From Butyrivibrio sp. (lineage in GTDB: Bacteria; Bacillota; Clostridia; Lachnospirales; Lachnospiraceae): a DNA stretch of 64,000 bases. A model generated the notes under the pieces. That model made no database searches, was not told where the DNA came from, and saw nothing but the letters and a program-made list of their open reading frames with translations. Shown in pieces: positions 1 through 64,000 of this stretch (the first letter of the stretch is position 1; each line of letters begins with the position of its first letter). The stretch covers positions 30,224 to 94,223 of the forward strand of contig JAGAAO010000071.1 in NCBI GenBank assembly GCA_017615275.1, written 5' to 3'. The position numbers and the translations under genes are program-made.

Positions 1-2
1 CC

Positions 3-1625
3 ATTGCGATTTACTATGATGGTAAATTCCTTAGCGTTCCTTCTGTTAAGGCAGAGATCCTTGACGGAAAGAGCATTATAAGCGGTAACTTTACATTTGA
101 ATCAGCCAATGAACTTGCTACAAACATCAGAGTCGGAGCTCTTAAGCTTGAACTTAACGAACTTCGTTCAAATGTTGTCGGAGCTCAGCTTGGTTCAGAC
201 GCTATCAGAACAAGTTTGATCGCTGCAGCTGTTGGTTTTGCACTTATTGCAATCTTTATGATCGTATTCTTCAGATTGCTCGGTTTTTCAGCGACACTTG
301 CTCTTGGATTCTATTGCGGAGCGATAGTATTCCTTCTTTCAGCATTTGAGATGACACTTACACTTCCCGGTATAGCCGGTATCATCCTCTCAATCGGTAT
401 GGCGGTTGATGCCAACGTTCTCGTATTTGCGAGAATCAGGGAAGAAATCGCAGCCGGAAAAGCTGTTGACGATGCAAGAAAGAGCGGATATAACAAAGCG
501 CTTTCATCAATCCTCGACGGAAATATTACAACACTAATTATTGCCGTAGTTTTGAGAGTTGCAGGAACAGGAACAATCAAGGGATTCGCCGAGACATTGA
601 TTCTTGGTATCATCCTTTCAATGTTCACAGCGCTTTTTGTTACAAGATGGCTTACTTCTATCTTCTACGGACTTGGACTTCAGAGCCCCGTATTGTACGG
701 AAAGGCTAAGAAAGCTACAACAAAGGCTTTTGTTGAGAAGAGAAAGATTTCATACAGTATCTCAGCTTCTATAATTGCGATCGGTATTGTGGTTATGATA
801 TTCAATGCTGCAAACGGAAGAGGCGCATTTAACTACAGCCTTGATTTCGTTGGTGGTACATCAACAACTGTAACATTTGATAAAGCGTATGAGTTTAACG
901 TTGTTGAATCGGATATGGTTCCTACGATCAAGGAAGCTACAGGCGCTAAGGAAGTTCTTCCTCAGGCTGTAAAGGGAACAAACCAGATCATCTTTAAGAC
1001 AGGAACACTTAATGTAGAGCAGAGAGAAGCATTTGAGAAGGTTATGGCAGAGAAGTATGGTGTAAGCGGTGAGAATATCGCTGCTGAGACAATAAGCTCT
1101 ACCATAAGCAGTGAGATGAGAATAGATGCCGTTAAGGCTGTTATAGTTGCACTTATACTTATGCTTATTTACATCTGGATCAGATTTAAGGATATCAAGT
1201 TTGGTGCAGCCGCTATTATCGCACTTTTCCATGACGCACTCGTTGTTGTTGTGGCTTATGCAATCTCAAGATATGCGGTAGGAACAACATTTATTGCTGT
1301 TATCCTTACAATCATCGGATATTCGATCAACGATACTATCGTTACATTTGACCGTATCCGTGAGAACCTGCATCTTGCAAACAATAAGAAAGAGTTCAGC
1401 GAGCTCGTTGACAAGAGTGTATCTCAGACAGTTACACGAAGCTTGTTTACATCGGCAACAACATTCTTCACCGTTTTGGCTCTGTTCATTTTCGGTGTAG
1501 CTGATATTAAAGCATTTGCGCTTCCTCTCATGGTAGGTGTTATCTGCGGTACATATTCATCAATATTTATCGCATCACCTGTTTGGTATGACCTTAAGGC
1601 GAATTTAAAAAAGTCGTCTAAATAA
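3..1625 (+). CDS. secDF: Protein translocase subunit SecDF (fused SecD-SecF), 5' end outside the window
   Basis: This gene encodes the membrane part of the Sec translocon that uses the proton gradient to help pull preproteins across the membrane. The frame is open from base 3, so the N-terminal half of SecD lies upstream of the window. What remains is the end of the SecD periplasmic domain, the SecD membrane block (motif GMAVDANVLVFARIREE, about 415-460), and then a complete SecF that starts around 720 and carries the family motif LDFVGGTSTTVTF (840-880) and a second six-helix block. SecD and SecF are fused in one chain, as in many Firmicutes. The gene ends at a strong hairpin. The assignment is secure. 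Confidence 0.96.
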   Translation: MAIYYDGKFLSVPSVKAEILDGKSIISGNFTFESANELATNIRVGALKLELNELRSNVVGAQLGSDAIRTSLIAAAVGFALIAIFMIVFFRLLGFSATLALGFYCGAIVFLLSAFEMTLTLPGIAGIILSIGMAVDANVLVFARIREEIAAGKAVDDARKSGYNKALSSILDGNITTLIIAVVLRVAGTGTIKGFAETLILGIILSMFTALFVTRWLTSIFYGLGLQSPVLYGKAKKATTKAFVEKRKISYSISASIIAIGIVVMIFNAANGRGAFNYSLDFVGGTSTTVTFDKAYEFNVVESDMVPTIKEATGAKEVLPQAVKGTNQIIFKTGTLNVEQREAFEKVMAEKYGVSGENIAAETISSTISSEMRIDAVKAVIVALILMLIYIWIRFKDIKFGAAAIIALFHDALVVVVAYAISRYAVGTTFIAVILTIIGYSINDTIVTFDRIRENLHLANNKKEFSELVDKSVSQTVTRSLFTSATTFFTVLALFIFGVADIKAFALPLMVGVICGTYSSIFIASPVWYDLKANLKKSSK

Positions 1626-1652
1626 GTAATTGTTAATGTATAATAATTAAGG

Positions 1653-1725
1653 GTGCCGTCTTTGGTGTAGTTTTACACCCAAGGCGGCACATTTTAATTC
1701 AAAGGATTTTCCTTTTAATTAAAAT
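1653..1725 (+). terminator. Two back-to-back hairpins after secDF
   Basis: The first hairpin (1653-1690) pairs GTGCCGTCTTTGGTGTA with TACACCCAAGGCGGCAC and is followed by ATTTTAATT. The second (1691-1725) pairs ATTTTAATTCAAAGG with CCTTTTAATTAAAAT. The first looks like the intrinsic terminator of secDF. The second abuts copy 1 of a dispersed repeat (see 1726-1749). Confidence 0.75.
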
Positions 1726-1749
1726 GTGTCGCAGGGATGCGATAGCACT
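1691..1749 (+). repeat. Dispersed structured repeat, copy 1
   Basis: An AT-rich hairpin (1691-1725) is followed immediately by the core TCGCAGGGATGCGA (1729-1742). The core resembles those near 30348, 36341 and 58351, which also sit just after a hairpin. This copy is the shortest and lacks the long second stem seen in copies 2 and 4. Confidence 0.5.
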
Positions 1750-1797
1750 AAATACTAACATATAAGCCTTTTTTAATATTTTTTTACGGAGTTTGAT

Positions 1798-3627
1798 ATG
1801 GCAAAATGGATGATAGCAAATAAGAAAGCGGATTTTGATGGACTGGCTAGGGAATTTGGCATAAGAAATATAACCGCCAGACTTATAGCTAACAGGCTTA
1901 TTACCGATAGAACAAAAGAGAATATTCAGTGCAGCGAAGAAGCTGTGAAAAACTACATAAGCGGCGATATTTCCGTTCTTCACGATCCTTTTTTAATGAA
2001 GGACATGGAGAAGGGCGCAAGGCTGATTCTTGATAAGATCAAGGAGAAAAAGAGCATAAGAGTAATAGGAGACTATGACGTTGATGGAATATGTTCATCT
2101 TACATACTTGTCTCAGGCTTGAAACTCTTTGGAGCAGAAGTTGACTGTGTTCTTCCCGACAGAGTAAAGGACGGATACGGACTTAGCATTAAACTTGTGG
2201 AAGAAGCGCTTGAAGCGGGAATCGACACAATAATAACCTGTGATAACGGTATTGCTGCTGCAGAGCAGATAGCTCATGCCAGGGAAAAAGGAATGACGGT
2301 CGTGGTTACAGATCACCATGAAGTTCCTTTTGAGATGGATGAAGAGAACGATTCTGTGAAGACGGAAATTCTTCCTCCTGCCGACGCAGTTATAGATCCC
2401 AAGAGATCTGAGGGCGAATACCCGTTTAAGGAGATCTGTGGGGCTGTGGTCGCTTATAAATTCCTTCAGGCGATGTCTGAGTTAAATAAGGACGGAGAGC
2501 CTTCACAAGCTGCAAGAGAAGAGTTTTTTGACCAGAAGCTTATATTTGCAGGAATTGCTACCGTATGCGACGTTATGGAGCTTAAGGATGAGAACAGAGT
2601 AATTGTTCGTGAATCCCTTGCACGCATTCACAGAACGGACAATAAAGGGCTTAAAGCTCTTGTTGACGTAAACGGACTGGATGCTTATCACATGACGGGA
2701 TATCACTACGGATTCGTTATCGGACCGTGCCTTAATGCTACGGGAAGACTTGATCAGGCGACCAGAGCTCTTTCACTTTTCCTTGAAGAGGATGTAGCGG
2801 AGGCAGCTAAGATTGCGGGAGATCTTAAGAGTCTTAACGACAGCAGAAAGGATATGACGCAGAAAGGCGTGGATGAAGCTGTTGATTTCGTTGAACGAGA
2901 GACGGCTAAGGACAGAATGCCCAAGGTTATCGTGCTCTATCTTCCGGAAGTCCATGAGTCAATTGCGGGAATTATCGCGGGCAAGATAAAAGAGAAGTAT
3001 TACAGGCCCACAATAGTTCTGACAAAGGCTGCAGACGGCGGAGCAAAAGGCTCGGGACGTTCCATCGAGAGTTATGACATGTATGAGGAATTATCCCGTT
3101 GTAAGGAGCTCTTTTCCAAATTCGGAGGACATAAGATGGCGGCAGGGCTGTCTCTTCCGGAGGAAAATATAGATGTTCTTAGGGCAAAGCTCAACGAGAA
3201 CTGCACTCTGACTGAAGAAGATTTTGTTCCGATACTTCATCTTGATATGGTCATGCCACTTAAATACATTGATATGGATCTTATCAAGGAGTTTTCACTT
3301 TTGGAACCGTTCGGAACAGGCAATTCAAAGCCTCTTTTTGCTCAGCGCGACGTAACTTTATTGTCGGGACGTATCTTGGGAAAAAACAAGAACTGCGGCA
3401 AGTACAGAGTTACCGATGAAGGTGGTAAGCTATACGATATGATGTTCTTCGGGGACATGGAAAGATGGCACAGCTTTCTCAATGATAAATACGGTGCAAA
3501 CAAAGTGGAGGATTTATACAGCGGTATGACGGACGGGACTATGAAGGTCAGCATCGCGTACCAGCCGGATATAAATTCGTATCAGGGAAGGGAAAGCGTT
3601 CAGATAATAATGAACGACTTCACATGA
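1798..3627 (+). CDS. recJ: Single-stranded-DNA-specific exonuclease RecJ
   Basis: RecJ is a 5'-3' exonuclease on single-stranded DNA, acting in RecF-type recombination and mismatch or base-excision repair. The 609-residue protein has the DHH-family manganese motifs: DYDVDG (residues 92-97), TDHHEVP (about 167-173), and the DHHA1 motifs SGRSIESYDMYEEL and FGGHKMAAGL near residues 420-445. A C-terminal OB-like region follows, as in RecJ and unlike the shorter NrnA-type enzymes. The ATG at 1798 follows ACGGAG with good spacing. The gene stands alone between terminators. Confidence 0.95.
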   Translation: MAKWMIANKKADFDGLAREFGIRNITARLIANRLITDRTKENIQCSEEAVKNYISGDISVLHDPFLMKDMEKGARLILDKIKEKKSIRVIGDYDVDGICSSYILVSGLKLFGAEVDCVLPDRVKDGYGLSIKLVEEALEAGIDTIITCDNGIAAAEQIAHAREKGMTVVVTDHHEVPFEMDEENDSVKTEILPPADAVIDPKRSEGEYPFKEICGAVVAYKFLQAMSELNKDGEPSQAAREEFFDQKLIFAGIATVCDVMELKDENRVIVRESLARIHRTDNKGLKALVDVNGLDAYHMTGYHYGFVIGPCLNATGRLDQATRALSLFLEEDVAEAAKIAGDLKSLNDSRKDMTQKGVDEAVDFVERETAKDRMPKVIVLYLPEVHESIAGIIAGKIKEKYYRPTIVLTKAADGGAKGSGRSIESYDMYEELSRCKELFSKFGGHKMAAGLSLPEENIDVLRAKLNENCTLTEEDFVPILHLDMVMPLKYIDMDLIKEFSLLEPFGTGNSKPLFAQRDVTLLSGRILGKNKNCGKYRVTDEGGKLYDMMFFGDMERWHSFLNDKYGANKVEDLYSGMTDGTMKVSIAYQPDINSYQGRESVQIIMNDFT

Positions 3628-3630
3628 AAG

Positions 3631-3713
3631 ACCCCCTAAACCCACAAAAACACACGCGAAGCGTGTGTTTGCGGTTTCTTATGAGGGGGAGATAGTGAGT
3701 TTTTCAACTCACT
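3631..3713 (+). terminator. Terminator hairpins after recJ
   Basis: A perfect hairpin ACACACGC/GCGTGTGT with a GAA loop (3650-3668) is followed by TT and sits inside an outer CCCCCT/AGGGGG pairing (3632-3689). A second hairpin AGTGAGTT/AACTCACT (3694-3713) follows. Together they separate recJ from murE. Confidence 0.65.
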
Positions 3714-3785
3714 TCTATGTTATTAATCATATACTAAAAATGTGAATAAAATGTGTCGAAAAAATAAAATATTTAATTTAATCTA

Positions 3786-3825
3786 TTTTGACTAAAAACG
3801 CTGATTAAATTAACTAAAGTCAAAA
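3786..3825 (+). promoter_or_regulatory. Possible promoter with an inverted repeat upstream of murE
   Basis: TTTTGACT (3786-3793) and AGTCAAAA (3818-3825) form an 8-base inverted repeat with a 24-base gap. TTGACT also reads as a -35 box with a weak -10 (TAACTA) 17 bases later. The surrounding bases are very AT-rich, so this is tentative. Confidence 0.35.
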
Positions 3826-3856
3826 GTAAGTTTAAGAAAAAGAATGGAGGTTTAAT

Positions 3857-5344
3857 ATGATTTTAAGTAAATTACTTGATGGTTTCAAATTTACTGTAAC
3901 AGCAGGAAACACAGATAAAACCGTAGATCCCGCAACTGTAGAGATCAAAGATGTAGTAAATGACAACAGGAAGATAGAAGAGGGTTCTTTGTTCCTTTGT
4001 ATACAGGGAGCAAACTTTGACGGACACTCATGTGCAGCTGAAGCTTTTGAGAAAAAGGCAGGCGCGATCGTTGCATGTCATGACGTAGAACTTCCCGATG
4101 GCTGCGAAATGCCTGTTGTAAGGGTGGAAGATTCAAGATATGCAATGGCGTTTATTTCAGCGGCTTACTTCGGACATCCCGCAGAGAAGCTTAAAACTAT
4201 CGGAATCACAGGAACAAAGGGAAAGACTACAACCACATATCTTATAAGAGATATGCTTCAGAATGCAGGTCACAAAGTAGGTCTTATAGGAACTATTGAA
4301 GTTATTATTGGTGACGAGCATATTCATGCGGAGAATACAACACCTGAGTCATATATGCTTCAGTATTATATGTCCAAGATGGTTGAAGCAGGGTGTGACA
4401 GCGTGGTTATGGAAGTTTCTTCGCAGGGACTTATGCTTCACAGAAGTCAGGGATTCACATTTGATATAGGTATTTTTACCAATATAGAACCAGATCACAT
4501 CGGACCTAACGAACACGTTGATTTTGAAGACTATATGCACTGCAAAGGTCTTTTGTTCAAACAGTGTAAAGTGGGTATCTGCAACGGCGACGATGTTCAT
4601 GTTGATGATATCCTTGAAGGCCATACATGCAAGGTTGAGACTTACGGTTTCTCCGAGAATGTTGATCTCAGAGCGATAAACCTTGCATATATTCATAAGC
4701 CCGGCGAACTCGGTGTGTTCTTTGATACGGACGGACTTATCAATATGCATGCCGAGATCAGAACTCCCGGTAAATTCAGCGTATACAACGCACTTTGCGC
4801 AATAGCTGTAGCAAGAAACTTTGGATGCACTCCCGAAGAGATCGCACCTGCGCTCAAGGATGCAAAGGTAAAGGGAAGAATTGAGATGGTCAAGGTTTCC
4901 GATGAGTTCACACTTATGATCGACTATGCGCACAATGCTATGGCGCTTAAGAGCCTTTTGACAACGCTCAAAGACTATCATCCCAACAGACTTATCTGTC
5001 TCTTTGGCTGCGGTGGTAACAGAAGTAAATACAGACGTTTTGAGATGGGAGAAGTCAGCGGTAAATATGCGGATTTCACTATCATTACTTCCGACAACCC
5101 AAGATTTGAGGAGCCTGAGGCTATCATTGATGACATCGAGACAGGAATGAAGAAGACTGACGGCAAGTATATCAAGATAATCGACAGAAAAGAGGCTATA
5201 AGATATGCCATCGAGAACGGTGAACAGGGCGATATCATAGTTCTTGCCGGAAAAGGACACGAAGATTATCAAGAAATTAAAGGCGTAAAATATCACATGG
5301 ATGAAAGAGAATTAATTCAAGAGATATTGGACGAGATGAAGTAA
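3857..5344 (+). CDS. murE: UDP-N-acetylmuramoyl-tripeptide synthetase MurE, meso-DAP type
   Basis: MurE adds the third amino acid to the peptidoglycan precursor UDP-MurNAc-L-Ala-D-Glu in the cytoplasm. All three Mur ligase domains are present in 495 residues. The ATP-binding loop GTKGKTTTT is near residues 119-127, the central domain has HIDPDHIG-like residues (FTNIEPDHIG), and the C-terminal domain carries DNPR at about 413. In this family DNPR marks enzymes that choose meso-diaminopimelate rather than lysine, which fits clostridial cell walls. The start follows GGAGG (3846-3850). It is transcribed alone or with priA, 87 bases downstream. Confidence 0.93.
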   Translation: MILSKLLDGFKFTVTAGNTDKTVDPATVEIKDVVNDNRKIEEGSLFLCIQGANFDGHSCAAEAFEKKAGAIVACHDVELPDGCEMPVVRVEDSRYAMAFISAAYFGHPAEKLKTIGITGTKGKTTTTYLIRDMLQNAGHKVGLIGTIEVIIGDEHIHAENTTPESYMLQYYMSKMVEAGCDSVVMEVSSQGLMLHRSQGFTFDIGIFTNIEPDHIGPNEHVDFEDYMHCKGLLFKQCKVGICNGDDVHVDDILEGHTCKVETYGFSENVDLRAINLAYIHKPGELGVFFDTDGLINMHAEIRTPGKFSVYNALCAIAVARNFGCTPEEIAPALKDAKVKGRIEMVKVSDEFTLMIDYAHNAMALKSLLTTLKDYHPNRLICLFGCGGNRSKYRRFEMGEVSGKYADFTIITSDNPRFEEPEAIIDDIETGMKKTDGKYIKIIDRKEAIRYAIENGEQGDIIVLAGKGHEDYQEIKGVKYHMDERELIQEILDEMK

Positions 5345-5431
5345 TATTAATTAAAAAAAGTAAACTTAATTTTATTAAAAAGGGTATTTATTTTCGGTAA
5401 AAAATCTCGGAAAGGAGGGACTGTAGCCGAT

Positions 5432-7681
5432 TTGGAGTACGCTAACGTAATAGTAGACATATCGCATGAGAAGGTCGACAGGCCCTTTCAGTACCGGATT
5501 CCCGAGAGCATGCGGGACAAGATTGATATAGGAAGTCCCGTGACTATTCCTTTCGGACGGGGCAATAACATAAGAAAAGGCTACGTCGTGGGGCTTACGG
5601 ATGAAGCGCAGTGGGATAAGGACAAGATAAAAGAGATTGCATCTCTTGCAGATGACACTGTTTCAGCTGAAGATCTTTCCATGAAGCTTGCCGCCTGGAT
5701 GAAAAGACATTACGGCTCTACAATGATCGCAGCGCTTCGAACGGTTCTTCCCGCGGGAAAGAAGCAGAACAGGCAGGTTCACAAATATGTTTCTCTCAGG
5801 ATTTCCGAGAGAGATGCAAGAGAATATTATTATGAATGTGTCAGAAAGAAGCAGACTGCAAGAGAGAGAATCTTAAAAGAGCTTCTGGATAATCCCGGGG
5901 ACAGGATTCCGTACGAACTTGTGACGGGCAAGCTCAACGTAACTTCGGCTACATTAAAGAGTCTTTCCGATAAAGGAATAATCAAGATAGAGAGCGAAGA
6001 GTATTTCAGAAATCCCGTTGCCGCAACGACAGAGCGTTATGGCAGAAAGACGCTCAGTCCCGAGCAGCAAACGATTGTTGACAGCGTAGTCAGAGATTAT
6101 GATGAGGGCAAAAGAGAGACTTATCTTATCCACGGTATAACGGGAAGCGGCAAGACTGAAGTTTATATTGCTCTTATTGATGAGATTGTAAAAAAAGGTA
6201 AGCAGGCTATAGTTCTGATCCCTGAGATCGCGCTTACATATCAGACGCTTATGCGCTTTTACAGGCACTTCGGGGACAGAGTTTCCGTTATGAATTCAAC
6301 ACTGTCTCCCGGAGAGAAATTTGATCAGATGGAGAGAGCAAGGACGGGGGATATAGATATAATCATAGGCCCCAGATCTGCTCTTTTTACACCTTTTCCG
6401 AATACCGGGATCATCATAATAGATGAGGAACACGAGACTACATATAAGAGCGAGACGATGCCCAAATACCATGCCAGAGAGACGGCAATAGAACTTGCAA
6501 GGCTTGTTCCGGACGGAGCCTGCGTGGTACTGGGAAGTGCAACACCCTCACTTGAAGCATATTACAAAGCAAGCAGTGGGGAGTACAAGCTCTTTGAACT
6601 TACACAGAGGCTTACGGGAGGGACGCTTCCTACAGTGGAAGTGGCGGATCTCAGAGAAGAACTCAGAAAAGGTAACAGATCTATCTTTTCCATGAGGCTT
6701 CAGGAGCTTTTGGAAGACAGATTAAATAAGGGAGAGCAGTCGATGCTCTTTATAAACAGAAGAGGGCTTGCGGGATTTGTGTCTTGCAGGTCTTGTGGTC
6801 ATGTATTCAAATGTCCGCACTGCGACGTATCTCTTTCTGAGCACAGGGGCGGAAGGCTTGTATGCCACTATTGTGGCTATGAGGAGCCTGTAAAAAAGAT
6901 ATGTCCCAAGTGCGGTTCTAAATTTGTTTCTTCATTCAGAGCGGGGACACAGCAGATTGAAGATGAGGTAAAGAAATTCTGGCCGAATGCGAGAGTCCTC
7001 AGAATGGATGCGGATACTACCAGAACCAAAGGAAGTTATGAGAAGATTCTTTCTTCTTTTGCAAATAAGGAGGCGGATGTTCTCGTGGGAACGCAGATGA
7101 TCGTTAAGGGTCATGATTTCCCAAATGTAACACTTGTCGGAATACTTGCTGCGGATATGTCGCTCTATGCTTCCGATTACAGGGCGAGCGAGAGAACGTT
7201 CCAGCTTCTTACCCAGGCTGCGGGAAGAGCGGGCAGAGGAGAACTTGCGGGAAATGTTGTAATACAGAGCTATCAGCCCGATCACTACAGCATTCTGACG
7301 GCAGCAAAGCAGGACTATAAGAAGTTCTATGAAGAGGAAATAGCGTACAGGGATATTCTCAGGTATCCTCCGATCTCTCACATGATGTCTGTTCAGATTC
7401 AGAGCAAAGATGAGAATGAGGGAATGGAGTTATCAAACAGATTAAGAGCCCTTATGGAGCAGCAGAAACTTCCGGGCGCCGTATTCATCGGCCCGGCACT
7501 TGCCGCTATCGGAAGGATAAATGACATCTACCGCATGGCTGTCTATGTTAAGGTTGATGACTATGACGGGCTCATACTTCTTAAAGACGTGGTCGAGAAG
7601 TACATAGATGACCTTAGAAAAGAAGGCGGACTAAAGACAGTTTCGGTTCAATTTGATTTTGACCCTGTCCATGGCTTCTGA
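5432..7681 (+). CDS. priA: Primosomal protein N' (replication restart helicase PriA), TTG start
   Basis: PriA is the 3'-5' DNA helicase that reloads the replisome at stalled forks. The 749-residue protein has an N-terminal DNA-binding domain, Walker A GITGSGKTEVY (about residue 234), a DEEH box (about 330) and a zinc-binding insertion rich in CxxC pairs (about 451-496: CRSCGHVFKCPHC, CHYCG, CPKCG). The helicase C-terminal motifs GTQMIVKGHDFPNVTLVG and QAAGRAGRG follow. The start is a TTG at 5432, 12 bases after AAAGGAGGG, and the protein begins like other PriA proteins from there. The def promoter lies just after the stop. Confidence 0.95.
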   Translation: MEYANVIVDISHEKVDRPFQYRIPESMRDKIDIGSPVTIPFGRGNNIRKGYVVGLTDEAQWDKDKIKEIASLADDTVSAEDLSMKLAAWMKRHYGSTMIAALRTVLPAGKKQNRQVHKYVSLRISERDAREYYYECVRKKQTARERILKELLDNPGDRIPYELVTGKLNVTSATLKSLSDKGIIKIESEEYFRNPVAATTERYGRKTLSPEQQTIVDSVVRDYDEGKRETYLIHGITGSGKTEVYIALIDEIVKKGKQAIVLIPEIALTYQTLMRFYRHFGDRVSVMNSTLSPGEKFDQMERARTGDIDIIIGPRSALFTPFPNTGIIIIDEEHETTYKSETMPKYHARETAIELARLVPDGACVVLGSATPSLEAYYKASSGEYKLFELTQRLTGGTLPTVEVADLREELRKGNRSIFSMRLQELLEDRLNKGEQSMLFINRRGLAGFVSCRSCGHVFKCPHCDVSLSEHRGGRLVCHYCGYEEPVKKICPKCGSKFVSSFRAGTQQIEDEVKKFWPNARVLRMDADTTRTKGSYEKILSSFANKEADVLVGTQMIVKGHDFPNVTLVGILAADMSLYASDYRASERTFQLLTQAAGRAGRGELAGNVVIQSYQPDHYSILTAAKQDYKKFYEEEIAYRDILRYPPISHMMSVQIQSKDENEGMELSNRLRALMEQQKLPGAVFIGPALAAIGRINDIYRMAVYVKVDDYDGLILLKDVVEKYIDDLRKEGGLKTVSVQFDFDPVHGF

Positions 7682-7698
7682 GGAAACACGAAAATGAT

Positions 7699-7727
7699 TT
7701 GATAATAGTTATAGTGCGTTTTATAAT
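7699..7727 (+). promoter_or_regulatory. Sigma-A type promoter of def-fmt
   Basis: TTGATA (7699-7704), a 17-base spacer and a perfect TATAAT (7722-7727) lie in the 98-base gap between priA and def. Transcription would begin near 7734, ahead of the ribosome site AGAAGGAG at 7765-7772. Confidence 0.7.
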
Positions 7728-7779
7728 AACATGATGGAATGAAAAAATACTTCCAATAAGTTTTAGAAGGAGATCTATA

Positions 7780-8274
7780 ATGGCGCTTAGAACCATAAGA
7801 GAATATGGAGATGATGTACTTGCACGTCGTTGCAAAGAAATAAAGGAGATCACACCGAGGATAAAAGAGCTTGTGGATGACATGATAGAGACCATGTATG
7901 ATGCTAACGGTGTAGGACTTGCGGCACCACAGGTTGGAGTCCTTAAGAGATTGTTTGTAATTGATGTTTCGGAGGAAAGCGATTCGCCTATAGTTTTCAT
8001 TAATCCGGAGATTCTTGAGACAAGCGGAGAGCAGACAGGTTATGAAGGATGCCTTTCAATCCCCGGTAAGTCCGGAATAGTTACAAGACCCAATTATGTC
8101 AAAGTAAAAGCTACCAATCTCGAGGGTGAAGAGTTTATCATCGAAGGCGAGGAGCTTCTTGCAAGAGCTATACTTCATGAGAACGATCACCTTGACGGAC
8201 ATATGTATGTTGAGAAGGTCGAGGGAGATCTTGTAGACAACGAAGAACTTATGCAACAGAACGCTGAGGAATAA
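7780..8274 (+). CDS. def: Peptide deformylase
   Basis: This metal enzyme removes the formyl group from the initiator methionine of new proteins. All three family motifs are present in 164 residues: GVGLAAPQVG (about 45-54), EGCLSIPG (about 88-95, with the metal-binding Cys) and HENDH (about 131-135, two metal-binding His and the catalytic Glu). It is a compact form with a clostridial C-terminus. It lies 9 bases from fmt, whose product puts the formyl group on, so the two act as an add-and-remove pair. Confidence 0.96.
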   Translation: MALRTIREYGDDVLARRCKEIKEITPRIKELVDDMIETMYDANGVGLAAPQVGVLKRLFVIDVSEESDSPIVFINPEILETSGEQTGYEGCLSIPGKSGIVTRPNYVKVKATNLEGEEFIIEGEELLARAILHENDHLDGHMYVEKVEGDLVDNEELMQQNAEE

Positions 8275-8283
8275 TACGGGATT

Positions 8284-9216
8284 ATGAAGATAATTTTTAT
8301 GGGAACGCCTGATTTTGCGGCGAGTGCTTTGGAAAAAATTGCAGAAGCGGGACATGAAGTTACTTTGGTAGTCACACAGCCCGATAAACCAAAGGGAAGA
8401 AGCGGAGAATTGCAGATCTCCGATGTTAAGGCGTGTGCATTAAAGCATGGATTTCCTGTTTTTCAGCCGGCTAAGATCAAGGAAGCCGAGAATGTTTCTT
8501 ATCTGAAAAATTACGAGGCTGATATATATGTGGTTGCGGCATTCGGACAGATCCTTTCGCAAGAGATATTGGATATTCCAAGGCTTGGATGTGTAAACAT
8601 TCATGCATCTCTTTTGCCCAAGTACAGAGGAGCTGCGCCTATTCAGCAGGCAATAATCGACGGAGAGAAGAAGACCGGTGTTACCATAATGCAGATGGCT
8701 GCGGGAATGGATACCGGAGATATTCTTATACAGGATGAACTTGAAATAGACGACAACGAGACAGGCGGAGGTCTTTTTGATAAACTCTCTGTTATGGGAG
8801 CGGAGCTCATAGTAAAGGCACTGCCGATGATCGAAAGAGGTGAGCTTACACCTGTTCCTCAGGATGAAGCTCTCGCTACGAAATGCGGCAAGTTGTCCAA
8901 AAATATGGGCAAGATAGACTTTGGAAAAGATGCCGGTTCAATAAGAAACCTTGTCAGGGGACTGAATCCCTGGCCTAGCGCATTTACATATATGAGCGGT
9001 AAGATGCTCAAGGTCTGGGATGCGAGTGTTTCCGACGGCAAAAAAGAGGGCGCAGAGCCCGGGACAGTGACTGAAGTCACGAAAGATGCCATCAGTGTGG
9101 CAACAGGTAATGGAAATTTAGTATTAAAAGAAGTTCAGCTTGAAGGAAAAAAGAGAATGCAGGTAAAAGATTTTTTACTTGGAAATAGAATCGAAGTGGG
9201 ATTCAAGCTTGGATGA
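8284..9216 (+). CDS. fmt: Methionyl-tRNA formyltransferase
   Basis: Fmt transfers a formyl group from 10-formyl-tetrahydrofolate to initiator Met-tRNA. The 310-residue protein starts with the typical MKIIFMGTPDFA, contains the active-site stretch NIHASLLPKYRGAAPIQ (about 107-123) and GMDTGDIL (about 140), and has the C-terminal OB-like tRNA-binding domain. It follows def after 9 bases and is co-transcribed from the promoter at 7699. Confidence 0.96.
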   Translation: MKIIFMGTPDFAASALEKIAEAGHEVTLVVTQPDKPKGRSGELQISDVKACALKHGFPVFQPAKIKEAENVSYLKNYEADIYVVAAFGQILSQEILDIPRLGCVNIHASLLPKYRGAAPIQQAIIDGEKKTGVTIMQMAAGMDTGDILIQDELEIDDNETGGGLFDKLSVMGAELIVKALPMIERGELTPVPQDEALATKCGKLSKNMGKIDFGKDAGSIRNLVRGLNPWPSAFTYMSGKMLKVWDASVSDGKKEGAEPGTVTEVTKDAISVATGNGNLVLKEVQLEGKKRMQVKDFLLGNRIEVGFKLG

Positions 9217-9243
9217 ATCTAACCGAAATCGGAGGTGAGCTAT

Positions 9244-9960
9244 ATGGGTTACGGTTACGCAAGCAGAGCAATGTATGGATATGGATTCGATCCAATGTAT
9301 ATTCTTGTGATAATAATGGGCATTTTGTGCATTATTGCAAGTCACAGAGTATCATCGGTGTACAAAAAATATGAGAGAATTCGCAGTATGTGCGGCATGA
9401 CAGGCGCACAGGTGGCTTTAGAGATATTGAGAAGGAACGGTATTGAAGACGTTATGGTTGAGCATGTAAGAGGTAATCTTACCGATCACTACGATCCAAA
9501 GAGCAAGGTGATCCGTCTTTCCGATGCTACCTACGGTTCGTGCAGTGTCGCAGCGATAGGAGTTGCGGCGCATGAGTGCGGGCATGTATGTCAGCATTAT
9601 TACGGATATGTTCCGCTTAAGATCAGAACGGCGATCGTTCCTGCCGCAAACATCGGTTCCAAGGCAGGCGTTCCGCTTATCTTTATCGGAATGCTCGTGA
9701 GTTTCCCGCCGCTTATCACGATCGGTATCTGGATCTTCTCGCTGGCAGTTATTTTCCAGCTTGTGACACTTCCCGTAGAGTTCGACGCATCGCACAGAGC
9801 ACTTGTAATGCTTGAAGAGTACGGTATACTAGGTTACGATGAAGTGAAAGATTCAAGAAAGGTTTTAAATGCTGCGGCAATGACATATGTTGCAAGTGCT
9901 GCGGCTGCAGTTGTTCAGCTGTTGAGACTTATTTTACTTAATGGCAGAAGAAGAGATTAA
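9244..9960 (+). CDS. Membrane zinc metallopeptidase, YugP family
   Basis: This 238-residue membrane protein belongs to the Zn_peptidase_2/YugP family, whose members are usually found beside fmt and rsmB in Firmicutes. The zinc motif HECGH lies at about residue 109 (AAHECGHVCQH). A short hydrophobic N-terminus and three later membrane segments are visible. A GTG nine bases earlier (9235) overlaps the ribosome site GGAGG (9231-9235), so the ATG at 9244, spaced 8 bases from it, is the better start. Its physiological substrate is not known. A clear terminator follows, ending this conserved block before the ABC genes. Confidence 0.88.
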   Translation: MGYGYASRAMYGYGFDPMYILVIIMGILCIIASHRVSSVYKKYERIRSMCGMTGAQVALEILRRNGIEDVMVEHVRGNLTDHYDPKSKVIRLSDATYGSCSVAAIGVAAHECGHVCQHYYGYVPLKIRTAIVPAANIGSKAGVPLIFIGMLVSFPPLITIGIWIFSLAVIFQLVTLPVEFDASHRALVMLEEYGILGYDEVKDSRKVLNAAAMTYVASAAAAVVQLLRLILLNGRRRD

Positions 9961-9971
9961 TATAGTATTTT

Positions 9972-10001
9972 AGAAATCCGCATTTATTGCGGATTTCTTT
10001 A
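9972..10001 (+). terminator. Intrinsic terminator after the zinc peptidase
   Basis: A perfect 11-base stem AGAAATCCGCA/TGCGGATTTCT with a 5-base loop (9972-9998) is followed by a short T run. Confidence 0.85.
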
Positions 10002-10051
10002 TAGTATCGAGCACTGAATGACAAAATTTTAAATGCATAGGGAGGCTTGTT

Positions 10052-10753
10052 GTGGGAAAAGTATTGTTAGAAGCAAAATCTGTAAGCAAGGATTATCAGG
10101 GGAGACTTGTTCTTAATGATGTCAACCTTACTGCCGATGCGGGGCATTTTATAGCGATTTTGGGGCACAGCGGATCGGGGAAGTCGACACTTTTAAATGT
10201 TCTTTCTACGATACTTACGCCTGCAAGCGGCAAGGTCTTTTATGACGGTGAGGATATCTCATCTTTTTCCAAAAAGAAAATCGCGGAACTCAGAAAGAAT
10301 AAGATTGGTTTTGTGTTCCAGCATTATATGCTTCTGCCGAATCTTACCGTAAGAGAGAATATCTTGCTCGGTGCAAAGGACGGAACGGGGGAAGATGAGC
10401 TTAAAGAGTTGTGTGCTCTTTTGGGAATAGAAAAGCATATGGACAAATATCCATACATGATGTCGGGCGGAGAGCAGCAGAGAGTCTGCATTGCAAGGGC
10501 GGTTATCAAAAAGCCCGAGATACTTTTCTGCGACGAAGCTACGGGTGCTCTTGATAAAGACAACAGTATCAATATAGTTAAGCTCTTGCACGAGGTAAAA
10601 AACAGATTTGGTACAACCGTATTCTTTACTACTCATAACAGAGAAATTGCGAAGACGGCGGACAGGATGCTTGTGCTCGAAGATGGTCATGTTATAAGTG
10701 ACTATGTGAATGAGGAGATCCTTTCACCTGACATGATGGCATGGGGGATCTGA
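10052..10753 (+). CDS. ABC transporter ATP-binding protein, MacB/LolD-like
   Basis: This is the cytoplasmic ATPase of an exporter-type ABC system, 233 residues. It has Walker A GHSGSGKST (about residue 36), a Q-loop FQHYMLLPNLT, the signature MSGGEQQRVCIARA and Walker B EILFCDEATGALD. The ATP-binding part matches the MacB/LolD/FtsE group, which works with FtsX-like permeases; such a permease lies 3 bases downstream. It starts at GTG 10052 after GGAGG. Substrates of such pairs include antimicrobial peptides, lipids and antibiotics, and nothing here decides between them. Confidence 0.9.
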   Translation: MGKVLLEAKSVSKDYQGRLVLNDVNLTADAGHFIAILGHSGSGKSTLLNVLSTILTPASGKVFYDGEDISSFSKKKIAELRKNKIGFVFQHYMLLPNLTVRENILLGAKDGTGEDELKELCALLGIEKHMDKYPYMMSGGEQQRVCIARAVIKKPEILFCDEATGALDKDNSINIVKLLHEVKNRFGTTVFFTTHNREIAKTADRMLVLEDGHVISDYVNEEILSPDMMAWGI

Positions 10754-10756
10754 CAT

Positions 10757-12469
10757 ATGAAACTCTTATATAAGCATATCAGAAAAGATTTTTTTGCAAA
10801 AAAGACGATGGTTGTCATTTTGTCTCTGTTTGTCATGTTTACTTCGTTCTTATATTTCTTTGTTCGTTTTTCAGTGGATAAAAATCTTGATATATACAGG
10901 AGCTTGGATAAAGCATCGCTTAAGAGTAATGAGCTTAAGTATCTGACGGCACTTGAAAGCAATGTGGTTCTGATAAGATACATGACTTTTGGCATGGTGC
11001 TTATTTTTTCACTGATCTTGTTCCTGTACATCTCAAATACAATGAAGAAGAACAGAGCCAAGGTAGGTCATATTCAGTCACTTGGATATGAAATGGGCGA
11101 CATTGCCAAAGGCTATGGCTTCGTAACTTTGATTATGGCGCTTCCTTCAGTTATAGCGGGATTTGTGGCCGGATTTTTCGGTTCGCAGATTTTGATTTCG
11201 GCTTACCATGAGACCTATTCGGTGGACGGAAGTTTAAGAGGAATACATTTTTCGACCTTTATGAAGGGCACGGTTCTGCTTGCGATTTTTGCAGCGGTTG
11301 TAGCTTATGTAGCATGCATTTCTTTTGGCAACAAAGATGTGGCACTTCTTATAAAGAACGCCGACAGTTCAGATAAAAAGCCGGGTATTGTCGAGAAGTT
11401 CATAGGTCTTTTTAAGCTGAAAAACGGATACAAATATAAGCTTACGTTTAAGAATATAAGTGAGATTCTGCTTCTGGTCACAGCTATCGTTACTTTCAGT
11501 ATCATGTTTGTTTTGAGCGTGTCGCTGATCCTTAGCAGCAGTGAGATCATGAAGTCGCAGCGTGACGGAAGAGCGTATGCCTATGAGACAACTTATGATG
11601 AGTGCATGGAAGGTGAAAGCGATACGGAGTCTGAAGTGCATTTCCTTAAGTTTGCGGCAACTATCGATGATAAGGGCAAAAAAATAGATTACAACATTGT
11701 TGGAATCGTCGGAGATAACAAGCTTCTTACCCTTTATGACAACAAGAATAAAGAGATAAATCTTTCTGCAGAGGAAGGAATTGTCTTAAATCCCGAACTT
11801 TCCGAGAATTACGGAATAAAGATCGGAGATGAGCTTGGCGTTGAGATAGCAGGAAACGTATATACTGTCAAAGCAACGGCGGTAGCGAGAAACGCCGGAG
11901 TTAAGACCATGTACATGTCAAAAGAAAAGCTTACCGAGCTTTTGGGACTTAATGAAAACTCATATAACGGCGTCTTTTCCGATAAGCAGGTGGACGGCGG
12001 AGAAACTGTCGCATATGAAGATGTTATGGAGGCACTTTCAAGAGATCAGACTTCGAACAAGACCAGCGCAGTGATAAATCAGAGTATCGGTGTAATCACA
12101 GGATGCCTGTTGATATTCCTTGCGATGTTTATCGGACTTTCAAGCAATACCGAGAGTATCCTGATATTTGATCTATTGGGCTATGACAGCAAGAAGATCA
12201 ACCGCACGCTACTTGATCCGTACATGGTTGTTTCGAATATTATTTTTGTGATTACGCTTCCCATATGCGTGTTTGCGGCAAAGAGAATACAGATTTCAAC
12301 ATCCCTTGCAACGGGAGATTACATGCCGTTTCAATTATCGGTATTTACTGTTGTCTATATGTTTGTGATCTTGAACTTACTTTGCTTTTTGGTGCGGGCT
12401 GTGTTTACACTTAAGATAAAGAAGATAATGTCAGGTGAGAAACAGTCGGAATACTTGTATGAATGGTGA
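10757..12469 (+). CDS. FtsX-like ABC transporter permease
   Basis: This 570-residue integral membrane protein partners the preceding ATPase. There is one N-terminal membrane helix (about 15-35), helices around 75-95, 120-145 and 175-200, a second helix block from about 240, a large outside domain (about 275-425) and three C-terminal helices. That arrangement fits an FtsX-like exporter permease. The stop codon overlaps the start of the phosphopantetheinyl transferase gene (TGATG), so the genes are translationally coupled. Confidence 0.82.
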   Translation: MKLLYKHIRKDFFAKKTMVVILSLFVMFTSFLYFFVRFSVDKNLDIYRSLDKASLKSNELKYLTALESNVVLIRYMTFGMVLIFSLILFLYISNTMKKNRAKVGHIQSLGYEMGDIAKGYGFVTLIMALPSVIAGFVAGFFGSQILISAYHETYSVDGSLRGIHFSTFMKGTVLLAIFAAVVAYVACISFGNKDVALLIKNADSSDKKPGIVEKFIGLFKLKNGYKYKLTFKNISEILLLVTAIVTFSIMFVLSVSLILSSSEIMKSQRDGRAYAYETTYDECMEGESDTESEVHFLKFAATIDDKGKKIDYNIVGIVGDNKLLTLYDNKNKEINLSAEEGIVLNPELSENYGIKIGDELGVEIAGNVYTVKATAVARNAGVKTMYMSKEKLTELLGLNENSYNGVFSDKQVDGGETVAYEDVMEALSRDQTSNKTSAVINQSIGVITGCLLIFLAMFIGLSSNTESILIFDLLGYDSKKINRTLLDPYMVVSNIIFVITLPICVFAAKRIQISTSLATGDYMPFQLSVFTVVYMFVILNLLCFLVRAVFTLKIKKIMSGEKQSEYLYEW

Positions 12470-13158
12470 TGGCAGTGGAAGTATTTGTTGTTAATGCGCT
12501 GAGAGAACTTAGCGATAAAGAATTTGAAAACGCATTGTCTTTGGTAGATTCAGAGCAAAAAGAGAGAATAATGAGATATCGTTTCATGGCAGACAGAAAG
12601 CGAGGTCTCATAGGAATTCTTTTGGCTGAATACGCGATAAGCAAGGCGTTTGGCATAAATCCTGATGAGATGCGTTTTGAAAAAAATAAATACGGAAAGC
12701 CACATGTGGTCGGAAAACACGGTGTTCACTACAATATTTCTCATTCCGGAGATTATGTGGTCTGCGCTGTTGGCAGTACGCCCGTCGGAATAGATATTCA
12801 GGAAATCAAAGGCGGAAATTTGGATATAGCGGACAGATTTTTTTCTAAGGAAGAAAAAGAGGGGCTGGCTTTGGAAACGAGCGAGGATGCCAAGAGAAAG
12901 CTCTTTTACGACATATGGAGTCTTAAAGAGGCATATATAAAGTGCATCGGAATGGGGCTTTCAATGCCACTTGAGGATTTTGGCGTTGTCCAAAGAGATG
13001 GAGAGTATGAGCTTATTGTTAAGGGTGAGCGGGATGATGCATATCATTTTAAGAAGTATGATATGCCCGGTTCATACAGCTTGTGTGTCTGCTCAAAAGA
13101 AGATTCTTTTCCGACCGAATATACAGAGTTGGGATATAATGAAATTATAGAAATTTGA
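12469..13158 (+). CDS. 4'-phosphopantetheinyl transferase, Sfp type
   Basis: The enzyme transfers phosphopantetheine from coenzyme A to a serine on acyl or peptidyl carrier proteins. It is of the long Sfp/Gsp class (about 229 residues), not the short AcpS. Diagnostic residues are GIDIQEIKG (about residue 105, the magnesium site) and WSLKEAYIKCIGMGL (about 143-157). An alternative ATG at 12463 is possible, but 12469 directly overlaps the upstream stop. Sfp-type enzymes usually serve peptide or polyketide synthases, yet none is present in this window. Confidence 0.9.
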   Translation: MAVEVFVVNALRELSDKEFENALSLVDSEQKERIMRYRFMADRKRGLIGILLAEYAISKAFGINPDEMRFEKNKYGKPHVVGKHGVHYNISHSGDYVVCAVGSTPVGIDIQEIKGGNLDIADRFFSKEEKEGLALETSEDAKRKLFYDIWSLKEAYIKCIGMGLSMPLEDFGVVQRDGEYELIVKGERDDAYHFKKYDMPGSYSLCVCSKEDSFPTEYTELGYNEIIEI

Positions 13159-13176
13159 ACTAAAAAGGAAACAGAA

Positions 13177-13959
13177 ATGAAGTTAGTATTTATAAGGCAC
13201 GGAGATCCGGACTATGAAGTGGACGGACTTACAGAGAAGGGCGAAAAAGAGGCGGCTCTTCTTGCGGAGTTTATAGAAAGATACAAGATTGATGAGATTT
13301 ATATGTCACCTCTTGGAAGAGCGCAAAGAACTGCAGAGTATTCGCTTAAGGCGCTCGGAAAAGAAGCGGTTACGCTGGACTGGCTTATGGAATTTCCGGC
13401 GAAGTTTGATCCGAATCTTTCGGAGAGTGCAAGACAGGCTTACAGGACGGAGCTTAAGACCGATCCTGCGACGGGAAAGTATCTTACAAGAATTTTGTGG
13501 GATATACTTCCTTCGTATTATGCGGGGCATCCGGAGCTTTTTGACAAGGACGCCTGGAGGACAGCGGAACCTGTTATGTACAGCGACATGTGTAAGGTGT
13601 ATGATTATGTGGTTTCGTCTTTTGATGAATTTCTTTGTAAATATGGGTATGAAAAAGACGGTCTGATATTTAATGTAAAAGAGAGTAATGACAAAGTAAT
13701 CGCATTTTTCTGCCACTACGGCATTACTTCGGTTCTTTTGTCACACTTATGGAACGTTTCACCCTTTGTTCCTCTTCAGTTTATGGCGCTTGCGCCCACT
13801 TCCGTTACGGTGGTGGCTTCTGAAGAAAGAGAGAAGGGAATAGGGACATTCAGAACGATTGGAATGGGAGACATTTCACATCTTAACATCGCGGGGGAGG
13901 AGCCTTCTTTTTCAGCAAGGTTCTGCGAGATATACGAAAACGAAAATGAGAGGCACTGA
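13177..13959 (+). CDS. Histidine phosphatase family protein (260 residues)
   Basis: This is a phosphoglycerate-mutase-fold phosphatase. The catalytic RHG is at residues 6-8 (FIRHGDPDY), the paired arginine-containing region SPLGRAQRTAEY is near 45-57, and the second histidine is in FFCHYGITSVLL (about 178-189). An insertion near residues 85-150 makes it longer than the usual 190-residue enzymes. The true substrate cannot be read from the sequence. It lies 18 bases after the phosphopantetheinyl transferase and 2 bases before rsmB, so it is part of one operon. Confidence 0.82.
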   Translation: MKLVFIRHGDPDYEVDGLTEKGEKEAALLAEFIERYKIDEIYMSPLGRAQRTAEYSLKALGKEAVTLDWLMEFPAKFDPNLSESARQAYRTELKTDPATGKYLTRILWDILPSYYAGHPELFDKDAWRTAEPVMYSDMCKVYDYVVSSFDEFLCKYGYEKDGLIFNVKESNDKVIAFFCHYGITSVLLSHLWNVSPFVPLQFMALAPTSVTVVASEEREKGIGTFRTIGMGDISHLNIAGEEPSFSARFCEIYENENERH

Positions 13960-13961
13960 CA

Positions 13962-15359
13962 ATGGTTAATATTAGGGAGATAGTACTGAGCATCCTGATG
14001 GAATATGACAAGGACGGGGGAAAAAAGACAACGCTCTTAAAGGACGCTCTTGAGAAATATGATTATCTTGAGACAAGAGACAAGGCATTTATAAAGAGAG
14101 TAGTCGAAGGATGCTTTGAGAGAAATATACAGATAGATTATGTAATAAATTCTTTTTCCAAGATTGAGACAAAAAAGATGCAACCACTTATAAGAAATCT
14201 TATAAGAATGGGAACATATCAGATAATGTTTATGGACAGTATTCCTGACAGCGCGGCGTGCAACGAGTCGGTTAAGCTTGCGCAGAAGCACAGCTTTGCG
14301 GGACTCAAAGGCTTCGTAAACGGAGTGCTCAGGAATATTTCGAGAAACAAGAATAATATCGCATATCCCGATAAAGCGGAGGATGGCGGTGCCGAATACC
14401 TTTCGGTGCTTTATTCTGTTCCGAAGTGGCTTTGCAAGATGTGGCTTAATAACTATGGATCTGAAAGAACCGAGAATATACTGAAGTTCTTCCTTGAACC
14501 AAGACCAACTGTGATCCGTTGTATTGCAGCCGACCTTGTAGACGGAGACGGTGATTCCAAAGCTGTTTCGGAGCTTAAAAAAGAGCTTGAAAATGCGGGA
14601 GTGGTCGTAAAAGAAAACTCGATCCTGCCTTATGCTCTTGAGCTTGAAAAGACAGATAATATCAAATACCTTCCGGGCTTCTCCGAAGGAAAATTTGCTG
14701 TTCAGGATGTGAGTTCGATGCTTGTTACAGAGATCGCGGCTCCTTTAAAGGGACAGACCGTTATTGATGTCTGTGCCGCTCCCGGCGGAAAGAGCATGCA
14801 TGCGGCTCAGATGGTAGGAAAGGACGGAAAAGTCTTTTCACGAGATGTATCAGCCGCAAAGAAAGAGCTTATCGCTGACAATGCAGCCAGACTTGGGCTT
14901 AAGAATATCACGATCGAGATAATAGATGCCAAGATTCACGATAATAATATGAGAGAGAACGGCGATATCCTGTACCTTGACGTTCCGTGTTCGGGACTTG
15001 GCATAATTGGAAGAAAGAGCGATATCAAGCAGAATATCAGAAAAGAGAAGCTTAGCGACCTCACCAAGCTTCAGTGGGATATCGTAAAGGCATGCTGGGA
15101 CTACGTCAAGGTCGGCGGAACGCTCATGTATTCGACCTGTACCGTCAACAAGGATGAGAACGAGCATATGATCACGAGAATCTGCGAGGAGTTCCCGTTT
15201 GAGCCCGTTGATATTACTAAGAGTCTTCCGAAGTACATTCTTGATAACGACAAATACAATATAAAAGATACAGCAAAAAAAGGTTATATTCAGCTCCTTC
15301 CCGGAGAATTCGGAACCGACGGATTCTTCATCGCGAAGCTTAAAAGAGTTGATTATTGA
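13962..15359 (+). CDS. rsmB: 16S rRNA (cytosine-967-C5)-methyltransferase RsmB
   Basis: RsmB methylates cytosine 967 of 16S rRNA using S-adenosylmethionine. The 465-residue protein has a NusB-like helical N-terminal domain (about 1-140) and a catalytic domain with the SAM motif DVCAAPGGKS (about 269), the first catalytic region DVPCSGLG (about 340) and the nucleophile loop STCTVNKDENE (about 389). This is the standard layout for the family. It starts the block rsmB-rlmN-PP2C-prkC-rsgA that is conserved in Firmicutes. Confidence 0.94.
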   Translation: MVNIREIVLSILMEYDKDGGKKTTLLKDALEKYDYLETRDKAFIKRVVEGCFERNIQIDYVINSFSKIETKKMQPLIRNLIRMGTYQIMFMDSIPDSAACNESVKLAQKHSFAGLKGFVNGVLRNISRNKNNIAYPDKAEDGGAEYLSVLYSVPKWLCKMWLNNYGSERTENILKFFLEPRPTVIRCIAADLVDGDGDSKAVSELKKELENAGVVVKENSILPYALELEKTDNIKYLPGFSEGKFAVQDVSSMLVTEIAAPLKGQTVIDVCAAPGGKSMHAAQMVGKDGKVFSRDVSAAKKELIADNAARLGLKNITIEIIDAKIHDNNMRENGDILYLDVPCSGLGIIGRKSDIKQNIRKEKLSDLTKLQWDIVKACWDYVKVGGTLMYSTCTVNKDENEHMITRICEEFPFEPVDITKSLPKYILDNDKYNIKDTAKKGYIQLLPGEFGTDGFFIAKLKRVDY

Positions 15360-15405
15360 TGATTATAAAGAAAGTTCAATGCTTGCGCATAACAATCTAT
15401 AGTCA

Positions 15406-16482
15406 ATGGAAAGAAAAATGAGCAAATATATATTAGATCAAGAAAACAAAATAGACATAAAATCTCTTAGTTTTGAAGAACTGACAGATTTCATCAAGGA
15501 AATCGGTGAACCTGCGTTCAGAGCTAAGCAGCTCTATGACTGGATGCATGTGAAGCAGGTTAGAAGCCTTGATGATATGAAGAATATTCCGAAATCTCTT
15601 AAAGAAAAAATACTTGAAAAATGTACCTACACAGCGCATGAGATTGTACAGGTTCAGGAGTCCAAAATCGACGGAACAAAGAAATTTCTTTTTGGCCTCT
15701 ATGACGGCAATGTTATCGAGAGCGTTTTTATGAAGTATAAGTACGGCAACAGTGTCTGCGTATCGTCGCAGGTGGGGTGCAGGATGGGATGCAGATTTTG
15801 CGCATCTACAATTGATGGAGTGGTGAGAAATCTTTTGCCGTCGGAGATATTGGATCAGATCTACGCAATATCTGAGTATACGGGAGAGAAGATATCAAGA
15901 ATCGTCGTGATGGGAAGCGGAGAGCCTCTTGATAATTTCGACAATATTCTTAGGTTTATTAAATTGTTGTCCGATGAACACGGCATGAATCTTGGGCAGA
16001 GGAATATCACGGTGTCTACTTGCGGTATCGTTCCAAGGATATTGGACCTTGCAAAGGAAAAATTATCCATAAATCTGGCACTTTCTCTTCATGCATCCAA
16101 CAATGACAAGAGAAAAGAGCTCATGCCGATAGCGAATAAATACGAAATACATGAAGTTTTGGATGCCTGCAAAAAATATTTCGAAGCAACGGGAAGACAG
16201 CTTACTTTTGAATATTCCCTTGTTGCGGGAGTCAATGATTCGGATGAGGATGCGAATGAGTTGTCAGAACTTTTATCGGGAATTAATTGTGTTGTTAATC
16301 TTATTCCTGTTAATCCCATAAAAGAAAGACAATACAAACCCACCGATCATACACACGCTCTTAAGTTTAAGAATAAACTTGAAAAAAATAGAATAAATGT
16401 TACTATTAGAAGAGAAATGGGCAGGGATATTGATGGCGCCTGCGGACAGCTTCGCAGGAGACATTTGGAGGAGAAAAAGTGA
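15406..16482 (+). CDS. rlmN: Dual-specificity 23S rRNA/tRNA adenine-C2 methyltransferase RlmN
   Basis: RlmN is a radical-SAM enzyme that methylates C2 of adenosine 2503 in 23S rRNA and of adenosine 37 in some tRNAs. The iron-sulfur motif CRMGCRFC lies near residue 125. The C-terminal cysteine needed for methyl transfer is in DGACGQLRR near residue 348. It is 358 residues from ATG 15406, or 354 from the ATG at 15418. The sequence CASTIDGVVRNL after the cluster marks RlmN rather than Cfr. Confidence 0.95.
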   Translation: MERKMSKYILDQENKIDIKSLSFEELTDFIKEIGEPAFRAKQLYDWMHVKQVRSLDDMKNIPKSLKEKILEKCTYTAHEIVQVQESKIDGTKKFLFGLYDGNVIESVFMKYKYGNSVCVSSQVGCRMGCRFCASTIDGVVRNLLPSEILDQIYAISEYTGEKISRIVVMGSGEPLDNFDNILRFIKLLSDEHGMNLGQRNITVSTCGIVPRILDLAKEKLSINLALSLHASNNDKRKELMPIANKYEIHEVLDACKKYFEATGRQLTFEYSLVAGVNDSDEDANELSELLSGINCVVNLIPVNPIKERQYKPTDHTHALKFKNKLEKNRINVTIRREMGRDIDGACGQLRRRHLEEKK

Positions 16483-16531
16483 TACCTGCTTATTTTGTTT
16501 TGATGAAAAAAGGTTTTGGGAGGCTTATAGT

Positions 16532-17293
16532 TTGTTGAAGACTTTTTCCGTCACGGACATTGGAAAAAAGCGAAAACTGAATCAGGATTATGTCTTTTCA
16601 TCTGATAGAAAAATCGGCAACCTATCCAATGTGTTCATCGTCGCGGATGGCATGGGAGGTCACAATGCGGGTGACTATGCTTCCAGATATACGGTCGACA
16701 CGATGGTAGAGGAGATAGAGAAATCTTTTGAACAGAGTCCGGTCAGAATTTTAGAGAATGCGATCAAGATAGCCAACCGTAACTTGAGGGAGAAGGCGGC
16801 AGAGAATCCCTCACTTTTTGGCATGGGAACAACAGTTGTTGCATGCACGGTTATCGGTAGATATCTGCAGGTCGCTAATGTCGGTGACAGTAGACTCTAT
16901 GTCATCAATGATAAGATTACCCAAATAACCAGAGACCATTCACTGGTAGAAGAGATGGTCAGAATGGGCGGAATCGATAGAGAAACAGCCCGAACACATC
17001 TTGATAAAAATATAATCACAAGGGCAATCGGTGCCACCGAAACAGTAGACATCGATTTTTTTACAGTGGAGTTAAATCGAGGTGATATCGTCCTAATGTG
17101 TTCGGACGGACTTACAAATATGCTGGAAGATGAAGACATTCGAATGATTGTCAGCGGTCAGCGAGACATTATAGAGAAGGCCCAGAAGCTAGTTGTCGCG
17201 GCAAACAATAACGGAGGTAAGGATAATATAGCTGTTATCTTGATTGAACCCTTTGCCGATGAACCCACTCGCGATGGAGGACTGAATGATTAA
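16532..17293 (+). CDS. prpC: PP2C-family serine/threonine phosphatase, TTG start
   Basis: This metal-dependent phosphatase reverses phosphorylation by the PrkC kinase encoded next to it. Metal-binding aspartates are visible in NQDYVF, VADGMGGHNAGDYAS, LMCSDGLTN and GGKDNIAVIL. The reading frame is open back into rlmN. The only good ribosome site, GGGAGG (16518-16523), is placed for TTG at 16532 (or TTG 16535, which would give the family-like MKTFSVTDIG). There is no ATG in that position. It overlaps prkC by eight bases, indicating coupling. Confidence 0.92.
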   Translation: MLKTFSVTDIGKKRKLNQDYVFSSDRKIGNLSNVFIVADGMGGHNAGDYASRYTVDTMVEEIEKSFEQSPVRILENAIKIANRNLREKAAENPSLFGMGTTVVACTVIGRYLQVANVGDSRLYVINDKITQITRDHSLVEEMVRMGGIDRETARTHLDKNIITRAIGATETVDIDFFTVELNRGDIVLMCSDGLTNMLEDEDIRMIVSGQRDIIEKAQKLVVAANNNGGKDNIAVILIEPFADEPTRDGGLND

Positions 17294-19373
17294 AATAGGT
17301 ATGGTGATAGGCGACCGTTACGAGGTACTTGAGAAGATTGGTACCGGCGGTATGTCTGATGTTTATAAAGCAAAAGATCATAAACTTAATCGTCTTGTTG
17401 CAGTAAAAGTACTTAAACAGGAATTTTCTGAGAACGAGAACTTTGTGTCTAAGTTCCGCGTTGAAGCACAGTCTACAGCAGGGCTTATGCACCCTAATAT
17501 TGTAAATGTATATGATGTCGGAGACGAAGACGGTATCAATTATATCGTCATGGAACTTGTTGATGGAATAACCCTTAAGAAGTACATTGAAAAGAAAGTC
17601 AGACTCTCGGTAAAAGAGGCTGTCAGCATTGCTATACAGGTTGCAATGGGACTTCAGGCTGCACACAACAACAATATCATTCACAGAGATATTAAGCCGC
17701 AGAATATCATGATATCAAAAGACGGTAAGGTAAAAGTTACGGATTTTGGTATTGCGAAGGCTGCTACGAGCAACACCATTACTTCAAATGTCATGGGTTC
17801 CGTACATTATACATCGCCTGAGCAGGCAAGAGGCGGATACAGCGATGCCAAGAGTGATATATATTCACTCGGTATCACACTTTTTGAGATGCTTACAGGA
17901 AGAGTTCCTTTTAACGGGGATACTACTGTTGCAATAGCTATTAAGCACATACAGGAGATTCTTCCCACACCCGCTGATTACAACGATGACGTTCCGATCA
18001 GTGTTGAGAAGATTGTTCTTAAGTGTTGTCAGAAGAGTCCCGACAGAAGATATCAGAACGCTGCGGAACTTATTCAGGATCTTAAGAAATCACTTATCAC
18101 ACCTGATGTTGATTTTGTTACTATTTCAGATCCCGATGAAGACGGTGCAACAAGGATTGCATCGGAAGATGACAGAGAACGTTCAAACAGACAGGCAGCT
18201 CCTTCATCAGATACCGATCAGATGAGGCTTAATCGTGACGTGGTCAGAGAGATAGAGCACGATGATTATGACGAAGAAGAGGAGTATGAGAGAAGAAGGA
18301 GAAGACCACCGAGAAGAGAATATCGTGAAGACGATGAAATAGATGAAGAGGATGAGAGAGGAGATATTCCTGACGAACTGTATTATACAGGCGAAAGAGA
18401 CAGGAGACGTCAGGGCGGACAGACTCCCGGAAACCTCGAGCGTGTTACGGTTATAATTGCCATTGCACTTGCGATAATCATCGGACTTGTATTTGTAATG
18501 ATCTTTGCAAAAGGATTGGGACTTTTCGGATCCTCCGAAGATACTTCAAGCCTTTTCGGATCGGCTGCATCATCAGCAACTAAAGAGAGCGGAATCGAAA
18601 TTCCTGATGTTACGGGAAAAATGTATGCTGAAGCTAAGAGCATACTCACTTCCAAGGGATTTACCGTTGAGAAGGCAGCAGATAAGGATAACAAGGCTAA
18701 GGCTGATACAGTAGCTTCTACTTCACCCAAGGCGGGCGAGAGAGCTGAAGCCGGTGCCAAGATTACCGTATATATCAGTAACGGTTCCAATTACAAGGCT
18801 TCAAATGCATCGGCTTCCAAGAGTTCATCCGCAGAAGACGGTGATACGATATCAGTGCCGGATTGCGTCGGACTTGATACTGAAGAAGCCATAGAACGAC
18901 TTGCTGAAGCAGGATTTGAGAATCAGGTTCAGGAAGTAAAAGATCCCGATCCCAAGAAAACAGATAAAGTAATCAAGCAGAGTCCCAAAGCCGGAGAGAA
19001 GGTTAAGAAGGGAACCAAGATAACACTTGAAGTTTCAATTGGACCCGGAGTTACAACATACTCTTACAGTGCTGATATTGAGGCTCCTAAGCCCGGTGCG
19101 GAGGCAGGCGCAGAGAACTACACGCCCGGTATTCCTGTTGATATCACGGTTGTTGCTACAGACGGCAAGGTAGTTTATACCGCTTCGCAGGTAAAGGACT
19201 TCCCGCATCATACATTAGGAACTACAGGTATCAGTGTGCCTACGGGAACAATTACATTGAAATATTCAACAACTACACCTATTCAGACAAATCCGGAGAC
19301 CGGAGAACAGATAGGTGGAGGCGAACCTGTAACCGGCACAGTTACCAGAAGTGTTAATTTCACGCAAGGATAA
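17286..19373 (+). CDS. prkC: Membrane serine/threonine kinase with PASTA domains, PrkC/Stk1 type
   Basis: PrkC senses cell-wall muropeptides or lipid II outside the cell and phosphorylates targets for growth, division and spore exit. In 695 residues the kinase domain (about 10-275) has VAVKVL (ATP lysine), HRDIKPQN and DFG. A long acidic and arginine-rich juxtamembrane linker (about 290-380) precedes one membrane helix (about 386-408). Two PASTA repeats are clear (about 437-500 and 517-580). The last 110 residues do not read as a third PASTA domain and look like a separate beta-rich extracellular domain. The gene overlaps its phosphatase. Confidence 0.94.
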   Translation: MIKIGMVIGDRYEVLEKIGTGGMSDVYKAKDHKLNRLVAVKVLKQEFSENENFVSKFRVEAQSTAGLMHPNIVNVYDVGDEDGINYIVMELVDGITLKKYIEKKVRLSVKEAVSIAIQVAMGLQAAHNNNIIHRDIKPQNIMISKDGKVKVTDFGIAKAATSNTITSNVMGSVHYTSPEQARGGYSDAKSDIYSLGITLFEMLTGRVPFNGDTTVAIAIKHIQEILPTPADYNDDVPISVEKIVLKCCQKSPDRRYQNAAELIQDLKKSLITPDVDFVTISDPDEDGATRIASEDDRERSNRQAAPSSDTDQMRLNRDVVREIEHDDYDEEEEYERRRRRPPRREYREDDEIDEEDERGDIPDELYYTGERDRRRQGGQTPGNLERVTVIIAIALAIIIGLVFVMIFAKGLGLFGSSEDTSSLFGSAASSATKESGIEIPDVTGKMYAEAKSILTSKGFTVEKAADKDNKAKADTVASTSPKAGERAEAGAKITVYISNGSNYKASNASASKSSSAEDGDTISVPDCVGLDTEEAIERLAEAGFENQVQEVKDPDPKKTDKVIKQSPKAGEKVKKGTKITLEVSIGPGVTTYSYSADIEAPKPGAEAGAENYTPGIPVDITVVATDGKVVYTASQVKDFPHHTLGTTGISVPTGTITLKYSTTTPIQTNPETGEQIGGGEPVTGTVTRSVNFTQG

Positions 19374-19397
19374 TATTTCTCAGAGGAAAAATATTTA

Positions 19398-20315
19398 ATG
19401 CAGGGAAAGATAATCAAGGGGATTGCCGGCTTCTACTACATAGAAACTCATGATGAGAAGATCTATGAATGTAAAGCAAAGGGCGTCTTCAGGAAAGATA
19501 ACGTAAAACCTCTGGTCGGGGATAATGTCGAGATAGACATTATAGATGAGGAGAATAAGAAGGGAAACATAATCGAAATTCTCCCACGTAAAAATCAACT
19601 ATTAAGACCGCCTGTTGCCAATGTGGATCAGGCGGTTATTTTGTTTGCTATAGTAAAACCCGATCCCAATTACAATCTGCTCGACAGGTTTCTCATTATG
19701 ATGAGACAGCAGAATCTGCCTGTCATAATCTGCTTTAACAAGCAGGATATCGCTACGCAGGAAGAGCAGCAGGAACTTTATGACGCCTATGAAAAGTGCG
19801 GATACAGAGTTCTCTTCATAAGTGTCAAAGAGGATAAGGGACTTGATGAGTTAAAAGAACTTTTGCGGGGAAAGACCACTACTTTGGCGGGACCAAGCGG
19901 AGTAGGCAAATCTTCTCTTTTAAACAGGCTCGTACCCGATGCGCTTATGCAGATTGGTGAACTTAGCAGAAAAATCGACAGAGGAAAAAATACAACAAGA
20001 CATTCAGAGCTCTTTTACGTAAGTGAGCTCTCTGAGGGAGATGAGGAGACATATCTTTTTGATACTCCGGGATTTACCTCACTTAACTTAAATAATGTGA
20101 CTACCGACAATCTGATGCAGTTCTATCCCGAATTCGAGGAGTTTGAACCCGAGTGCAGATTCGGTGGGTGTTCGCATATAGCTGAGCCGGATTGCGGTGT
20201 AAAGAATGCGCTGAATGAGGGCAAGATCGCGGCAGTGCGATATGAGAATTACAAGATAATATACGAAGAATTAAAGAACACAAGGCCTGATTACAGTAAG
20301 AAGGCAAGGCGTTAA
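19398..20315 (+). CDS. rsgA: Ribosome small-subunit GTPase RsgA (YjeQ)
   Basis: RsgA is a circularly permuted GTPase that checks the decoding centre of maturing 30S ribosomal subunits. The 305-residue protein has an N-terminal OB fold and then the permuted motifs: NKQD (G4), GPSGVGKSSLLN (G1, about residue 163) and DTPGF (G3, about 221). A C-terminal zinc site follows with CRFGGCSHIAEPDC (about 253-266). It follows prkC by 24 bases, the usual order in Firmicutes. Confidence 0.95.
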   Translation: MQGKIIKGIAGFYYIETHDEKIYECKAKGVFRKDNVKPLVGDNVEIDIIDEENKKGNIIEILPRKNQLLRPPVANVDQAVILFAIVKPDPNYNLLDRFLIMMRQQNLPVIICFNKQDIATQEEQQELYDAYEKCGYRVLFISVKEDKGLDELKELLRGKTTTLAGPSGVGKSSLLNRLVPDALMQIGELSRKIDRGKNTTRHSELFYVSELSEGDEETYLFDTPGFTSLNLNNVTTDNLMQFYPEFEEFEPECRFGGCSHIAEPDCGVKNALNEGKIAAVRYENYKIIYEELKNTRPDYSKKARR

Positions 20316-20327
20316 CAGAGGAACAAG

Positions 20328-20903
20328 ATGAAAATATATGTTACAAGACACGGTCAGACAGATTATAATAAAAGAGAGTTGATGCAGGGAAGAACCGATA
20401 TTCCCCTCAACGAAACAGGAATTAATCAGGCGCGTGCCATTAAGGAAAAAATTGGAAATGTAAAATTCGACGCTGTTTATGCAAGCCCGCTTATGAGAGC
20501 GGTTGAGACAGCATCAATAATCGGTGGTATTGATTATAACAAGATAATAAAAGATGAGCGCATTATAGAAGCTGATTTTGGCAGATATGACGGCGTTAAC
20601 TATTACAGAGTCAGTCTTCCAATGACGGCATACTGGTCATTCCCGGAAGCGTTTCCTGCGCCTCCCGGAGTGGAGACTATAAAGAGTATGGTGGAACGCA
20701 CAAGATCTTTTCTTTCCGAACTTGAGAAGAAAGATTACGAAAACGTGCTCGTGGTGTGCCATGGCGGAATCATTCGCCCTATACGAGGCTACATGGAAGA
20801 TGTAAAGCGCGGATACATTTGGCGCCCGCGTCCGAAGAACTGTGAAGTCTTTGTATATGAGACAGTAAACGGCAAGCACAGGCTTGTTGCAGATATAGTA
20901 TGA
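20328..20903 (+). CDS. Histidine phosphatase family protein (191 residues)
   Basis: This compact phosphoglycerate-mutase-like phosphatase has the catalytic RHG at residues 6-8 (VTRHGQTDYN), the region SPLMRAVETA near 52-61 and the second histidine in VVCHGGIIRPI near residue 147. Length and layout match broad-specificity sugar-phosphate or nucleotide phosphatases of the CobC/GpmB group. CobC is a B12-pathway member of this family, but the 16 kb distance from the cbi operon gives no reason to choose that. It follows rsgA by 12 bases. Confidence 0.82.
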   Translation: MKIYVTRHGQTDYNKRELMQGRTDIPLNETGINQARAIKEKIGNVKFDAVYASPLMRAVETASIIGGIDYNKIIKDERIIEADFGRYDGVNYYRVSLPMTAYWSFPEAFPAPPGVETIKSMVERTRSFLSELEKKDYENVLVVCHGGIIRPIRGYMEDVKRGYIWRPRPKNCEVFVYETVNGKHRLVADIV

Positions 20904-20919
20904 TAAACTTTTCTCATTT

Positions 20920-20948
20920 TTGACATCATACAGATATTGTTGTATTTT
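20920..20948 (+). promoter_or_regulatory. Sigma-A type promoter of mgsA
   Basis: A perfect -35 TTGACA (20920-20925), a 17-base spacer and TATTTT (20943-20948) precede the ribosome site AGGAGG at 20957-20962. Transcription would start near 20955, leaving almost no leader. Confidence 0.6.
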
Positions 20949-20969
20949 GGACGAGTAGGAGGTAATAAT

Positions 20970-21446
20970 ATGTCAGAAACTATAACACTTAAGATACCTA
21001 AACAGAAGACAATAGCCCTTATTGCTCATGATGGTAAAAAGGGAGAACTTATCAGATGGTGCAAGGAGAATGCGCACACACTTAAAAAGCATTTCCTTTG
21101 CGGAACAGGAACTACAGCGCGCATGATAACAGATGCGACAGATCTTCCTGTACGCGGATACAACTCAGGTCCTCTCGGAGGAGATCAACAGATAGGTGCA
21201 AAGATTGTCGAAGGTAAGATTGATTTCGTAGTGTTCTTCTCAGATCCTTTGACGGCAGCTCCTCATGATCCCGACGTAAAGGCGCTTATGAGAATAGCTC
21301 AGGTTTATGACATTCCTTTTGCCAACAACAAGGCAACTGCAGACTTCCTCATAAACTCGACGCTTATGGACGAAGAGTACGATCACGATGTTATAAACTT
21401 CAAGCAGAACATTGCGGAGAGAGCAGAGACACTCCCTACTAAGTGA
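20970..21446 (+). CDS. mgsA: Methylglyoxal synthase
   Basis: The enzyme converts dihydroxyacetone phosphate to methylglyoxal and phosphate, a bypass that relieves sugar-phosphate stress. The 158-residue protein has IALIAHDGKK near the N-terminus, the phosphate-binding GTGTT (about 46-50), and the active-site run FFSDPLTAAPHDPD (about 88-101). The ATG at 20970 after AGGAGG is chosen over an in-frame TTG at 20937 that lies on the promoter. Confidence 0.94.
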   Translation: MSETITLKIPKQKTIALIAHDGKKGELIRWCKENAHTLKKHFLCGTGTTARMITDATDLPVRGYNSGPLGGDQQIGAKIVEGKIDFVVFFSDPLTAAPHDPDVKALMRIAQVYDIPFANNKATADFLINSTLMDEEYDHDVINFKQNIAERAETLPTK

Positions 21447-21482
21447 AGCTTGTTGTGCAGTTAGACTAAAGAGTATTACAGT

Positions 21483-22184
21483 ATGAGAAAAAGAAGAAAG
21501 AATAGAACAGGAATTTTGTTATTGGTACCTTTTGCGGTGCTTGGGGTTGTCCTTTTAGGTTGCGGATCTATCGATAAAGTGATGGATCAGAGCAAGGATT
21601 TGTACAGCGAAGGTAAAGAATTATACGGAGAGGGAAAAGAAATTTATAAGAAGGTTTCCTCTGTTGTTGACTCAGATGGTGATGGGGAAGGAAAATCACT
21701 TAAAGATATTGATGTTTCTGACCTCAATATTCCTTCTGTAAAAAAGAACGCCGAAGAACCCGGCATTATAAAAGATACTGCCGATCTTAACTTCCACGAT
21801 GTTGATGGCGGCCGTACTAATTATGCATTTACATATGACGGTAGAGAATTTACCGCAAAATATACCACAGATAACTGGAAGGTAATAGACTCATACCTCA
21901 TTCAGAATGAGGCTGATATTACAGCCATTTGCAGCGTGCTTATCGAAGAGCACCCTGTACACGGCAAGGATATGGTGTCCTACAGAACTGCCGGTGACAT
22001 GGCTTATGAATGGGTTCAGCACAATCTGGCTTATGCTGTTCTTCCTGATGACAGCAGATGGAAGAAGAGCACCAAGGACGTAGATCTTAATCCTGCAGAT
22101 CAGGGATTGTCATTTGTTGAGATCTACGAGCGCCAGACAGGCAAGGAACTCACTGTGGAAGAAATCATGAAACATATAGGGTAA
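21483..22184 (+). CDS. Putative lipoprotein of unknown function
   Basis: The 233-residue protein has a basic start, a hydrophobic stretch and a lipobox-like LLGCG (about residues 24-28), so the mature protein would be lipid-anchored at Cys 27. A charged helical repeat follows (SEGKELYGEGKEIYKKV, about 46-60), then an acidic linker and a folded C-terminal domain (about 95-233) containing HPVHGKDMVSYRTAGDMAYEWVQHN. I do not recognise the family. It lies 6 bases before the adenosine-deaminase-like gene and may be co-expressed with it. Confidence 0.72.
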   Translation: MRKRRKNRTGILLLVPFAVLGVVLLGCGSIDKVMDQSKDLYSEGKELYGEGKEIYKKVSSVVDSDGDGEGKSLKDIDVSDLNIPSVKKNAEEPGIIKDTADLNFHDVDGGRTNYAFTYDGREFTAKYTTDNWKVIDSYLIQNEADITAICSVLIEEHPVHGKDMVSYRTAGDMAYEWVQHNLAYAVLPDDSRWKKSTKDVDLNPADQGLSFVEIYERQTGKELTVEEIMKHIG

Positions 22185-22189
22185 AAGAA

Positions 22190-24625
22190 ATGACTTATTT
22201 CACATGTTTTTTTCTTGATAATGAAAAAGATATAATAGTGAGTCTTTACAAGGATCTAGATAAGCTCTTCTATGTGTTGTCGACGCCGAACCATCATTCC
22301 GGCAATCTTATCAGAAACATGGCGAGAAGCTTTAAGCTTCCTTTGTCCAAAGATGATGACGGAATGCTTGTGATAAAGGGTGAGGTGCCTTGCTTTATTG
22401 ACGGCAACAACGAGGAGAGCTATATTTTTTCCCTTGGGCAAACGGAAGTTGCGAGGATTTATCCGGATGGCAGAGTGAGCCATGTTGCGACTATGCCTGC
22501 GATTGCCAAGACTTTGATGAGTCAGTCCAAGGAGTGCGGTCTTGATACAGACAAGACAATCTTTAGAACATATATCAATAAAGAACTCAAGTTCCGAGCG
22601 GATCTTCACACACATATGAACGGAAATTTGCCGGCAGATGTGTTGATCGCGCTCGGAATTTATCATCAGATAAGATATCCCTTATATTATATTAAAAAGC
22701 TGGATCTAAGGCTCACGGATGAACAGTGGGTTAAGATAAATGCATGGCGTGAGAAGGTTGCAAAGCAGTTCGCATACTCAGACCTGAAGGGCAAGTACCT
22801 TGACCGAAAGATAAACGATCAGACTTATATAAATTTTGCGGACCTCATTCTCAACAATCTTGACAATGCCGAGATGAATATCGTCAAGATAAGAGGCTCG
22901 CTCTCTGTGATAAAGGACGGTCAGGCGGTCTTTACCAACTTGGAGAAAGTCTATCTCTACAGGTACGTATTTACCAAGGGAAAAGAGATAGAACACAAGA
23001 TGGATCTGGGGGACGTTACAAGAATTCCCGATGAAGATGTAGAGAATACGCTGCTTCAGATGCTTAGGGACAAAGAAAATCCCGATTACTGCAACAACAC
23101 CATCTTTCAGGATAAGCTTTTGTGGATAGCCAGAGGCTATAAGAGATACGGCATAGAATATGCGGAGATAAGCGATACGACGCTTGTTAAAAAGTACGAA
23201 TCGCTTGAAATGCTGCGTCAGGTGCACGAAGTCATGCCCAAGATATACAGGGAGACAGGCGTTATGATCCGCTTCCTCGCAGCGATGAGAAGGATCCCGC
23301 TTACCATTATCAAGGATGCGATCACACCTTCGGATTACATAGCTCAGAACCTGGAAGTGTTGAAGGCTACGGCGCTCGATCCTTATGTTGCCGGCTGTGA
23401 TTTTGTCGGAGAAGAGATAAACGATATAATCACGTTGAAACCAGCATTTAAAGAGATAGTAAAGATTGCGGCGAACGATCCTAACTTTGTTATAAGGATA
23501 CATGCGGGAGAGAACGACAGCCAGAAGGACAACATTGCACACAGTATTTTGTGTGTCAGAGATTCGCTGGCTCCGGGACAGGAGATGCCTACAATAAGGC
23601 TTGGACACGGACTCTATACTTACAGTCCGAGATCGGAAAAAGGTAAGAAGGTTTTAAAGCAGCTCAAAGAAAACGGCGTAGTTCTTGAGTTCCAGCTTAC
23701 AAGTAACGTAAGACTGAATAACCTTAATTCTCTTGATAAACACCCTTTGAGGCAGTATCTAAAACAGGGAATAAAGTGCGTTCAGGGAACGGACGGAGCG
23801 GCTCTCTACGGAACAAATCCCATAGACGAAGAGTTGTCGCTGCAAAAGCTCCTCAATCTGTCAGAAGAAGATATGATGCTGATGAAATCTTCCGAAGAGG
23901 AGATATTGGTAAGGAGCAAGAAAGCTTTTTGGGACAAGGCGGATGCATACAACAAGCTTCTTGACGGACGTGATATGGATGAAGTGCTTCTTGAGAAGAT
24001 GAAAGCCGTTCATATAGGAAAGAAGCTTAACGGGCCAAAGGGACTTGATGCATACGCGGAGCTCAAAGACAACATAAAAGAGATAACATGGGACCGCACG
24101 CCTGTTGTTCTTATAGGCGGAAGCTTTAATACAGAGAAGAGAGCAACAAGAGTCACAAAAGAGGGAAAAGCACAGCTTGATGCGCTCATTGAGCGCTTCA
24201 GTCCCGATGATGTTAGCTTTGTGATAGGGCACAAACTTTCGGGATATGAGAAGTATCTGATAGATCATAATCAAAAGGGCTTTAAGATTTATGCAGTGGT
24301 TCCCGCAGTGATATCTGATGCAGAGAGGGACAAGCTGATAGAAGCCGATGTGAGCATCAGAGTTTCGCCTGAGGCTCAGGGCATGGGAATATACAAGAGT
24401 TTTAACTATGAGATCTTTGAGAGGAGACCGTCTATTGTTGTTGCCTTTGACGGAAACAGCGCAGCGGCGAACCTTATTCAGGAAGCCAAGAACGGAAAGG
24501 GCAGGTCGCTTATCCTTATCTGGGCACATTCCAAGACTCTCAGGCAAAAGGCGGAGTCACTTAAGGGATACGCCAATCTCTTTGACGAGATAACACCGAT
24601 AGATTCATATTTCAAGGATTGGTAA
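22190..24625 (+). CDS. Large adenosine-deaminase-like metal hydrolase with a C-terminal SLOG-like domain
   Basis: The protein has 811 residues, more than twice a normal adenosine deaminase. The deaminase core (about 138-560) has all the zinc and catalytic residues: HTHMNG (about 140), HAGEN (about 437), RLGHGLY (about 469), TSN (about 503) and GTDGA (about 535). About 130 residues without a recognised fold precede it. The last 170 residues (from TPVVLIGGSFN) form an alpha/beta domain with FDGNSAAANLI near the end, resembling SLOG/LOG-type nucleotide-binding domains; this is inference. The substrate is unknown. The size recalls RdrB of the RADAR defence system, but no RdrA ATPase is nearby. 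Confidence 0.75.
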   Translation: MTYFTCFFLDNEKDIIVSLYKDLDKLFYVLSTPNHHSGNLIRNMARSFKLPLSKDDDGMLVIKGEVPCFIDGNNEESYIFSLGQTEVARIYPDGRVSHVATMPAIAKTLMSQSKECGLDTDKTIFRTYINKELKFRADLHTHMNGNLPADVLIALGIYHQIRYPLYYIKKLDLRLTDEQWVKINAWREKVAKQFAYSDLKGKYLDRKINDQTYINFADLILNNLDNAEMNIVKIRGSLSVIKDGQAVFTNLEKVYLYRYVFTKGKEIEHKMDLGDVTRIPDEDVENTLLQMLRDKENPDYCNNTIFQDKLLWIARGYKRYGIEYAEISDTTLVKKYESLEMLRQVHEVMPKIYRETGVMIRFLAAMRRIPLTIIKDAITPSDYIAQNLEVLKATALDPYVAGCDFVGEEINDIITLKPAFKEIVKIAANDPNFVIRIHAGENDSQKDNIAHSILCVRDSLAPGQEMPTIRLGHGLYTYSPRSEKGKKVLKQLKENGVVLEFQLTSNVRLNNLNSLDKHPLRQYLKQGIKCVQGTDGAALYGTNPIDEELSLQKLLNLSEEDMMLMKSSEEEILVRSKKAFWDKADAYNKLLDGRDMDEVLLEKMKAVHIGKKLNGPKGLDAYAELKDNIKEITWDRTPVVLIGGSFNTEKRATRVTKEGKAQLDALIERFSPDDVSFVIGHKLSGYEKYLIDHNQKGFKIYAVVPAVISDAERDKLIEADVSIRVSPEAQGMGIYKSFNYEIFERRPSIVVAFDGNSAAANLIQEAKNGKGRSLILIWAHSKTLRQKAESLKGYANLFDEITPIDSYFKDW

Positions 24626-24656
24626 AAAAGTATTTGGGAGGAATGATCAGTCAGCT

Positions 24657-25340
24657 ATGAATGACAACCTTATATTGATCGTGGAGGACGACATAAACAT
24701 AGGCAACATGATACAGGAGGCACTTGAGATTGAGGGCTACCGTGTCACAAGAGCATATTCGGGGACAGAGGCTCTTATGATATTGGAAAGAACAAAGCCG
24801 GATATGGTTCTTTTGGATCTAATGCTTCCCGGACTTTCGGGAAATGAGATCATAACAGGTCTTGGAGGAATCCCGACCATCGTTATGAGCGCAAAGTCAG
24901 ATCTTGACAGTAAGATAGAACTTCTTAAAAAAGGCGCCTGTGACTATGTGACAAAGCCGTTTGCGATATCCGAACTTCTTGCCAGGATAGAAGCACATCT
25001 TCGCCTTGCATCGACAGGAAAGAGTGACGAAGAGACCGAGGGAGACGATGTTATCAAAGCGGGAAATGTAAAGCTTGATACAAGTCTTTTGCAAGTTACG
25101 ATCGGTGATCAGGTTACAAATCTGACAAGGACTGAGGCGGCAATACTTGGGATTCTTATGCGAAACGCGGGAAGACCCCTTGGCAGGAATACCATTCTTG
25201 ACAGAATAAGCGAGGATACTCCGGATTGCACCGAGAGATCACTTAAACAACATGTAAGCAACGTCAGAAAGAAGCTCCAGCAGCTTGATGACGTCGATCA
25301 TATTGAGGCAATATATGGAATAGGTTTTCAGTTCAATTAA
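24657..25340 (+). CDS. OmpR-family response regulator
   Basis: This two-component regulator has 227 residues. The receiver domain (about 1-118) contains EDD (acidic pocket), the phospho-acceptor aspartate in MVLLDLMLPGLSG (about residue 54) and the lysine in TKPF. A winged-helix DNA-binding domain follows (about 130-227). The next genes encode an ABC transporter, an esterase-like protein and a histidine kinase at 29251, which is probably its partner. It is followed by a hairpin and three CTTGAC repeats that may be its own target. Confidence 0.9.
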   Translation: MNDNLILIVEDDINIGNMIQEALEIEGYRVTRAYSGTEALMILERTKPDMVLLDLMLPGLSGNEIITGLGGIPTIVMSAKSDLDSKIELLKKGACDYVTKPFAISELLARIEAHLRLASTGKSDEETEGDDVIKAGNVKLDTSLLQVTIGDQVTNLTRTEAAILGILMRNAGRPLGRNTILDRISEDTPDCTERSLKQHVSNVRKKLQQLDDVDHIEAIYGIGFQFN

Positions 25341-25352
25341 AGAACTTTCAAT

Positions 25353-25417
25353 CTTGACCATATCTTGACGATTTCTATACCACTTTCTTGACCGGAGAGT
25401 GGTATCTTTATTTTTGT
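25353..25417 (+). promoter_or_regulatory. Promoter, repeats and hairpin between the response regulator and the ABC genes
   Basis: CTTGACC (25353-25359) and CTTGACG (25364-25370) are 11 bases apart, and a third CTTGACC lies at 25387. TTGACC at 25354 with TATACC at 25376 could be a promoter. ATACCACT/AGTGGTAT (25377-25405) forms a hairpin followed by a T-rich run, so it could terminate or attenuate transcription before the ABC genes. The roles are inferred from position only. Confidence 0.45.
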
Positions 25418-25458
25418 CAGGAAGATAAATAATAAAAAGTAAAGGAATGGGAGAAGTT

Positions 25459-26388
25459 ATGGAATTCGTTTTTAAGGCTAATGCAATAAGTAAACAATAT
25501 GGAAAGTTCACAGCTCTTTCAGATGTGAATATGGAAATACCAAAAGGAGCGATCTACGGCTTTGTCGGAAAAAACGGAGCGGGAAAGACGACACTCATAA
25601 GAGTTATGACAGGTCTGAATCACCCTACCTCAGGTTCTTACGAACTCATGGGAAAGTCATTTGATGATAAAGACATAGCAAAGACAAGACGCAGAATGGG
25701 AGCTGTTGTTGAGGCACCTGCAATATACCTTGATATGACGGCAAGAGATAATCTGATACAGCAGTGTCTGATGCTTGGTCTTCCGGATTTTAACTGCGTT
25801 GATGAAATCCTTGAACTCATCGGACTTGCAGATACAGGCAAAAAGAAAGCAAGAAACTTTTCACTTGGTATGCGCCAGCGCCTCGGAATCGGAGTTGCGC
25901 TCTGCGGAAGTCCGGATTTCGTAGTTCTGGATGAGCCTATAAACGGTCTTGATCCTCAGGGAATTATCGAGGTGAGAGAGATGATCCTTAAACTTAACAG
26001 GGAAAAAGGAATTACATTCCTGATCTCAAGTCACATTCTTGATGAGCTTGCCAAGGTTGCAACTCACTATGGATTTATAGATAAGGGACACATTGTAAGA
26101 CAGATGACTGCGAAGGATCTTACCGATGAGTGTCGCAAGTCCGTTCGCATGAAGGTCAGCGATATCAGTCTTTTGTCCAAGGTAATGGAAGAAAAGAGTA
26201 TCGATTACAAAGTTATTGATTCCAATACCGCAGACATATATGCCGAGCTTACATTCTCGGATGTGGCAAAGGATTTCGAAAACGCGGGATGCACGATCAT
26301 CAATATGCAAGAGCGCGAAGAGAGCCTTGAGTCATTCTATCTTTCACTTCTTGGAGGAAATGAAGATGTTCAGAAATCTGTATGCTGA
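25459..26388 (+). CDS. ABC transporter ATP-binding protein, BcrA/LanF-like
   Basis: This 309-residue ATPase carries Walker A GKNGAGKTT (about residue 37), a signature FSLGMRQRLGIGVALCG and Walker B DFVVLDEPINGLDP. About 90 residues follow the ATPase core. This is the layout of bacitracin/lantibiotic self-protection transporters (BcrA, NisF type), an assignment by family resemblance. ATG 25459 sits 5 bases after GGGAG; an ATG 12 bases earlier lacks a usable ribosome site. Two membrane partners follow directly. Confidence 0.88.
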   Translation: MEFVFKANAISKQYGKFTALSDVNMEIPKGAIYGFVGKNGAGKTTLIRVMTGLNHPTSGSYELMGKSFDDKDIAKTRRRMGAVVEAPAIYLDMTARDNLIQQCLMLGLPDFNCVDEILELIGLADTGKKKARNFSLGMRQRLGIGVALCGSPDFVVLDEPINGLDPQGIIEVREMILKLNREKGITFLISSHILDELAKVATHYGFIDKGHIVRQMTAKDLTDECRKSVRMKVSDISLLSKVMEEKSIDYKVIDSNTADIYAELTFSDVAKDFENAGCTIINMQEREESLESFYLSLLGGNEDVQKSVC

Positions 26389-27130
26389 TACCAGAAGTAT
26401 ATTATCCAGTCGTATTTTTGGGCTTGCGATGCTTGCCGTATTTGCAGGTCAGACATTTGATTTTGTAATAACCAAAGTCATTTACCTTGTTATAGATGCA
26501 AGTATAAGCGCAGAGAGTATAGCGTATTTTTATCCTTCGGCTGCAGGCTTTATTGTAACGGCAGCAACTCTTTTTATAACCGACAGAGAATTTTCGAACG
26601 GATGCATACGTAACAAGATCATTTCCGGAGTAAAAAGATCCGATGCCTTTTTATCCGCTGTGTGTGGAGGAATGTTGCAGGCAGTAATGTATACATTATT
26701 TGCATGTGTTGTTTCAATTTTTTTCAGCAGCTTTTTCACACTCGGTTTTATGGCGGAATCGATTTCGGAAATTGCAGACCGCTGGCTTGTTACAACTATG
26801 GCGTGTGTAGCAATCGGAGTTTTTTCAACATCTATTGTCATGATGCTTGGCGGAAATAAGATTTCATATGTTGTGGGATTGTTTCTCGCATTTGCTATGA
26901 AAGTTTGGGATAACCGAATACTTGGAAAGCTTTATCCCGAAAAGGGGCATTGCACTCTAACAGGTATGAATCTCGCAGTTTGCCGCTTTATTGACAGATA
27001 TGTCCCGTATTCATATCTGGTTGCGAGACCACATTACGATATGGGAAGTTATATTATAGGATGTTCGGCGATGGTGATTTTTTCCGTAGTGATCGGACTT
27101 GTTGTTTTTAATAAAAGAGAATTGAAATAA
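26366..27130 (+). CDS. ABC-2 type permease, first subunit
   Basis: This 254-residue integral membrane protein has about six hydrophobic helices, with basic residues near the start (MFRNLYADTRSILSSR). It fits the membrane half of the BcrA-type transporter. The ribosome site GGAGG (26353-26357) supports ATG 26366, which places the start inside the 3' end of the ATPase gene (overlap 23 bases). The open frame extends further upstream, but that part overlaps the ATPase coding sequence. Confidence 0.82.
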   Translation: MFRNLYADTRSILSSRIFGLAMLAVFAGQTFDFVITKVIYLVIDASISAESIAYFYPSAAGFIVTAATLFITDREFSNGCIRNKIISGVKRSDAFLSAVCGGMLQAVMYTLFACVVSIFFSSFFTLGFMAESISEIADRWLVTTMACVAIGVFSTSIVMMLGGNKISYVVGLFLAFAMKVWDNRILGKLYPEKGHCTLTGMNLAVCRFIDRYVPYSYLVARPHYDMGSYIIGCSAMVIFSVVIGLVVFNKRELK

Positions 27131-27154
27131 AAAAAGAAACGGAGTGAAAACGAG

Positions 27155-27910
27155 ATGATTAACTTATATAAAGCTGATATGAGGAGAATTAAAAGCAATC
27201 CCATTTTTATCATAGGATGTATCATAGCATTTCTTGTGACATTTGTTTTTACGAAAAATCTCATAGGTTTGACGGGATCGTTTGAAATGATGGGAACCGA
27301 AGGCAGAATGTACTTTGTGAGTATTGCGATCATGGCGTTCTTTACGATATTCGTTCCGCTTTATACAAATATGGAATTCAGATACGGTGTTATTAGAAAT
27401 AAACTTGTAGCGGGTTATTCTCAGAAAGAGGTGTATCTGAGCCACCTTCTTGGACATTTTACCGCTCTTGCCATAATGACGGCAGTATATATTGTTGCGG
27501 GAATCCTTGGCGGAGCAAGAGATTTCGGAAAGTTATTCGGCCCCTGCGTTATATATATCATTTCTATATGCGGATATATTGCAGTTATGATGCTTATCAG
27601 CTTTAGAATTACCAAGATGGTTATTGTAAGCATATTTGCCTTTCTTGTTTTGAATTTTAATTATTCAGCGATCATGTTCGGAAATTTTCTTATTTCCTTT
27701 GTTTTGAAGGGAATTGCAAATAAGATCGGTATTTGGATCTATAATATGTCCCCGTTTGGACAGTGGATGGTATGGTTTTATAAGATGGCAATTTCTCCGG
27801 AAGATTTTACCAATCCCGGAGTACCCGCACAGATACTCATTTCTGTAGGCACCACACTTATCATGATGTTCTTGGCAACTGCAGGAATTAACAAAAGGAA
27901 TTTAAAATAA
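27155..27910 (+). CDS. ABC-2 type permease, second subunit
   Basis: This 251-residue membrane protein has about six helices and the motif MEFRYGVIRNKLVAGYSQKE (about 68-87), which matches NGCIRNKIISGVKRSD in the preceding permease. The two subunits are therefore divergent relatives and likely form a heterodimeric channel with the ATPase at 25459. The start ATG follows AAACGGAG after a short gap. The export substrate is unknown. Confidence 0.82.
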   Translation: MINLYKADMRRIKSNPIFIIGCIIAFLVTFVFTKNLIGLTGSFEMMGTEGRMYFVSIAIMAFFTIFVPLYTNMEFRYGVIRNKLVAGYSQKEVYLSHLLGHFTALAIMTAVYIVAGILGGARDFGKLFGPCVIYIISICGYIAVMMLISFRITKMVIVSIFAFLVLNFNYSAIMFGNFLISFVLKGIANKIGIWIYNMSPFGQWMVWFYKMAISPEDFTNPGVPAQILISVGTTLIMMFLATAGINKRNLK

Positions 27911-27930
27911 AACGAGAGAAGGATAAAAAA

Positions 27931-29208
27931 GTGAGACGATATAAGGCAGCTCTTTTGGCATGTATAATGATGACAACTATTTTTATAGGTTCGCTTGTCT
28001 TTTTTAGAAATACAACTGCATTTTCACCAAAGAAAATTGAAGGAATCGAGGATGTCGCACAGAGTTTTGAAGATTTTAAGATTCCTACGGATGTAAAAGT
28101 AGTCGGCATAGGAGAAATAACTCACGGCAATCGCGAGTTTCAGACTGTAAAAAAAGATGTTCTTGAAAAGGTGGTAAAAGATGGCGACGGACGTTGCATA
28201 TGCTTTGAGATGACTGTCGGTGAGGGTGCAATGTTTAATGATGCTATCCATGACAAGGATGCGGATCTTGTTAAGCTTGTAGGAAAGCAGTCATATCCAC
28301 TTTATGATACAGAAGAGATTGTTGCGCTTCTTGAGTGGATGAGAGAATATAATGAAGGACTTCCTTATGAGGAATCACTTATGTTCTATGGCGTTGATAT
28401 GCAAGGCTCGATATTTACGTTAGATTATTTACAGAATCTTTGCAGGGAAGGATGCAACCTCATTACTGAGGAGGAAAAGGAAACAATCCTTTCAATCGAT
28501 AAGGAAAACAGAGATCAGATTGTCTCTAATCGCGATTTCTTTTTGAAGATGTCTGAAAGACTTTCTGCGATAGATGACCTTAGGTGCGAACAGCTTGCTA
28601 TGGTTCCGAAAGATATAGTTCTGGGTATCGATTCTCCCGATTACGATAGGGATCAGAGCGGATATCAGGATTACAGAGATCTCAAAATGGCAGAGAATCT
28701 TATGGACTATTCTGAGATAGAAGGTAAAAGAGGTTACAGCCAGGTTGTTATTACAGCACACAGCGGTCATGAAAGAATCGGCAGAGACAGTGAGATAACA
28801 GGCAAGGACTGGAAAAATATGGGATATCATATAAACAGGCTCACAGAGGGAAGTTATTTCTGCATCGGAACGGACTACTATGAGGGATATGTAAATATCC
28901 ATACCGCAGGAACCTATGATGATGAATATGAAAGAGCAGATCATTACTTCTGCAGCGAAGATCCGCTTGCATATCAGGCAAAATATTTTGAGAACGGAAC
29001 ATATTGCCTTGATTTCTCGAAAGTAACAGATGAAAATAGTATTGTATATAAGGATGTTCACGGAGCAATCTTTACAGGAGGTGTAGGTGAAGGTTATGCT
29101 CCTTCATGGGAGCTTGCTTCCGGTAAGGGTAAGACGGTTCCTGCCGAGGAGTATGATGCAATGATCTATTTCTATGAAGTTACTCCGATCCATACTATAC
29201 ATTATTGA
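27931..29208 (+). CDS. Erythromycin-esterase-like protein with a signal anchor
   Basis: The 425-residue protein starts at GTG 27931 with a hydrophobic signal or anchor (about residues 8-27), so the enzyme domain lies outside the cell. GIGEITHGN (about 60-68) and the later AHSGHERIG (about 275) match the two histidine motifs of the erythromycin esterase (Ere) superfamily. EM, EE and DMQG motifs between them fit the acidic active-site residues. True Ere enzymes are cytoplasmic and open the macrolide ring, so an exported relative beside a transporter and sensor suggests another substrate. Confidence 0.78.
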   Translation: MRRYKAALLACIMMTTIFIGSLVFFRNTTAFSPKKIEGIEDVAQSFEDFKIPTDVKVVGIGEITHGNREFQTVKKDVLEKVVKDGDGRCICFEMTVGEGAMFNDAIHDKDADLVKLVGKQSYPLYDTEEIVALLEWMREYNEGLPYEESLMFYGVDMQGSIFTLDYLQNLCREGCNLITEEEKETILSIDKENRDQIVSNRDFFLKMSERLSAIDDLRCEQLAMVPKDIVLGIDSPDYDRDQSGYQDYRDLKMAENLMDYSEIEGKRGYSQVVITAHSGHERIGRDSEITGKDWKNMGYHINRLTEGSYFCIGTDYYEGYVNIHTAGTYDDEYERADHYFCSEDPLAYQAKYFENGTYCLDFSKVTDENSIVYKDVHGAIFTGGVGEGYAPSWELASGKGKTVPAEEYDAMIYFYEVTPIHTIHY

Positions 29209-29250
29209 ATTTGAACTTCAAAAATACTTACTGCTTTTGGGGAGCAATAT

Positions 29251-30126
29251 ATGATATTTCTTTTGATCATCTGCCTGATTATTATAGTTTTTTTGATAAT
29301 GAAGATCATAGCGATGCGGATTTCTCTGAAGGAGCTGAAAGAGGACTACGTGGAGCGTACCAGGATACATACCAATACGCTGCTTACGGTTTCGAGCCGT
29401 GACAGGCGTATTACGGAGCTTGCTTCCGCGATGAACGAAAATCTGGCTAAACTCAGGGATTCGTACAATAAGTATGAAAACGGTGATCAGGAGATAAAAA
29501 GAGCGATCACCAATATTTCACATGACCTTCGAACTCCTCTTACAGCCATCAGCGGATATCTGGAGCTTGCGCAGAGGCAGCAGATGAGTTCTGAGTTGGA
29601 GAAGTACCTCACGATAATAGAGGGCAGGACAATGCATATGAAGAAGCTCACAGAGGATCTTTTCGAGTATTCTTTATTAACAGGCGGTGAGGTAACTGAG
29701 GATAAGCAGGAGATCTGTGTGAACAGGATGATCGAAGATTGCATCATGAACTATTATCCTTCTCTTAAGGCAAAGGGCATTGATCCAAAGATAGAGATCA
29801 CTGAAGAAAAGATCGTAAGGAACCTTTATCCCACATATGTTGAGAGGATAATGAACAATCTTGTGAGCAATGCTCTAAAATACAGCGACGGCGATCTCGA
29901 GATAAAGCTTTCGGATGACGGCGTTCTCAGAGTTTCCAATTCTTCAGCAAAGCTTTCAAGTGTAGATGTCAACAAGCTCTTCGACAGATTCTTTACTGTT
30001 GAGACCGGCAGCAGGAATTCCACAGGCCTTGGCCTCTCAATCGTAAAGCTGTTCGCAGACCGCATGGACTTAAGCCTCAACGCAACCTACGAAAACGGCA
30101 AGATCGCGATAGAAGTTGGGTTCTGA
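29251..30126 (+). CDS. Sensor histidine kinase
   Basis: This 291-residue kinase has a single membrane helix at residues 2-22 and no recognisable outside sensor domain. The phospho-accepting histidine is in ISHDLRTPLTAISGY (about residue 92). The ATP-binding part has NNLVSNALKYSDG (N box), FDRFF (F box) and STGLGLSIVK (G2 box). It most likely works with the response regulator at 24657 to control the transporter between them. Kinases with so little outside sequence often sense through a partner transporter. Confidence 0.88.
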   Translation: MIFLLIICLIIIVFLIMKIIAMRISLKELKEDYVERTRIHTNTLLTVSSRDRRITELASAMNENLAKLRDSYNKYENGDQEIKRAITNISHDLRTPLTAISGYLELAQRQQMSSELEKYLTIIEGRTMHMKKLTEDLFEYSLLTGGEVTEDKQEICVNRMIEDCIMNYYPSLKAKGIDPKIEITEEKIVRNLYPTYVERIMNNLVSNALKYSDGDLEIKLSDDGVLRVSNSSAKLSSVDVNKLFDRFFTVETGSRNSTGLGLSIVKLFADRMDLSLNATYENGKIAIEVGF

Positions 30127-30162
30127 GAGATGGACTCCGGCAAGGTAGAGTTGCACGAACAT

Positions 30163-30266
30163 GATTTGATCGAGGAGTAATCAAATCGGAGCAAATTTGA
30201 GCAGGTGCTTGAGTTTGCTTCATTTTTTGTGTAGAGCAGTTAGCGAGGTTTTTTCGAGCTTACTGC
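30163..30266 (+). terminator. Terminator and first three hairpins after the histidine kinase
   Basis: H1 pairs GATTTGAT with ATCAAATC (30163-30187). H2 pairs GCAAATTTGAGCA with TGCTTGAGTTTGC (30191-30218) and is followed by TTCATTTTTT, a good intrinsic terminator for the transporter operon. H3 pairs GCAGTTAGC with GCTTACTGC (30236-30266). Confidence 0.7.
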
Positions 30267-30274
30267 GAACCATA

Positions 30275-30441
30275 CAGATTCACTTGGCGAGGTTTTGACG
30301 AGCCTAGTGAATCTGTAGTGGATAGGAAGTTCCTATCCCACAAAAAGCTCCGCAGGGATGCGACTGGTGCGCAGATGAAAATTGCAAGCTGGAAGCTTGC
30401 GCGCACCAGCGCAAAGAGTTGCTTTGCAACTCTTTGTTTTT
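30275..30441 (+). repeat. Dispersed structured repeat, copy 2, with preceding hairpin and terminal terminator
   Basis: H4 pairs CAGATTCACT with AGTGAATCTG (30275-30315) and shares its loop motif GCGAGGTTTTNNCGAGC with H3 upstream. H5 (GGATAGGAA/TTCCTATCC, 30320-30338) precedes the core CTCCGCAGGGATGCGA (30348-30363). H6 pairs CTGGTGCGC with GCGCACCAG (30364-30409) and encloses GCAAGCT/AGCTTGC. H7 AAAGAGTTGC/GCAACTCTTT (30413-30435) ends in a T run and would terminate transcription. Confidence 0.65.
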
Positions 30442-30562
30442 AGAAAAGGTGAGTGAAATGCTGCGCTGTTGATAAAGGTTGAAGTATATGGTATTATGTT
30501 AATAATATGTTTAGATGTTATTAATTTATTGATAATAGAGTAAGGAGAGTTTTGTTTGGGAA
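30442..30562. other. AT-rich gap between the hairpin cluster and the phased array
   Basis: No gene is seen. The stretch contains TATTATGTTAATAATATG-like AT-rich dyads (about 30490-30510) and a weak ribosome-site-like AAGGAGAG at 30542, with no open frame behind it. Confidence 0.4.
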
Positions 30563-30565
30563 GCG

Positions 30566-30801
30566 TTCTACGTGAGACTATGCAAAGAACTAGAGAAGTT
30601 CACGTAAATATTACCGGGAATTGCGATAATTTACGTGAGACATTACCAAGAAAACAGTGCGATTCACGTAGATATTGCCAAAAATTGAGAGAATTTACGT
30701 GAGATCTTGACCAAAATAAGGGCGATTCACGTAGATTAGACGCAGAATCAAAATTTTTTACGTGAGTGGGAACAGAAATCAAGTAGCTGCTCACGTAAGG
30801 G
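30566..30801. repeat. Array of eight TTACGTGA/TCACGTAA sites at 31-33 base spacing
   Basis: ACGT cores lie at 30570, 30602, 30633, 30666, 30697, 30729, 30760 and 30793, giving intervals of 32, 31, 33, 31, 32, 31 and 33. Sites alternate strictly between the TACGTGAG and TCACGTA forms, so full periods are 63-64 bases. Intervening bases also show a weak shared pattern (ATTRCCAA then GCGA). The array ends 35 bases before the next gene. It matches no CRISPR, riboswitch or known operator that I recognise. Confidence 0.85.
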
Positions 30802-30835
30802 AATGTTTAATCAGTTTGTTGAGGGAGGATGAGTT

Positions 30836-31189
30836 ATGGGATTATTTGATTTTTTCAAGAAAAAGGAAATTATTTCTTTTGCAGAAATCGATTCGGTGAG
30901 TAAAGCAAAGAAAGAAGTCAGGAACGGCAATTTAGAAAAAATGTTTATTATGTCACCGATGTTTGGCGGCGCAACAGATGAATCAAACATCCTATACGTT
31001 CCTGTCGGAGTAAATAAGATTAAGGAAAGCTATGACAATATGCTTGCTGATCTTGTTGAACAGGGAAAAGCAGTATCATTTGATTGCACACCTGAATACA
31101 GAGGTGACAGCGTTGTTCCTTGTAAGATTACGCTTACCGCAGGGGGGGATGGAGAAGACACATTTAATCAGACAATAAATGTTTGGTAG
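30836..31189 (+). CDS. Small protein of unknown function (117 residues)
   Basis: The protein begins MGLFDFFKKK, a start common to many small cytoplasmic proteins, and has the mixed composition of a soluble alpha/beta fold. Middle motifs are MFIMSPMFGGATDE and ILYVPVGVNKIKE. I do not recognise the family. The gene has a good GGGAGG ribosome site (30822-30827) and is the first gene after the phased array, so it is the most likely gene to be controlled by that array. Confidence 0.7.
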   Translation: MGLFDFFKKKEIISFAEIDSVSKAKKEVRNGNLEKMFIMSPMFGGATDESNILYVPVGVNKIKESYDNMLADLVEQGKAVSFDCTPEYRGDSVVPCKITLTAGGDGEDTFNQTINVW

Positions 31190-31260
31190 GATTTAAGAAG
31201 TATGGCGAGTACTTATGAAAAAAAGTGTTTGAAGTTCAAGTACAAGCCGTAGGAGAAATG

Positions 31261-31458
31261 ATGAAACTATTTCGGATAGTGTTTTTGATTATAGCCTTAA
31301 TATTGATTGTTGCGGGAGTTTTCATGATAGCAAACGGATCATTGGAAATGTATCCTACGAGTGAGCAGCAAGGAAAGGCTCATATAGCCGGAGCATTTTT
31401 GGATTTTGTCGGTGGAATAATAAGTATACTCACATATAATAAGAGTAAATATGAATAG
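31261..31458 (+). CDS. Small membrane protein (65 residues)
   Basis: A hydrophobic helix near the start (LFRIVFLIIALILIVAGVFM) and a second near residues 42-58 suggest a two-helix membrane protein of unknown role. The frame opens further upstream, but AGGAG at 31251-31255 points to ATG 31261 (or the adjacent ATG at 31258). It overlaps the next gene by eight bases. Confidence 0.6.
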   Translation: MKLFRIVFLIIALILIVAGVFMIANGSLEMYPTSEQQGKAHIAGAFLDFVGGIISILTYNKSKYE

Positions 31459-31936
31459 AAAAACGAGTTTTAAGAAAAAGATCATTATCAGTGTGCTGGG
31501 AGTTGCCGTTGTATTGGTAATCTTGAGCGTAAGTAAGGTTGGATATTATCTTGTTTGCAGGAAGGCTGCTATGGAATTGGAAAAGCTCAATCTTCCACCG
31601 AATTGTGAGGTTTTTTGTCCAACAACGGCATGTGTATCGGATGTATATTGGGTACATGTTCGAGCAGAGAAAATTGTGTATTGTGATGAAGGAAAAGACT
31701 ATATAGAACAGTATATGAAAGATAATAATTCCGAGTCGAGTCTTGAAGATATCAGTGTTTATGACGTGACAGGGGAAAGTGATACTGATATATTAGATTT
31801 CTATAGATTTTCGAAAGAGGATCAAGATAAGATTATGGAAGTTGGGGAAGATAAATATGCACATATAGTTTATTTTAAAGAAAAGCTTTGGTTCCCGATG
31901 TTCTGGTATAAATTTGAAAACATTGTTGTAGATTAA
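31451..31936 (+). CDS. Membrane-anchored protein of unknown function (161 residues)
   Basis: A basic N-terminus (MNRKTSFKKK) is followed by one membrane helix (about 10-30), leaving an outside domain of about 130 residues with three cysteines (VCRK, CEVFCPTTAC) and many acidic residues. I do not recognise the family. It is translationally coupled to the small membrane protein upstream. A c-di-GMP riboswitch starts 24 bases after its stop. Confidence 0.65.
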   Translation: MNRKTSFKKKIIISVLGVAVVLVILSVSKVGYYLVCRKAAMELEKLNLPPNCEVFCPTTACVSDVYWVHVRAEKIVYCDEGKDYIEQYMKDNNSESSLEDISVYDVTGESDTDILDFYRFSKEDQDKIMEVGEDKYAHIVYFKEKLWFPMFWYKFENIVVD

Positions 31937-31959
31937 GAACAGAAGTTGTGAATATATAG

Positions 31960-32050
31960 GATTTGGCAAACATACAGTGATGTATGGACGCAAAGTTGTA
32001 AGTCTTTTATGTAAGATGGTTTGACTGCAAATTGGTAGAGAAATCTGCTA
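31960..32050 (+). ncRNA. Cyclic di-GMP-I (GEMM) riboswitch
   Basis: The two invariant blocks of the class I c-di-GMP riboswitch are present in order: GGCAAAC (31965-31971) and GGACGCAAAG (31986-31995). Between them CATACA and TGTATG form the first helix with a GTGA (GNRA) loop, exactly as the family requires. A second helix (TCTT/AAGA) and TGGTTTGACTGC follow. The copy at 58202 has compensating differences in the helices. The expression platform is the terminator at 32024. Confidence 0.85.
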
Positions 32051-32067
32051 CATTTGCAGTTTTTTTA
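32024..32067 (+). terminator. Riboswitch terminator
   Basis: ACTGCAAAT (32024-32032) pairs with ATTTGCAGT (32052-32060) and is followed by seven T residues broken by one A. The left arm overlaps the 3' part of the riboswitch, so ligand binding could compete with termination. Confidence 0.85.
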
Positions 32068-32092
32068 TTAAAGAGGAATGTGGTAAGAGGTT

Positions 32093-32623
32093 ATGAAGAA
32101 AAAGTTTTTAGTATTTGTTTTTTTGATGGCTGTAGTGGCAGCTAATGTCGGTGTTATTGCAGTAAGAAGTGCAAGCGAAAATCAGAATACGGGAGTAGAA
32201 AAATCCAAGGTCGGACTTGAGCTTTTATATGAATGGCAGAATCAGGCGTTTGAGGTTAGTTCGGACTACAACCACAATCTGAGCTATTGTGATGCGGATG
32301 AGCTGAAGCTTAATTGTGTCGCTGTAAATCTGTGTGCATATAACAACGCACAGCAGGACAATCAATTGACGGTTGATGAAGTTGTTGATTACTTCAGTGA
32401 AGAATATGATTCCAACGGAGAACTCAAGGTTTATTCGAAACCTGAAGAAATCCATGATTACATTGATTGGTATTATCACGGAGGAAGTGATTGTATCAAG
32501 GATTTTGGAGAGGGCTTTAATGACTATCTTCGCGAAAAAGGAAACAATGGATATAGTGATCTGAGCTACGAGGAAACCTCTGCGGCTTTGAAAAATTACG
32601 TAAATGCTGAAATAGCAGAGTAG
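32093..32623 (+). CDS. Secreted protein of unknown function under c-di-GMP control
   Basis: The 176-residue protein has a signal peptide (basic start, hydrophobic 5-25, possible cleavage after the VRSASE region). The mature part is acidic and rich in Tyr, Asn and Asp (YYHGGSDCIKDFGEGFNDYL). The pattern QLTVDEVVDYFSEEYDSNGEL looks helical. I do not know the family. Its start is 26 bases after the riboswitch terminator, so c-di-GMP very probably decides whether it is made. Confidence 0.72.
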   Translation: MKKKFLVFVFLMAVVAANVGVIAVRSASENQNTGVEKSKVGLELLYEWQNQAFEVSSDYNHNLSYCDADELKLNCVAVNLCAYNNAQQDNQLTVDEVVDYFSEEYDSNGELKVYSKPEEIHDYIDWYYHGGSDCIKDFGEGFNDYLREKGNNGYSDLSYEETSAALKNYVNAEIAE

Positions 32624-32634
32624 CATTATATTAA

Positions 32635-32733
32635 GAATACATATGTGGTGGAGACGTTACTATTCAGAGCTCTCTTGCTCATTCTGGGGAAGTGGTACGA
32701 GCACCAGAAGAGCCGAAACATACTATTGATTGA
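32635..32733 (+). pseudogene. Possible orphan gene tail (remnant A)
   Basis: An open stretch without a start ends in GGDVTIQSSLAHSGEVVRAP and a stop, 78 bases before the next gene. It reads like the last residues of a larger lost protein. Similar orphan tails lie at 33863 and 55434, each beside an isolated gene. The stretch is short, so chance is possible. Confidence 0.3.
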
Positions 32734-32810
32734 GAAGAGTTTTGTGAAGGAGTAATCAGAAAAGATGGAACATTCTTTATTTTGCCTACTAAAATTATGA
32801 GGTTACAAAA

Positions 32811-33857
32811 ATGAGTAAGATAGATTTTTTAAAAAATGAATATAAAAATGCAAGGGAGACAAATAGCGATTATAAGATCGTGCATAAGGAACTTACAATA
32901 GAATTGTTCAATTTGGAAACCATATGGGTTGCGCTTTCAAGTAAACATTATAGTGTCGACAGCCATCTTAGTATACCGCTTATCTGCACAAAAGATTTTG
33001 ATGGGATACCTGCTATCTATGTATTTTCAAAGGAGGAATATGCCATAGAATGGGCTAAATATTATAATTATTGTTCTCCCGATTCTGAGTATTACCTGGT
33101 TGGACAAGTGAATAAAGTACCATGTGATTTTTGTTCTTTATTCCAGATTGCAGCAGTATATGGTGCAAAAATGGTTTTGCTTGATGAAGGAGATATTCCT
33201 GTTCCTATTGGTCTTGGAGAAATATATGATAATAACAATATCGATCAAAGTAAAATAGATATGCCGATTTCACGTGGAGAGGTAGAAGCTGCATTTAATG
33301 AATCCGGATATCGATTTACTGTCAAGTTCACACCGCTTAAGGCTTTAAAAGTTAATGAGAACTCTAAAGATAATACGTTTGAAATCAGTCCGGACAGAGG
33401 AAGGGAGATAAAAAATCATATATTTGACGCTAGAACAGGTGCGGAACTGTATCATATGTTGATGGAAAAAGAGACATTAAATGAAAACTGTTATCTCTTT
33501 ACAGAAATAATGACCGCAATGTATCCGTTGGCAAGGCAAAGAAATGACGAGGATATGATGAGAGGTTTTGACATAATCAAGGATGTTCTGGTCAAATGCA
33601 TTTGGAAAAGATTATTTACTGACGGAAATGTTTTCATTCTTACTGATGAAGAAAATAAGCCTATAAAAGAAAAGTTTGTTTATGTAGCTTATACCGATTA
33701 TTATATGTATTCAGGAAATTACAGGTATCATGCGATAAAAAGCGAAGAAGAAATATTTAAAGCTATGGAAGCAAATAAAGCGACTGGTGTCGTTATTACA
33801 GACGGACCTCATTATTATGTTATAGTAGGACCTGAAAACTTTAATAATATGAAGTAA
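32811..33857 (+). CDS. SseB-like protein of unknown function
   Basis: The 348-residue soluble protein lacks a signal. The first 140 residues, with IPLICTKDFDGIPAIYVFSKEEYA and DIPVPIGLGEIYD, resemble the SseB N-terminal domain found in many Gram-positive proteins of unknown role. The C-terminal part (about 285-345, ending GVVITDGPHYYVIVGP) looks like another small alpha/beta unit. Similar proteins occur as cargo beside secretion and immunity genes, but nothing here proves a role. Confidence 0.6.
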   Translation: MSKIDFLKNEYKNARETNSDYKIVHKELTIELFNLETIWVALSSKHYSVDSHLSIPLICTKDFDGIPAIYVFSKEEYAIEWAKYYNYCSPDSEYYLVGQVNKVPCDFCSLFQIAAVYGAKMVLLDEGDIPVPIGLGEIYDNNNIDQSKIDMPISRGEVEAAFNESGYRFTVKFTPLKALKVNENSKDNTFEISPDRGREIKNHIFDARTGAELYHMLMEKETLNENCYLFTEIMTAMYPLARQRNDEDMMRGFDIIKDVLVKCIWKRLFTDGNVFILTDEENKPIKEKFVYVAYTDYYMYSGNYRYHAIKSEEEIFKAMEANKATGVVITDGPHYYVIVGPENFNNMK

Positions 33858-33862
33858 ATTAA

Positions 33863-33952
33863 GAGTTTGGTGAGACAGATATTATTTATGAAATATTAGA
33901 TGATACTACGGATGATATGGAAAAATATGCATATTCAATCAGACAAAGATAA
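33863..33952 (+). pseudogene. Possible orphan gene tail (remnant B)
   Basis: Thirty open codons without a start end in DDTTDDMEKYAYSIRQR and a stop, 5 bases after the SseB-like gene. They are followed at once by a terminator, as the end of a real gene would be. This is probably the 3' end of a lost gene, but it is short. Confidence 0.3.
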
Positions 33953-33965
33953 TTTTGACTGTAAA

Positions 33966-34001
33966 AAATGGCGGCAACTGCAATCAAGCAGTTGCCATTT
34001 G
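33966..34001 (+). terminator. Intrinsic terminator
   Basis: GGCAACTGC pairs with GCAGTTGCC around a six-base loop (33973-33996), extended by AAATG/CATTT flanks. Confidence 0.75.
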
Positions 34002-34215
34002 TTATATAGGTGAAAAAATAAACCACCTTCTATGCAGGTGTGTTCCCAAAAAGCTTTAGCTTCAAGTGAAAAATTCAAGAGTATAATTAGTGCAGGTTTG
34101 CAACCGCACATATTACATCAAGGAGGTATTCAAGTGGATACAACATGGGAGTGTAAGTTTTTCTTGCAATATATATTAAAAGAAGCGAAACTCTATTCAC
34201 CTCAGGACACCATAA
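34002..34215. other. Non-coding stretch before the TATGCCT dyads
   Basis: Nothing gene-like is supported. A hairpin GTGCAGGTT/AACCGCAC (about 34092-34110) and a ribosome-site-like AAGGAGG (34122-34128) occur, but the frame behind the latter is short and of unconvincing composition. Confidence 0.4.
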
Positions 34216-34401
34216 TATGCCTTAATTCGTAGAAAACTTGTAATAGAGGCATGTTTTTTAAGCTCTTCATCGACGGATAGCTACCAAAGTATGCCTTAAT
34301 AAAAGGAAAATTGCATTCTGAGGTATACCGCAGCAGAGCCAAGGCGTAACTAAGAGTAAAATATATGCCTTCAGGTGATAAAAAGTGTGCTTAAAGGCAT
34401 A
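34216..34401. repeat. Three TATGCCT/AGGCATA dyads at a 74-base period
   Basis: TATGCCT begins at 34216, 34290 and 34364 (exactly 74 apart). Each is followed by its inverted partner, AGGCATG (34247-34253), AGGTATA (34321-34327) and AGGCATA (34395-34401), so each dyad spans exactly 38 bases. The bases inside and between the dyads are unrelated. Confidence 0.7.
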
Positions 34402-34625
34402 TTTCCCTAAAATATTGGGGAATGCGAGCTTTTTTCTCAAATGAAAATAGCTATGTATTCATCGCTTCAAATGAAAATTGTAAAGATTGCTTGATAAAAG
34501 CACATCTGATATGGTATTAGTTTATTCATGGAATGATATAGGTAAGGAAGAATATAACAACCAATAAAGCAGGGCTGGGAAGTGGCTTTTGATATAAAGA
34601 GAAATTCGAGGGAAAGAAAATATTT
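34402..34625. other. Leader region of the SGNH-type gene
   Basis: This AT-rich 224-base stretch has no gene. It may hold the promoter for 34626, but no clear -35/-10 pair was found. Confidence 0.35.
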
Positions 34626-35864
34626 ATGAGGCTTAAAAGAAGAATAATGAGTAACCGGTTTGAGAAGATAATGCAGCATTTTGGTACAAGGAAGATGGTC
34701 ATTATCTCATCGGTAGTGATTGCGGTTATCTTTGTGATTATTCTGCTCGGTATGTTCGTATTTAGTAAAATGGACAGAACCGGGGGGAATGGTAGGGAAA
34801 ATGAGGAGATGACTGCTGATTATGCAGATGCGAGCGAGGAAGATATACCTGTAGTTGAGACGGCAACCGAAGGGATGAAGAACGAATCAACTCCGGATAC
34901 AACTATACTTGCGAAAAAAGAGGGCACGAAGGAGGGATACCTTAACAGATGTGTATTTCTAGGTGATTCCAGAACGGTTGCAATGGTCAACTATGGTTTT
35001 TTCAACGATGATGCCGCTCTTGCGCAGATCGGAATATCGCATCCGGCATTTGCATCCAATAAATTCATTAACAATGCCGGTAAAGAATATACTTTAAAAT
35101 CTTATCTGGGATCTCATCAGGCTCCGGTCATCTATATTCTTCTTGGTGTAAACGGGATCAATGATTCCAGTGAGACGCATTATAAAAATACATTTCTTAC
35201 TCTTATAGATAGCGTGGCAAAGATGGCGCCAAATTCCAATATTGTACTTGTGTCGATAGGCCCCGTCGATGATAATGGGATCTACAAAAAAAATGTGCAG
35301 AACGCATGGATAGACAAATACAATGATTTTCTGTTGAAAACCGCAAAGGAGAAACACTTTTTTTATCTCGATATTGCCGAAATTCTCAAAGGACCCGGCG
35401 GACAGGTCAAGGCTGAGTATAACGGCGGTGACGGACTTCATTATTCCAGAAAAGGATGTGAGGCGATATTCAGGTACATAGCAGAGCATCCGGTGCCCGG
35501 CATATCTGATGAAGGTGAATATGTAGTCAAGTATATTAAGCCTGATCCAAACAGAATCAAGGTTACGACAGGTGATGAATCGGGAATTGATGAAGATAAG
35601 CTTGCGGAACTCATGGACATAATGATGGGAGACTCAGAAAATCAGGCTGCGTCAGATGCCAACACTCAAAACAGTGATGAAGCGACTTCAGAGGAAAGCT
35701 CTTTTTACGAGGATAGCGAGGAAATGAAAGCGGAAGAGGAAGAAATGATAGTTGAAGGAGAGGAAGAAGAGGAAGACGAGGAAGAAATGAAAGTCGAGGA
35801 AGAGGAAGAAGAGTACGAAAAAGAGGAAGAAGAGTCGTTTGATCAATCTGAAGAGAACTGGTAA
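34626..35864 (+). CDS. Membrane-anchored SGNH-hydrolase-like protein with an acidic tail
   Basis: The 412-residue protein has a cytoplasmic basic start, one membrane helix (about 24-47) and an outside SGNH-type domain (about 105-290). CVFLGDSRTVAM is the GDS block with the catalytic serine, ILLGVNGIND is the Gly-Asn region, and DGLHYS near 279 carries the Asp and His. Such proteins usually act as esterases or acyltransferases on cell-wall or surface sugars. The last 70 residues are almost pure Glu/Asp-rich repeat (EEEEEDEEE and similar). ATG 34647 is an alternative start. Confidence 0.72.
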   Translation: MRLKRRIMSNRFEKIMQHFGTRKMVIISSVVIAVIFVIILLGMFVFSKMDRTGGNGRENEEMTADYADASEEDIPVVETATEGMKNESTPDTTILAKKEGTKEGYLNRCVFLGDSRTVAMVNYGFFNDDAALAQIGISHPAFASNKFINNAGKEYTLKSYLGSHQAPVIYILLGVNGINDSSETHYKNTFLTLIDSVAKMAPNSNIVLVSIGPVDDNGIYKKNVQNAWIDKYNDFLLKTAKEKHFFYLDIAEILKGPGGQVKAEYNGGDGLHYSRKGCEAIFRYIAEHPVPGISDEGEYVVKYIKPDPNRIKVTTGDESGIDEDKLAELMDIMMGDSENQAASDANTQNSDEATSEESSFYEDSEEMKAEEEEMIVEGEEEEEDEEEMKVEEEEEEYEKEEEESFDQSEENW

Positions 35865-35980
35865 ACGCTATAATGCTAAAGGAGTAGCTGTCATATTTTC
35901 GGTGTTGCAGTCCTCATAAAAAAAATATATAAAACACGGCAATTTGTGCTATTATATCTATGGAAAATTTATAGAGCGGA

Positions 35981-36180
35981 AGGTGTCTGCAGCTTTTATG
36001 GCTGTAGGTGAAAAGGGAAGCATGTGAAAATCGTGCACGAACTCGTCACCGTGATTCGATAAGGTTACTTGATACGCCACTGGGAATCCCCGGGAAGGCA
36101 TAGTAACCGGCGCTTATATACCGCAGCAGTAATGATGTGGCGGGCGCAATCGATCAGCCGGGAGACCTGCCTGTCGCTGT
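35981..36180 (+). ncRNA. Cobalamin (B12) riboswitch
   Basis: The conserved blocks of the adenosylcobalamin riboswitch appear in order: a paired stem beginning AGGTGTCTGCAG, GGTGAAAAGGGAAGC (36007-36021), GTCACCGTGA, CACTGGGAATCCCCGGGAAGG (36078-36098, broken here for length: CACTGGGAATC then CCCGGGAAGG), and the B12 box GCCGGGAGACCTGCC (36157-36171). Bound cobalamin would switch off the downstream B12 operon, probably through the terminator at 36281. Confidence 0.95.
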
Positions 36181-36280
36181 ACATGGGATATCCAAGCCAC
36201 GAGGAACTGGTTGTACGAAGAAGATGATTTACGGCAGAGATGCTGTAGATTGTTTTTTGCGCGTGTTTATACGGAAACAG

Positions 36281-36308
36281 AGCTTGTGCGTTTGCATAAG
36301 CTTTTTTT
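36281..36308 (+). terminator. Terminator of the cobalamin riboswitch
   Basis: AGCTTGTGC pairs with GCATAAGCT around GTTT (36281-36302), followed by six T residues. A hairpin closed by TGTACA-like arms (36178-36217) lies between riboswitch and terminator and could be the switching partner. Confidence 0.85.
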
Positions 36309-36398
36309 AATGAATATGCGATGCCTATTCATTAAAAATACTCCGCATAGATGTGACCGATGCACAGAAGAATAATGCATGGATGCGCCACCCCTCAC
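36309..36398 (+). repeat. Dispersed structured repeat, copy 3
   Basis: A hairpin AATGAATA/TATTCATT (36309-36333) is followed by AAAAATA and the core CTCCGCATAGATGTGA (36341-36356). A second small hairpin ATGCA/TGCAT follows (36360-36380). It is inserted between the riboswitch terminator and the first B12 gene. Confidence 0.5.
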
Positions 36399-36436
36399 CG
36401 GCTTAGAGTCATATACATTTTTTATGGAGGATCATT

Positions 36437-38050
36437 ATGAAAAAGAAAACACTTGCGGTTGTTCTTGCTGCTGTGATGTGCGTATCTGTATTCACAGCAT
36501 GCGGACAGAAGGCTGATGAGAGCGCAAATGCAGATGCATCTGTAGAGAGCTCTGCAGAAGGATCATCTACTGAGGAGGCTGCAGAGGCAGCAACGGCAGA
36601 AGGCGAACTTGCTGACGGAACATACACAGCTTCATTTAAGACAGACAGTTCAATGTTCCATGTAAACGAAGCTTGTGACGGAAAGGGAACACTTACTGTA
36701 AAAGACGGCGAGATGACTATCCACGTATCACTTGCTTCCAAGAATATCGTAAACCTGTTCGTTGGAACAGCAGAGGATGCTCAGAAGGACGGCGCAGTTC
36801 TGCTTCAGCCCACAAATGACACTGTAACTTATGACGACGGAACAACAGAAGAGGTTAACGGTTTTGATATCCCCGTTCCTGCTATTGATGAAGAGTTTGA
36901 CGTAGCACTTATCGGAACAAAAGAAAAATGGTATGACCACAAGGTAAGCGTAACCGATGTGGCAGCACCTGCTTCGGAGGAAGATATGGCAGCAGCTGAA
37001 AACGTTGCAAAACTTATAGATGCGATCTATGTTCAGGAGAGAACAGACAAGACTGATGCACAGTGCGAAGAGGCTAAGAAAGCCTGGGATGCGCTTACAG
37101 ATGCACAGAAAGAACTTGTTGAAGGTGAGGATGCAGATCCCGATTATTTCGGAAGAGATACAGGCGATGCTTCCAAAGACGATGCACTTAACGCTGACAA
37201 TATCGGTGAGAATGAGATTCTTGTAGTCAGCTTTGGTACTTCTTTTAACGACAGCAGAGCTAAGGACATCGGAGGAATCGAGAAGGCACTTGCAGCAGCA
37301 TATCCCGATTGGGCTGTAAGAAGAGCTTTCACAGCACAGATCATCATCAATCACGTTCAGGCAAGAGATGGCGAGAAGATTGATAACGTAGATCAGGCGC
37401 TTCAGAGAGCCGTTGATAACAAGGTAAAGAATCTTGTGGTTCAGCCTACACACCTTATGCACGGGGCTGAGTACGATGAGCTTGTAGCAGCACTTGATAA
37501 GTACAAGGGTAAATTTGAGAGCGTTAAGATCGCAGAGCCTCTTCTTGGAGAAGTTGGTAAAGACAAGAACGCTATCAACGCAGATAAAGAAGCAGTTGCA
37601 AAGTATGTTACAGACGCAGCTGTAAAGGCAGCAGGATTTGACAGCATCGATGCAGCTGATAAGGATGGCACTGCTTTCGTATTCATGGGACACGGAACAT
37701 CACACACAGCGAACGTTACATACAGCCAGATGCAGGCTCAGATGGAAAAGCTCGGATACAAGAACATATTCATCGGAACTGTTGAAGGTGAGCCTGAAGA
37801 GACAGAGCTCAGCGTTGTTATTGACAAGGTTAAAAAAGCAGGATATAAGAAAGTAGTTCTTCGTCCTCTTATGGTTGTTGCAGGCGATCACGCCAACAAC
37901 GATATGGCAGGCGATGACGATGATTCATGGAAGAGCGGCTTCGAGGCTTCAGGAGCATTCGATAAGGTTGATTGCCAGATCGAAGGCCTCGGCGGAATCG
38001 CAGACGTTCAGAAACTCTATGTTGAGCACACAGGCGCAGTTATTAAATAA
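36437..38050 (+). CDS. cbiK: Exported CbiK-like cobalt chelatase lipoprotein with a NEAT-like domain
   Basis: The C-terminal 290 residues (from EILVVSFGTSF, about 255) are an anaerobic cobalt chelatase CbiK, which inserts cobalt into sirohydrochlorin. His-containing motifs are PTHLMHGAEYDEL and FMGHGTSHTAN. Unlike ordinary CbiK, the protein has 537 residues with a lipoprotein signal (TAC at about 22). A beta-rich domain (about 55-175, DGTYTASFKTD to WYDHKVSV) resembles NEAT tetrapyrrole-binding domains, and a helical linker (about 185-225) follows. The chelatase would therefore sit outside the membrane. It is the first gene of the B12 operon. Confidence 0.85.
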   Translation: MKKKTLAVVLAAVMCVSVFTACGQKADESANADASVESSAEGSSTEEAAEAATAEGELADGTYTASFKTDSSMFHVNEACDGKGTLTVKDGEMTIHVSLASKNIVNLFVGTAEDAQKDGAVLLQPTNDTVTYDDGTTEEVNGFDIPVPAIDEEFDVALIGTKEKWYDHKVSVTDVAAPASEEDMAAAENVAKLIDAIYVQERTDKTDAQCEEAKKAWDALTDAQKELVEGEDADPDYFGRDTGDASKDDALNADNIGENEILVVSFGTSFNDSRAKDIGGIEKALAAAYPDWAVRRAFTAQIIINHVQARDGEKIDNVDQALQRAVDNKVKNLVVQPTHLMHGAEYDELVAALDKYKGKFESVKIAEPLLGEVGKDKNAINADKEAVAKYVTDAAVKAAGFDSIDAADKDGTAFVFMGHGTSHTANVTYSQMQAQMEKLGYKNIFIGTVEGEPEETELSVVIDKVKKAGYKKVVLRPLMVVAGDHANNDMAGDDDDSWKSGFEASGAFDKVDCQIEGLGGIADVQKLYVEHTGAVIK

Positions 38051-38056
38051 GGTAAA

Positions 38057-39568
38057 ATGAAAATAAAGCAGGAAAACGTTATAATAAACAAAATAAGAAA
38101 TATTATGATGTTCCTGCTGATCTCGATAAGTTTAAGCGGATGCGGCAGTATTTCTGATGGGGAATATGCCGCATCTGTTACTCTTACGGGAGGAAGCGGG
38201 AGAGCATCAATAGACAGTCCCTGTAAGGTCACTGTCGAAAACGGAAAGGCGACTGCAGACATTGTCTGGAGCAGCCCGAATTATGATTACATGATAGTTG
38301 ACGGCAAGAGATATGAGCCCGTCAATGAGGAGGGGAATTCTGAGTTCATCATCCCCATTACTTTGGAAAAAAAGATGAAAGTTCAGGCGGATACCGTTGC
38401 TATGAGTACTCCGCACCTTATCGATTATGAGCTCTTTTTTTCTGTAAAAGAGTCTGAAAAAGAGAACGACGAAGAGACTTACGATGATACCGCAGATATT
38501 GCGGATAAAGCTCTTATCGCTACACCACCCGAGATTCCGGGACTTACATACATTGAAACTGATAAAAATGCGTACGCCGACTGCTACGCTATACATAGAT
38601 ACGAGGATGACTATGCGGTCATCTCGGTTTACGACGGAAGGAATTATCTTGTTGTTCCCGAGGGAGGAACTGTTCCCAAGGGGCTTAAAGATGTTACGAT
38701 AATACAAAAGCCTGTAGACAGGATCTATCTTGCGGCTTCAAGTGCTATGTGCCAGTTCGATTCAATAGGCGCCGTTGATAAGATTACCCTGTCGGGTATC
38801 GAGAGAGACAATTGGTACATAGATGCGGCAAAAGAAAACATGGATGCGGGAACACTTGAATACGGCGGAAAGTACAGCGCTCCCGACTATGAGAGGATAG
38901 TTGCAAAAGACATAACACTTGCTGTTGAGTCCACCATGATACTCCATACTCCAAAAGTGATGGAGAAACTTGAAAAGCTTGGTGTTCCTGTTTTTGTTGA
39001 CAGATCGAGCTATGAGAGCGATCCTTTTGGAAGATGCGAGTGGATCAAGATTTACGGACTTCTTTCGGACAAAGAGGATGAGGCAAAAAGAGCTTTTGAT
39101 GAGCAGGTGAGCTTTGGCAAAGCTCTTGAAAATATGGATGCTACGGGCAAAAAAATCGCTTTTTTTTCTATAAATTCCAAGCACCTTATTAATACAAGAG
39201 GTGGCGGCGATTATTTTTCCAAGATGATAGAGAAAGCCGGAGGAGAATATCTTGCGCCCAAGAACGTTGATTCTAAGGCACATTCTGCGAACCTTTCAGT
39301 CAGTATGGAGGCATTTTATGATTATGCCAAGGATGCTGATATTCTGATCTACAATTCGACAATAGAGGATTGCCCCGATTCGCTGGAGGCGCTGAAGTCT
39401 GAGGATGCGATATTTGCGGACTTTAAGGCGGTTAAAAGCGGCGATGTCTGGTATACGGACAAATCACTGTACCAGTTTACGGACAGGTCGGGAACCATCA
39501 TAAAAGACTTGAACGATATTATCACGGGAAACGCAGACGATACCGAATTTTTTCACAGATTAAGGTGA
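38057..39568 (+). CDS. Corrinoid/metal ABC transporter substrate-binding lipoprotein with a NEAT-like domain
   Basis: The 503-residue lipoprotein has a lipobox LSGCG (about residue 22). Residues 28-140 (DGEYAASVTLTGG to LIDYELFFSV) form a NEAT-like beta domain related in layout to that of the preceding chelatase. Residues about 215-500 are a BtuF/FecB-type binding domain (IYLAASSAMCQFDSIGAVDKITLSG, INTRGGGDYFSKMIEKAGGEYL). With the FecCD permease and ATPase at 42194-43947 it would complete an uptake system for a corrinoid, tetrapyrrole or cobalt complex. The ligand is inferred from context. Confidence 0.82.
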   Translation: MKIKQENVIINKIRNIMMFLLISISLSGCGSISDGEYAASVTLTGGSGRASIDSPCKVTVENGKATADIVWSSPNYDYMIVDGKRYEPVNEEGNSEFIIPITLEKKMKVQADTVAMSTPHLIDYELFFSVKESEKENDEETYDDTADIADKALIATPPEIPGLTYIETDKNAYADCYAIHRYEDDYAVISVYDGRNYLVVPEGGTVPKGLKDVTIIQKPVDRIYLAASSAMCQFDSIGAVDKITLSGIERDNWYIDAAKENMDAGTLEYGGKYSAPDYERIVAKDITLAVESTMILHTPKVMEKLEKLGVPVFVDRSSYESDPFGRCEWIKIYGLLSDKEDEAKRAFDEQVSFGKALENMDATGKKIAFFSINSKHLINTRGGGDYFSKMIEKAGGEYLAPKNVDSKAHSANLSVSMEAFYDYAKDADILIYNSTIEDCPDSLEALKSEDAIFADFKAVKSGDVWYTDKSLYQFTDRSGTIIKDLNDIITGNADDTEFFHRLR

Positions 39569-39575
39569 TGAGGAT

Positions 39576-40250
39576 ATGGAGATAGAGCACATACTTCCTT
39601 CTGACATTGAGAAAAGAAGTTTTGAGATCATAAGAAAAGAACTTGCCGAGAGCGGAAAGGTAATTCCGCCTGATATCGAGCCGACGGTTGTGAGGGTAAT
39701 ACACACGACGGCTGACTTTGAGTATGCGGATACACTTATGTTTTCAAGAAACGCAATAGAGATTGCAAGAAAAGCGATAACAGGCGGTGCTTGTATAGTT
39801 TCCGATACAAACATGGCACTTTCCGGCATAAATAAGAAATCACTTGCAAAGTTTGGCGGGGAAGTGTATTGCTTTATGGCTGATGAAGAGGTCGCGGAAG
39901 AAGCCAAAAAGAGAAAAGTTACAAGAGCTTACGTCAGTATGGAGAAGGCTGCAAAGATGGATAAGAAGTTTATCTTTGCTATCGGGAATGCGCCTACCGC
40001 ACTGATTAAATTAAAGGAACTCATGGAAGAGGGATATATGCCGGAGCTTATTATCGGCGTTCCCGTTGGCTTTGTTAACGTAGTTGAAGCCAAAGAACTC
40101 ATAATAGACAGCGGCGTTCCTTATATTGTAAATAGAGGAAGAAAGGGCGGAAGCGGAGTTGCGGCTGCAATCGTCAATTCTATCCTGTATTCTGTTGATG
40201 CGACAAGGGGCGCTGCGGGTGCGGATGCGGATGCAAACAAGCCAAGCTGA
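39576..40250 (+). CDS. cbiC: Cobalt-precorrin-8 methylmutase CbiC
   Basis: CbiC moves a methyl group from C11 to C12 of cobalt-precorrin-8 to give cobyrinate. The 224-residue protein has the typical RVIHTTADFEYADTLMFS (about 47-64, with the catalytic His), GACIVSDTNMALSGI and GNAPTALIKL, and ends in NRGRKGGSGVAAAIVN. Length is normal. It sits 7 bases after the lipoprotein gene within the operon. Confidence 0.94.
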   Translation: MEIEHILPSDIEKRSFEIIRKELAESGKVIPPDIEPTVVRVIHTTADFEYADTLMFSRNAIEIARKAITGGACIVSDTNMALSGINKKSLAKFGGEVYCFMADEEVAEEAKKRKVTRAYVSMEKAAKMDKKFIFAIGNAPTALIKLKELMEEGYMPELIIGVPVGFVNVVEAKELIIDSGVPYIVNRGRKGGSGVAAAIVNSILYSVDATRGAAGADADANKPS

Positions 40251-40258
40251 GGACTCAT

Positions 40259-41425
40259 ATGATAAAAAAGGATGAGAATACCGAAGAAAAAAAGCTTCGA
40301 AGCGGGTTTACCACAGGGAGCTGCGCGGCAGCGGCCGCTAAGGCTGCGCTTATAATGATGCTCACGAAGGAAGAGATAAACAACGTGAGCATAGTTACGC
40401 CCAAAGGACCTGTGTACAACGCGGAGATACTTAACATAGTAAAGAACGCGGATCTTTCCGAAGTCACCTGCTCTGTTATCAAGGACGGTGGTGACGATCC
40501 CGATGTCACAACGGGAGCATATATAAATGTGACTGTAAGAAGATCTGACGCAGAAGGAATAAGCATAGACGGCGGAGAGGGCGTAGGCAGAGTGACAAAA
40601 CCGGGGCTCGATCAGCCCATAGGCGCTGCGGCGATAAACTCCGTTCCGCGTAAGATGATAAAAGAGAATCTGGAAGAGGTTCTTCAGAAATATAAAAACA
40701 AAAACGCTGAAATTGCAGCAATCAAGGGACTCGACGTTATCGTGAGCGTGACGGGCGGAGAAGAGATTGCAAAGAAAACTTTTAACCCTATGCTCGGAAT
40801 AGTCGGAGGGATCTCGATACTTGGCACGACCGGGATAGTTGAGCCCATGAGCGACAAGGCGCTTGTCGATACGATAAAGACTCATGTAAGAGTAAAAAAG
40901 GCGGAAGGCAAAGAGATACTTCTGGCAGCGCCCGGTAACTACGGAATGACTTTCCTTAGTGAGAGGTACGATCTTGAAGACGGAAATGCGGTCACGATTT
41001 CAAACTTTGTCTATGAAGCAGTGAGGATAGGCCTCTCAGAGGGTTTTGACAAGATGCTCTTTGTTGGACATATAGGTAAGCTTGTAAAGGTCGCAGGCGG
41101 AATTAAGAATACACATTCCAAATACGGCGACCACAGAATGGAGATACTGACGGATATAGCGGTTTCTTTTGCGCAAGAAGATACTGACAAAACAAATAGG
41201 ATCACAGAGCGCCTGTCCGAATGCGTGATGACGGATGAAGCGGTCAGGATCATTACGGATGAAGGCCTTGCGGACAAAGTTTTTCCCAAGATGGCACAGC
41301 TCATTAAGAAACATATGGAAGAGTGGGCTGAAGGTAATATGCAGATAGAAGTAATAGTTTTTTCAAATGAGTACACGGAACTTGTGAGCACGGACAATGC
41401 TCATGAATATTTAAAGAGGGTGTGA
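40259..41425 (+). CDS. cbiD: Cobalt-precorrin-5B C1-methyltransferase CbiD
   Basis: CbiD methylates C1 of the ring in the oxygen-independent B12 route and is one of the markers of that route. The 388-residue protein begins with the family hallmark RSGFTTGSCAAAAAKAA (about 14-30), followed by DGGDDPDVTTGA (about 77-88) and GGTSILGTTGIVEPMS-like residues (GISILGTTGIVEPMS, about 182-196). It follows cbiC by 8 bases. Confidence 0.95.
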   Translation: MIKKDENTEEKKLRSGFTTGSCAAAAAKAALIMMLTKEEINNVSIVTPKGPVYNAEILNIVKNADLSEVTCSVIKDGGDDPDVTTGAYINVTVRRSDAEGISIDGGEGVGRVTKPGLDQPIGAAAINSVPRKMIKENLEEVLQKYKNKNAEIAAIKGLDVIVSVTGGEEIAKKTFNPMLGIVGGISILGTTGIVEPMSDKALVDTIKTHVRVKKAEGKEILLAAPGNYGMTFLSERYDLEDGNAVTISNFVYEAVRIGLSEGFDKMLFVGHIGKLVKVAGGIKNTHSKYGDHRMEILTDIAVSFAQEDTDKTNRITERLSECVMTDEAVRIITDEGLADKVFPKMAQLIKKHMEEWAEGNMQIEVIVFSNEYTELVSTDNAHEYLKRV

Positions 41426-41428
41426 GAT

Positions 41429-42187
41429 ATGGTTCATTTTGTAGGAGCGGGTCCCGGAGCTGTGGACCTTATAACCCTTAGGGGACAGAAATTTGTAGAG
41501 AGTGCGGACGTTATCGTCTACGCAGGTTCTTTGGTCAATCCCAAGATACTGGAAAGTGCCAAGGATGGAGCACAGATCTATAACAGTGCGTTGCTTACTC
41601 TTGATGAAGTAATAGATATTATGTCAAAGGCATGTAACGAGGGAAAAGAAGTTGTGCGACTCCATACGGGAGATCCCAGTATTTACGGTGCCATAAGAGA
41701 GCAGATGGATGAGCTTGAAAAGCTTAAGATAGATTATGATGTGACGCCCGGAGTAAGCTCTTTTTGCGGCGCTGCGGCAGCACTTGAGATGGAGTATACA
41801 CTTCCGGGAATCACACAGAGCGTCATCATAACAAGGATGGAGGGAAAGACTCCCGTTCCCGAAAATGAGGCGGTTGAAAAGCTTGCACCGATTGGAGCGT
41901 CTATGGTGTTCTTCTTGTCGGCGGGTGATATAAAAGGGCTTAGAGATAAGCTTCTTGCAGGCGGAAAGAGCCCTAAGAGCGTATGCGCCGTTGTATATAA
42001 GGCTACGTGGGACGATGAAAAGAAGTTTATCTGCAGGCTGAGTGAGCTTCCCGAAAAGGCGGAAGAATACGGTATAAACAAGACTGCACTCATAATCGTG
42101 GGAGATGTTGTGATGCAGTCGGGATATGAGAAGTCGAGACTTTATGCGCCCGACTTCGAGACGGAATTCAGGAAAGCCAAGAGATAA
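41429..42187 (+). CDS. cbiF: Cobalt-precorrin-4 C11-methyltransferase CbiF
   Basis: CbiF methylates C11 of cobalt-precorrin-4. The 252-residue protein belongs to the tetrapyrrole methylase fold: FVGAGPGAVDLITLRG (3-18), YAGSLVNP, RLHTGDPSIYGAIREQM (about 78-94) and TPGVSSFCGAAAAL (about 107-120). These motifs separate CbiF/CobM from the other methylases in the pathway. It lies 3 bases after cbiD. Confidence 0.95.
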   Translation: MVHFVGAGPGAVDLITLRGQKFVESADVIVYAGSLVNPKILESAKDGAQIYNSALLTLDEVIDIMSKACNEGKEVVRLHTGDPSIYGAIREQMDELEKLKIDYDVTPGVSSFCGAAAALEMEYTLPGITQSVIITRMEGKTPVPENEAVEKLAPIGASMVFFLSAGDIKGLRDKLLAGGKSPKSVCAVVYKATWDDEKKFICRLSELPEKAEEYGINKTALIIVGDVVMQSGYEKSRLYAPDFETEFRKAKR

Positions 42188-42193
42188 CAGAAC

Positions 42194-43210
42194 ATGGAAA
42201 AAAAGCTTAAGAAAAGGACGATAGTGGTATTTTTGCTTCTTACAGTACTTGTTATCGCGGCGTTTCTTGTAAATATCCTTGTCGGAAACGTGCGCATAAG
42301 CCCTGTGGATATTCTGAATGTTTTTACGGGCAGAAGCGATGATATCAAGATTATCAATATAGTTAAGACCATCAGACTTCCGAGAGCCGTAATGGCGCTT
42401 GTTCTCGGGGGAGCACTTGCGGTGTCGGGATTTCTTCTTCAGACATATTTTGCTAATCCCATAGCAGGCCCATATATTCTGGGAATATCTTCGGGAGCTA
42501 AGATGGTAGTTGCGCTGACACTTATATTTTTGGCGGGGAAAACAGGGAGAGTCTCAGGGCTTGTTCTTGTGTTTGCGGCATTTGTTGGTGCGATCACGGC
42601 GACAGGATTTATCATTATGATATCCAAGAAAGTAAGGAGCATGTCGGCTCTTTTGGCAGCAGGTATCATGATAGGTTACATATGCAGCGCACTGACGGAT
42701 TTTCTTGTTACTTTTGCGGAGGACTCCGATATCGTGAACCTTCACAGCTGGTCTCAGGGAAGCTTTTCGGGAGCAAACGCTGAAGGTGCGATATTTTCTG
42801 TTGTCATAGTGGGAGTTACTTTTATTGCGGTAATTCTTTTTTCAAAAACTCTGGATGCATTCAGGCTTGGAGAGAGTTATGCAAGGAGCGTAGGAGTAAA
42901 CGTTAAGCTTTGCAGAATCGCGATAATCATTTTGTCGGGAATACTGTCTGCATGCGTTACGGCTTTCGCGGGGCCTGTATCGTTTATAGGAATTGCGGTG
43001 CCGTACCTGATGAGGGAGGTTCTTAAATCCTCCAAGCCGATTCTTTTGATACCGGCGTCTTTTTTGTCGGGAGCTGTTTTTTGTATGCTGAGCGACCTTC
43101 TTGCGAGGATGCTCTTTGCACCTACGGAGATGAACATATCTGCTGTGACGTCGCTTTTTGGCGCGCCCATAGTTATCTTTATGATCATAAAAAGAGGTAA
43201 GAACAGGTGA
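42194..43210 (+). CDS. FecCD/BtuC-type ABC permease
   Basis: This 338-residue membrane protein has about nine to ten helices. The signature regions RLPRAVMALVLGGALAVSG (about 61-79) and NPIAGPYILGISSGA (about 88-102) are those of vitamin B12, heme and siderophore import permeases. Within the B12 operon, and with the BtuF-like lipoprotein at 38057 and ATPase at 43207, it is most likely a corrinoid or cobalt-complex importer. The stop overlaps the ATPase start. Confidence 0.9.
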   Translation: MEKKLKKRTIVVFLLLTVLVIAAFLVNILVGNVRISPVDILNVFTGRSDDIKIINIVKTIRLPRAVMALVLGGALAVSGFLLQTYFANPIAGPYILGISSGAKMVVALTLIFLAGKTGRVSGLVLVFAAFVGAITATGFIIMISKKVRSMSALLAAGIMIGYICSALTDFLVTFAEDSDIVNLHSWSQGSFSGANAEGAIFSVVIVGVTFIAVILFSKTLDAFRLGESYARSVGVNVKLCRIAIIILSGILSACVTAFAGPVSFIGIAVPYLMREVLKSSKPILLIPASFLSGAVFCMLSDLLARMLFAPTEMNISAVTSLFGAPIVIFMIIKRGKNR

Positions 43211-43947
43211 GAATTGAAAATGCCACAGTAGGCTACCGCAAGAGCGCGGTGTTAAAAGACATAAATCTCGATGTTAAAAAGGGCGAGATCATATCACTGA
43301 TAGGGCCAAACGGCGGGGGTAAGTCCACTTTGCTAAAGAGCATAAGGGGCGAACTGGGACTTGTCCATGGCTGCGTCTATCTCGGCGAGGATGAGATAAA
43401 GTCGATCTCTCTTTCAGAGCTTGCAAAGAAGATGTCCATTGTTACGACGGACAGGATAAAGCCGGAGCTTATGACCTGTAAGGACATTGTGAGCGCTGGA
43501 AGGCTCCCTTTTACGGACTGCTTTGGATTTGGTTCTGACAAAGATTTCGCTGCGGTACAGCGGGCGATAGAGCTTATGAAAATCGAGAAGATAGCGGATA
43601 AGCCTTTTGATAAGTTGAGCGACGGACAGAAGCAGAGAACGCTTGTTGCAAGAGCCATAAGTCAGGAGCCCGAGTATCTTATAATGGACGAGCCTACATC
43701 GTATCTGGATATCAGGTACAGGATGGAGCTCATGGAAGTTATCGAGAAGCTTTCAAAAGAAGGCGTTACCGTTATAATGGCGCTTCATGAGCTTGAGCTT
43801 GCGATGAGCTGTTCGGACAGGGTTCTTTTGATATATGAAGATGGCAGGACGCTCTGCGCAGAGCCTAAGGAAGTGCTTGAAAAGGGGCTTATAAAGGAGC
43901 TTTTTTCACTATCGGATGAGATGTACGAAAAGCTCAGGTTGTGCTGA
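43207..43947 (+). CDS. BtuD/FecE-type ABC ATP-binding protein
   Basis: The 246-residue ATPase of the importer starts at GTG 43207, overlapping the permease stop by 4 bases. It has Walker A GPNGGGKST (about residue 36), signature LSDGQKQRTLVARA and Walker B YLIMDEPTSYLD, with an LHELELA switch histidine. The sequence matches the FecE/BtuD group of B12, siderophore and heme importers. It completes the three-part importer with 38057 and 42194. Confidence 0.9.
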   Translation: MRIENATVGYRKSAVLKDINLDVKKGEIISLIGPNGGGKSTLLKSIRGELGLVHGCVYLGEDEIKSISLSELAKKMSIVTTDRIKPELMTCKDIVSAGRLPFTDCFGFGSDKDFAAVQRAIELMKIEKIADKPFDKLSDGQKQRTLVARAISQEPEYLIMDEPTSYLDIRYRMELMEVIEKLSKEGVTVIMALHELELAMSCSDRVLLIYEDGRTLCAEPKEVLEKGLIKELFSLSDEMYEKLRLC

Positions 43948-43968
43948 TTGATATAGAAAGAGAGTGGT

Positions 43969-45741
43969 ATGCATACTGCAAAATACGACAAATACAGAAT
44001 TATCAGTTTCACGGATCGCGGTAAAGAGCTGGCGGGTGAGCTGATATTAAAGATTTCAAAAGGGAAAGCAGCGGACGCACTTCTGATAGAAGAAGGGGCG
44101 TCTCTTGACGACTTTGTAAAAGAAAATTTTGATCGTGGAAATGTCCTTATTTTCATAGGCGCGACAGCAATTGCAGTAAGAGCGATAGCTCCGTATATTG
44201 AAGATAAGACGGAAGATCCTGCGGTGATCGTTATAGATGAGAGAGGCATGAATGTGATTCCTGTTCTTTCGGGGCACATAGGAGGCGCCAACAAAGAGGC
44301 GAGGATGATCGCAAATCTCTTAGGAGCGACGGCTGTTATAACGACGGCGACGGATATCGGCGGAGAATTTGCGGTTGATGTATATGCTTCGGAGAAAGAC
44401 TTTGCAATATCCGATATGAAGAAGGCTAAGGAGTTTACGTCAAGACTTCTTAAAGAGGGCAAGGCTTTTTATTATGTTGATGAAGAGCTTGCGGATATGA
44501 TCTGCACCGATACGGGATATGAGAATATCGTAAGGGTACCTGATATTAAAGATATCGAGGGAAAGAATTCTTTTGTCATATCATGCAGGGACGATGAGGT
44601 ACATAACGCCTACTTAAAGCTCATACCAAGGTGCGTTGTCGCCGGAATGGGCTGCAAAAAGGGAACAGACGGCGAGGCGCTGTACTCTTTTTGCCTTGAA
44701 AAACTTAAAGAGAACGGTATAGATAAAAATGCGGTGAAGGTCATTGCATCGGTGTCCATAAAGAAGGATGAAGAGGGGCTTAAATACGTTGCGGATAAAC
44801 TTGATGCGTATTTTGTGACTTTTGAATCCGAGGATCTTATGGCTATCGAAGGTGATTTCGAGTCATCCGAATTTGCCAGAGAGATCACGGGCTGTGACAA
44901 CGTATGTGAGAGAGCGGTGGCGGCTTCGGGAGCGGAGAAGATTCTTGTTCACAAGACAAAGGGAACCGGGATGACGTTTGCTGCAGGAATCATGCGGGAA
45001 TTTAAGCGCGGCAAGCTTAAAATAGTCGGTATTGGTCCCGGAAACTATGAGAATATGACAATAAGAGCTGCGGATGCTCTTTCAAGATCCGATGTGATAG
45101 CGGGGTATACAGTCTACTGCGAACTTGTCAGACCTTATTACAAGGATAAAGAATATATCTCGACTCCGATGATGGGTGAGGAGAAGCGAGTTGAGATGGC
45201 ACTTGCAGAAGCAGCAAAGGGAAAAGAAGTTTCTCTTATATGCAGCGGAGACGCCGGAGTATACGGAATGGCGGGGCTTGCGTATCTAAAGGGATGCGAT
45301 TTTGATATGGTGGACATCGAGGTTATTCCGGGAGTAACTGCGGCGCTGAGTGGAGCGGCTCTTCTTGGGGCACCGCTTATACATGACTTCTGTCTTATCA
45401 GTATGAGCGACAGACTTACGCCCATTGAAGTTATTGAAAAGAGGCTTAGAAATGCGGCTTCGGCGGATATGGCGATTGTCATATACAATCCCGAGAGCAA
45501 GGGCAGAAAAGGGTATCTTGCTCATGCCTGCGATATCTTAATGGAGATTATTTCACCTGATACCGTATGCGGCATTGCAAACAACATCGGAAGAGAAAAA
45601 GAGGGATGCAGGATTATGACGCTCGCAGAACTTAAAAGCGCCGATGCGGATATGTTCTCGACTGTATTTATCGGCAATTCAACAACAAGAAATATTGATG
45701 AAAAGATGGTAACCCAAAGGGGATATAAGAGTGAAAGATAA
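43969..45741 (+). CDS. cbiGH: Fused CbiG-CbiH (cobalt-precorrin-5A hydrolase / cobalt-precorrin-3B C17-methyltransferase)
   Basis: Residues 1-345 are CbiG, which opens the ring lactone and removes acetaldehyde: GATAIAVRAIAPYI (N-terminal part, about 65-78), PVLSGHIGGANKEARMIA (about 100-117) and VAGMGCKKGTDGEAL (C-terminal part, about 223-237). Residues 346-590 are CbiH, which contracts the ring while methylating C17: IVGIGPGNYENMTIRA, GYTVYCELVRPY and CSGDAGVYGMAGLA. The two steps are consecutive in the pathway, so the fusion joins neighbouring activities. Confidence 0.94.
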   Translation: MHTAKYDKYRIISFTDRGKELAGELILKISKGKAADALLIEEGASLDDFVKENFDRGNVLIFIGATAIAVRAIAPYIEDKTEDPAVIVIDERGMNVIPVLSGHIGGANKEARMIANLLGATAVITTATDIGGEFAVDVYASEKDFAISDMKKAKEFTSRLLKEGKAFYYVDEELADMICTDTGYENIVRVPDIKDIEGKNSFVISCRDDEVHNAYLKLIPRCVVAGMGCKKGTDGEALYSFCLEKLKENGIDKNAVKVIASVSIKKDEEGLKYVADKLDAYFVTFESEDLMAIEGDFESSEFAREITGCDNVCERAVAASGAEKILVHKTKGTGMTFAAGIMREFKRGKLKIVGIGPGNYENMTIRAADALSRSDVIAGYTVYCELVRPYYKDKEYISTPMMGEEKRVEMALAEAAKGKEVSLICSGDAGVYGMAGLAYLKGCDFDMVDIEVIPGVTAALSGAALLGAPLIHDFCLISMSDRLTPIEVIEKRLRNAASADMAIVIYNPESKGRKGYLAHACDILMEIISPDTVCGIANNIGREKEGCRIMTLAELKSADADMFSTVFIGNSTTRNIDEKMVTQRGYKSER

Positions 45742-47719
45742 GGTTCTTATTTTTGGAGGGACAACTGAAGGAAGAGAACTTGCGCTGAGACTTGATAAGG
45801 CGGGAATGCTGCATGCTGTGAGCGTTGCGACTGATTACGGCAAAGAGATCGAGGAGTCTTACGGCGAGAGCAATATCATAGTCGGAAGAAAAGATGCAGA
45901 CGAAATGGTGCGGCTTATGGAAGATGGCGGTTACAGTGTCTGCGTTGACGCTACACATCCGTTTGCGACTGTCGTTTCAGAAGAGATAGTAAAGGCGTGC
46001 GACAAATGTGGAATAACTTATCTGCGTCTTTTGCGAAAGACAAGTGCGGAGAATGAGTCAGCGGCGGTGGTAAAGGATAATGTCGCAGATGCCTGCGCCG
46101 AACTTGAGAACATAAAGGGAAACATCCTTCTTCTTACGGGAAGTAAGGATCTTAAAGAGATAACTTCGAGAATAGGCGATATATCAAGGGTTTATGCGAG
46201 AGTTCTTCCGAATAAGGAAAGCATATCAAAGTGCGAAGAAGCGGGGCTCCTCGGCAGGCAGATAATCGCCATGCAGGGACCTTTTTCCAAGGATATGAAT
46301 GTTGCGCTCATAAAGGAAATATCCGCGGATGCGATACTAACAAAGGAGAGCGGAAGTACGGGAGGTCTTGATGAGAAGCTCCTTGCAGCGAGAGAATGCG
46401 GAATCAAGGCTGTTATGATAAAGAGTCCGGGAAGCAGTGAAGGTAGCAGGCAGACGGGATACAGTCTGGAAGAAATTCTCTCTGAGCTTGGAGTAGATGC
46501 AGATAAGCGGATTGTGCTTGCGGGAATAGGTCCCGGTGATTCGAGATATTACACGAAAGAGCTTTGCGATGAGCTTGAAAACGCAGATGTTATCTTCGGT
46601 GCAGGCAGTGTCCTTGAGCGTTTGGAAAAAAGCGGACACAAGGCGGAGTTTGTATCTATGTACAGGGGAGAAGATATTCTGGATTACCTTAAAGGCAGCA
46701 GCTTTGGCAGTCCGCTTATTCTTTTTTCCGGAGATATAAGTCTGTGCAGCGGAGCAAAGAATGCGGCGAAAGTCTTTGCGGATGCGGGATATGAAGTCTG
46801 CAAGATATCGGGGATCTCTTCGGTGGCTCTTTTTGCAAACAGGCTTGGTATTGGGCTTGAAGACTGCAATGTTATAAGTGCGCACGGAAGAGAGTGCAAC
46901 GTTACGGGATATGCGGGAAGAGAGAAGGAGCTTATAGTTCTTCCTTCGAGCTGCAGTCATGCGGGTAGCATTGTTAGAAGTGTTATAAATGCGACGAACG
47001 GCGAAGTCCGGATTGTTATCGGATATGAGCTCGGGACAGATAATGAGAAGGTCTTCAACGCAGATACGGATAAGCTTGGAAACACAATTTTTTCCGAAGA
47101 AGAGAAGGGAAAGTGTCTTATGTATATAGATAACGGCAATGCGGGAAATGCGCCTGTTATAAAGGCTATTTCCGATGATATGTTTATACGCGGCAACACG
47201 CCCATGACCAAAGAGGAGATAAGGGCAATTTCCGTTAGAAAACTTGGGCTTTGTGAGAATTCAGTTCTGTATGATATCGGCGCGGGAACTGGCTCTGTAT
47301 CTGTGGAAGCGGCTCTTTTGCATCCCGGTATAAAAGTGTATTCCATAGAAAAAAATGATGAGGCGGCAGAACTTCTTGAAAAAAACAAGGACAAATTCCA
47401 CGCGGAAAATGTTAGTATAGTAAAAGGTGCTGCACCGGAAGCACTAAATGATCTGCCAACACCGACTCATGCTTTTATTGGCGGAAGCGGCGGTAATCTC
47501 AAAGAAATTCTGAGTCTTCTTAAGAAGAAAAACAAGGATGTCAGGATAGTCATAAACTGTGTGACGCTTGAAACTTTCACACAGGTACTTGAAGTTGCAA
47601 GGACAGGCGATTTTGCCGAGCCGGATATCATTCAGGTGAGTGCTTGCAGATACAGGAAAGCGGGGAATTATCATATCGCGGATGCGATAAATCCTGTATA
47701 TATAGTGACATTTGGCTAA
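45731..47719 (+). CDS. cbiJET: Fused CbiJ-CbiE-CbiT (precorrin-6 reductase / C5,C15-methyltransferase and decarboxylase)
   Basis: This 662-residue triple fusion starts at GTG 45731, overlapping cbiGH. Residues 1-250 are the CbiJ reductase (LIFGGTTEGRELA, DATHPFATVVSEEI). Residues about 256-455 are CbiE, the C5 methylase (LAGIGPGDSRYYT, LFSGDISLCSGAKN). Residues about 475-662 are CbiT, the C15 methylase and decarboxylase (RGNTPMTKEEIRA, DIGAGTGSVSVEAAL). These catalyse consecutive steps from cobalt-precorrin-6A to cobalt-precorrin-8. CbiE-CbiT fusions (CobL) are common; adding CbiJ is less so. Confidence 0.93.
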   Translation: MKDKVLIFGGTTEGRELALRLDKAGMLHAVSVATDYGKEIEESYGESNIIVGRKDADEMVRLMEDGGYSVCVDATHPFATVVSEEIVKACDKCGITYLRLLRKTSAENESAAVVKDNVADACAELENIKGNILLLTGSKDLKEITSRIGDISRVYARVLPNKESISKCEEAGLLGRQIIAMQGPFSKDMNVALIKEISADAILTKESGSTGGLDEKLLAARECGIKAVMIKSPGSSEGSRQTGYSLEEILSELGVDADKRIVLAGIGPGDSRYYTKELCDELENADVIFGAGSVLERLEKSGHKAEFVSMYRGEDILDYLKGSSFGSPLILFSGDISLCSGAKNAAKVFADAGYEVCKISGISSVALFANRLGIGLEDCNVISAHGRECNVTGYAGREKELIVLPSSCSHAGSIVRSVINATNGEVRIVIGYELGTDNEKVFNADTDKLGNTIFSEEEKGKCLMYIDNGNAGNAPVIKAISDDMFIRGNTPMTKEEIRAISVRKLGLCENSVLYDIGAGTGSVSVEAALLHPGIKVYSIEKNDEAAELLEKNKDKFHAENVSIVKGAAPEALNDLPTPTHAFIGGSGGNLKEILSLLKKKNKDVRIVINCVTLETFTQVLEVARTGDFAEPDIIQVSACRYRKAGNYHIADAINPVYIVTFG

Positions 47720-47742
47720 GATCATATGAAGGGGAGAAATTG

Positions 47743-48333
47743 ATGAATACGAAAATGAAAAAAAGTATTGCGACGCGGGAAATCGCTATTACTGCGATAC
47801 TGCTTGCAATCTGCATTGTGAGCCAGGTCTATAAGAATATCAGTGTGTATATAACGGGACCTGTAATCAATGCATGTATCATTTTGGCAATCTACACCAC
47901 TAATCTTACGTGCGCGTTGGGACTTTGCGTGATCACACCGATCACGGCATATTTCATTGCCGCTTCGCCGGTGATGATGGCTGTTCCGGGGATCGTGCCG
48001 TTCATAATTCTGGGCAACTGCATTTTGGCAGTGAGCGTTTGGTTTTTCAAGGAAAAAAATAGTTGTGAGAAAGGGAGTGTTTCGGAGAAAATTTCTGCGA
48101 TCGTAAAATCTGTTCTGTGCGCTGTGGCAAAAGCTGCATTTATGGGTGTTACGATCTCTGTATGGCTGTTGCCGACATTCATTCCGCAGGGAAGTCCGCT
48201 TCGGGGCAAGATGAATGTCTTTCAGCTTACATTTTCGGTAACACAGTTTATTACCGCACTTATCGGTTTTGTGTACGCCTATGCTGTTTTGACGGCACTT
48301 AGGCACAGCCACATTGGCACTGAGGCTGATTGA
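47743..48333 (+). CDS. ECF-type transporter S component-like membrane protein
   Basis: This 196-residue membrane protein has five to six helices and begins with a basic MNTKMKKSIATREIAITAILLAI, typical of substrate-binding (S) subunits of ECF vitamin transporters. The motif TREIA followed by the first helix is common in that group. An in-frame ATG 99 bases earlier lies inside cbiJET; GGGGAG (47731-47736) supports ATG 47743. Position after the cbi genes suggests a B12 precursor, cobalt or related ligand. No ECF A or T subunit is in the window. Confidence 0.72.
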   Translation: MNTKMKKSIATREIAITAILLAICIVSQVYKNISVYITGPVINACIILAIYTTNLTCALGLCVITPITAYFIAASPVMMAVPGIVPFIILGNCILAVSVWFFKEKNSCEKGSVSEKISAIVKSVLCAVAKAAFMGVTISVWLLPTFIPQGSPLRGKMNVFQLTFSVTQFITALIGFVYAYAVLTALRHSHIGTEAD

Positions 48334-48373
48334 AATTGATGGAAAAATGAATATTCACAGGTAGGAGGGCATT

Positions 48374-49843
48374 ATGGTTACTAATGATTTTGGCATGAAC
48401 AGTTTTAAGCACAAAGTAATGGAAGAAGTATGCAGGCTTGAGTGGAACGATCAAAACGATCAGGAACATATTGAGCAGCTTGTTCTTAAGATGATACCCG
48501 GACCTAAGCCACAGTACAGATGCTGTGTTTTCAAGGAAAGAGAGATTGTAAGACAGAGGATTCTTTTGGCACAGGCTAAACCTACGACTTATAATCCCGA
48601 TTCGGAGAATATTGTTCAGGTTATTGATTCCGCGTGCGACGAGTGTCCAATCTCGGCATACTCTGTTACGGATAACTGCCGTTTCTGCATGGGCAAAGCA
48701 TGTATCAATACCTGCCCGTTCGGTGCGATAACTCCGGGTGATTTTCATATGCATATCGATCCCGCCAAGTGTAAAGAGTGCGGTAAGTGTGCGGAAGTCT
48801 GCCCTTACAATGCGATTGTTCACCTTGAGAGACCGTGTAAAAAAGCTTGTCCTGTCGGTGCGATAACCTATGATGAAAACGGATATTGCAAGATTGATGA
48901 AGATAAGTGCATTCAGTGCGGTCATTGTATCCACAGTTGTCCGTTTGCAGCTATAGGAAGTAAGACGTTTCTTGTTGATATCATAAAAGAGATCAAGGCA
49001 GGCAAGGAAGTCATCGCTATGTGTGCACCTGCTACGGAAGGTCAGTTTGGAGAAGATATAAGCATGGCTTCTATCAGGGAAGGTCTTAAGAAGATGGGCT
49101 TTGCGGATATGATAGAGGTTGGCCTCGGCGGTGATATGACTGCGGCGTACGAATCTGAGGAATGGGCACATGCATACAAGGAAGGCAAGAAGATGACAAC
49201 ATCATGCTGTCCTGCATTTATCAATATGCTGAAAAAACATTTCCCGGATCAGTACAAGGAAAACATGTCCTCGACTGTATCTCCCATGTGTGCAATCTCC
49301 AGATATTTAAAGGCAACAAGACCCGGATGCGTAACTGTATTTGTCGGACCTTGTATTGCCAAGAAAGCTGAGGCGCAGGATAAGTCGGTACCGGATAACG
49401 CAGATTATGTTGTTACATACGGAGAGCTCAGAGCTCTTATGAGATCAAGGGATATTGCTTTTACACCTGTAAAAGATGAGTATCAGGAATCTTCGATATG
49501 GGGCAAAAGATTTGCTTCAAGCGGCGGTGTTGCAGCTGCGGTTATCGAATGTATGCAGGAGAGAGGTGAGGATACTTCCGAGATCAAACTCCTTAAAGCT
49601 CACGGAGGAGCAGAGTGTAAGAAGGCGCTCATGCTTCTTAAAGCAGGCAAACTTCCCGAAGATTTTATCGAGGGAATGGTATGTCCCGGCGGATGTGTCG
49701 GAGGCCCGTCAAGACATAAGAATATCAATGAGATAAACAAAGCAAGAGAAACACTTCTGTCTACTGCAGATGACAGAAAAGTGCTTGAGAATCTTAAAGA
49801 TTACCCGATGGATAAGTTCTCGATGCACAGAAACGGTAAATAA
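48374..49843 (+). CDS. Monomeric [FeFe] hydrogenase, group B-like
   Basis: The 489-residue cytoplasmic protein has several 4Fe-4S motifs of CxxCxxCxxxC type (about 90-190: CRFCMGKACINTCP, CKECGKCAEVCP, CIQCGHCIHSCP). The three H-cluster motifs follow: TSCCPAF (about 275), GPCIAKKAEA (about 323) and EGMVCPGGCVGG (about 434). These variants fit the clostridial group B hydrogenases, whose direction and partners are unclear. It lies 40 bases after the S component and may be expressed with the B12 operon. Confidence 0.85.
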   Translation: MVTNDFGMNSFKHKVMEEVCRLEWNDQNDQEHIEQLVLKMIPGPKPQYRCCVFKEREIVRQRILLAQAKPTTYNPDSENIVQVIDSACDECPISAYSVTDNCRFCMGKACINTCPFGAITPGDFHMHIDPAKCKECGKCAEVCPYNAIVHLERPCKKACPVGAITYDENGYCKIDEDKCIQCGHCIHSCPFAAIGSKTFLVDIIKEIKAGKEVIAMCAPATEGQFGEDISMASIREGLKKMGFADMIEVGLGGDMTAAYESEEWAHAYKEGKKMTTSCCPAFINMLKKHFPDQYKENMSSTVSPMCAISRYLKATRPGCVTVFVGPCIAKKAEAQDKSVPDNADYVVTYGELRALMRSRDIAFTPVKDEYQESSIWGKRFASSGGVAAAVIECMQERGEDTSEIKLLKAHGGAECKKALMLLKAGKLPEDFIEGMVCPGGCVGGPSRHKNINEINKARETLLSTADDRKVLENLKDYPMDKFSMHRNGK

Positions 49844-49868
49844 TAGGATATAAGGAAAAAAGAAATAA

Positions 49869-51377
49869 ATGAGATTTGATAACAGTTTTAAAAGAACAAT
49901 TGCTACAATGACTTTTTTATTTATGATCGCTGCAATTCCGGCAGGAAAAGCAGATATTGTCATTGCCAAGGAAAATGAAGCAAAAGAACATGATGATAGC
50001 TATGAACGTTTCCTTAGAAATGAGGAGAAGGTGCATATAGACAGCAAAGTTTCCGTAGGCAAAAAGTTTTCTTTGGAATATGCAGACGGCAAGGATTGTA
50101 CATTGAGAGAAATCATTGATTCAATGGTGGATTATCTTGATGCCGACGATAAGCTTTTTTTGTCAAGAATTGACTGCGTTCAATACGCCTATTTAGACTG
50201 TGGAAATGACGGTAACGAAGAACTTGCTTTGAGATTTTTTGTAAACGCGAACGAGCTGATTGGGCCGCATATGATCATTAAAAATACAGACGGACAGCTT
50301 AAAACTGTCTATTTTGATGATGATGCACAGGACATGCAATTTATAGAATCCGGAATCATTTATTGTTATGACAGCGACCGCTACGGTGCTCATTGTGACT
50401 ACGAGGAATATATTGACGAAGACGGAAATCTTAAGTACATCTGCAGTACAAAATATGTAAGCTTTTTTAACACTCCCGGGGAAAGAATGGATATAAACAA
50501 CACTCCGGATGATCCGGAAGATGATATATACAGTTTTGAATATACGCCGGAAGCTGAGTTTGATACTTTCGGAGCGGATGACGTACTTGTATCCTGCAGT
50601 GATTTCAGTAATCTGGGCATTAAATTCAGATCGGATAAAACCAAGGTTGATCTGCGGATGAATGATACGAAAAAATTTAATGTTGTGAAAACGTACCTGA
50701 GCGGAGATAAGAAAGTTAAGTTCTGTACAAGCGAACAGGCGGAAAAGATCCGCATTTCCAAAGAGGAGAAGTGTGGTATTACGGAAGAAATGAGAAAAGC
50801 TCCGACAGTGATATGGAATAATTTCGATTATAAATCCTTTTATGCAAAAGAGAAGATAGATGCGGAAGATGTTGACTACAGCGTCTATGATGAACTTATA
50901 GAGGCGCAAAAAGAGATAGCACAAAATCCGTGGTATGTCTGCAATCCAAATGCCGGCTACTATATAACAGATGTTGACAAAGATGGAGTAAAAGAGCTTA
51001 TCTTTGGCGGAGATGGAAGTTTTCAATCTGAGGAAGGATGCAGTATTTCAGAGATGTATACTATCCGTAACGGAAAGCCGTTCTGCGTTTTAAGTAATGG
51101 GAATTCTGCAAATAATGTCTACTGGCTTTGCGAGGGCAACACAATCCGTCATACATACTACTTTGCATATGATTCCTATGGTGATATCTGTTATAAATAC
51201 AGATCGGGTGAATTGACGGTTCTTGAAGAGCTTGTTCATTCTTGCGGACAATGGTATTACTCAAGCAAAGATTATGGAGAAGATGATATAGAGCTTACTG
51301 ATGAAGAGGCCGGCGAGTACAGCGATAAGTTTGAACGCACTTATAAGGCGATTGACTACAAGTTCACGGCTTTCTAA
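49869..51377 (+). CDS. Secreted protein of unknown function with DxDxDG-type loops
   Basis: The 502-residue protein has a signal peptide (about 1-30, ending near PAGKADIVIA). The mature protein has two loops of the calcium-binding FG-GAP/VCBS type: YLDCGNDGNEELALRF (about 111) and ITDVDKDGVKELIFGGDG (about 365). Between them are acidic, Tyr-rich stretches. I do not recognise the family; similar proteins in Lachnospiraceae are usually annotated as hypothetical surface proteins. It ends in a bidirectional terminator. Confidence 0.7.
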   Translation: MRFDNSFKRTIATMTFLFMIAAIPAGKADIVIAKENEAKEHDDSYERFLRNEEKVHIDSKVSVGKKFSLEYADGKDCTLREIIDSMVDYLDADDKLFLSRIDCVQYAYLDCGNDGNEELALRFFVNANELIGPHMIIKNTDGQLKTVYFDDDAQDMQFIESGIIYCYDSDRYGAHCDYEEYIDEDGNLKYICSTKYVSFFNTPGERMDINNTPDDPEDDIYSFEYTPEAEFDTFGADDVLVSCSDFSNLGIKFRSDKTKVDLRMNDTKKFNVVKTYLSGDKKVKFCTSEQAEKIRISKEEKCGITEEMRKAPTVIWNNFDYKSFYAKEKIDAEDVDYSVYDELIEAQKEIAQNPWYVCNPNAGYYITDVDKDGVKELIFGGDGSFQSEEGCSISEMYTIRNGKPFCVLSNGNSANNVYWLCEGNTIRHTYYFAYDSYGDICYKYRSGELTVLEELVHSCGQWYYSSKDYGEDDIELTDEEAGEYSDKFERTYKAIDYKFTAF

Positions 51378-51380
51378 TGT

Positions 51381-51420
51381 AAAAATGTAGGGTTGTCGCA
51401 TGCAACAGCCCTACATTTTT
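51381..51420. terminator. Bidirectional terminator
   Basis: AAAAATGTAGGG pairs with CCCTACATTTTT (with inner TTGT/ACAA pairing), giving T runs on both strands. It separates the convergent genes at 49869 (+) and 51431 (-). Confidence 0.9.
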
Positions 51421-51430
51421 GTTTGCTTTT

Positions 51431-52285
51431 TTACGCCTGATCGGGAGAATGGCCTGAATTGCCATAAGGCTCGATGGCGTCTATTTTTTTCATATCTTCA
51501 TCTGAGAGTTCGAAATCAAAAACTTTAGAGTTCTCAGAGATTCTTGACGGATTAACCGACTTGGGAAGCGGAACTACGTCATGCTGCATTTCCCATCTTA
51601 AGATGATCTGAGCTACGGTTCTTCCGTATTTCTCTGCAAGTTCTTTTAAAACAGGGTGATCTAAGGATTTACCGCGTCCGAGAGGGCTCCATGCCTCGAC
51701 AAGAATTCCGTTTTCCTGACAGAAATTAACGGTATCTTCCTGAAGGAATCCGGGATTTATCTCAATCTGATCAACCGCAGGAATGACATCCGATTCCATA
51801 AGCGCCTTCAAATGATGAGTCAGGAAATTCGATACGCCGATTGCTTTAACTCTGCCTGAATTGTAAATCTCTGTCATTGCCTTCCATGTCGAGCGGTTGG
51901 TGTTCTCCCAGTCATCATCAAATGCGTATGATGCAGGCCAGTGGATGAGATAAAGGTCAAGATATTCAAGACCAATCCTTTCCATTGTCTTTTCAAATGC
52001 GGCAAGAGTTTTCTCATATCCGGCCTCAGTCTTCCATACTTTGCTTGTGACAAAGATGTCCTCTCTCTTTGCATTTCCCGCGTTAATAAAATCGTTTATA
52101 GCCTGTCCGACTTCTTTTTCATTCTCATAAAAAGCTGCGGTGTCGATGTGACGATAGCCCGCTTCCAGAGCGCTCCTTACAGAATTGTAAGCTTCTGCGG
52201 AATCTTTGATCTTATAGGTTCCGAATCCCAAGCACGGGATCGCAGTGCCGTTATTTAATTTTATACGTGTGGTTAATGTATTCAT
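51431..52285 (-). CDS. Aldo/keto reductase
   Basis: This is an NADPH-dependent carbonyl reductase of 284 residues. The catalytic tetrad is visible: Asp and Tyr in DTAAFYENE (about 50-58), Lys in VTSKVW (about 82) and His in LIHWP (about 113). The family signatures AIGVSNF (about 150) and VVPLPKSVNPSRI (about 236, NADPH binding) are intact. It is the only convincing minus-strand gene in the window and is divergent from the type VII toxin operon. The substrate is unknown. Confidence 0.93.
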   Translation of the reverse strand: MNTLTTRIKLNNGTAIPCLGFGTYKIKDSAEAYNSVRSALEAGYRHIDTAAFYENEKEVGQAINDFINAGNAKREDIFVTSKVWKTEAGYEKTLAAFEKTMERIGLEYLDLYLIHWPASYAFDDDWENTNRSTWKAMTEIYNSGRVKAIGVSNFLTHHLKALMESDVIPAVDQIEINPGFLQEDTVNFCQENGILVEAWSPLGRGKSLDHPVLKELAEKYGRTVAQIILRWEMQHDVVPLPKSVNPSRISENSKVFDFELSDEDMKKIDAIEPYGNSGHSPDQA

Positions 52286-52366
52286 AGCTTCTTCCTTTTT
52301 GATTTTCTTAGCATATTATATATTGCGGCAGGCAGCTTGCACAAGATTATCATTTCACAGCAATTC

Positions 52367-52396
52367 TTGATACTGGCATTATGATCATGATATCAT
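52367..52396 (+). promoter_or_regulatory. Possible promoter of the type VII toxin operon
   Basis: TTGATA (52367-52372) with TATCAT (52391-52396) at 18-base spacing lies between the divergent aldo/keto reductase and toxin genes. TGATCATGATATCATG around it is rich in dyads and may bind a regulator. Confidence 0.4.
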
Positions 52397-52449
52397 GTTA
52401 ATAATCGTGTATTATTTATTTAATAAATTTGAAACATAGAGGTATGCAG

Positions 52450-52761
52450 ATGGCAGGAAAAGAAGTATTTATGGATACCAAGGTATTTACTGGTATCGTT
52501 GATGATATAAAAAATGCAGCTTCATCGTGTGAACTTCAGGAAGAGCCGCTTTCAAAAGCTGATTTCTTGGATGATACAGACGTTGGTAAAGAACTTCATT
52601 CACTTTTACAAGAAGCTTACAAAATGACTAAACTTCACAGAACAGAATCAGCAGAGTCTTTGCCGCGGGCACTTTCAACTCTTCGCGATAGTCTGATCGC
52701 CGTGGACGATGCCCTTAGCAAGAGCCTTGTAGTAGAATCACCGGGAGGCGATAAGAAATAA
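52450..52761 (+). CDS. Small type VII secretion partner protein (TIGR04197-like)
   Basis: This 103-residue all-helical protein resembles the TIGR04197 family of small proteins encoded just before LXG-type toxins, which bind the toxin N-terminus and are needed for its export through the type VII secretion system. The frame begins at a TTG at 52429, but AGAGG (52438-52442) supports ATG 52450. It is followed after 2 bases by the second small partner. No EssC or other channel gene is in the window. Confidence 0.7.
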   Translation: MAGKEVFMDTKVFTGIVDDIKNAASSCELQEEPLSKADFLDDTDVGKELHSLLQEAYKMTKLHRTESAESLPRALSTLRDSLIAVDDALSKSLVVESPGGDKK

Positions 52762-52763
52762 GT

Positions 52764-53126
52764 ATGGATAATTACGACAGAATGGAATATCTAAGGGACA
52801 AGATAGAGGAATACAGAGGCTATATCGATGAACTTGAGGAAGCGTGTTCATTTGCAAATGATATGAGGGCAAAAATACGCAGCGACAACGAAGAAACCGT
52901 TAGAAGTTTTGATATTTCATCTTCCGGTGCTTGGGAAGGAAATCTTGAATCCAAAGCTGAGGATTACAGAAGTGATATTATCTGCGGCATAGCTGCCGGA
53001 CAGAATCTGTCTTCTGAGTTTATATCTGATATTCAGAAGATAATTGAAACGCTGCGTGAAAAGATTGATGAATATGAAAGTGAATTATCAAGCCTTGAAT
53101 CGGCACAGAGCAATTCCGTTTATTGA
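52764..53126 (+). CDS. Coiled-coil type VII toxin partner (DUF5082-like)
   Basis: The 120-residue protein has long amphipathic helices at both ends (DKIEEYRGYIDELEEACSFA and KIIETLREKIDEYESELSS, about 11-30 and 92-112) with a short linker containing GAWEG. This is the form of the second small protein in toxin operons of the LXG kind, which works as a chaperone or co-exported partner. It lies 20 bases before the toxin gene. Confidence 0.7.
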   Translation: MDNYDRMEYLRDKIEEYRGYIDELEEACSFANDMRAKIRSDNEETVRSFDISSSGAWEGNLESKAEDYRSDIICGIAAGQNLSSEFISDIQKIIETLREKIDEYESELSSLESAQSNSVY

Positions 53127-53146
53127 TAAAAGGTTAGAGGAAATGT

Positions 53147-54820
53147 ATGGGGAAAAAGTATGATGCTCGGAAAATGATCGAGTTTTGTGAAAGTATAAGT
53201 CAGGTAGTAAATGACTATACTGTAAAAGCAGATATACTCGAAACTAAGTATTCTGTATATAACAGTAACAACACTTATAGGGGTGAAGCAGCCAATGCTT
53301 CAAAAGAGTTTGTGTACAGAGGTCAGGGAAGCCTTACAAAAGAACAGGTCAGAGTCCTTAACAAGCTAAGCAAACAGTTTAATGAAACGCAGGATGTATT
53401 TAGCTCTATGGTTGATTCTGCACCAAATGCAAAGATAGACATGGATGTCCTTGAAAAGGATAAAAGATTCTTTGAGGCGCAACAAGAAAGTTTTGAAGAG
53501 AAAGCAATACAGCTTGAACGCGTATCCAGAGAAATACGTGACAGATTCGAACGCTTTGGTCATATAACCACCATAAGTTATGACAGAGCAAAATATGGCT
53601 TTGAGGAATTATGCGGCTACAGCGGTTTTATGAATAAATGCATAAGAACGTTTGAAAATTTTGACGAGGAAACCAAAGCATACGTAAAGAGTTCCGGGAT
53701 TGACAGTTACATGGACGATCTTGAAAACGAAACAAAAGCCACAATGAATGCTCTTGATGGAATGACGGTTTATGATCCTGAGGTTGAAAAAATCACCGTG
53801 ACTCCTATAGCGCAGATGGCTGCAAAGATGATGAGCTATTCTGGTATTACTGCAAAGCAGATTGTTCCAATGACAGAAGGCGAGAAACTTCTAAAACTTT
53901 TAAGATTAGAACATAGCGCGGATTTACCTGTTAATGCTAATATAATAAAAACAGCAACCGATTACGCTGTGCAGATGTGCCCGAGTAAGGAGGGAACACT
54001 TGCTATACAGAATTGTTCAACTGCAATGCTGGCAGTTGATGGTCAGACGCTGAGGAGTGCTGCTGACGTAGCAGTAGGATTTATTCCAATAGCGCCGGCG
54101 GTAGCACCGGTGTTAGTGCCTTCTCTTGGACCAATTGCGATCGGAATTCTTGTTGGTGCAGGAATAGCGTTGTTTTTGTATATTATTCGTGAAGTCGCTC
54201 AAGGGTTTTCGCAATTAGTTACTCCTAAGGAGGCAGAGGAAAATAGTCATATTATAGATGTACCGCCTACAGAGGACGAAAAATCTATAATTGAGAAACC
54301 TGTTCCAACACCACAGGAGAATCCTTCAGTAATTGACATTCCTCCCGGAAACGTTGAAGAAAAAGAATTAGGACGGGATATAATCCCAAAGTCTCCGATA
54401 GAAGAAGACCAAGAGATAACATCCAGTCATGGTTCTAAGCATAAAAATAAGGGGAATCTTTCGGATGAAGATAGTAGTTCATCACGACTTCCGGTAGGAA
54501 AAAAGGTTACTGCATCAAATGGATTGGACTATGAATCCAATGCCAAACATACTCCGGGTGCACAGGGAAATAGGCGTAATGCAGGTACAGAACCTAGAAA
54601 TTCATTGGAGTTGTTTGAAAAATCTGTTCCGACCAAGAAAGATCCTGATGTGAGATTTTCTTACGATAAAGGTACAGGTACGGTGCATAGATTTTATAAT
54701 GATGGAAATGGAACTTGGCATTGGAGCGGTTCGACAAATCAGGGACCTAATTCTCTTAGGGGAGATGATATACCAATAGATATAAAGAGGCTATTCAATA
54801 TAAAATCGAAAGGGTGGTAA
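53147..54820 (+). CDS. Type VII-secreted polymorphic toxin with a C-terminal HRFYNDGNGTWHW domain
   Basis: The 557-residue protein has a helical N-terminal delivery domain (about 1-200) resembling LXG-type toxins. A hydrophobic stretch (about 305-350, GFIPIAPAVAPVLVPSLGPI and following) and a disordered, proline-rich linker (about 365-475) come next. A compact C-terminal domain of about 75 residues then contains DVRFSYDKGTG, HRFYNDGNGTWHWSGST and SLRGDDIPIDIK. That tail is the likely toxin. Its activity is not known to me. An Imm42-like immunity gene starts directly after it. Confidence 0.75.
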   Translation: MGKKYDARKMIEFCESISQVVNDYTVKADILETKYSVYNSNNTYRGEAANASKEFVYRGQGSLTKEQVRVLNKLSKQFNETQDVFSSMVDSAPNAKIDMDVLEKDKRFFEAQQESFEEKAIQLERVSREIRDRFERFGHITTISYDRAKYGFEELCGYSGFMNKCIRTFENFDEETKAYVKSSGIDSYMDDLENETKATMNALDGMTVYDPEVEKITVTPIAQMAAKMMSYSGITAKQIVPMTEGEKLLKLLRLEHSADLPVNANIIKTATDYAVQMCPSKEGTLAIQNCSTAMLAVDGQTLRSAADVAVGFIPIAPAVAPVLVPSLGPIAIGILVGAGIALFLYIIREVAQGFSQLVTPKEAEENSHIIDVPPTEDEKSIIEKPVPTPQENPSVIDIPPGNVEEKELGRDIIPKSPIEEDQEITSSHGSKHKNKGNLSDEDSSSSRLPVGKKVTASNGLDYESNAKHTPGAQGNRRNAGTEPRNSLELFEKSVPTKKDPDVRFSYDKGTGTVHRFYNDGNGTWHWSGSTNQGPNSLRGDDIPIDIKRLFNIKSKGW

Positions 54821-54822
54821 TA

Positions 54823-55341
54823 ATGGTTATAGGAGATCCATATGTTATAGCGGTTATTTTTGAGAACGTTAAAGAATGGAATGGTGATAAAAATTATACA
54901 AATGGAATATTGGCTTTTTCTATGGACGGTATTCTTTTTCCGGGCGAAACATTAAATGCAACTTTAAGGCCGGAATTAAAGAAGTTATCTACAAAGTTGG
55001 AAGCTATTCCACAAAATGATGAATTATATGGGTTAGAAAAAAGTACATGCTTTGCAAAACTATATGAAATGATTTATCCGTTGGATTGGGATGAGGAGGA
55101 AAAAACTGAATATAATATTTCGCCGATGACATTTTTGGATGTTGATTACTTGATTTTTGCAGTTGGAAGTGGAGATAAAATAAGATTATTATATACAAAG
55201 GCGGAATATGATTTTTCGAAATCTCGGAGAAAGTGGAATGATTCCGATATTCATGAATGGGTTGTAGAAAGAGAAGCTTTGAATAAAATTGCAAACAGAT
55301 TGAAAAATCTTACGGAAGCTGATCTGGGTTTTTGTGAATAA
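54823..55341 (+). CDS. Imm42-like immunity protein, copy 1
   Basis: This 172-residue acidic soluble protein begins MVIGDPYVIAVIFE and contains FSMDGILFPGE and a C-terminal DIHEWVVEREALNKIANRL, the pattern of the Imm42 family of immunity proteins. It starts 2 bases after the toxin stop (ATG 54823 after AGGGTGG), the usual place for the cognate immunity gene. A second copy at 56602 is about three quarters identical by eye. Confidence 0.75.
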   Translation: MVIGDPYVIAVIFENVKEWNGDKNYTNGILAFSMDGILFPGETLNATLRPELKKLSTKLEAIPQNDELYGLEKSTCFAKLYEMIYPLDWDEEEKTEYNISPMTFLDVDYLIFAVGSGDKIRLLYTKAEYDFSKSRRKWNDSDIHEWVVEREALNKIANRLKNLTEADLGFCE

Positions 55342-55344
55342 GCT

Positions 55345-55405
55345 AAAAAGCAATCTTCTGTTTGGGCAATTGGAGCCCATTTCTGGAAGATTGCTATTTT
55401 TAATC
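55345..55405 (+). terminator. Intrinsic terminator after immunity gene 1
   Basis: GCAATCTTC pairs with GAAGATTGC, with inner TGGGC/GCCCA pairing, followed by TATTTTTAATCTTTTT. Confidence 0.85.
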
Positions 55406-55433
55406 TTTTTATGAAAAATGGCGTAGTCATTGA

Positions 55434-55568
55434 GGTTTTGGCAAATTATCAGACATTGTTGGAGAAAAGATGCGAAATGCTGATGTCAATCACATTGATT
55501 CAACGATAGAGGTTCATGTTGATGCTGATGGAAATGTAACGATGCCAAGTGGAAGTGGGGGATCATAG
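55434..55568 (+). pseudogene. Orphan toxin tail (remnant C)
   Basis: An open stretch without a start ends in STIEVHVDADGNVTMPSGSG and a stop, one base before the next immunity gene. A related frame (MKNGVVIE, 55411) joins it only through a frameshift. It reads like the last 45 residues of a polymorphic toxin whose body was lost while its immunity gene stayed. Confidence 0.4.
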
Positions 55569-56213
55569 ATGAATGATATTAAAGATGTTTTTATTTTTTT
55601 TGAAGAATGTTTTAGAAGACGTGCAGAGGAAATTGGATTTGCAAAAGCTCGCAAATGTAAATATAAAAGATGCGTTGGGGAATGTATTCAGCATATCAAT
55701 ATAGTTGACACAAAAATAAGAGGTCAACAAGCTATAAATATAAGAATATCAGTTGGTATAACTTATGTTGAAGTAAATAAGAAAATAGCAGAACTAAGAT
55801 TAAAGGAATATGATTCTAAATGGGCTACAGGAGGAATTGATTTAGGTTCACTTAGTGTTCCAAGTGAAAATTTTGGTAGATACCTTTTATTGGATACGGA
55901 TCTAGATGCTTTGTGTGAAGAAATCTTTTATAGAATTAAGGCTAATGCTTCACAATTCTGGAACAAGACAGATTCAATGGATAAATTTATGCAGGCACTT
56001 CTGGATGATGATGAAGATGTTCGTTCTAGCACAGTGGGATTATGGCGCCCTTCTTGGACGAGTTTGGCTTTAGCGTGTTTGATAGATCATTCAAAAATAA
56101 GGTTAGTGCTGGAAAAGTATAAGGACTATTTTATAAAAAATATGCCTAACGAAACTAAAAATATCTTGAAGAAAACATATTGTTTGGAGGAAGTGGAATG
56201 GCTAGAGACTTAA
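55569..56213 (+). CDS. DUF4304-like putative immunity protein
   Basis: The 214-residue soluble protein starts with a helix MNDIKDVFIFFEECFRRRA and a beta region QAINIRISVGITYVEV. This resembles the DUF4304 family often found as orphan immunity genes in toxin islands. The start follows GGGGG after the toxin remnant. It overlaps the next gene by 16 bases. Confidence 0.6.
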   Translation: MNDIKDVFIFFEECFRRRAEEIGFAKARKCKYKRCVGECIQHINIVDTKIRGQQAINIRISVGITYVEVNKKIAELRLKEYDSKWATGGIDLGSLSVPSENFGRYLLLDTDLDALCEEIFYRIKANASQFWNKTDSMDKFMQALLDDDEDVRSSTVGLWRPSWTSLALACLIDHSKIRLVLEKYKDYFIKNMPNETKNILKKTYCLEEVEWLET

Positions 56214-56539
56214 GCTTTTGGAAGGAAAAAGAATCTTCCGAAATGAAAGCGTCTGATGTTTATAAAGCGCTTCTTGATGGTGAAAAGTTAGATTTTGTAT
56301 GTGAGTTGCCTATAGAACATATACTTACCGACGTTGAGAAAGTATTTAGCGATTGGGAGCAGATTGACGCATACAATTATGAGAAAAATAGCGCCGCGAT
56401 TGAGATTTTTGCAAATAATCAGATTGTCAGGTTTGACTGTTATAGCGTCACGGAAGCAGATATGAATAAGATTATTGATATAATGCTAAGTTATGAGTGC
56501 CCGTTATATGATTCTGCGATAGATGTGAGATTCTGCTAG
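56198..56539 (+). CDS. Small putative immunity protein (113 residues)
   Basis: This soluble alpha/beta protein has an acidic C-terminal half (DAYNYEKNSAAIEIFANNQ) and no recognised domain. The open frame extends 18 bases upstream; ATG 56198 after GGAGG (56187-56191) is the likely start and lies inside the end of the preceding gene, so the two are coupled. Context within the immunity island is the only hint of function. Confidence 0.55.
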   Translation: MARDLSFWKEKESSEMKASDVYKALLDGEKLDFVCELPIEHILTDVEKVFSDWEQIDAYNYEKNSAAIEIFANNQIVRFDCYSVTEADMNKIIDIMLSYECPLYDSAIDVRFC

Positions 56540-56601
56540 GAGTAGTATTACACGGTCTGGAAGGCTGTTTAAAAAGAGTGAAAAGCTAAAGGATGGTAGC
56601 G

Positions 56602-57120
56602 ATGGTTATAGGTGATCCGTATGATATAGCAGTTATTTTTGAATATATTAAAGAGTGGAACGGTGATTCCGTTTTCACTAATGGAATATTGGCATTTTCT
56701 ATGGACGGGATTCTTTTTCCGAGTGAAGCATTAAATGCAATGTTATTGCGAGAATTAAAGGAGTTATCTGCAAAATTGGAATCTATTCCGCAAAATGATG
56801 AAGTGTATGGGTTAGAAAAAGGCATGTGTTTTGAAAAAATATATGACATGATCTATCCAGATGATTGGGATCAGGATGGAAAAGCAGAATATAATATTTC
56901 TCCAACATCATTTTTAGATGATGATTACTTAATCTTTGCGGTTGGAAGTGGCGATAAGGTAAGATTATTATATGCAAAGACAGAATATGATTTTTCGCAA
57001 TCACGGAGTAACTGGAATGATGCCGATATTCATGAATGGGTTGTGGAAAGGGAAGCTTTGAACAAAATAGCAAACAGATTGAAAAATCTTACGGATGCTG
57101 AAGTTCGTTTTTATTTATAA
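56602..57120 (+). CDS. Imm42-like immunity protein, copy 2
   Basis: This 172-residue paralogue of the protein at 54823 keeps the start MVIGDPY, the middle GILAFSMDGILFP and the end HEWVVEREALNKIANRLKNL. Most changes cluster in residues 40-95. AAAGG (56588-56592) supports ATG 56602 rather than the ATG at 56593, which it abuts. It has no toxin gene beside it and probably protects against a variant of the same toxin made by other strains. Confidence 0.72.
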   Translation: MVIGDPYDIAVIFEYIKEWNGDSVFTNGILAFSMDGILFPSEALNAMLLRELKELSAKLESIPQNDEVYGLEKGMCFEKIYDMIYPDDWDQDGKAEYNISPTSFLDDDYLIFAVGSGDKVRLLYAKTEYDFSQSRSNWNDADIHEWVVEREALNKIANRLKNLTDAEVRFYL

Positions 57121-57167
57121 GTGTTAATTATGAATCATACATAGCATATTGTAATGGTGGGGAATAT

Positions 57168-57704
57168 ATGAATTTTTTTATACAGGTCAGCAATCCTAAA
57201 TACTTACACAGAATTAGTGATGAAGATATTAAAAACTTATCGGATGCTGTTGAGGATAGCTTTCCTTTAAAAACTGAAGATGCCTTTCTGGTTTGGAATC
57301 ATATTTATGTACCGTTGTCCTATAAATATGATATTAGCTATATGATAGAAGATATTGTCAAAATGCTAAAAGGACTTTTAGAGAACGAAAAGGGAAGTAT
57401 AAATATATGCTGGCTTCCTGATACATTTCGATGTGATTGGAAGATTGAGTGGAACGCCGGAGAAATAAATATACTATCACATTGGGACTGTACTGTGGGA
57501 GATTTGGAAGAGTTACTGAATAATGATAATTCAGTAAAAATGCCGGCCGAACAGTTCTTGAATGAATGGAAAAAAATATTGGAGCTGATAGTTGTTGCCT
57601 TAAAACATAATGGGTATAGCAAGAAAAACTGTAAGGGACTAGACGAATTGATAACTGTTTATGAAAATATCACTGATGTTGGAGTACTTTACAAGGAGAT
57701 GTAG
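57168..57704 (+). CDS. Putative immunity protein (178 residues)
   Basis: This soluble acidic protein contains a helical start, WLPDTFRCDWKIEWNAGEIN (about 85-104) and a helical C-terminal half. I do not recognise the family with confidence. The GGTGGGGAAT ribosome site and the 5-base gap to the next gene show it is part of the immunity island. Confidence 0.55.
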   Translation: MNFFIQVSNPKYLHRISDEDIKNLSDAVEDSFPLKTEDAFLVWNHIYVPLSYKYDISYMIEDIVKMLKGLLENEKGSINICWLPDTFRCDWKIEWNAGEINILSHWDCTVGDLEELLNNDNSVKMPAEQFLNEWKKILELIVVALKHNGYSKKNCKGLDELITVYENITDVGVLYKEM

Positions 57705-57709
57705 TATTC

Positions 57710-58165
57710 ATGGCATGTATAAGAAATATAGATGAGAATGTTGAAGTGAAAATTATATTGCTTTCAAATATAGAAAAAGGAAGCAGTGATTTTGAGACGT
57801 GGATAGGAGCCCGACTTGAGGTAGACTCTACGACACTTAAGTTATATGGCGATGAGTCTGTAAATATGACGCTTAATCTGTTTGAGATTAAGCAATTTGA
57901 AGAAAAATTGCATAAGTTAATTGAGTGTGCAGATAAGAGAAATGGTAGTCGGTTTGAATTTACAAATTTAGAATCAAATTTTGAGCTTAGGATGGAACTG
58001 ATTGCCGAAGATGAAGCGATTGAAATAGAATTGTGGATCAATACAGCCAATCGTACAAGCGGAAGCATATATGGATATGATGAAGGCTTGAGATTTGTTG
58101 CAAGCATAGATGAAGTAAAAAGGTTTAACGATTCTTTTTTCAAAGAATTGGACAATGTTGATTAA
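57710..58165 (+). CDS. WapI-like putative immunity protein (151 residues)
   Basis: The protein has a beta-rich first half (FETWIGARLEVDSTTLKLYG) followed by a helix, then a second beta layer (FEFTNLESNFELRMELIAED). This layout resembles the WapI family of immunity proteins, a tentative match. It is the last gene of the immunity island; a c-di-GMP riboswitch lies about 40 bases downstream. Confidence 0.5.
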   Translation: MACIRNIDENVEVKIILLSNIEKGSSDFETWIGARLEVDSTTLKLYGDESVNMTLNLFEIKQFEEKLHKLIECADKRNGSRFEFTNLESNFELRMELIAEDEAIEIELWINTANRTSGSIYGYDEGLRFVASIDEVKRFNDSFFKELDNVD

Positions 58166-58201
58166 GAGTATTTCACGTGGTAGAATGTCAATAATTTACA
58201 T

Positions 58202-58288
58202 GATTAGGCAAACATATAGTGATGTATGGACGCAAAGTTGTAAATCTTTTTAAAAAGATGGTTTGACTGCAAAATGGCGGAGATATCT
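58202..58288 (+). ncRNA. Cyclic di-GMP-I (GEMM) riboswitch, second copy
   Basis: GGCAAAC (58207-58213) and GGACGCAAAG (58228-58237) flank CATATA/TGTATG with a GTGA loop. A perfect second hairpin ATCTTTTT/AAAAAGAT (58243-58258, loopless as written, so the terminal pairs open) then TGGTTTGACTGC follow. The sequence is close to the copy at 31960 but differs in paired positions. Confidence 0.83.
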
Positions 58289-58310
58289 GCTTTTTGCAGT
58301 CTTTTTATTT
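58265..58310 (+). terminator. Terminator of the second riboswitch
   Basis: GACTGCAAAA (58265-58274) pairs with TTTTTGCAGTC (58291-58301), followed by TTTTTATTT. As in copy 1, the left arm overlaps the riboswitch 3' part. Confidence 0.82.
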
Positions 58311-58430
58311 GATAAGAAAATTCTCCGAAATTCCTATCAAATAAAAAACGCTCCGCTATGGATGCGCAGCTCGCGGAATGGAAGATAATTGCTTCGCAAT
58401 ACCGCTCGCGAGCGACTCTTTGTTCTTTGG
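58307..58430 (+). repeat. Dispersed structured repeat, copy 4
   Basis: A hairpin ATTTGATAAGAA/TTCCTATCAAAT (58307-58342) precedes the core CTCCGCTATGGATGCG (58351-58366). A stem CTCGCG/CGCGAG (58370-58412) encloses ATTGC/GCAAT, and the element ends CGACTCTTTGTTC like copy 2. It lies between the riboswitch and the gene it should control. Confidence 0.6.
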
Positions 58431-58443
58431 GAGGTAATGAAAG

Positions 58444-59256
58444 ATGTTTTTTGAAAACAAAATTATTGTATGGGGAATTGTGCTAGCAGTTATTTTACCT
58501 CTGGCATTTATAACATTTAAAATTGCGAAGAAAAAAGGGTATAACATAATCTTTTTCCTTATCTATAGCATTTTGGCTCCCGGTTTTTCTTTGCTTCATG
58601 TTAGTCACTTGCCTGATAAATCAGATACAACGAAAAGAATGTTTAGCTCAAAGGCGCTTGTTTTTAATGCACTGGCAGTTATCATTTTTGCAAATTCGTT
58701 TTTCTTAAGTGTGCAGCAGATGGTGTTAAGGTTAGAGTATAGCATGCATGGCGGATTTGGAATGAATGAAACAGCGAATGAAGTAAGGCAAGTAGTATTG
58801 ATGTTATTTTTGGCTGTATCAATAACCATGGCGAGAAAATATATTTTTTCATTGGTTATATATACAAATGTTATATTGAATTCAATTGTGGAGCTGATTT
58901 TTGGAGGTGCATATTTTCTCTATGAGGAGGAAATAAGATATCTTGCTTATCATATTTCTTTGATAATTGCCGAAGTGATGGTCTTTGCAGCACATGTTGT
59001 ATTAATTTACATTGTTAATAAGTTTGGATTAAAAGCCTGCCAATCAAAAGGTAAGAAAAATATTCCTGTTTTTATGCTTCCTGCTATTTTTATGGTAATA
59101 AACGCTATAATTTGTGCTGCGGGAAGATATTATAGTTTTCCCGAGCCGGGAAGTCGTATCGATGAAATTCTTATGTATTGCAGAAGTGATGGAATACTTT
59201 TTTTGAAATATCTTTTCCTGGGATTGTTTTATTATGAGGACAGTAAAGATGGATAA
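58444..59256 (+). CDS. Multi-spanning membrane protein of unknown function (270 residues)
   Basis: Seven or so hydrophobic segments are visible, with small charged loops. The C-terminal third has FMLPAIFMVINAIICAAGRY. I do not recognise the family. A c-di-GMP riboswitch with terminator lies upstream, but a structured repeat separates the two. GGGAGG at 58424-58429 is the likely ribosome site. Confidence 0.65.
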   Translation: MFFENKIIVWGIVLAVILPLAFITFKIAKKKGYNIIFFLIYSILAPGFSLLHVSHLPDKSDTTKRMFSSKALVFNALAVIIFANSFFLSVQQMVLRLEYSMHGGFGMNETANEVRQVVLMLFLAVSITMARKYIFSLVIYTNVILNSIVELIFGGAYFLYEEEIRYLAYHISLIIAEVMVFAAHVVLIYIVNKFGLKACQSKGKKNIPVFMLPAIFMVINAIICAAGRYYSFPEPGSRIDEILMYCRSDGILFLKYLFLGLFYYEDSKDG

Positions 59257-59334
59257 GCAGAAAAAAGAAGAGGATCAGTGATACTATCGGTGTGCAGACA
59301 ATGTTTAAGTTTTATAAAAAGAGAAGGTTATATA

Positions 59335-59693
59335 ATGAATTATATTAAATGGTTGGAAGAATGGTATAAGAGCTATTGCAATGGTCTTTGCAGGATGATA
59401 TTGATGAAAAAAAGGAACTTGCTGCAAAATATCCAGATGGATCTGCCAGAAATAAAGAATATAAAGAAGCCGCAGAACAGTTAGAGGAACAAAAAAATAG
59501 AGTTATGCGAATGGTAAATGGTAGATATAATATTGGAGAAGATACTGATTATACAGCTATGAGGGAAGATCTTGATAAATTAAATAATACATTTACAAAA
59601 GTTACTGGTAATAATGAAAATGGTAGGCTTGATGTATATGAAGGCTGGGATAAAGGAGTCGATGATTTATGTGTTTATCAGGTAGATCAATAA
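59335..59693 (+). pseudogene. Broken gene with an Imm53-like start and a frameshifted remainder
   Basis: ATG 59335 begins MNYIKWLEEWYKSYCNG, which resembles the start of Imm53 immunity proteins. The sense then continues in another frame from about 59379 (SLQDDIDEKKELAAKYPDGS to VDDLCVYQVDQ, ending 59693). The second part is not Imm53-like and looks like part of a helical toxin-operon protein. The two may have been joined by recombination. The resemblance is judged from 17 residues only. Confidence 0.35.
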
Positions 59694-60910
59694 AAAGAAA
59701 AAATTTAGTGATACTAATTGCTTTGATTATTTTAGTTATATTAGTAATAATTTCAATTTTTTATGCCTTGCTAAATAAGGATGAAGGAGTAAAGAACAGA
59801 GGATATTATTATATTGATGAGCAAGGGAATATTCTTAATTTGGATTCTATGAGTAGTCTATACAGTAATGGCTTTAAGGATGATGGATATGCTTTATGTT
59901 CATATATATTTGTAAAAAACGAAAATACTGGTGTATATGATATTGGAGCAGGCATTATTGATACTAATGGAAAAATTGTTGGAGATAGGGTATTTGATTC
60001 AAATGACATTGTTATCGGAAATGATACAGCATTTCCGATAGTGGTTCATGAAAATGGAAATGCTGTAATATATGGTGAACATTTTGAAATTATTGCTCAA
60101 GTGGAAAATGATGATAATGCAAATGTTTTGGGATCGAATTATGGATTTTCTGAAGGTTTAGGTGATATTGTTCTGAAGTTTGATGATAAGTGCTTGGGCG
60201 GATATGTAAATACAAATGGGGAGTGGGTGATTGAACCCAAGTATGAAAAATGTAGACCTTTTACTAAAGATGGTATTGCAGCAGTCCAGAATCCGGAGTC
60301 GAGTTTATGGGGATTTATAGATTCGAATGGGAATGAACTATTTGATGAATGGTTTTATGATGTATCTGATTTTAGTGAGGGGTTTGCTTTGGTACAAAAA
60401 GATGAAGATGGAAAGGCTGCATATATTAATACTAAAGGAGAGTATATTACAGATTTTATTTTTGATTATAAAGATTCTCAACACGGTTTTTCCGAAGGAT
60501 TGGCATATGTAAAGCTTTATGGAGAAAAACAGTATGGATATATTAATGAGCATGGAGATATGGTGATTGCTCCTCAATATATGAGTGCGGGGAAGTTTTC
60601 ATGTGACTTAGCTCCGGTAGGTGTTTTTGGACGTGGAGACATATATATAGACAAAAATGAAAAAGAAGTAATAGATCTCGATATAGATGTACTTGGTTAT
60701 GCATTTACAAAAGATGGATATGCTACCGTATATGATTTTGATAAAGGGAAGTTTGGAATAATTGATACCAAAGGGGAATGGTTGTTTAAGCCACAGTTCA
60801 TTGACTATACAGGAACATTGGATTCTTATTCGGCACCCAAATTAGAAAATGGATATTGTCTAGTATATTTAGAGGAAGGACAGAGTATAAAAAAAGCTAA
60901 AAAGAGATGA
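59669..60910 (+). CDS. Membrane-anchored WG-repeat protein
   Basis: The 413-residue protein has a basic start, one membrane helix (about 11-32) and an outside region of repeated beta units of WG type: GYVNTNGEWVIEPKYEKCRPF, GFIDSNGNELFDEWFYD, GYINEHGDMVIAPQYMSAG and GIIDTKGEWLFKPQF (broken across residues about 175-385). WG-repeat proteins are common on Gram-positive surfaces and appear near toxin genes; the function is unclear. The start, 8 bases after AAGGAG, overlaps the broken gene upstream, and the stop overlaps the next gene. Confidence 0.8.
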   Translation: MCLSGRSIKRKNLVILIALIILVILVIISIFYALLNKDEGVKNRGYYYIDEQGNILNLDSMSSLYSNGFKDDGYALCSYIFVKNENTGVYDIGAGIIDTNGKIVGDRVFDSNDIVIGNDTAFPIVVHENGNAVIYGEHFEIIAQVENDDNANVLGSNYGFSEGLGDIVLKFDDKCLGGYVNTNGEWVIEPKYEKCRPFTKDGIAAVQNPESSLWGFIDSNGNELFDEWFYDVSDFSEGFALVQKDEDGKAAYINTKGEYITDFIFDYKDSQHGFSEGLAYVKLYGEKQYGYINEHGDMVIAPQYMSAGKFSCDLAPVGVFGRGDIYIDKNEKEVIDLDIDVLGYAFTKDGYATVYDFDKGKFGIIDTKGEWLFKPQFIDYTGTLDSYSAPKLENGYCLVYLEEGQSIKKAKKR

Positions 60911-61578
60911 TCAGAGAAAAATGTAATACGTACAAAGATAGGATTATCAAAGGATATGTTTTATTTTTTTGCGCATTAGTGGCTTTGCTGGGATGTGTTT
61001 TTATAAGAAATATAATAAGCATTGGTAAGGTCAAGGAATCTGGATTTTATTATATTGATAAAGCGGGTAAAATAGTTAATTCCACTCCTATAAAAGATGA
61101 AGATGTAACACCATTTAATGAAGACGGAATTGCGTATGTTAGAGGAATGCGCAATGGTATTCATGAGAGAGATGAGGGATTCATGAACATAAATGGTGAT
61201 TTTAAAAGTGGAAATGGTTATGACGCAGATAATATATGTGATGAGTTTTGTTTTCCTCTTATTGTTATTTCAGTAGATTCAGTTGAAGTAATTGATAAAA
61301 ATATGAACGTACTGGTGGAAAAAGAGTATAGATTTGGTGATAATATATATCGTTGCTATTCTGATTTTTCGCAGGGTCTGGCGCTTTTTCAAAAAGAAGA
61401 CTGTAAAGAGAATAAAGCGTTATGTGGATTTGTAAATGAAAAACTTGAGTGGGTTATCGAACCTAAATATTCGCTTGCACAACCTTTTACTAAAGATAAA
61501 ATTGCTGCGGTACAGAATCCGGAAACTAAATTATGGGGATATGTTAAGGGTGCCGGAGATCCGAACAAATTGGTTTGA
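60907..61578 (+). CDS. Truncated paralogue of the WG-repeat protein
   Basis: The 223-residue protein has one membrane helix (about 15-37). It matches the first half of the protein upstream: SGFYYIDKAGKIVN, WVIEPKYSLAQPFTKDKIAAVQNPE (split by position about 190-214) and LWGY. It stops shortly after this point, where the neighbour continues for about 200 more residues. The remainder seems to be lost, and the long inverted repeat begins within 90 bases. The stop codon of the upstream gene overlaps this start (ATGA). Confidence 0.72.
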   Translation: MIREKCNTYKDRIIKGYVLFFCALVALLGCVFIRNIISIGKVKESGFYYIDKAGKIVNSTPIKDEDVTPFNEDGIAYVRGMRNGIHERDEGFMNINGDFKSGNGYDADNICDEFCFPLIVISVDSVEVIDKNMNVLVEKEYRFGDNIYRCYSDFSQGLALFQKEDCKENKALCGFVNEKLEWVIEPKYSLAQPFTKDKIAAVQNPETKLWGYVKGAGDPNKLV

Positions 61579-61661
61579 ATGTCGGTTTGAATAAAACAGA
61601 AAAGGCGATATTACTCCGAGTTCGTCTTCCTTAATTTCTACGGCACTGAAACCTGCATCGA

Positions 61662-62082
61662 CTTCATGGGGCGCTGCTGCGGTCAAGTTATTTGCATTTT
61701 TGAGCCTTGAGCGGAAAACCCCATTTTCTAATGTTCCGATAGCTGCTTTTCGTGCTCATGCGTGAACATGTCTGACGAAGATCAGCGCTGCCTTTTTAAA
61801 ACAGATAGTCATAGCACGCCTTGCGTGCGTAGAAATAAAGAATGCAATTCATCTTTCAAACTCGAAGAGCTTGGAAAGTGAGTTGAATTCTTTATTTCAG
61901 GTGCTTTGCACCGTATGACTATCTGAGCAAATCGCTGATCGAGGAGTTTTGTTCTAAGCATGAGCAATAAACGAAAAGCAGCCGGAACATCTGAGAAAAT
62001 GCGGGTTTTCCGGTGGCGAAAAAATGCAAATGACTGACCGTAGTGAGCCCAAGGGCGTGCCCGGACAATGCGCTGTATGAAG
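61662..62082. repeat. 420-base imperfect inverted repeat with symmetrical side hairpins
   Basis: Paired blocks from outside to centre: CTTCAT 61662/62077; CGGTCA 61680/62035; ATTTGCATTTT 61690/62021; GGAAAACC 61713/62004; CATTTTCT 61722/61994; ATGTTCCG 61731/61983; GCTGCTTTTCGT 61742/61971; GCTCATGC 61754/61958; GATCAGCG 61780/61933; CAGATAGTCATA 61802/61914; GAAATAAAGAAT 61832/61887. Side hairpins GCACGC/GCGTGC (61814) and GGTGC/GCACC (61900) sit at matching points, and the tip is CTTTC/GAAAG (61853-61878). Confidence 0.9.
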
Positions 62083-62155
62083 AAGCTAAGGGCGCGAAAT
62101 ACTGTGTAAATGTTTCGGGTTAATGAATTGGGTTAAAAAAACATTAAATTAGCCC

Positions 62156-62183
62156 TTACAAATGACGCAAAATGTAGTATCAT
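62156..62183 (+). promoter_or_regulatory. Possible promoter of cbiA
   Basis: TTACAA (62156-62161) and TATCAT (62178-62183) at 16-base spacing lie 27 bases before the start codon. No cobalamin riboswitch is visible here, unlike the main operon. Confidence 0.4.
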
Positions 62184-62209
62184 AGTGAGTGACAAATTAA
62201 CATCAAGGG

Positions 62210-63604
62210 GTGGCTATGATAAATAATTTTCCGAGGGTAATGATTTGCGGCACCGGAAGCGGCAGCGGCAAAACCATGGTAACATGTGCAATTCTGAGAA
62301 TTCTTGAACGAAAAGGATACAAACCCGCAGTTTTCAAATGCGGTCCTGATTACATCGATCCAATTTTTCACAAAACAGTTTTAGAAGTACCGTCCAGAAA
62401 CCTGGATATTTTCATGGCAGGAAGAGAAGGAATCCTTCGAACTCTTGAAAGAGGAAGAGAAGGAAGAGACTTTGGAGTTATAGAGGGCGTCATGGGCTTC
62501 TATGACGGAATCAGTATGTCGGGTATCGAAGGATCAAGCTTTGATATCAGCAGGGAGACGGAAACACCTGCAATACTTGTTATAAATGCAAAAGGAATGG
62601 GAATGTCCATAATACCTTTGATACAGGGATTCTGCGGATACGCGGGAGGAATCAACAACCCGATCAGAGGAATAATCCTTAACAATATTTCTCCGATGGT
62701 TGCAAAAGAGATATCGACCGTGATCGAGGAAGAGATACACGTACCTGTGATCGGATATTTGCCGCATCTTAAAGACGCAGATATAGACAGTAGACACCTG
62801 GGACTCGTTCTTCCGAATGAGGTTCCCGATATATTAAAAAAGATTGATTCAATAGCGGATAAGCTTGAAGAGACACTTGATTTTGAGAGACTACTCGATA
62901 TTGCCGATAAGGCTGAGAGCCTTCATACAGAGAAGAGCAGTTTTGCGCTCCCTCTTTGCGCTGAGCCCACAGAAGGCGGGCCGCTCAAAGTTGCGATAGC
63001 AAAAGACGAGGCATTCTGCTTCTATTATGAAGATAATTTTGATCTTATGAGAGATATGGGATTGGAACTTGAGTTCTTTTCACCCATTCATGATAAAAGG
63101 CTTCCTAAAGCGGATGGATACATTTTCGGAGGAGGATATCCCGAGCTTCACGCAGAAGAGCTATCCTCAAACAAGACTATGCTTAAGGATATTAAAGCCG
63201 CGGCGGATAGAAATGTTCCTATTATCGCTGAATGCGGAGGATTTATGTACCTTCAGGAAGAGCTTGAGGACAAAGACGGCAAGGCCTATAAGATGGTCGG
63301 AGCAATTCCGGGTAAGTCACATATGACCGATAAGCTTGTACGATTCGGCTACGTGACGATTACCGCAGCCAAAGACAATACATATCTCAAACCGTTTGAA
63401 TGTATTAACGGACATGAGTTCCACTATTACGATTCTACGGACAACGGTGATGCATGCATGATCACCAAGGGGCTTAGGAACCGCACTTGGGAAGGAATAC
63501 AGATAAGAGGTAATCTGTTTGCGGGATTCCCGCATTTGTACTATCCTTCATGTATGGCATTCATCGAAAGATTTGCAGCAGGGATGCTTGTGATGAGGGG
63601 GTGA
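62210..63604 (+). CDS. cbiA: Cobyrinate a,c-diamide synthase CbiA
   Basis: CbiA amidates the a and c side chains of cobyrinate with glutamine and ATP, the step after the pathway encoded at 36-48 kb. The 464-residue protein, starting at 62217 in practice (ATG following GGGGTGGCT; the frame begins 62210), has the P-loop-like GTGSGSGKTMVTCAIL (about 13-28), FKCGPDYIDPIFH (about 43-55) and a C-terminal glutaminase with the nucleophile Cys in AECGGFMYLQEEL (about 342-354). It stands apart from the operon and has no riboswitch. Confidence 0.92.
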   Translation: MAMINNFPRVMICGTGSGSGKTMVTCAILRILERKGYKPAVFKCGPDYIDPIFHKTVLEVPSRNLDIFMAGREGILRTLERGREGRDFGVIEGVMGFYDGISMSGIEGSSFDISRETETPAILVINAKGMGMSIIPLIQGFCGYAGGINNPIRGIILNNISPMVAKEISTVIEEEIHVPVIGYLPHLKDADIDSRHLGLVLPNEVPDILKKIDSIADKLEETLDFERLLDIADKAESLHTEKSSFALPLCAEPTEGGPLKVAIAKDEAFCFYYEDNFDLMRDMGLELEFFSPIHDKRLPKADGYIFGGGYPELHAEELSSNKTMLKDIKAAADRNVPIIAECGGFMYLQEELEDKDGKAYKMVGAIPGKSHMTDKLVRFGYVTITAAKDNTYLKPFECINGHEFHYYDSTDNGDACMITKGLRNRTWEGIQIRGNLFAGFPHLYYPSCMAFIERFAAGMLVMRG

Positions 63605-63610
63605 AAGATA

Positions 63611-63808
63611 ATGAAAATACATCTTTGTAAAGGCGATGAGACTCTTGAGCAGGCTCTTGAATATATCAATGAGCATGACTCCGAGGGAAGGAAATTTACT
63701 TGTGACAAAGAAAAAGACAGGTGCTATGTAGGAGATAAGACATTTGGTTCCGCACCTGTACTTGTAAATTACAAAAACAATTATTGGGCGCTCAGACTTG
63801 CAGAGTGA
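63611..63808 (+). CDS. Small protein of unknown function after cbiA (65 residues)
   Basis: This small acidic protein has three cysteines (HLCKGD, FTCDKEKDRCYVGD) and ends NNYWALRLAE. Its ribosome site GGGGGTGAAAG, its position six bases after cbiA and the terminator behind it support a real gene. I do not recognise it. Spaced cysteines could bind metal, but nothing proves it. Confidence 0.6.
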   Translation: MKIHLCKGDETLEQALEYINEHDSEGRKFTCDKEKDRCYVGDKTFGSAPVLVNYKNNYWALRLAE

Positions 63809-63829
63809 TGAGGCGTGCCTGAATCAAAA

Positions 63830-63864
63830 AAAGAGTTGCGAAGATCTTTTCGCGACTCTTTTTA
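63830..63864 (+). terminator. Intrinsic terminator
   Basis: AAAGAGTTGCGAA pairs with TTCGCGACTCTTT (one G-U pair), followed by TTTTTAG. It closes the cbiA unit. Confidence 0.9.
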
Positions 63865-63922
63865 GTACCATAAAAGTGTAGTTGTTAGAGAGTAATTACC
63901 TCTGACATCTGCACTTATTTTT

Positions 63923-63928
63923 TATAAT
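63923..63928 (+). promoter_or_regulatory. -10 box of the last gene in the window
   Basis: A perfect TATAAT, with CTGACA at 63902-63907 as an imperfect -35 at 15-base spacing, precedes the ribosome site GGGGAG. Confidence 0.45.
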
Positions 63929-63944
63929 AAGGGGAGTAATTGGT

Positions 63945-64000
63945 ATGACGAGGCTCTTTTTGGATTATCACATCCGGCAACAAAAACTGTCATCCAACCC
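63945..64000 (+). CDS. Start of a gene cut by the window edge
   Basis: ATG 63945 lies 8 bases after GGGGAG and the frame MTRLFLDYHIRQQ stays open to the window edge. Too little is present to suggest a function. Confidence 0.5.
   Translation, partial: MTRLFLDYHIRQQKLSSN

Follow-up and report, generated by a model that had tools for sequence, protein, structure and literature searches.

In type III toxin-antitoxin systems of the ToxIN-like kind, a nuclease gene is directly preceded by a repeat array, and the EDxHD or Vsr-like homing endonucleases, such as I-Bth0305I, share a catalytic-domain fold with conserved E, D and EH residues. The closest known kind to the locus described here is the REP/BIME repeats with their RAYT (TnpA-REP) enzymes, the 'REPtrons'. 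These combine a dedicated nuclease with a cognate repeat that alternates in orientation, is regularly spaced, and occurs both near the gene and dispersed between genes (PMC2817692, PMC8266576).

The locus lies in a 64-kb stretch of a Butyrivibrio genome, the whole of which is called the window. It is an array of short inverted sites, other examples of which adjoin genes of a Vsr-like nuclease family. Like REP/RAYT, the nuclease-array pairs have cognate, alternately oriented and dispersed repeats, and by analogy they may work in a similar way. Whereas RAYT is a Y1 HuH tyrosine transposase related to IS200/IS605, the enzyme here is PD-(D/E)XK/Vsr-like; unlike REP, the sites are helically phased duplex motifs of 7-8 bp whose spacers carry no folding excess; and unlike a REPtron, in which the gene is flanked by two inverted repeats, arrays in other genera were found in 17 of 26 upstream regions and in 2 of 26 downstream regions of 600 bp. 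REP sequences usually, though not strictly, exceed 100 copies per genome; 77 sites in nine arrays were counted in this genome, which is 85% complete. REP sequences also form palindromic hairpins with a GTAG/GGAG foot. About half of the array sites, when read as TCACGTAG, contain GTAG, comparable to the REP feet, which may be chance. The non-HuH enzyme and, in the loci from other genera, the lack of two-sided flanking rule out membership of REP/RAYT, even if the two may work alike. Since enzyme, site type and geometry all differ from REP/RAYT, we regard the system as a new kind; our search of the open-access literature returned no earlier description of it, which is weak evidence of absence. 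The array directly upstream of a nuclease gene recalls type III toxin-antitoxin systems, but the spacers without folding excess, the period locked to helical turns and the gene-free copies do not. CRISPR, which has identical direct repeats and unrelated spacers, was also ruled out on repeat structure, as the sites are 7-mers in alternating orientation with flanks about 51-55% alike between neighbouring units.

The window array and its surroundings

The features of the locus are as follows.

30469..30497, plus strand: promoter-like TTGATA-17-TATTAT upstream of the array (consensus match only)
30566..30801, no strand: whole array, four site pairs with a unit of 63-64 bp, equal to six helical turns; no nuclease gene
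30569..30575, plus strand: site 1, TACGTGA
30600..30606, minus strand: site 2, TCACGTA, inverted
30632..30638, plus strand: site 3, TACGTGA
30664..30670, minus strand: site 4, TCACGTA, inverted
30696..30702, plus strand: site 5, TACGTGA
30727..30733, minus strand: site 6, TCACGTA, inverted
30759..30765, plus strand: site 7, TACGTGA
30791..30797, minus strand: site 8, TCACGTA, inverted
30836..31189, plus strand: 117-aa open reading frame downstream of the array

The preliminary description had placed eight ACGT cores at 30570, 30602, 30633, 30666, 30697, 30729, 30760 and 30793 with a spacing of 31-33 bp; the positions were reproduced exactly, with core gaps of 32, 31, 33, 31, 32, 31 and 33 bp. 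It had also described two alternating 8-mer forms. The alternation stood for the 7-mer TACGTGA/TCACGTA at 8/8 sites, in the strict order F R F R F R F R (F, plus-strand site; R, inverted site), but the outer T/A of the 8-mer varies, as in CTACGTGAG at 30570 and TCACGTAG at 30666. The window holds ten of these 7-mers, eight of them inside the array, and 200 dinucleotide-preserving window shuffles yielded at most two in any 240-bp span. Tandem Repeats Finder reported a 64-bp unit for the array (2.2 copies, 81% matches); the repeat unit is therefore the inverted site pair of 63-64 bp, and the degenerate 32-base tandem repeat offered earlier was set aside.

Given the promoter-like site upstream, the array may form part of the 5' leader of the gene at 30836, judging from sequence; three promoter-like sites were found in the stretch against 1.4 expected. 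A Shine-Dalgarno-like GGAGG precedes this reading frame by eye, and its product had no family match above the curated cut-off. The view that the array belongs to this gene was not supported, because other arrays adjoin different genes. Just upstream of the array, two adjoining intergenic repeats (about 30223-30320 and 30321-30440, within window positions 30221-30440) constitute a second repeat family unrelated to it, with many short matches of about 74-100% identity, among the matches listed, in most of the at least 54 of 61 genus genomes matched. The window also contains two c-di-GMP-I riboswitches (31955-32032, about 1.1 kb downstream of the array, and 58197-58274) and a cobalamin riboswitch (35964-36188).

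Sister arrays in the genome and in relatives

Using two exact patterns, we found nine TACGTGA arrays on nine contigs of the same genome (C1, C4, C15, C25, C26, C36, C42, which holds the window, C73 and C90); backward control patterns gave no matches in this genome. All nine arrays alternate, with R-to-F gaps mostly of 31 bp and F-to-R gaps of 32 or 33 bp. Of the nine array contigs, C1 alone carries a nuclease homologue; six contigs that lack a TACGTGA array carry one too. The eight arrays without a nuclease have the perfect 7-mer at 61 of 67 phased positions, a figure biased upward because the arrays were found by that 7-mer. Flank identity in them is 51-55% for neighbouring units and 32-36% for different arrays. 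The test proposed beforehand, that spacing should be kept while spacers vary, came out positive both within this genome and across related species. Inspected by eye, the neighbouring genes have mixed orientations and no obvious common theme, six of the nine arrays lying between co-directional genes, two between divergent and one between convergent genes (L037).

Beyond this genome, 17 of 61 Butyrivibrio genomes (own included) contain the R-F pair pattern, as do none of 38 genomes outside the genus, and the F-R-F triple returned 60 stretches over the genome collection, 55 of them titled Butyrivibrio, Pseudobutyrivibrio or other Lachnospiraceae/Clostridiales. Across arrays with at least four sites, with eight loci dropped, F-to-R gaps measured 30 bp (1), 31 bp (33), 32 bp (126) and 33 bp (68), and R-to-F gaps 29 bp (1), 30 bp (7), 31 bp (105), 32 bp (42), 33 bp (10) and 34 bp (1); 62 of 68 arrays with at least four sites start with F and finish with R. 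The logo around the selected 7-mer, from 339 distinct sites, has T at -3 and T or C at -2, in the own genome then A or G, as well as a weak C at +13 and G at -8. Some genomes (G012, G040 and G054) have TACGTGA arrays without a close nuclease homologue.

Two unusual arrangements were noted. One uncultured Clostridiales genome (L070, L088, L097, L098) has paired four-site TACGTGA arrays about 208-212 bp apart. XPD2002 (L044, L078) has irregular TACGTGA arrays, and the closest nuclease there (L127) has a degenerate TACTTGA array; these arrays possibly represent a motif in transition.

The nuclease family and the geometry of its arrays

Directly behind the sister array on C1 lies the gene of the presumed binder, which had been absent from the earlier reading:

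G000:C1:24658-25455: putative cognate nuclease of 266 aa, outside the window, directly behind the sister array

This protein has a Vsr-like PD-(D/E)XK active site (conserved E, D and EH) whose residues are identical in 27 of 27 family members. The family is unnamed, has up to nine members per genome, and is present in 82 of 250 sampled Lachnospiraceae genomes. For three members, we found no Pfam family below E 0.008 and no NCBIfam family, while PADLOC matched the PDC-S68 C-terminus (3.6e-27) and HEAT_CxxC_PD-DEXK (6.5e-5 to 0.0022). The predicted structural model resembles I-Bth0305I, TnsA, Bax1 and Vsr, with the catalytic core fold and conserved acidic residues of the PD-(D/E)XK / Vsr-EDxHD superfamily; DNA cleavage is predicted from the active-site residues. 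The N-terminal part, presumably DNA-binding, consists of a coiled-coil hairpin and a three-stranded sheet and gave no clear structural match. In this architecture the family differs from I-Bth0305I, as it does in its multiple paralogues per genome, the majority of which have an array upstream; among the flanking genes, no setting inside an intron or intein was noticed. The gene upstream, a putative GMP synthase, looks the same in five of nine close homologues. By eye, the paralogues L117, L118 and L150, which have different arrays, share an upstream hairpin GAGCC..TCGGCTC followed by GTGGC, a possible common leader RNA on sequence grounds.

Each of the nine listed homologues that reach 68% identity has a TACGTGA array upstream. 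Most other paralogues have other motifs (for example GGATGAA, ATACACG, TATATGC, GGACGTA, CTATCTG, CTGCCTA, TGACACG, GAGTGTT, AACAGGG), one exception being a Pseudobutyrivibrio nuclease that retains TACGTGA at 53% identity. These arrays were collected by a blind search for alternating inverted 7-mers, with shuffles that preserve base composition only. The first set comprised 74 upstream regions taken in hit-list order, of which 73 are from the genus and one from Pseudobutyrivibrio; in 58 of them an array outscored all 444 shuffles. The set from other Lachnospiraceae genera comprised 28 loci, two without a recognised frame and several short, and gave 17 of 26 upstream regions above all 260 shuffles. 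The other 16 first-set regions and the other 9 from the second set gave no array above the shuffles; some of these were short or N-rich and one (L149) was wrongly cut. At a score cut-off of 3.2, arrays were present in 54 of the 74 first-set regions, in 17 of the 26 from other genera, in 1 of 100 control regions upstream of unrelated mechanical reading frames, and in 2 of 26 regions of 600 bp downstream of nucleases from other genera. At L229, a strong array follows the nuclease gene in addition to the one before it (score 16.8 vs 9.0).

In the first set, same-facing sites are separated by 51-54, 63-65, 73.3-75.8 or 84-85 bp and by no other distance, which corresponds to five to eight helical turns. 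Over 34 motif families, merged by a script rule, the Rayleigh R at 10.5 bp was 0.887, reached in 0 of 5000 uniform draws, a probability that overstates the case because related nucleases are not independent. The 17 arrays from other genera have units of 51.5-54 and 63-64 bp (R 0.934), and one region there, below the cut-off, has a 42-bp unit. When arrays with random periods were planted, 199 of 200 were recovered with R 0.05, so the finder does not create the turn pattern. On a nuclease tree of 44 of 71 labelled loci (the remainder had upstream DNA only), turn class tracks the nuclease clades, with 7 parsimony changes against a shuffled mean of 16.7, and well-supported branches force several changes of class, four for five turns and five for six turns. 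The robust part of this result is that four classes about 10.5 bp apart have been reached by repeated changes. The own genome alone contains six-turn (C1), five-turn (C80, C82) and seven-turn (C72) arrays.

Arrays of other motifs are also dispersed. A CAACAG/CTGTTG array lies upstream of the C82 nuclease and a second one at C1:53103-53295, 28 kb from any nuclease match; for two of four own-genome motif families tested, no lone exact copies were found. Nine of 61 genus genomes contain TGCCTA arrays, and in four of the nine a nuclease frame adjoins, within the stretches read. One genome has two lone TGCCTA copies that are 84% identical over 291 bp, their homology stopping no more than about 45 bp from the array; a further copy consists of the array and upstream DNA with the gene missing. 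A search for a clean empty site found none.

Possible explanations of the array

The preliminary description had proposed a helically phased protein-binding array, and this is probably right, as the arrays preserve their spacing although their spacers diverge, and arrays of other motifs obey the integral-turn rule too. The binder is likely the Vsr-like nuclease family with its own upstream arrays, and the window array is probably one instance of this nuclease-array system. More specifically, we lean towards the view that it is a dispersed, nuclease-free copy of the cognate site array of a Vsr-like PD-(D/E)XK protein. Weighing against this view are the two motif families without lone exact copies, the upstream regions that gave no array above the shuffles, the genomes with TACGTGA arrays but no close homologue, the lack of a clear structural match for the N-terminal part, the subfamily whose spread a MITE explains, and the failure to find a clean empty site. 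Binding is suggested by co-location, by motif and geometry following the nuclease clade and by the helical phasing, and cutting by the active-site residues. As a dimer or higher oligomer, the nuclease would bind the sites cooperatively from one face of the duplex, and binding on its own upstream array would probably be autoregulatory. Dispersed arrays would be copies of the array, perhaps made through nuclease-started breaks and repair, and could then act as extra binding platforms for titration, local repression or parasitic spread. That the nuclease does the copying is a guess; other movers exist.

In a wider form, which we find evenly poised, Lachnospiraceae would carry a large unnamed class of nuclease-array pairs whose paralogues evolve motif and array together, with units of 5, 6, 7 or 8 whole turns. 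Some pairs would seed nuclease-free arrays; the class would then be a counterpart to REP/RAYT built on an unrelated enzyme, one that recognises phased arrays in double-stranded DNA. An unexplained intergenic repeat is hereby linked to a widespread nuclease family, which supplies dozens of natural protein-motif-geometry pairs and so allows direct tests of DNA recognition, of helical-phase cooperativity and of how interspersed repeats spread in bacteria. Should the nucleases evolve together with their arrays, the pairs would be a natural series of retargeted DNA-binding nucleases.

The arrays could instead be operators of a regulon, in which a protein of PD-(D/E)XK fold represses or silences its own promoter and the genes beside dispersed arrays, cutting being irrelevant. 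The array upstream of the nuclease gene itself, the placement of the window array, with a promoter-like site before it and a gene after it, and the orientations seen by eye around the own arrays (six co-directional, two divergent, one convergent) agree with this. We nevertheless judge it rather unlikely, given the lack of an obvious theme among the neighbours, the array between convergent genes at L037, and active-site residues whose identity in all 27 members goes beyond the needs of a pure repressor. The same placement between promoter-like sequence and gene, seen in the window and by eye at L117 and L118, would also suit an array acting as RNA, its inverted sites able to pair into leader-transcript hairpins (type III antitoxin-like or guide-like RNA) that control the nuclease, and a leader hairpin does recur. 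Such a role is highly improbable: spacers fold no better than base-composition shuffles (z -0.12 and -0.02), position-wise folding deviations are scattered and of both signs, unit length is locked to helical turns, which is unexpected for RNA, and dispersed copies adjoin unrelated genes. No Rfam match reached the gathering score, the weak ones being matches at L137 and rliA over part of the array (E 0.9).

The least credible reading makes the array nothing more than a mobile repeat, either a MITE or a degenerate tandem repeat, that plays no part in protein binding. The copies are indeed scattered in intergenic DNA, and in a separate TACGTGA subfamily a six-site array is carried by a MITE roughly 300 bp long that has terminal inverted repeats and the ends TGTCATTTAGATAA/TTATCTAAATGACA. 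Copies of it lie at L073 517-816 and L066 4922-5222, with six more, and clear 9-bp target duplications are present in two of the eight listed copies (L073 and L066); in this subfamily, the MITE rather than the nuclease explains the spread. The own-genome arrays, however, have no MITE-type terminal inverted repeats. The dispersed ones among them keep the perfect 7-mer at most phased positions (61/67, raised by selection) against flanks only 32-36% identical between arrays, and the spacing is maintained across species.

An insertion was also seen within an array. At L091 2566-4132, a Mutator-family transposase gene (PF00872, 3.2e-114) lies inside a TACGTGA array with an apparent duplication, ATCTTCCCA, and L041 shows a homologue without the interruption.
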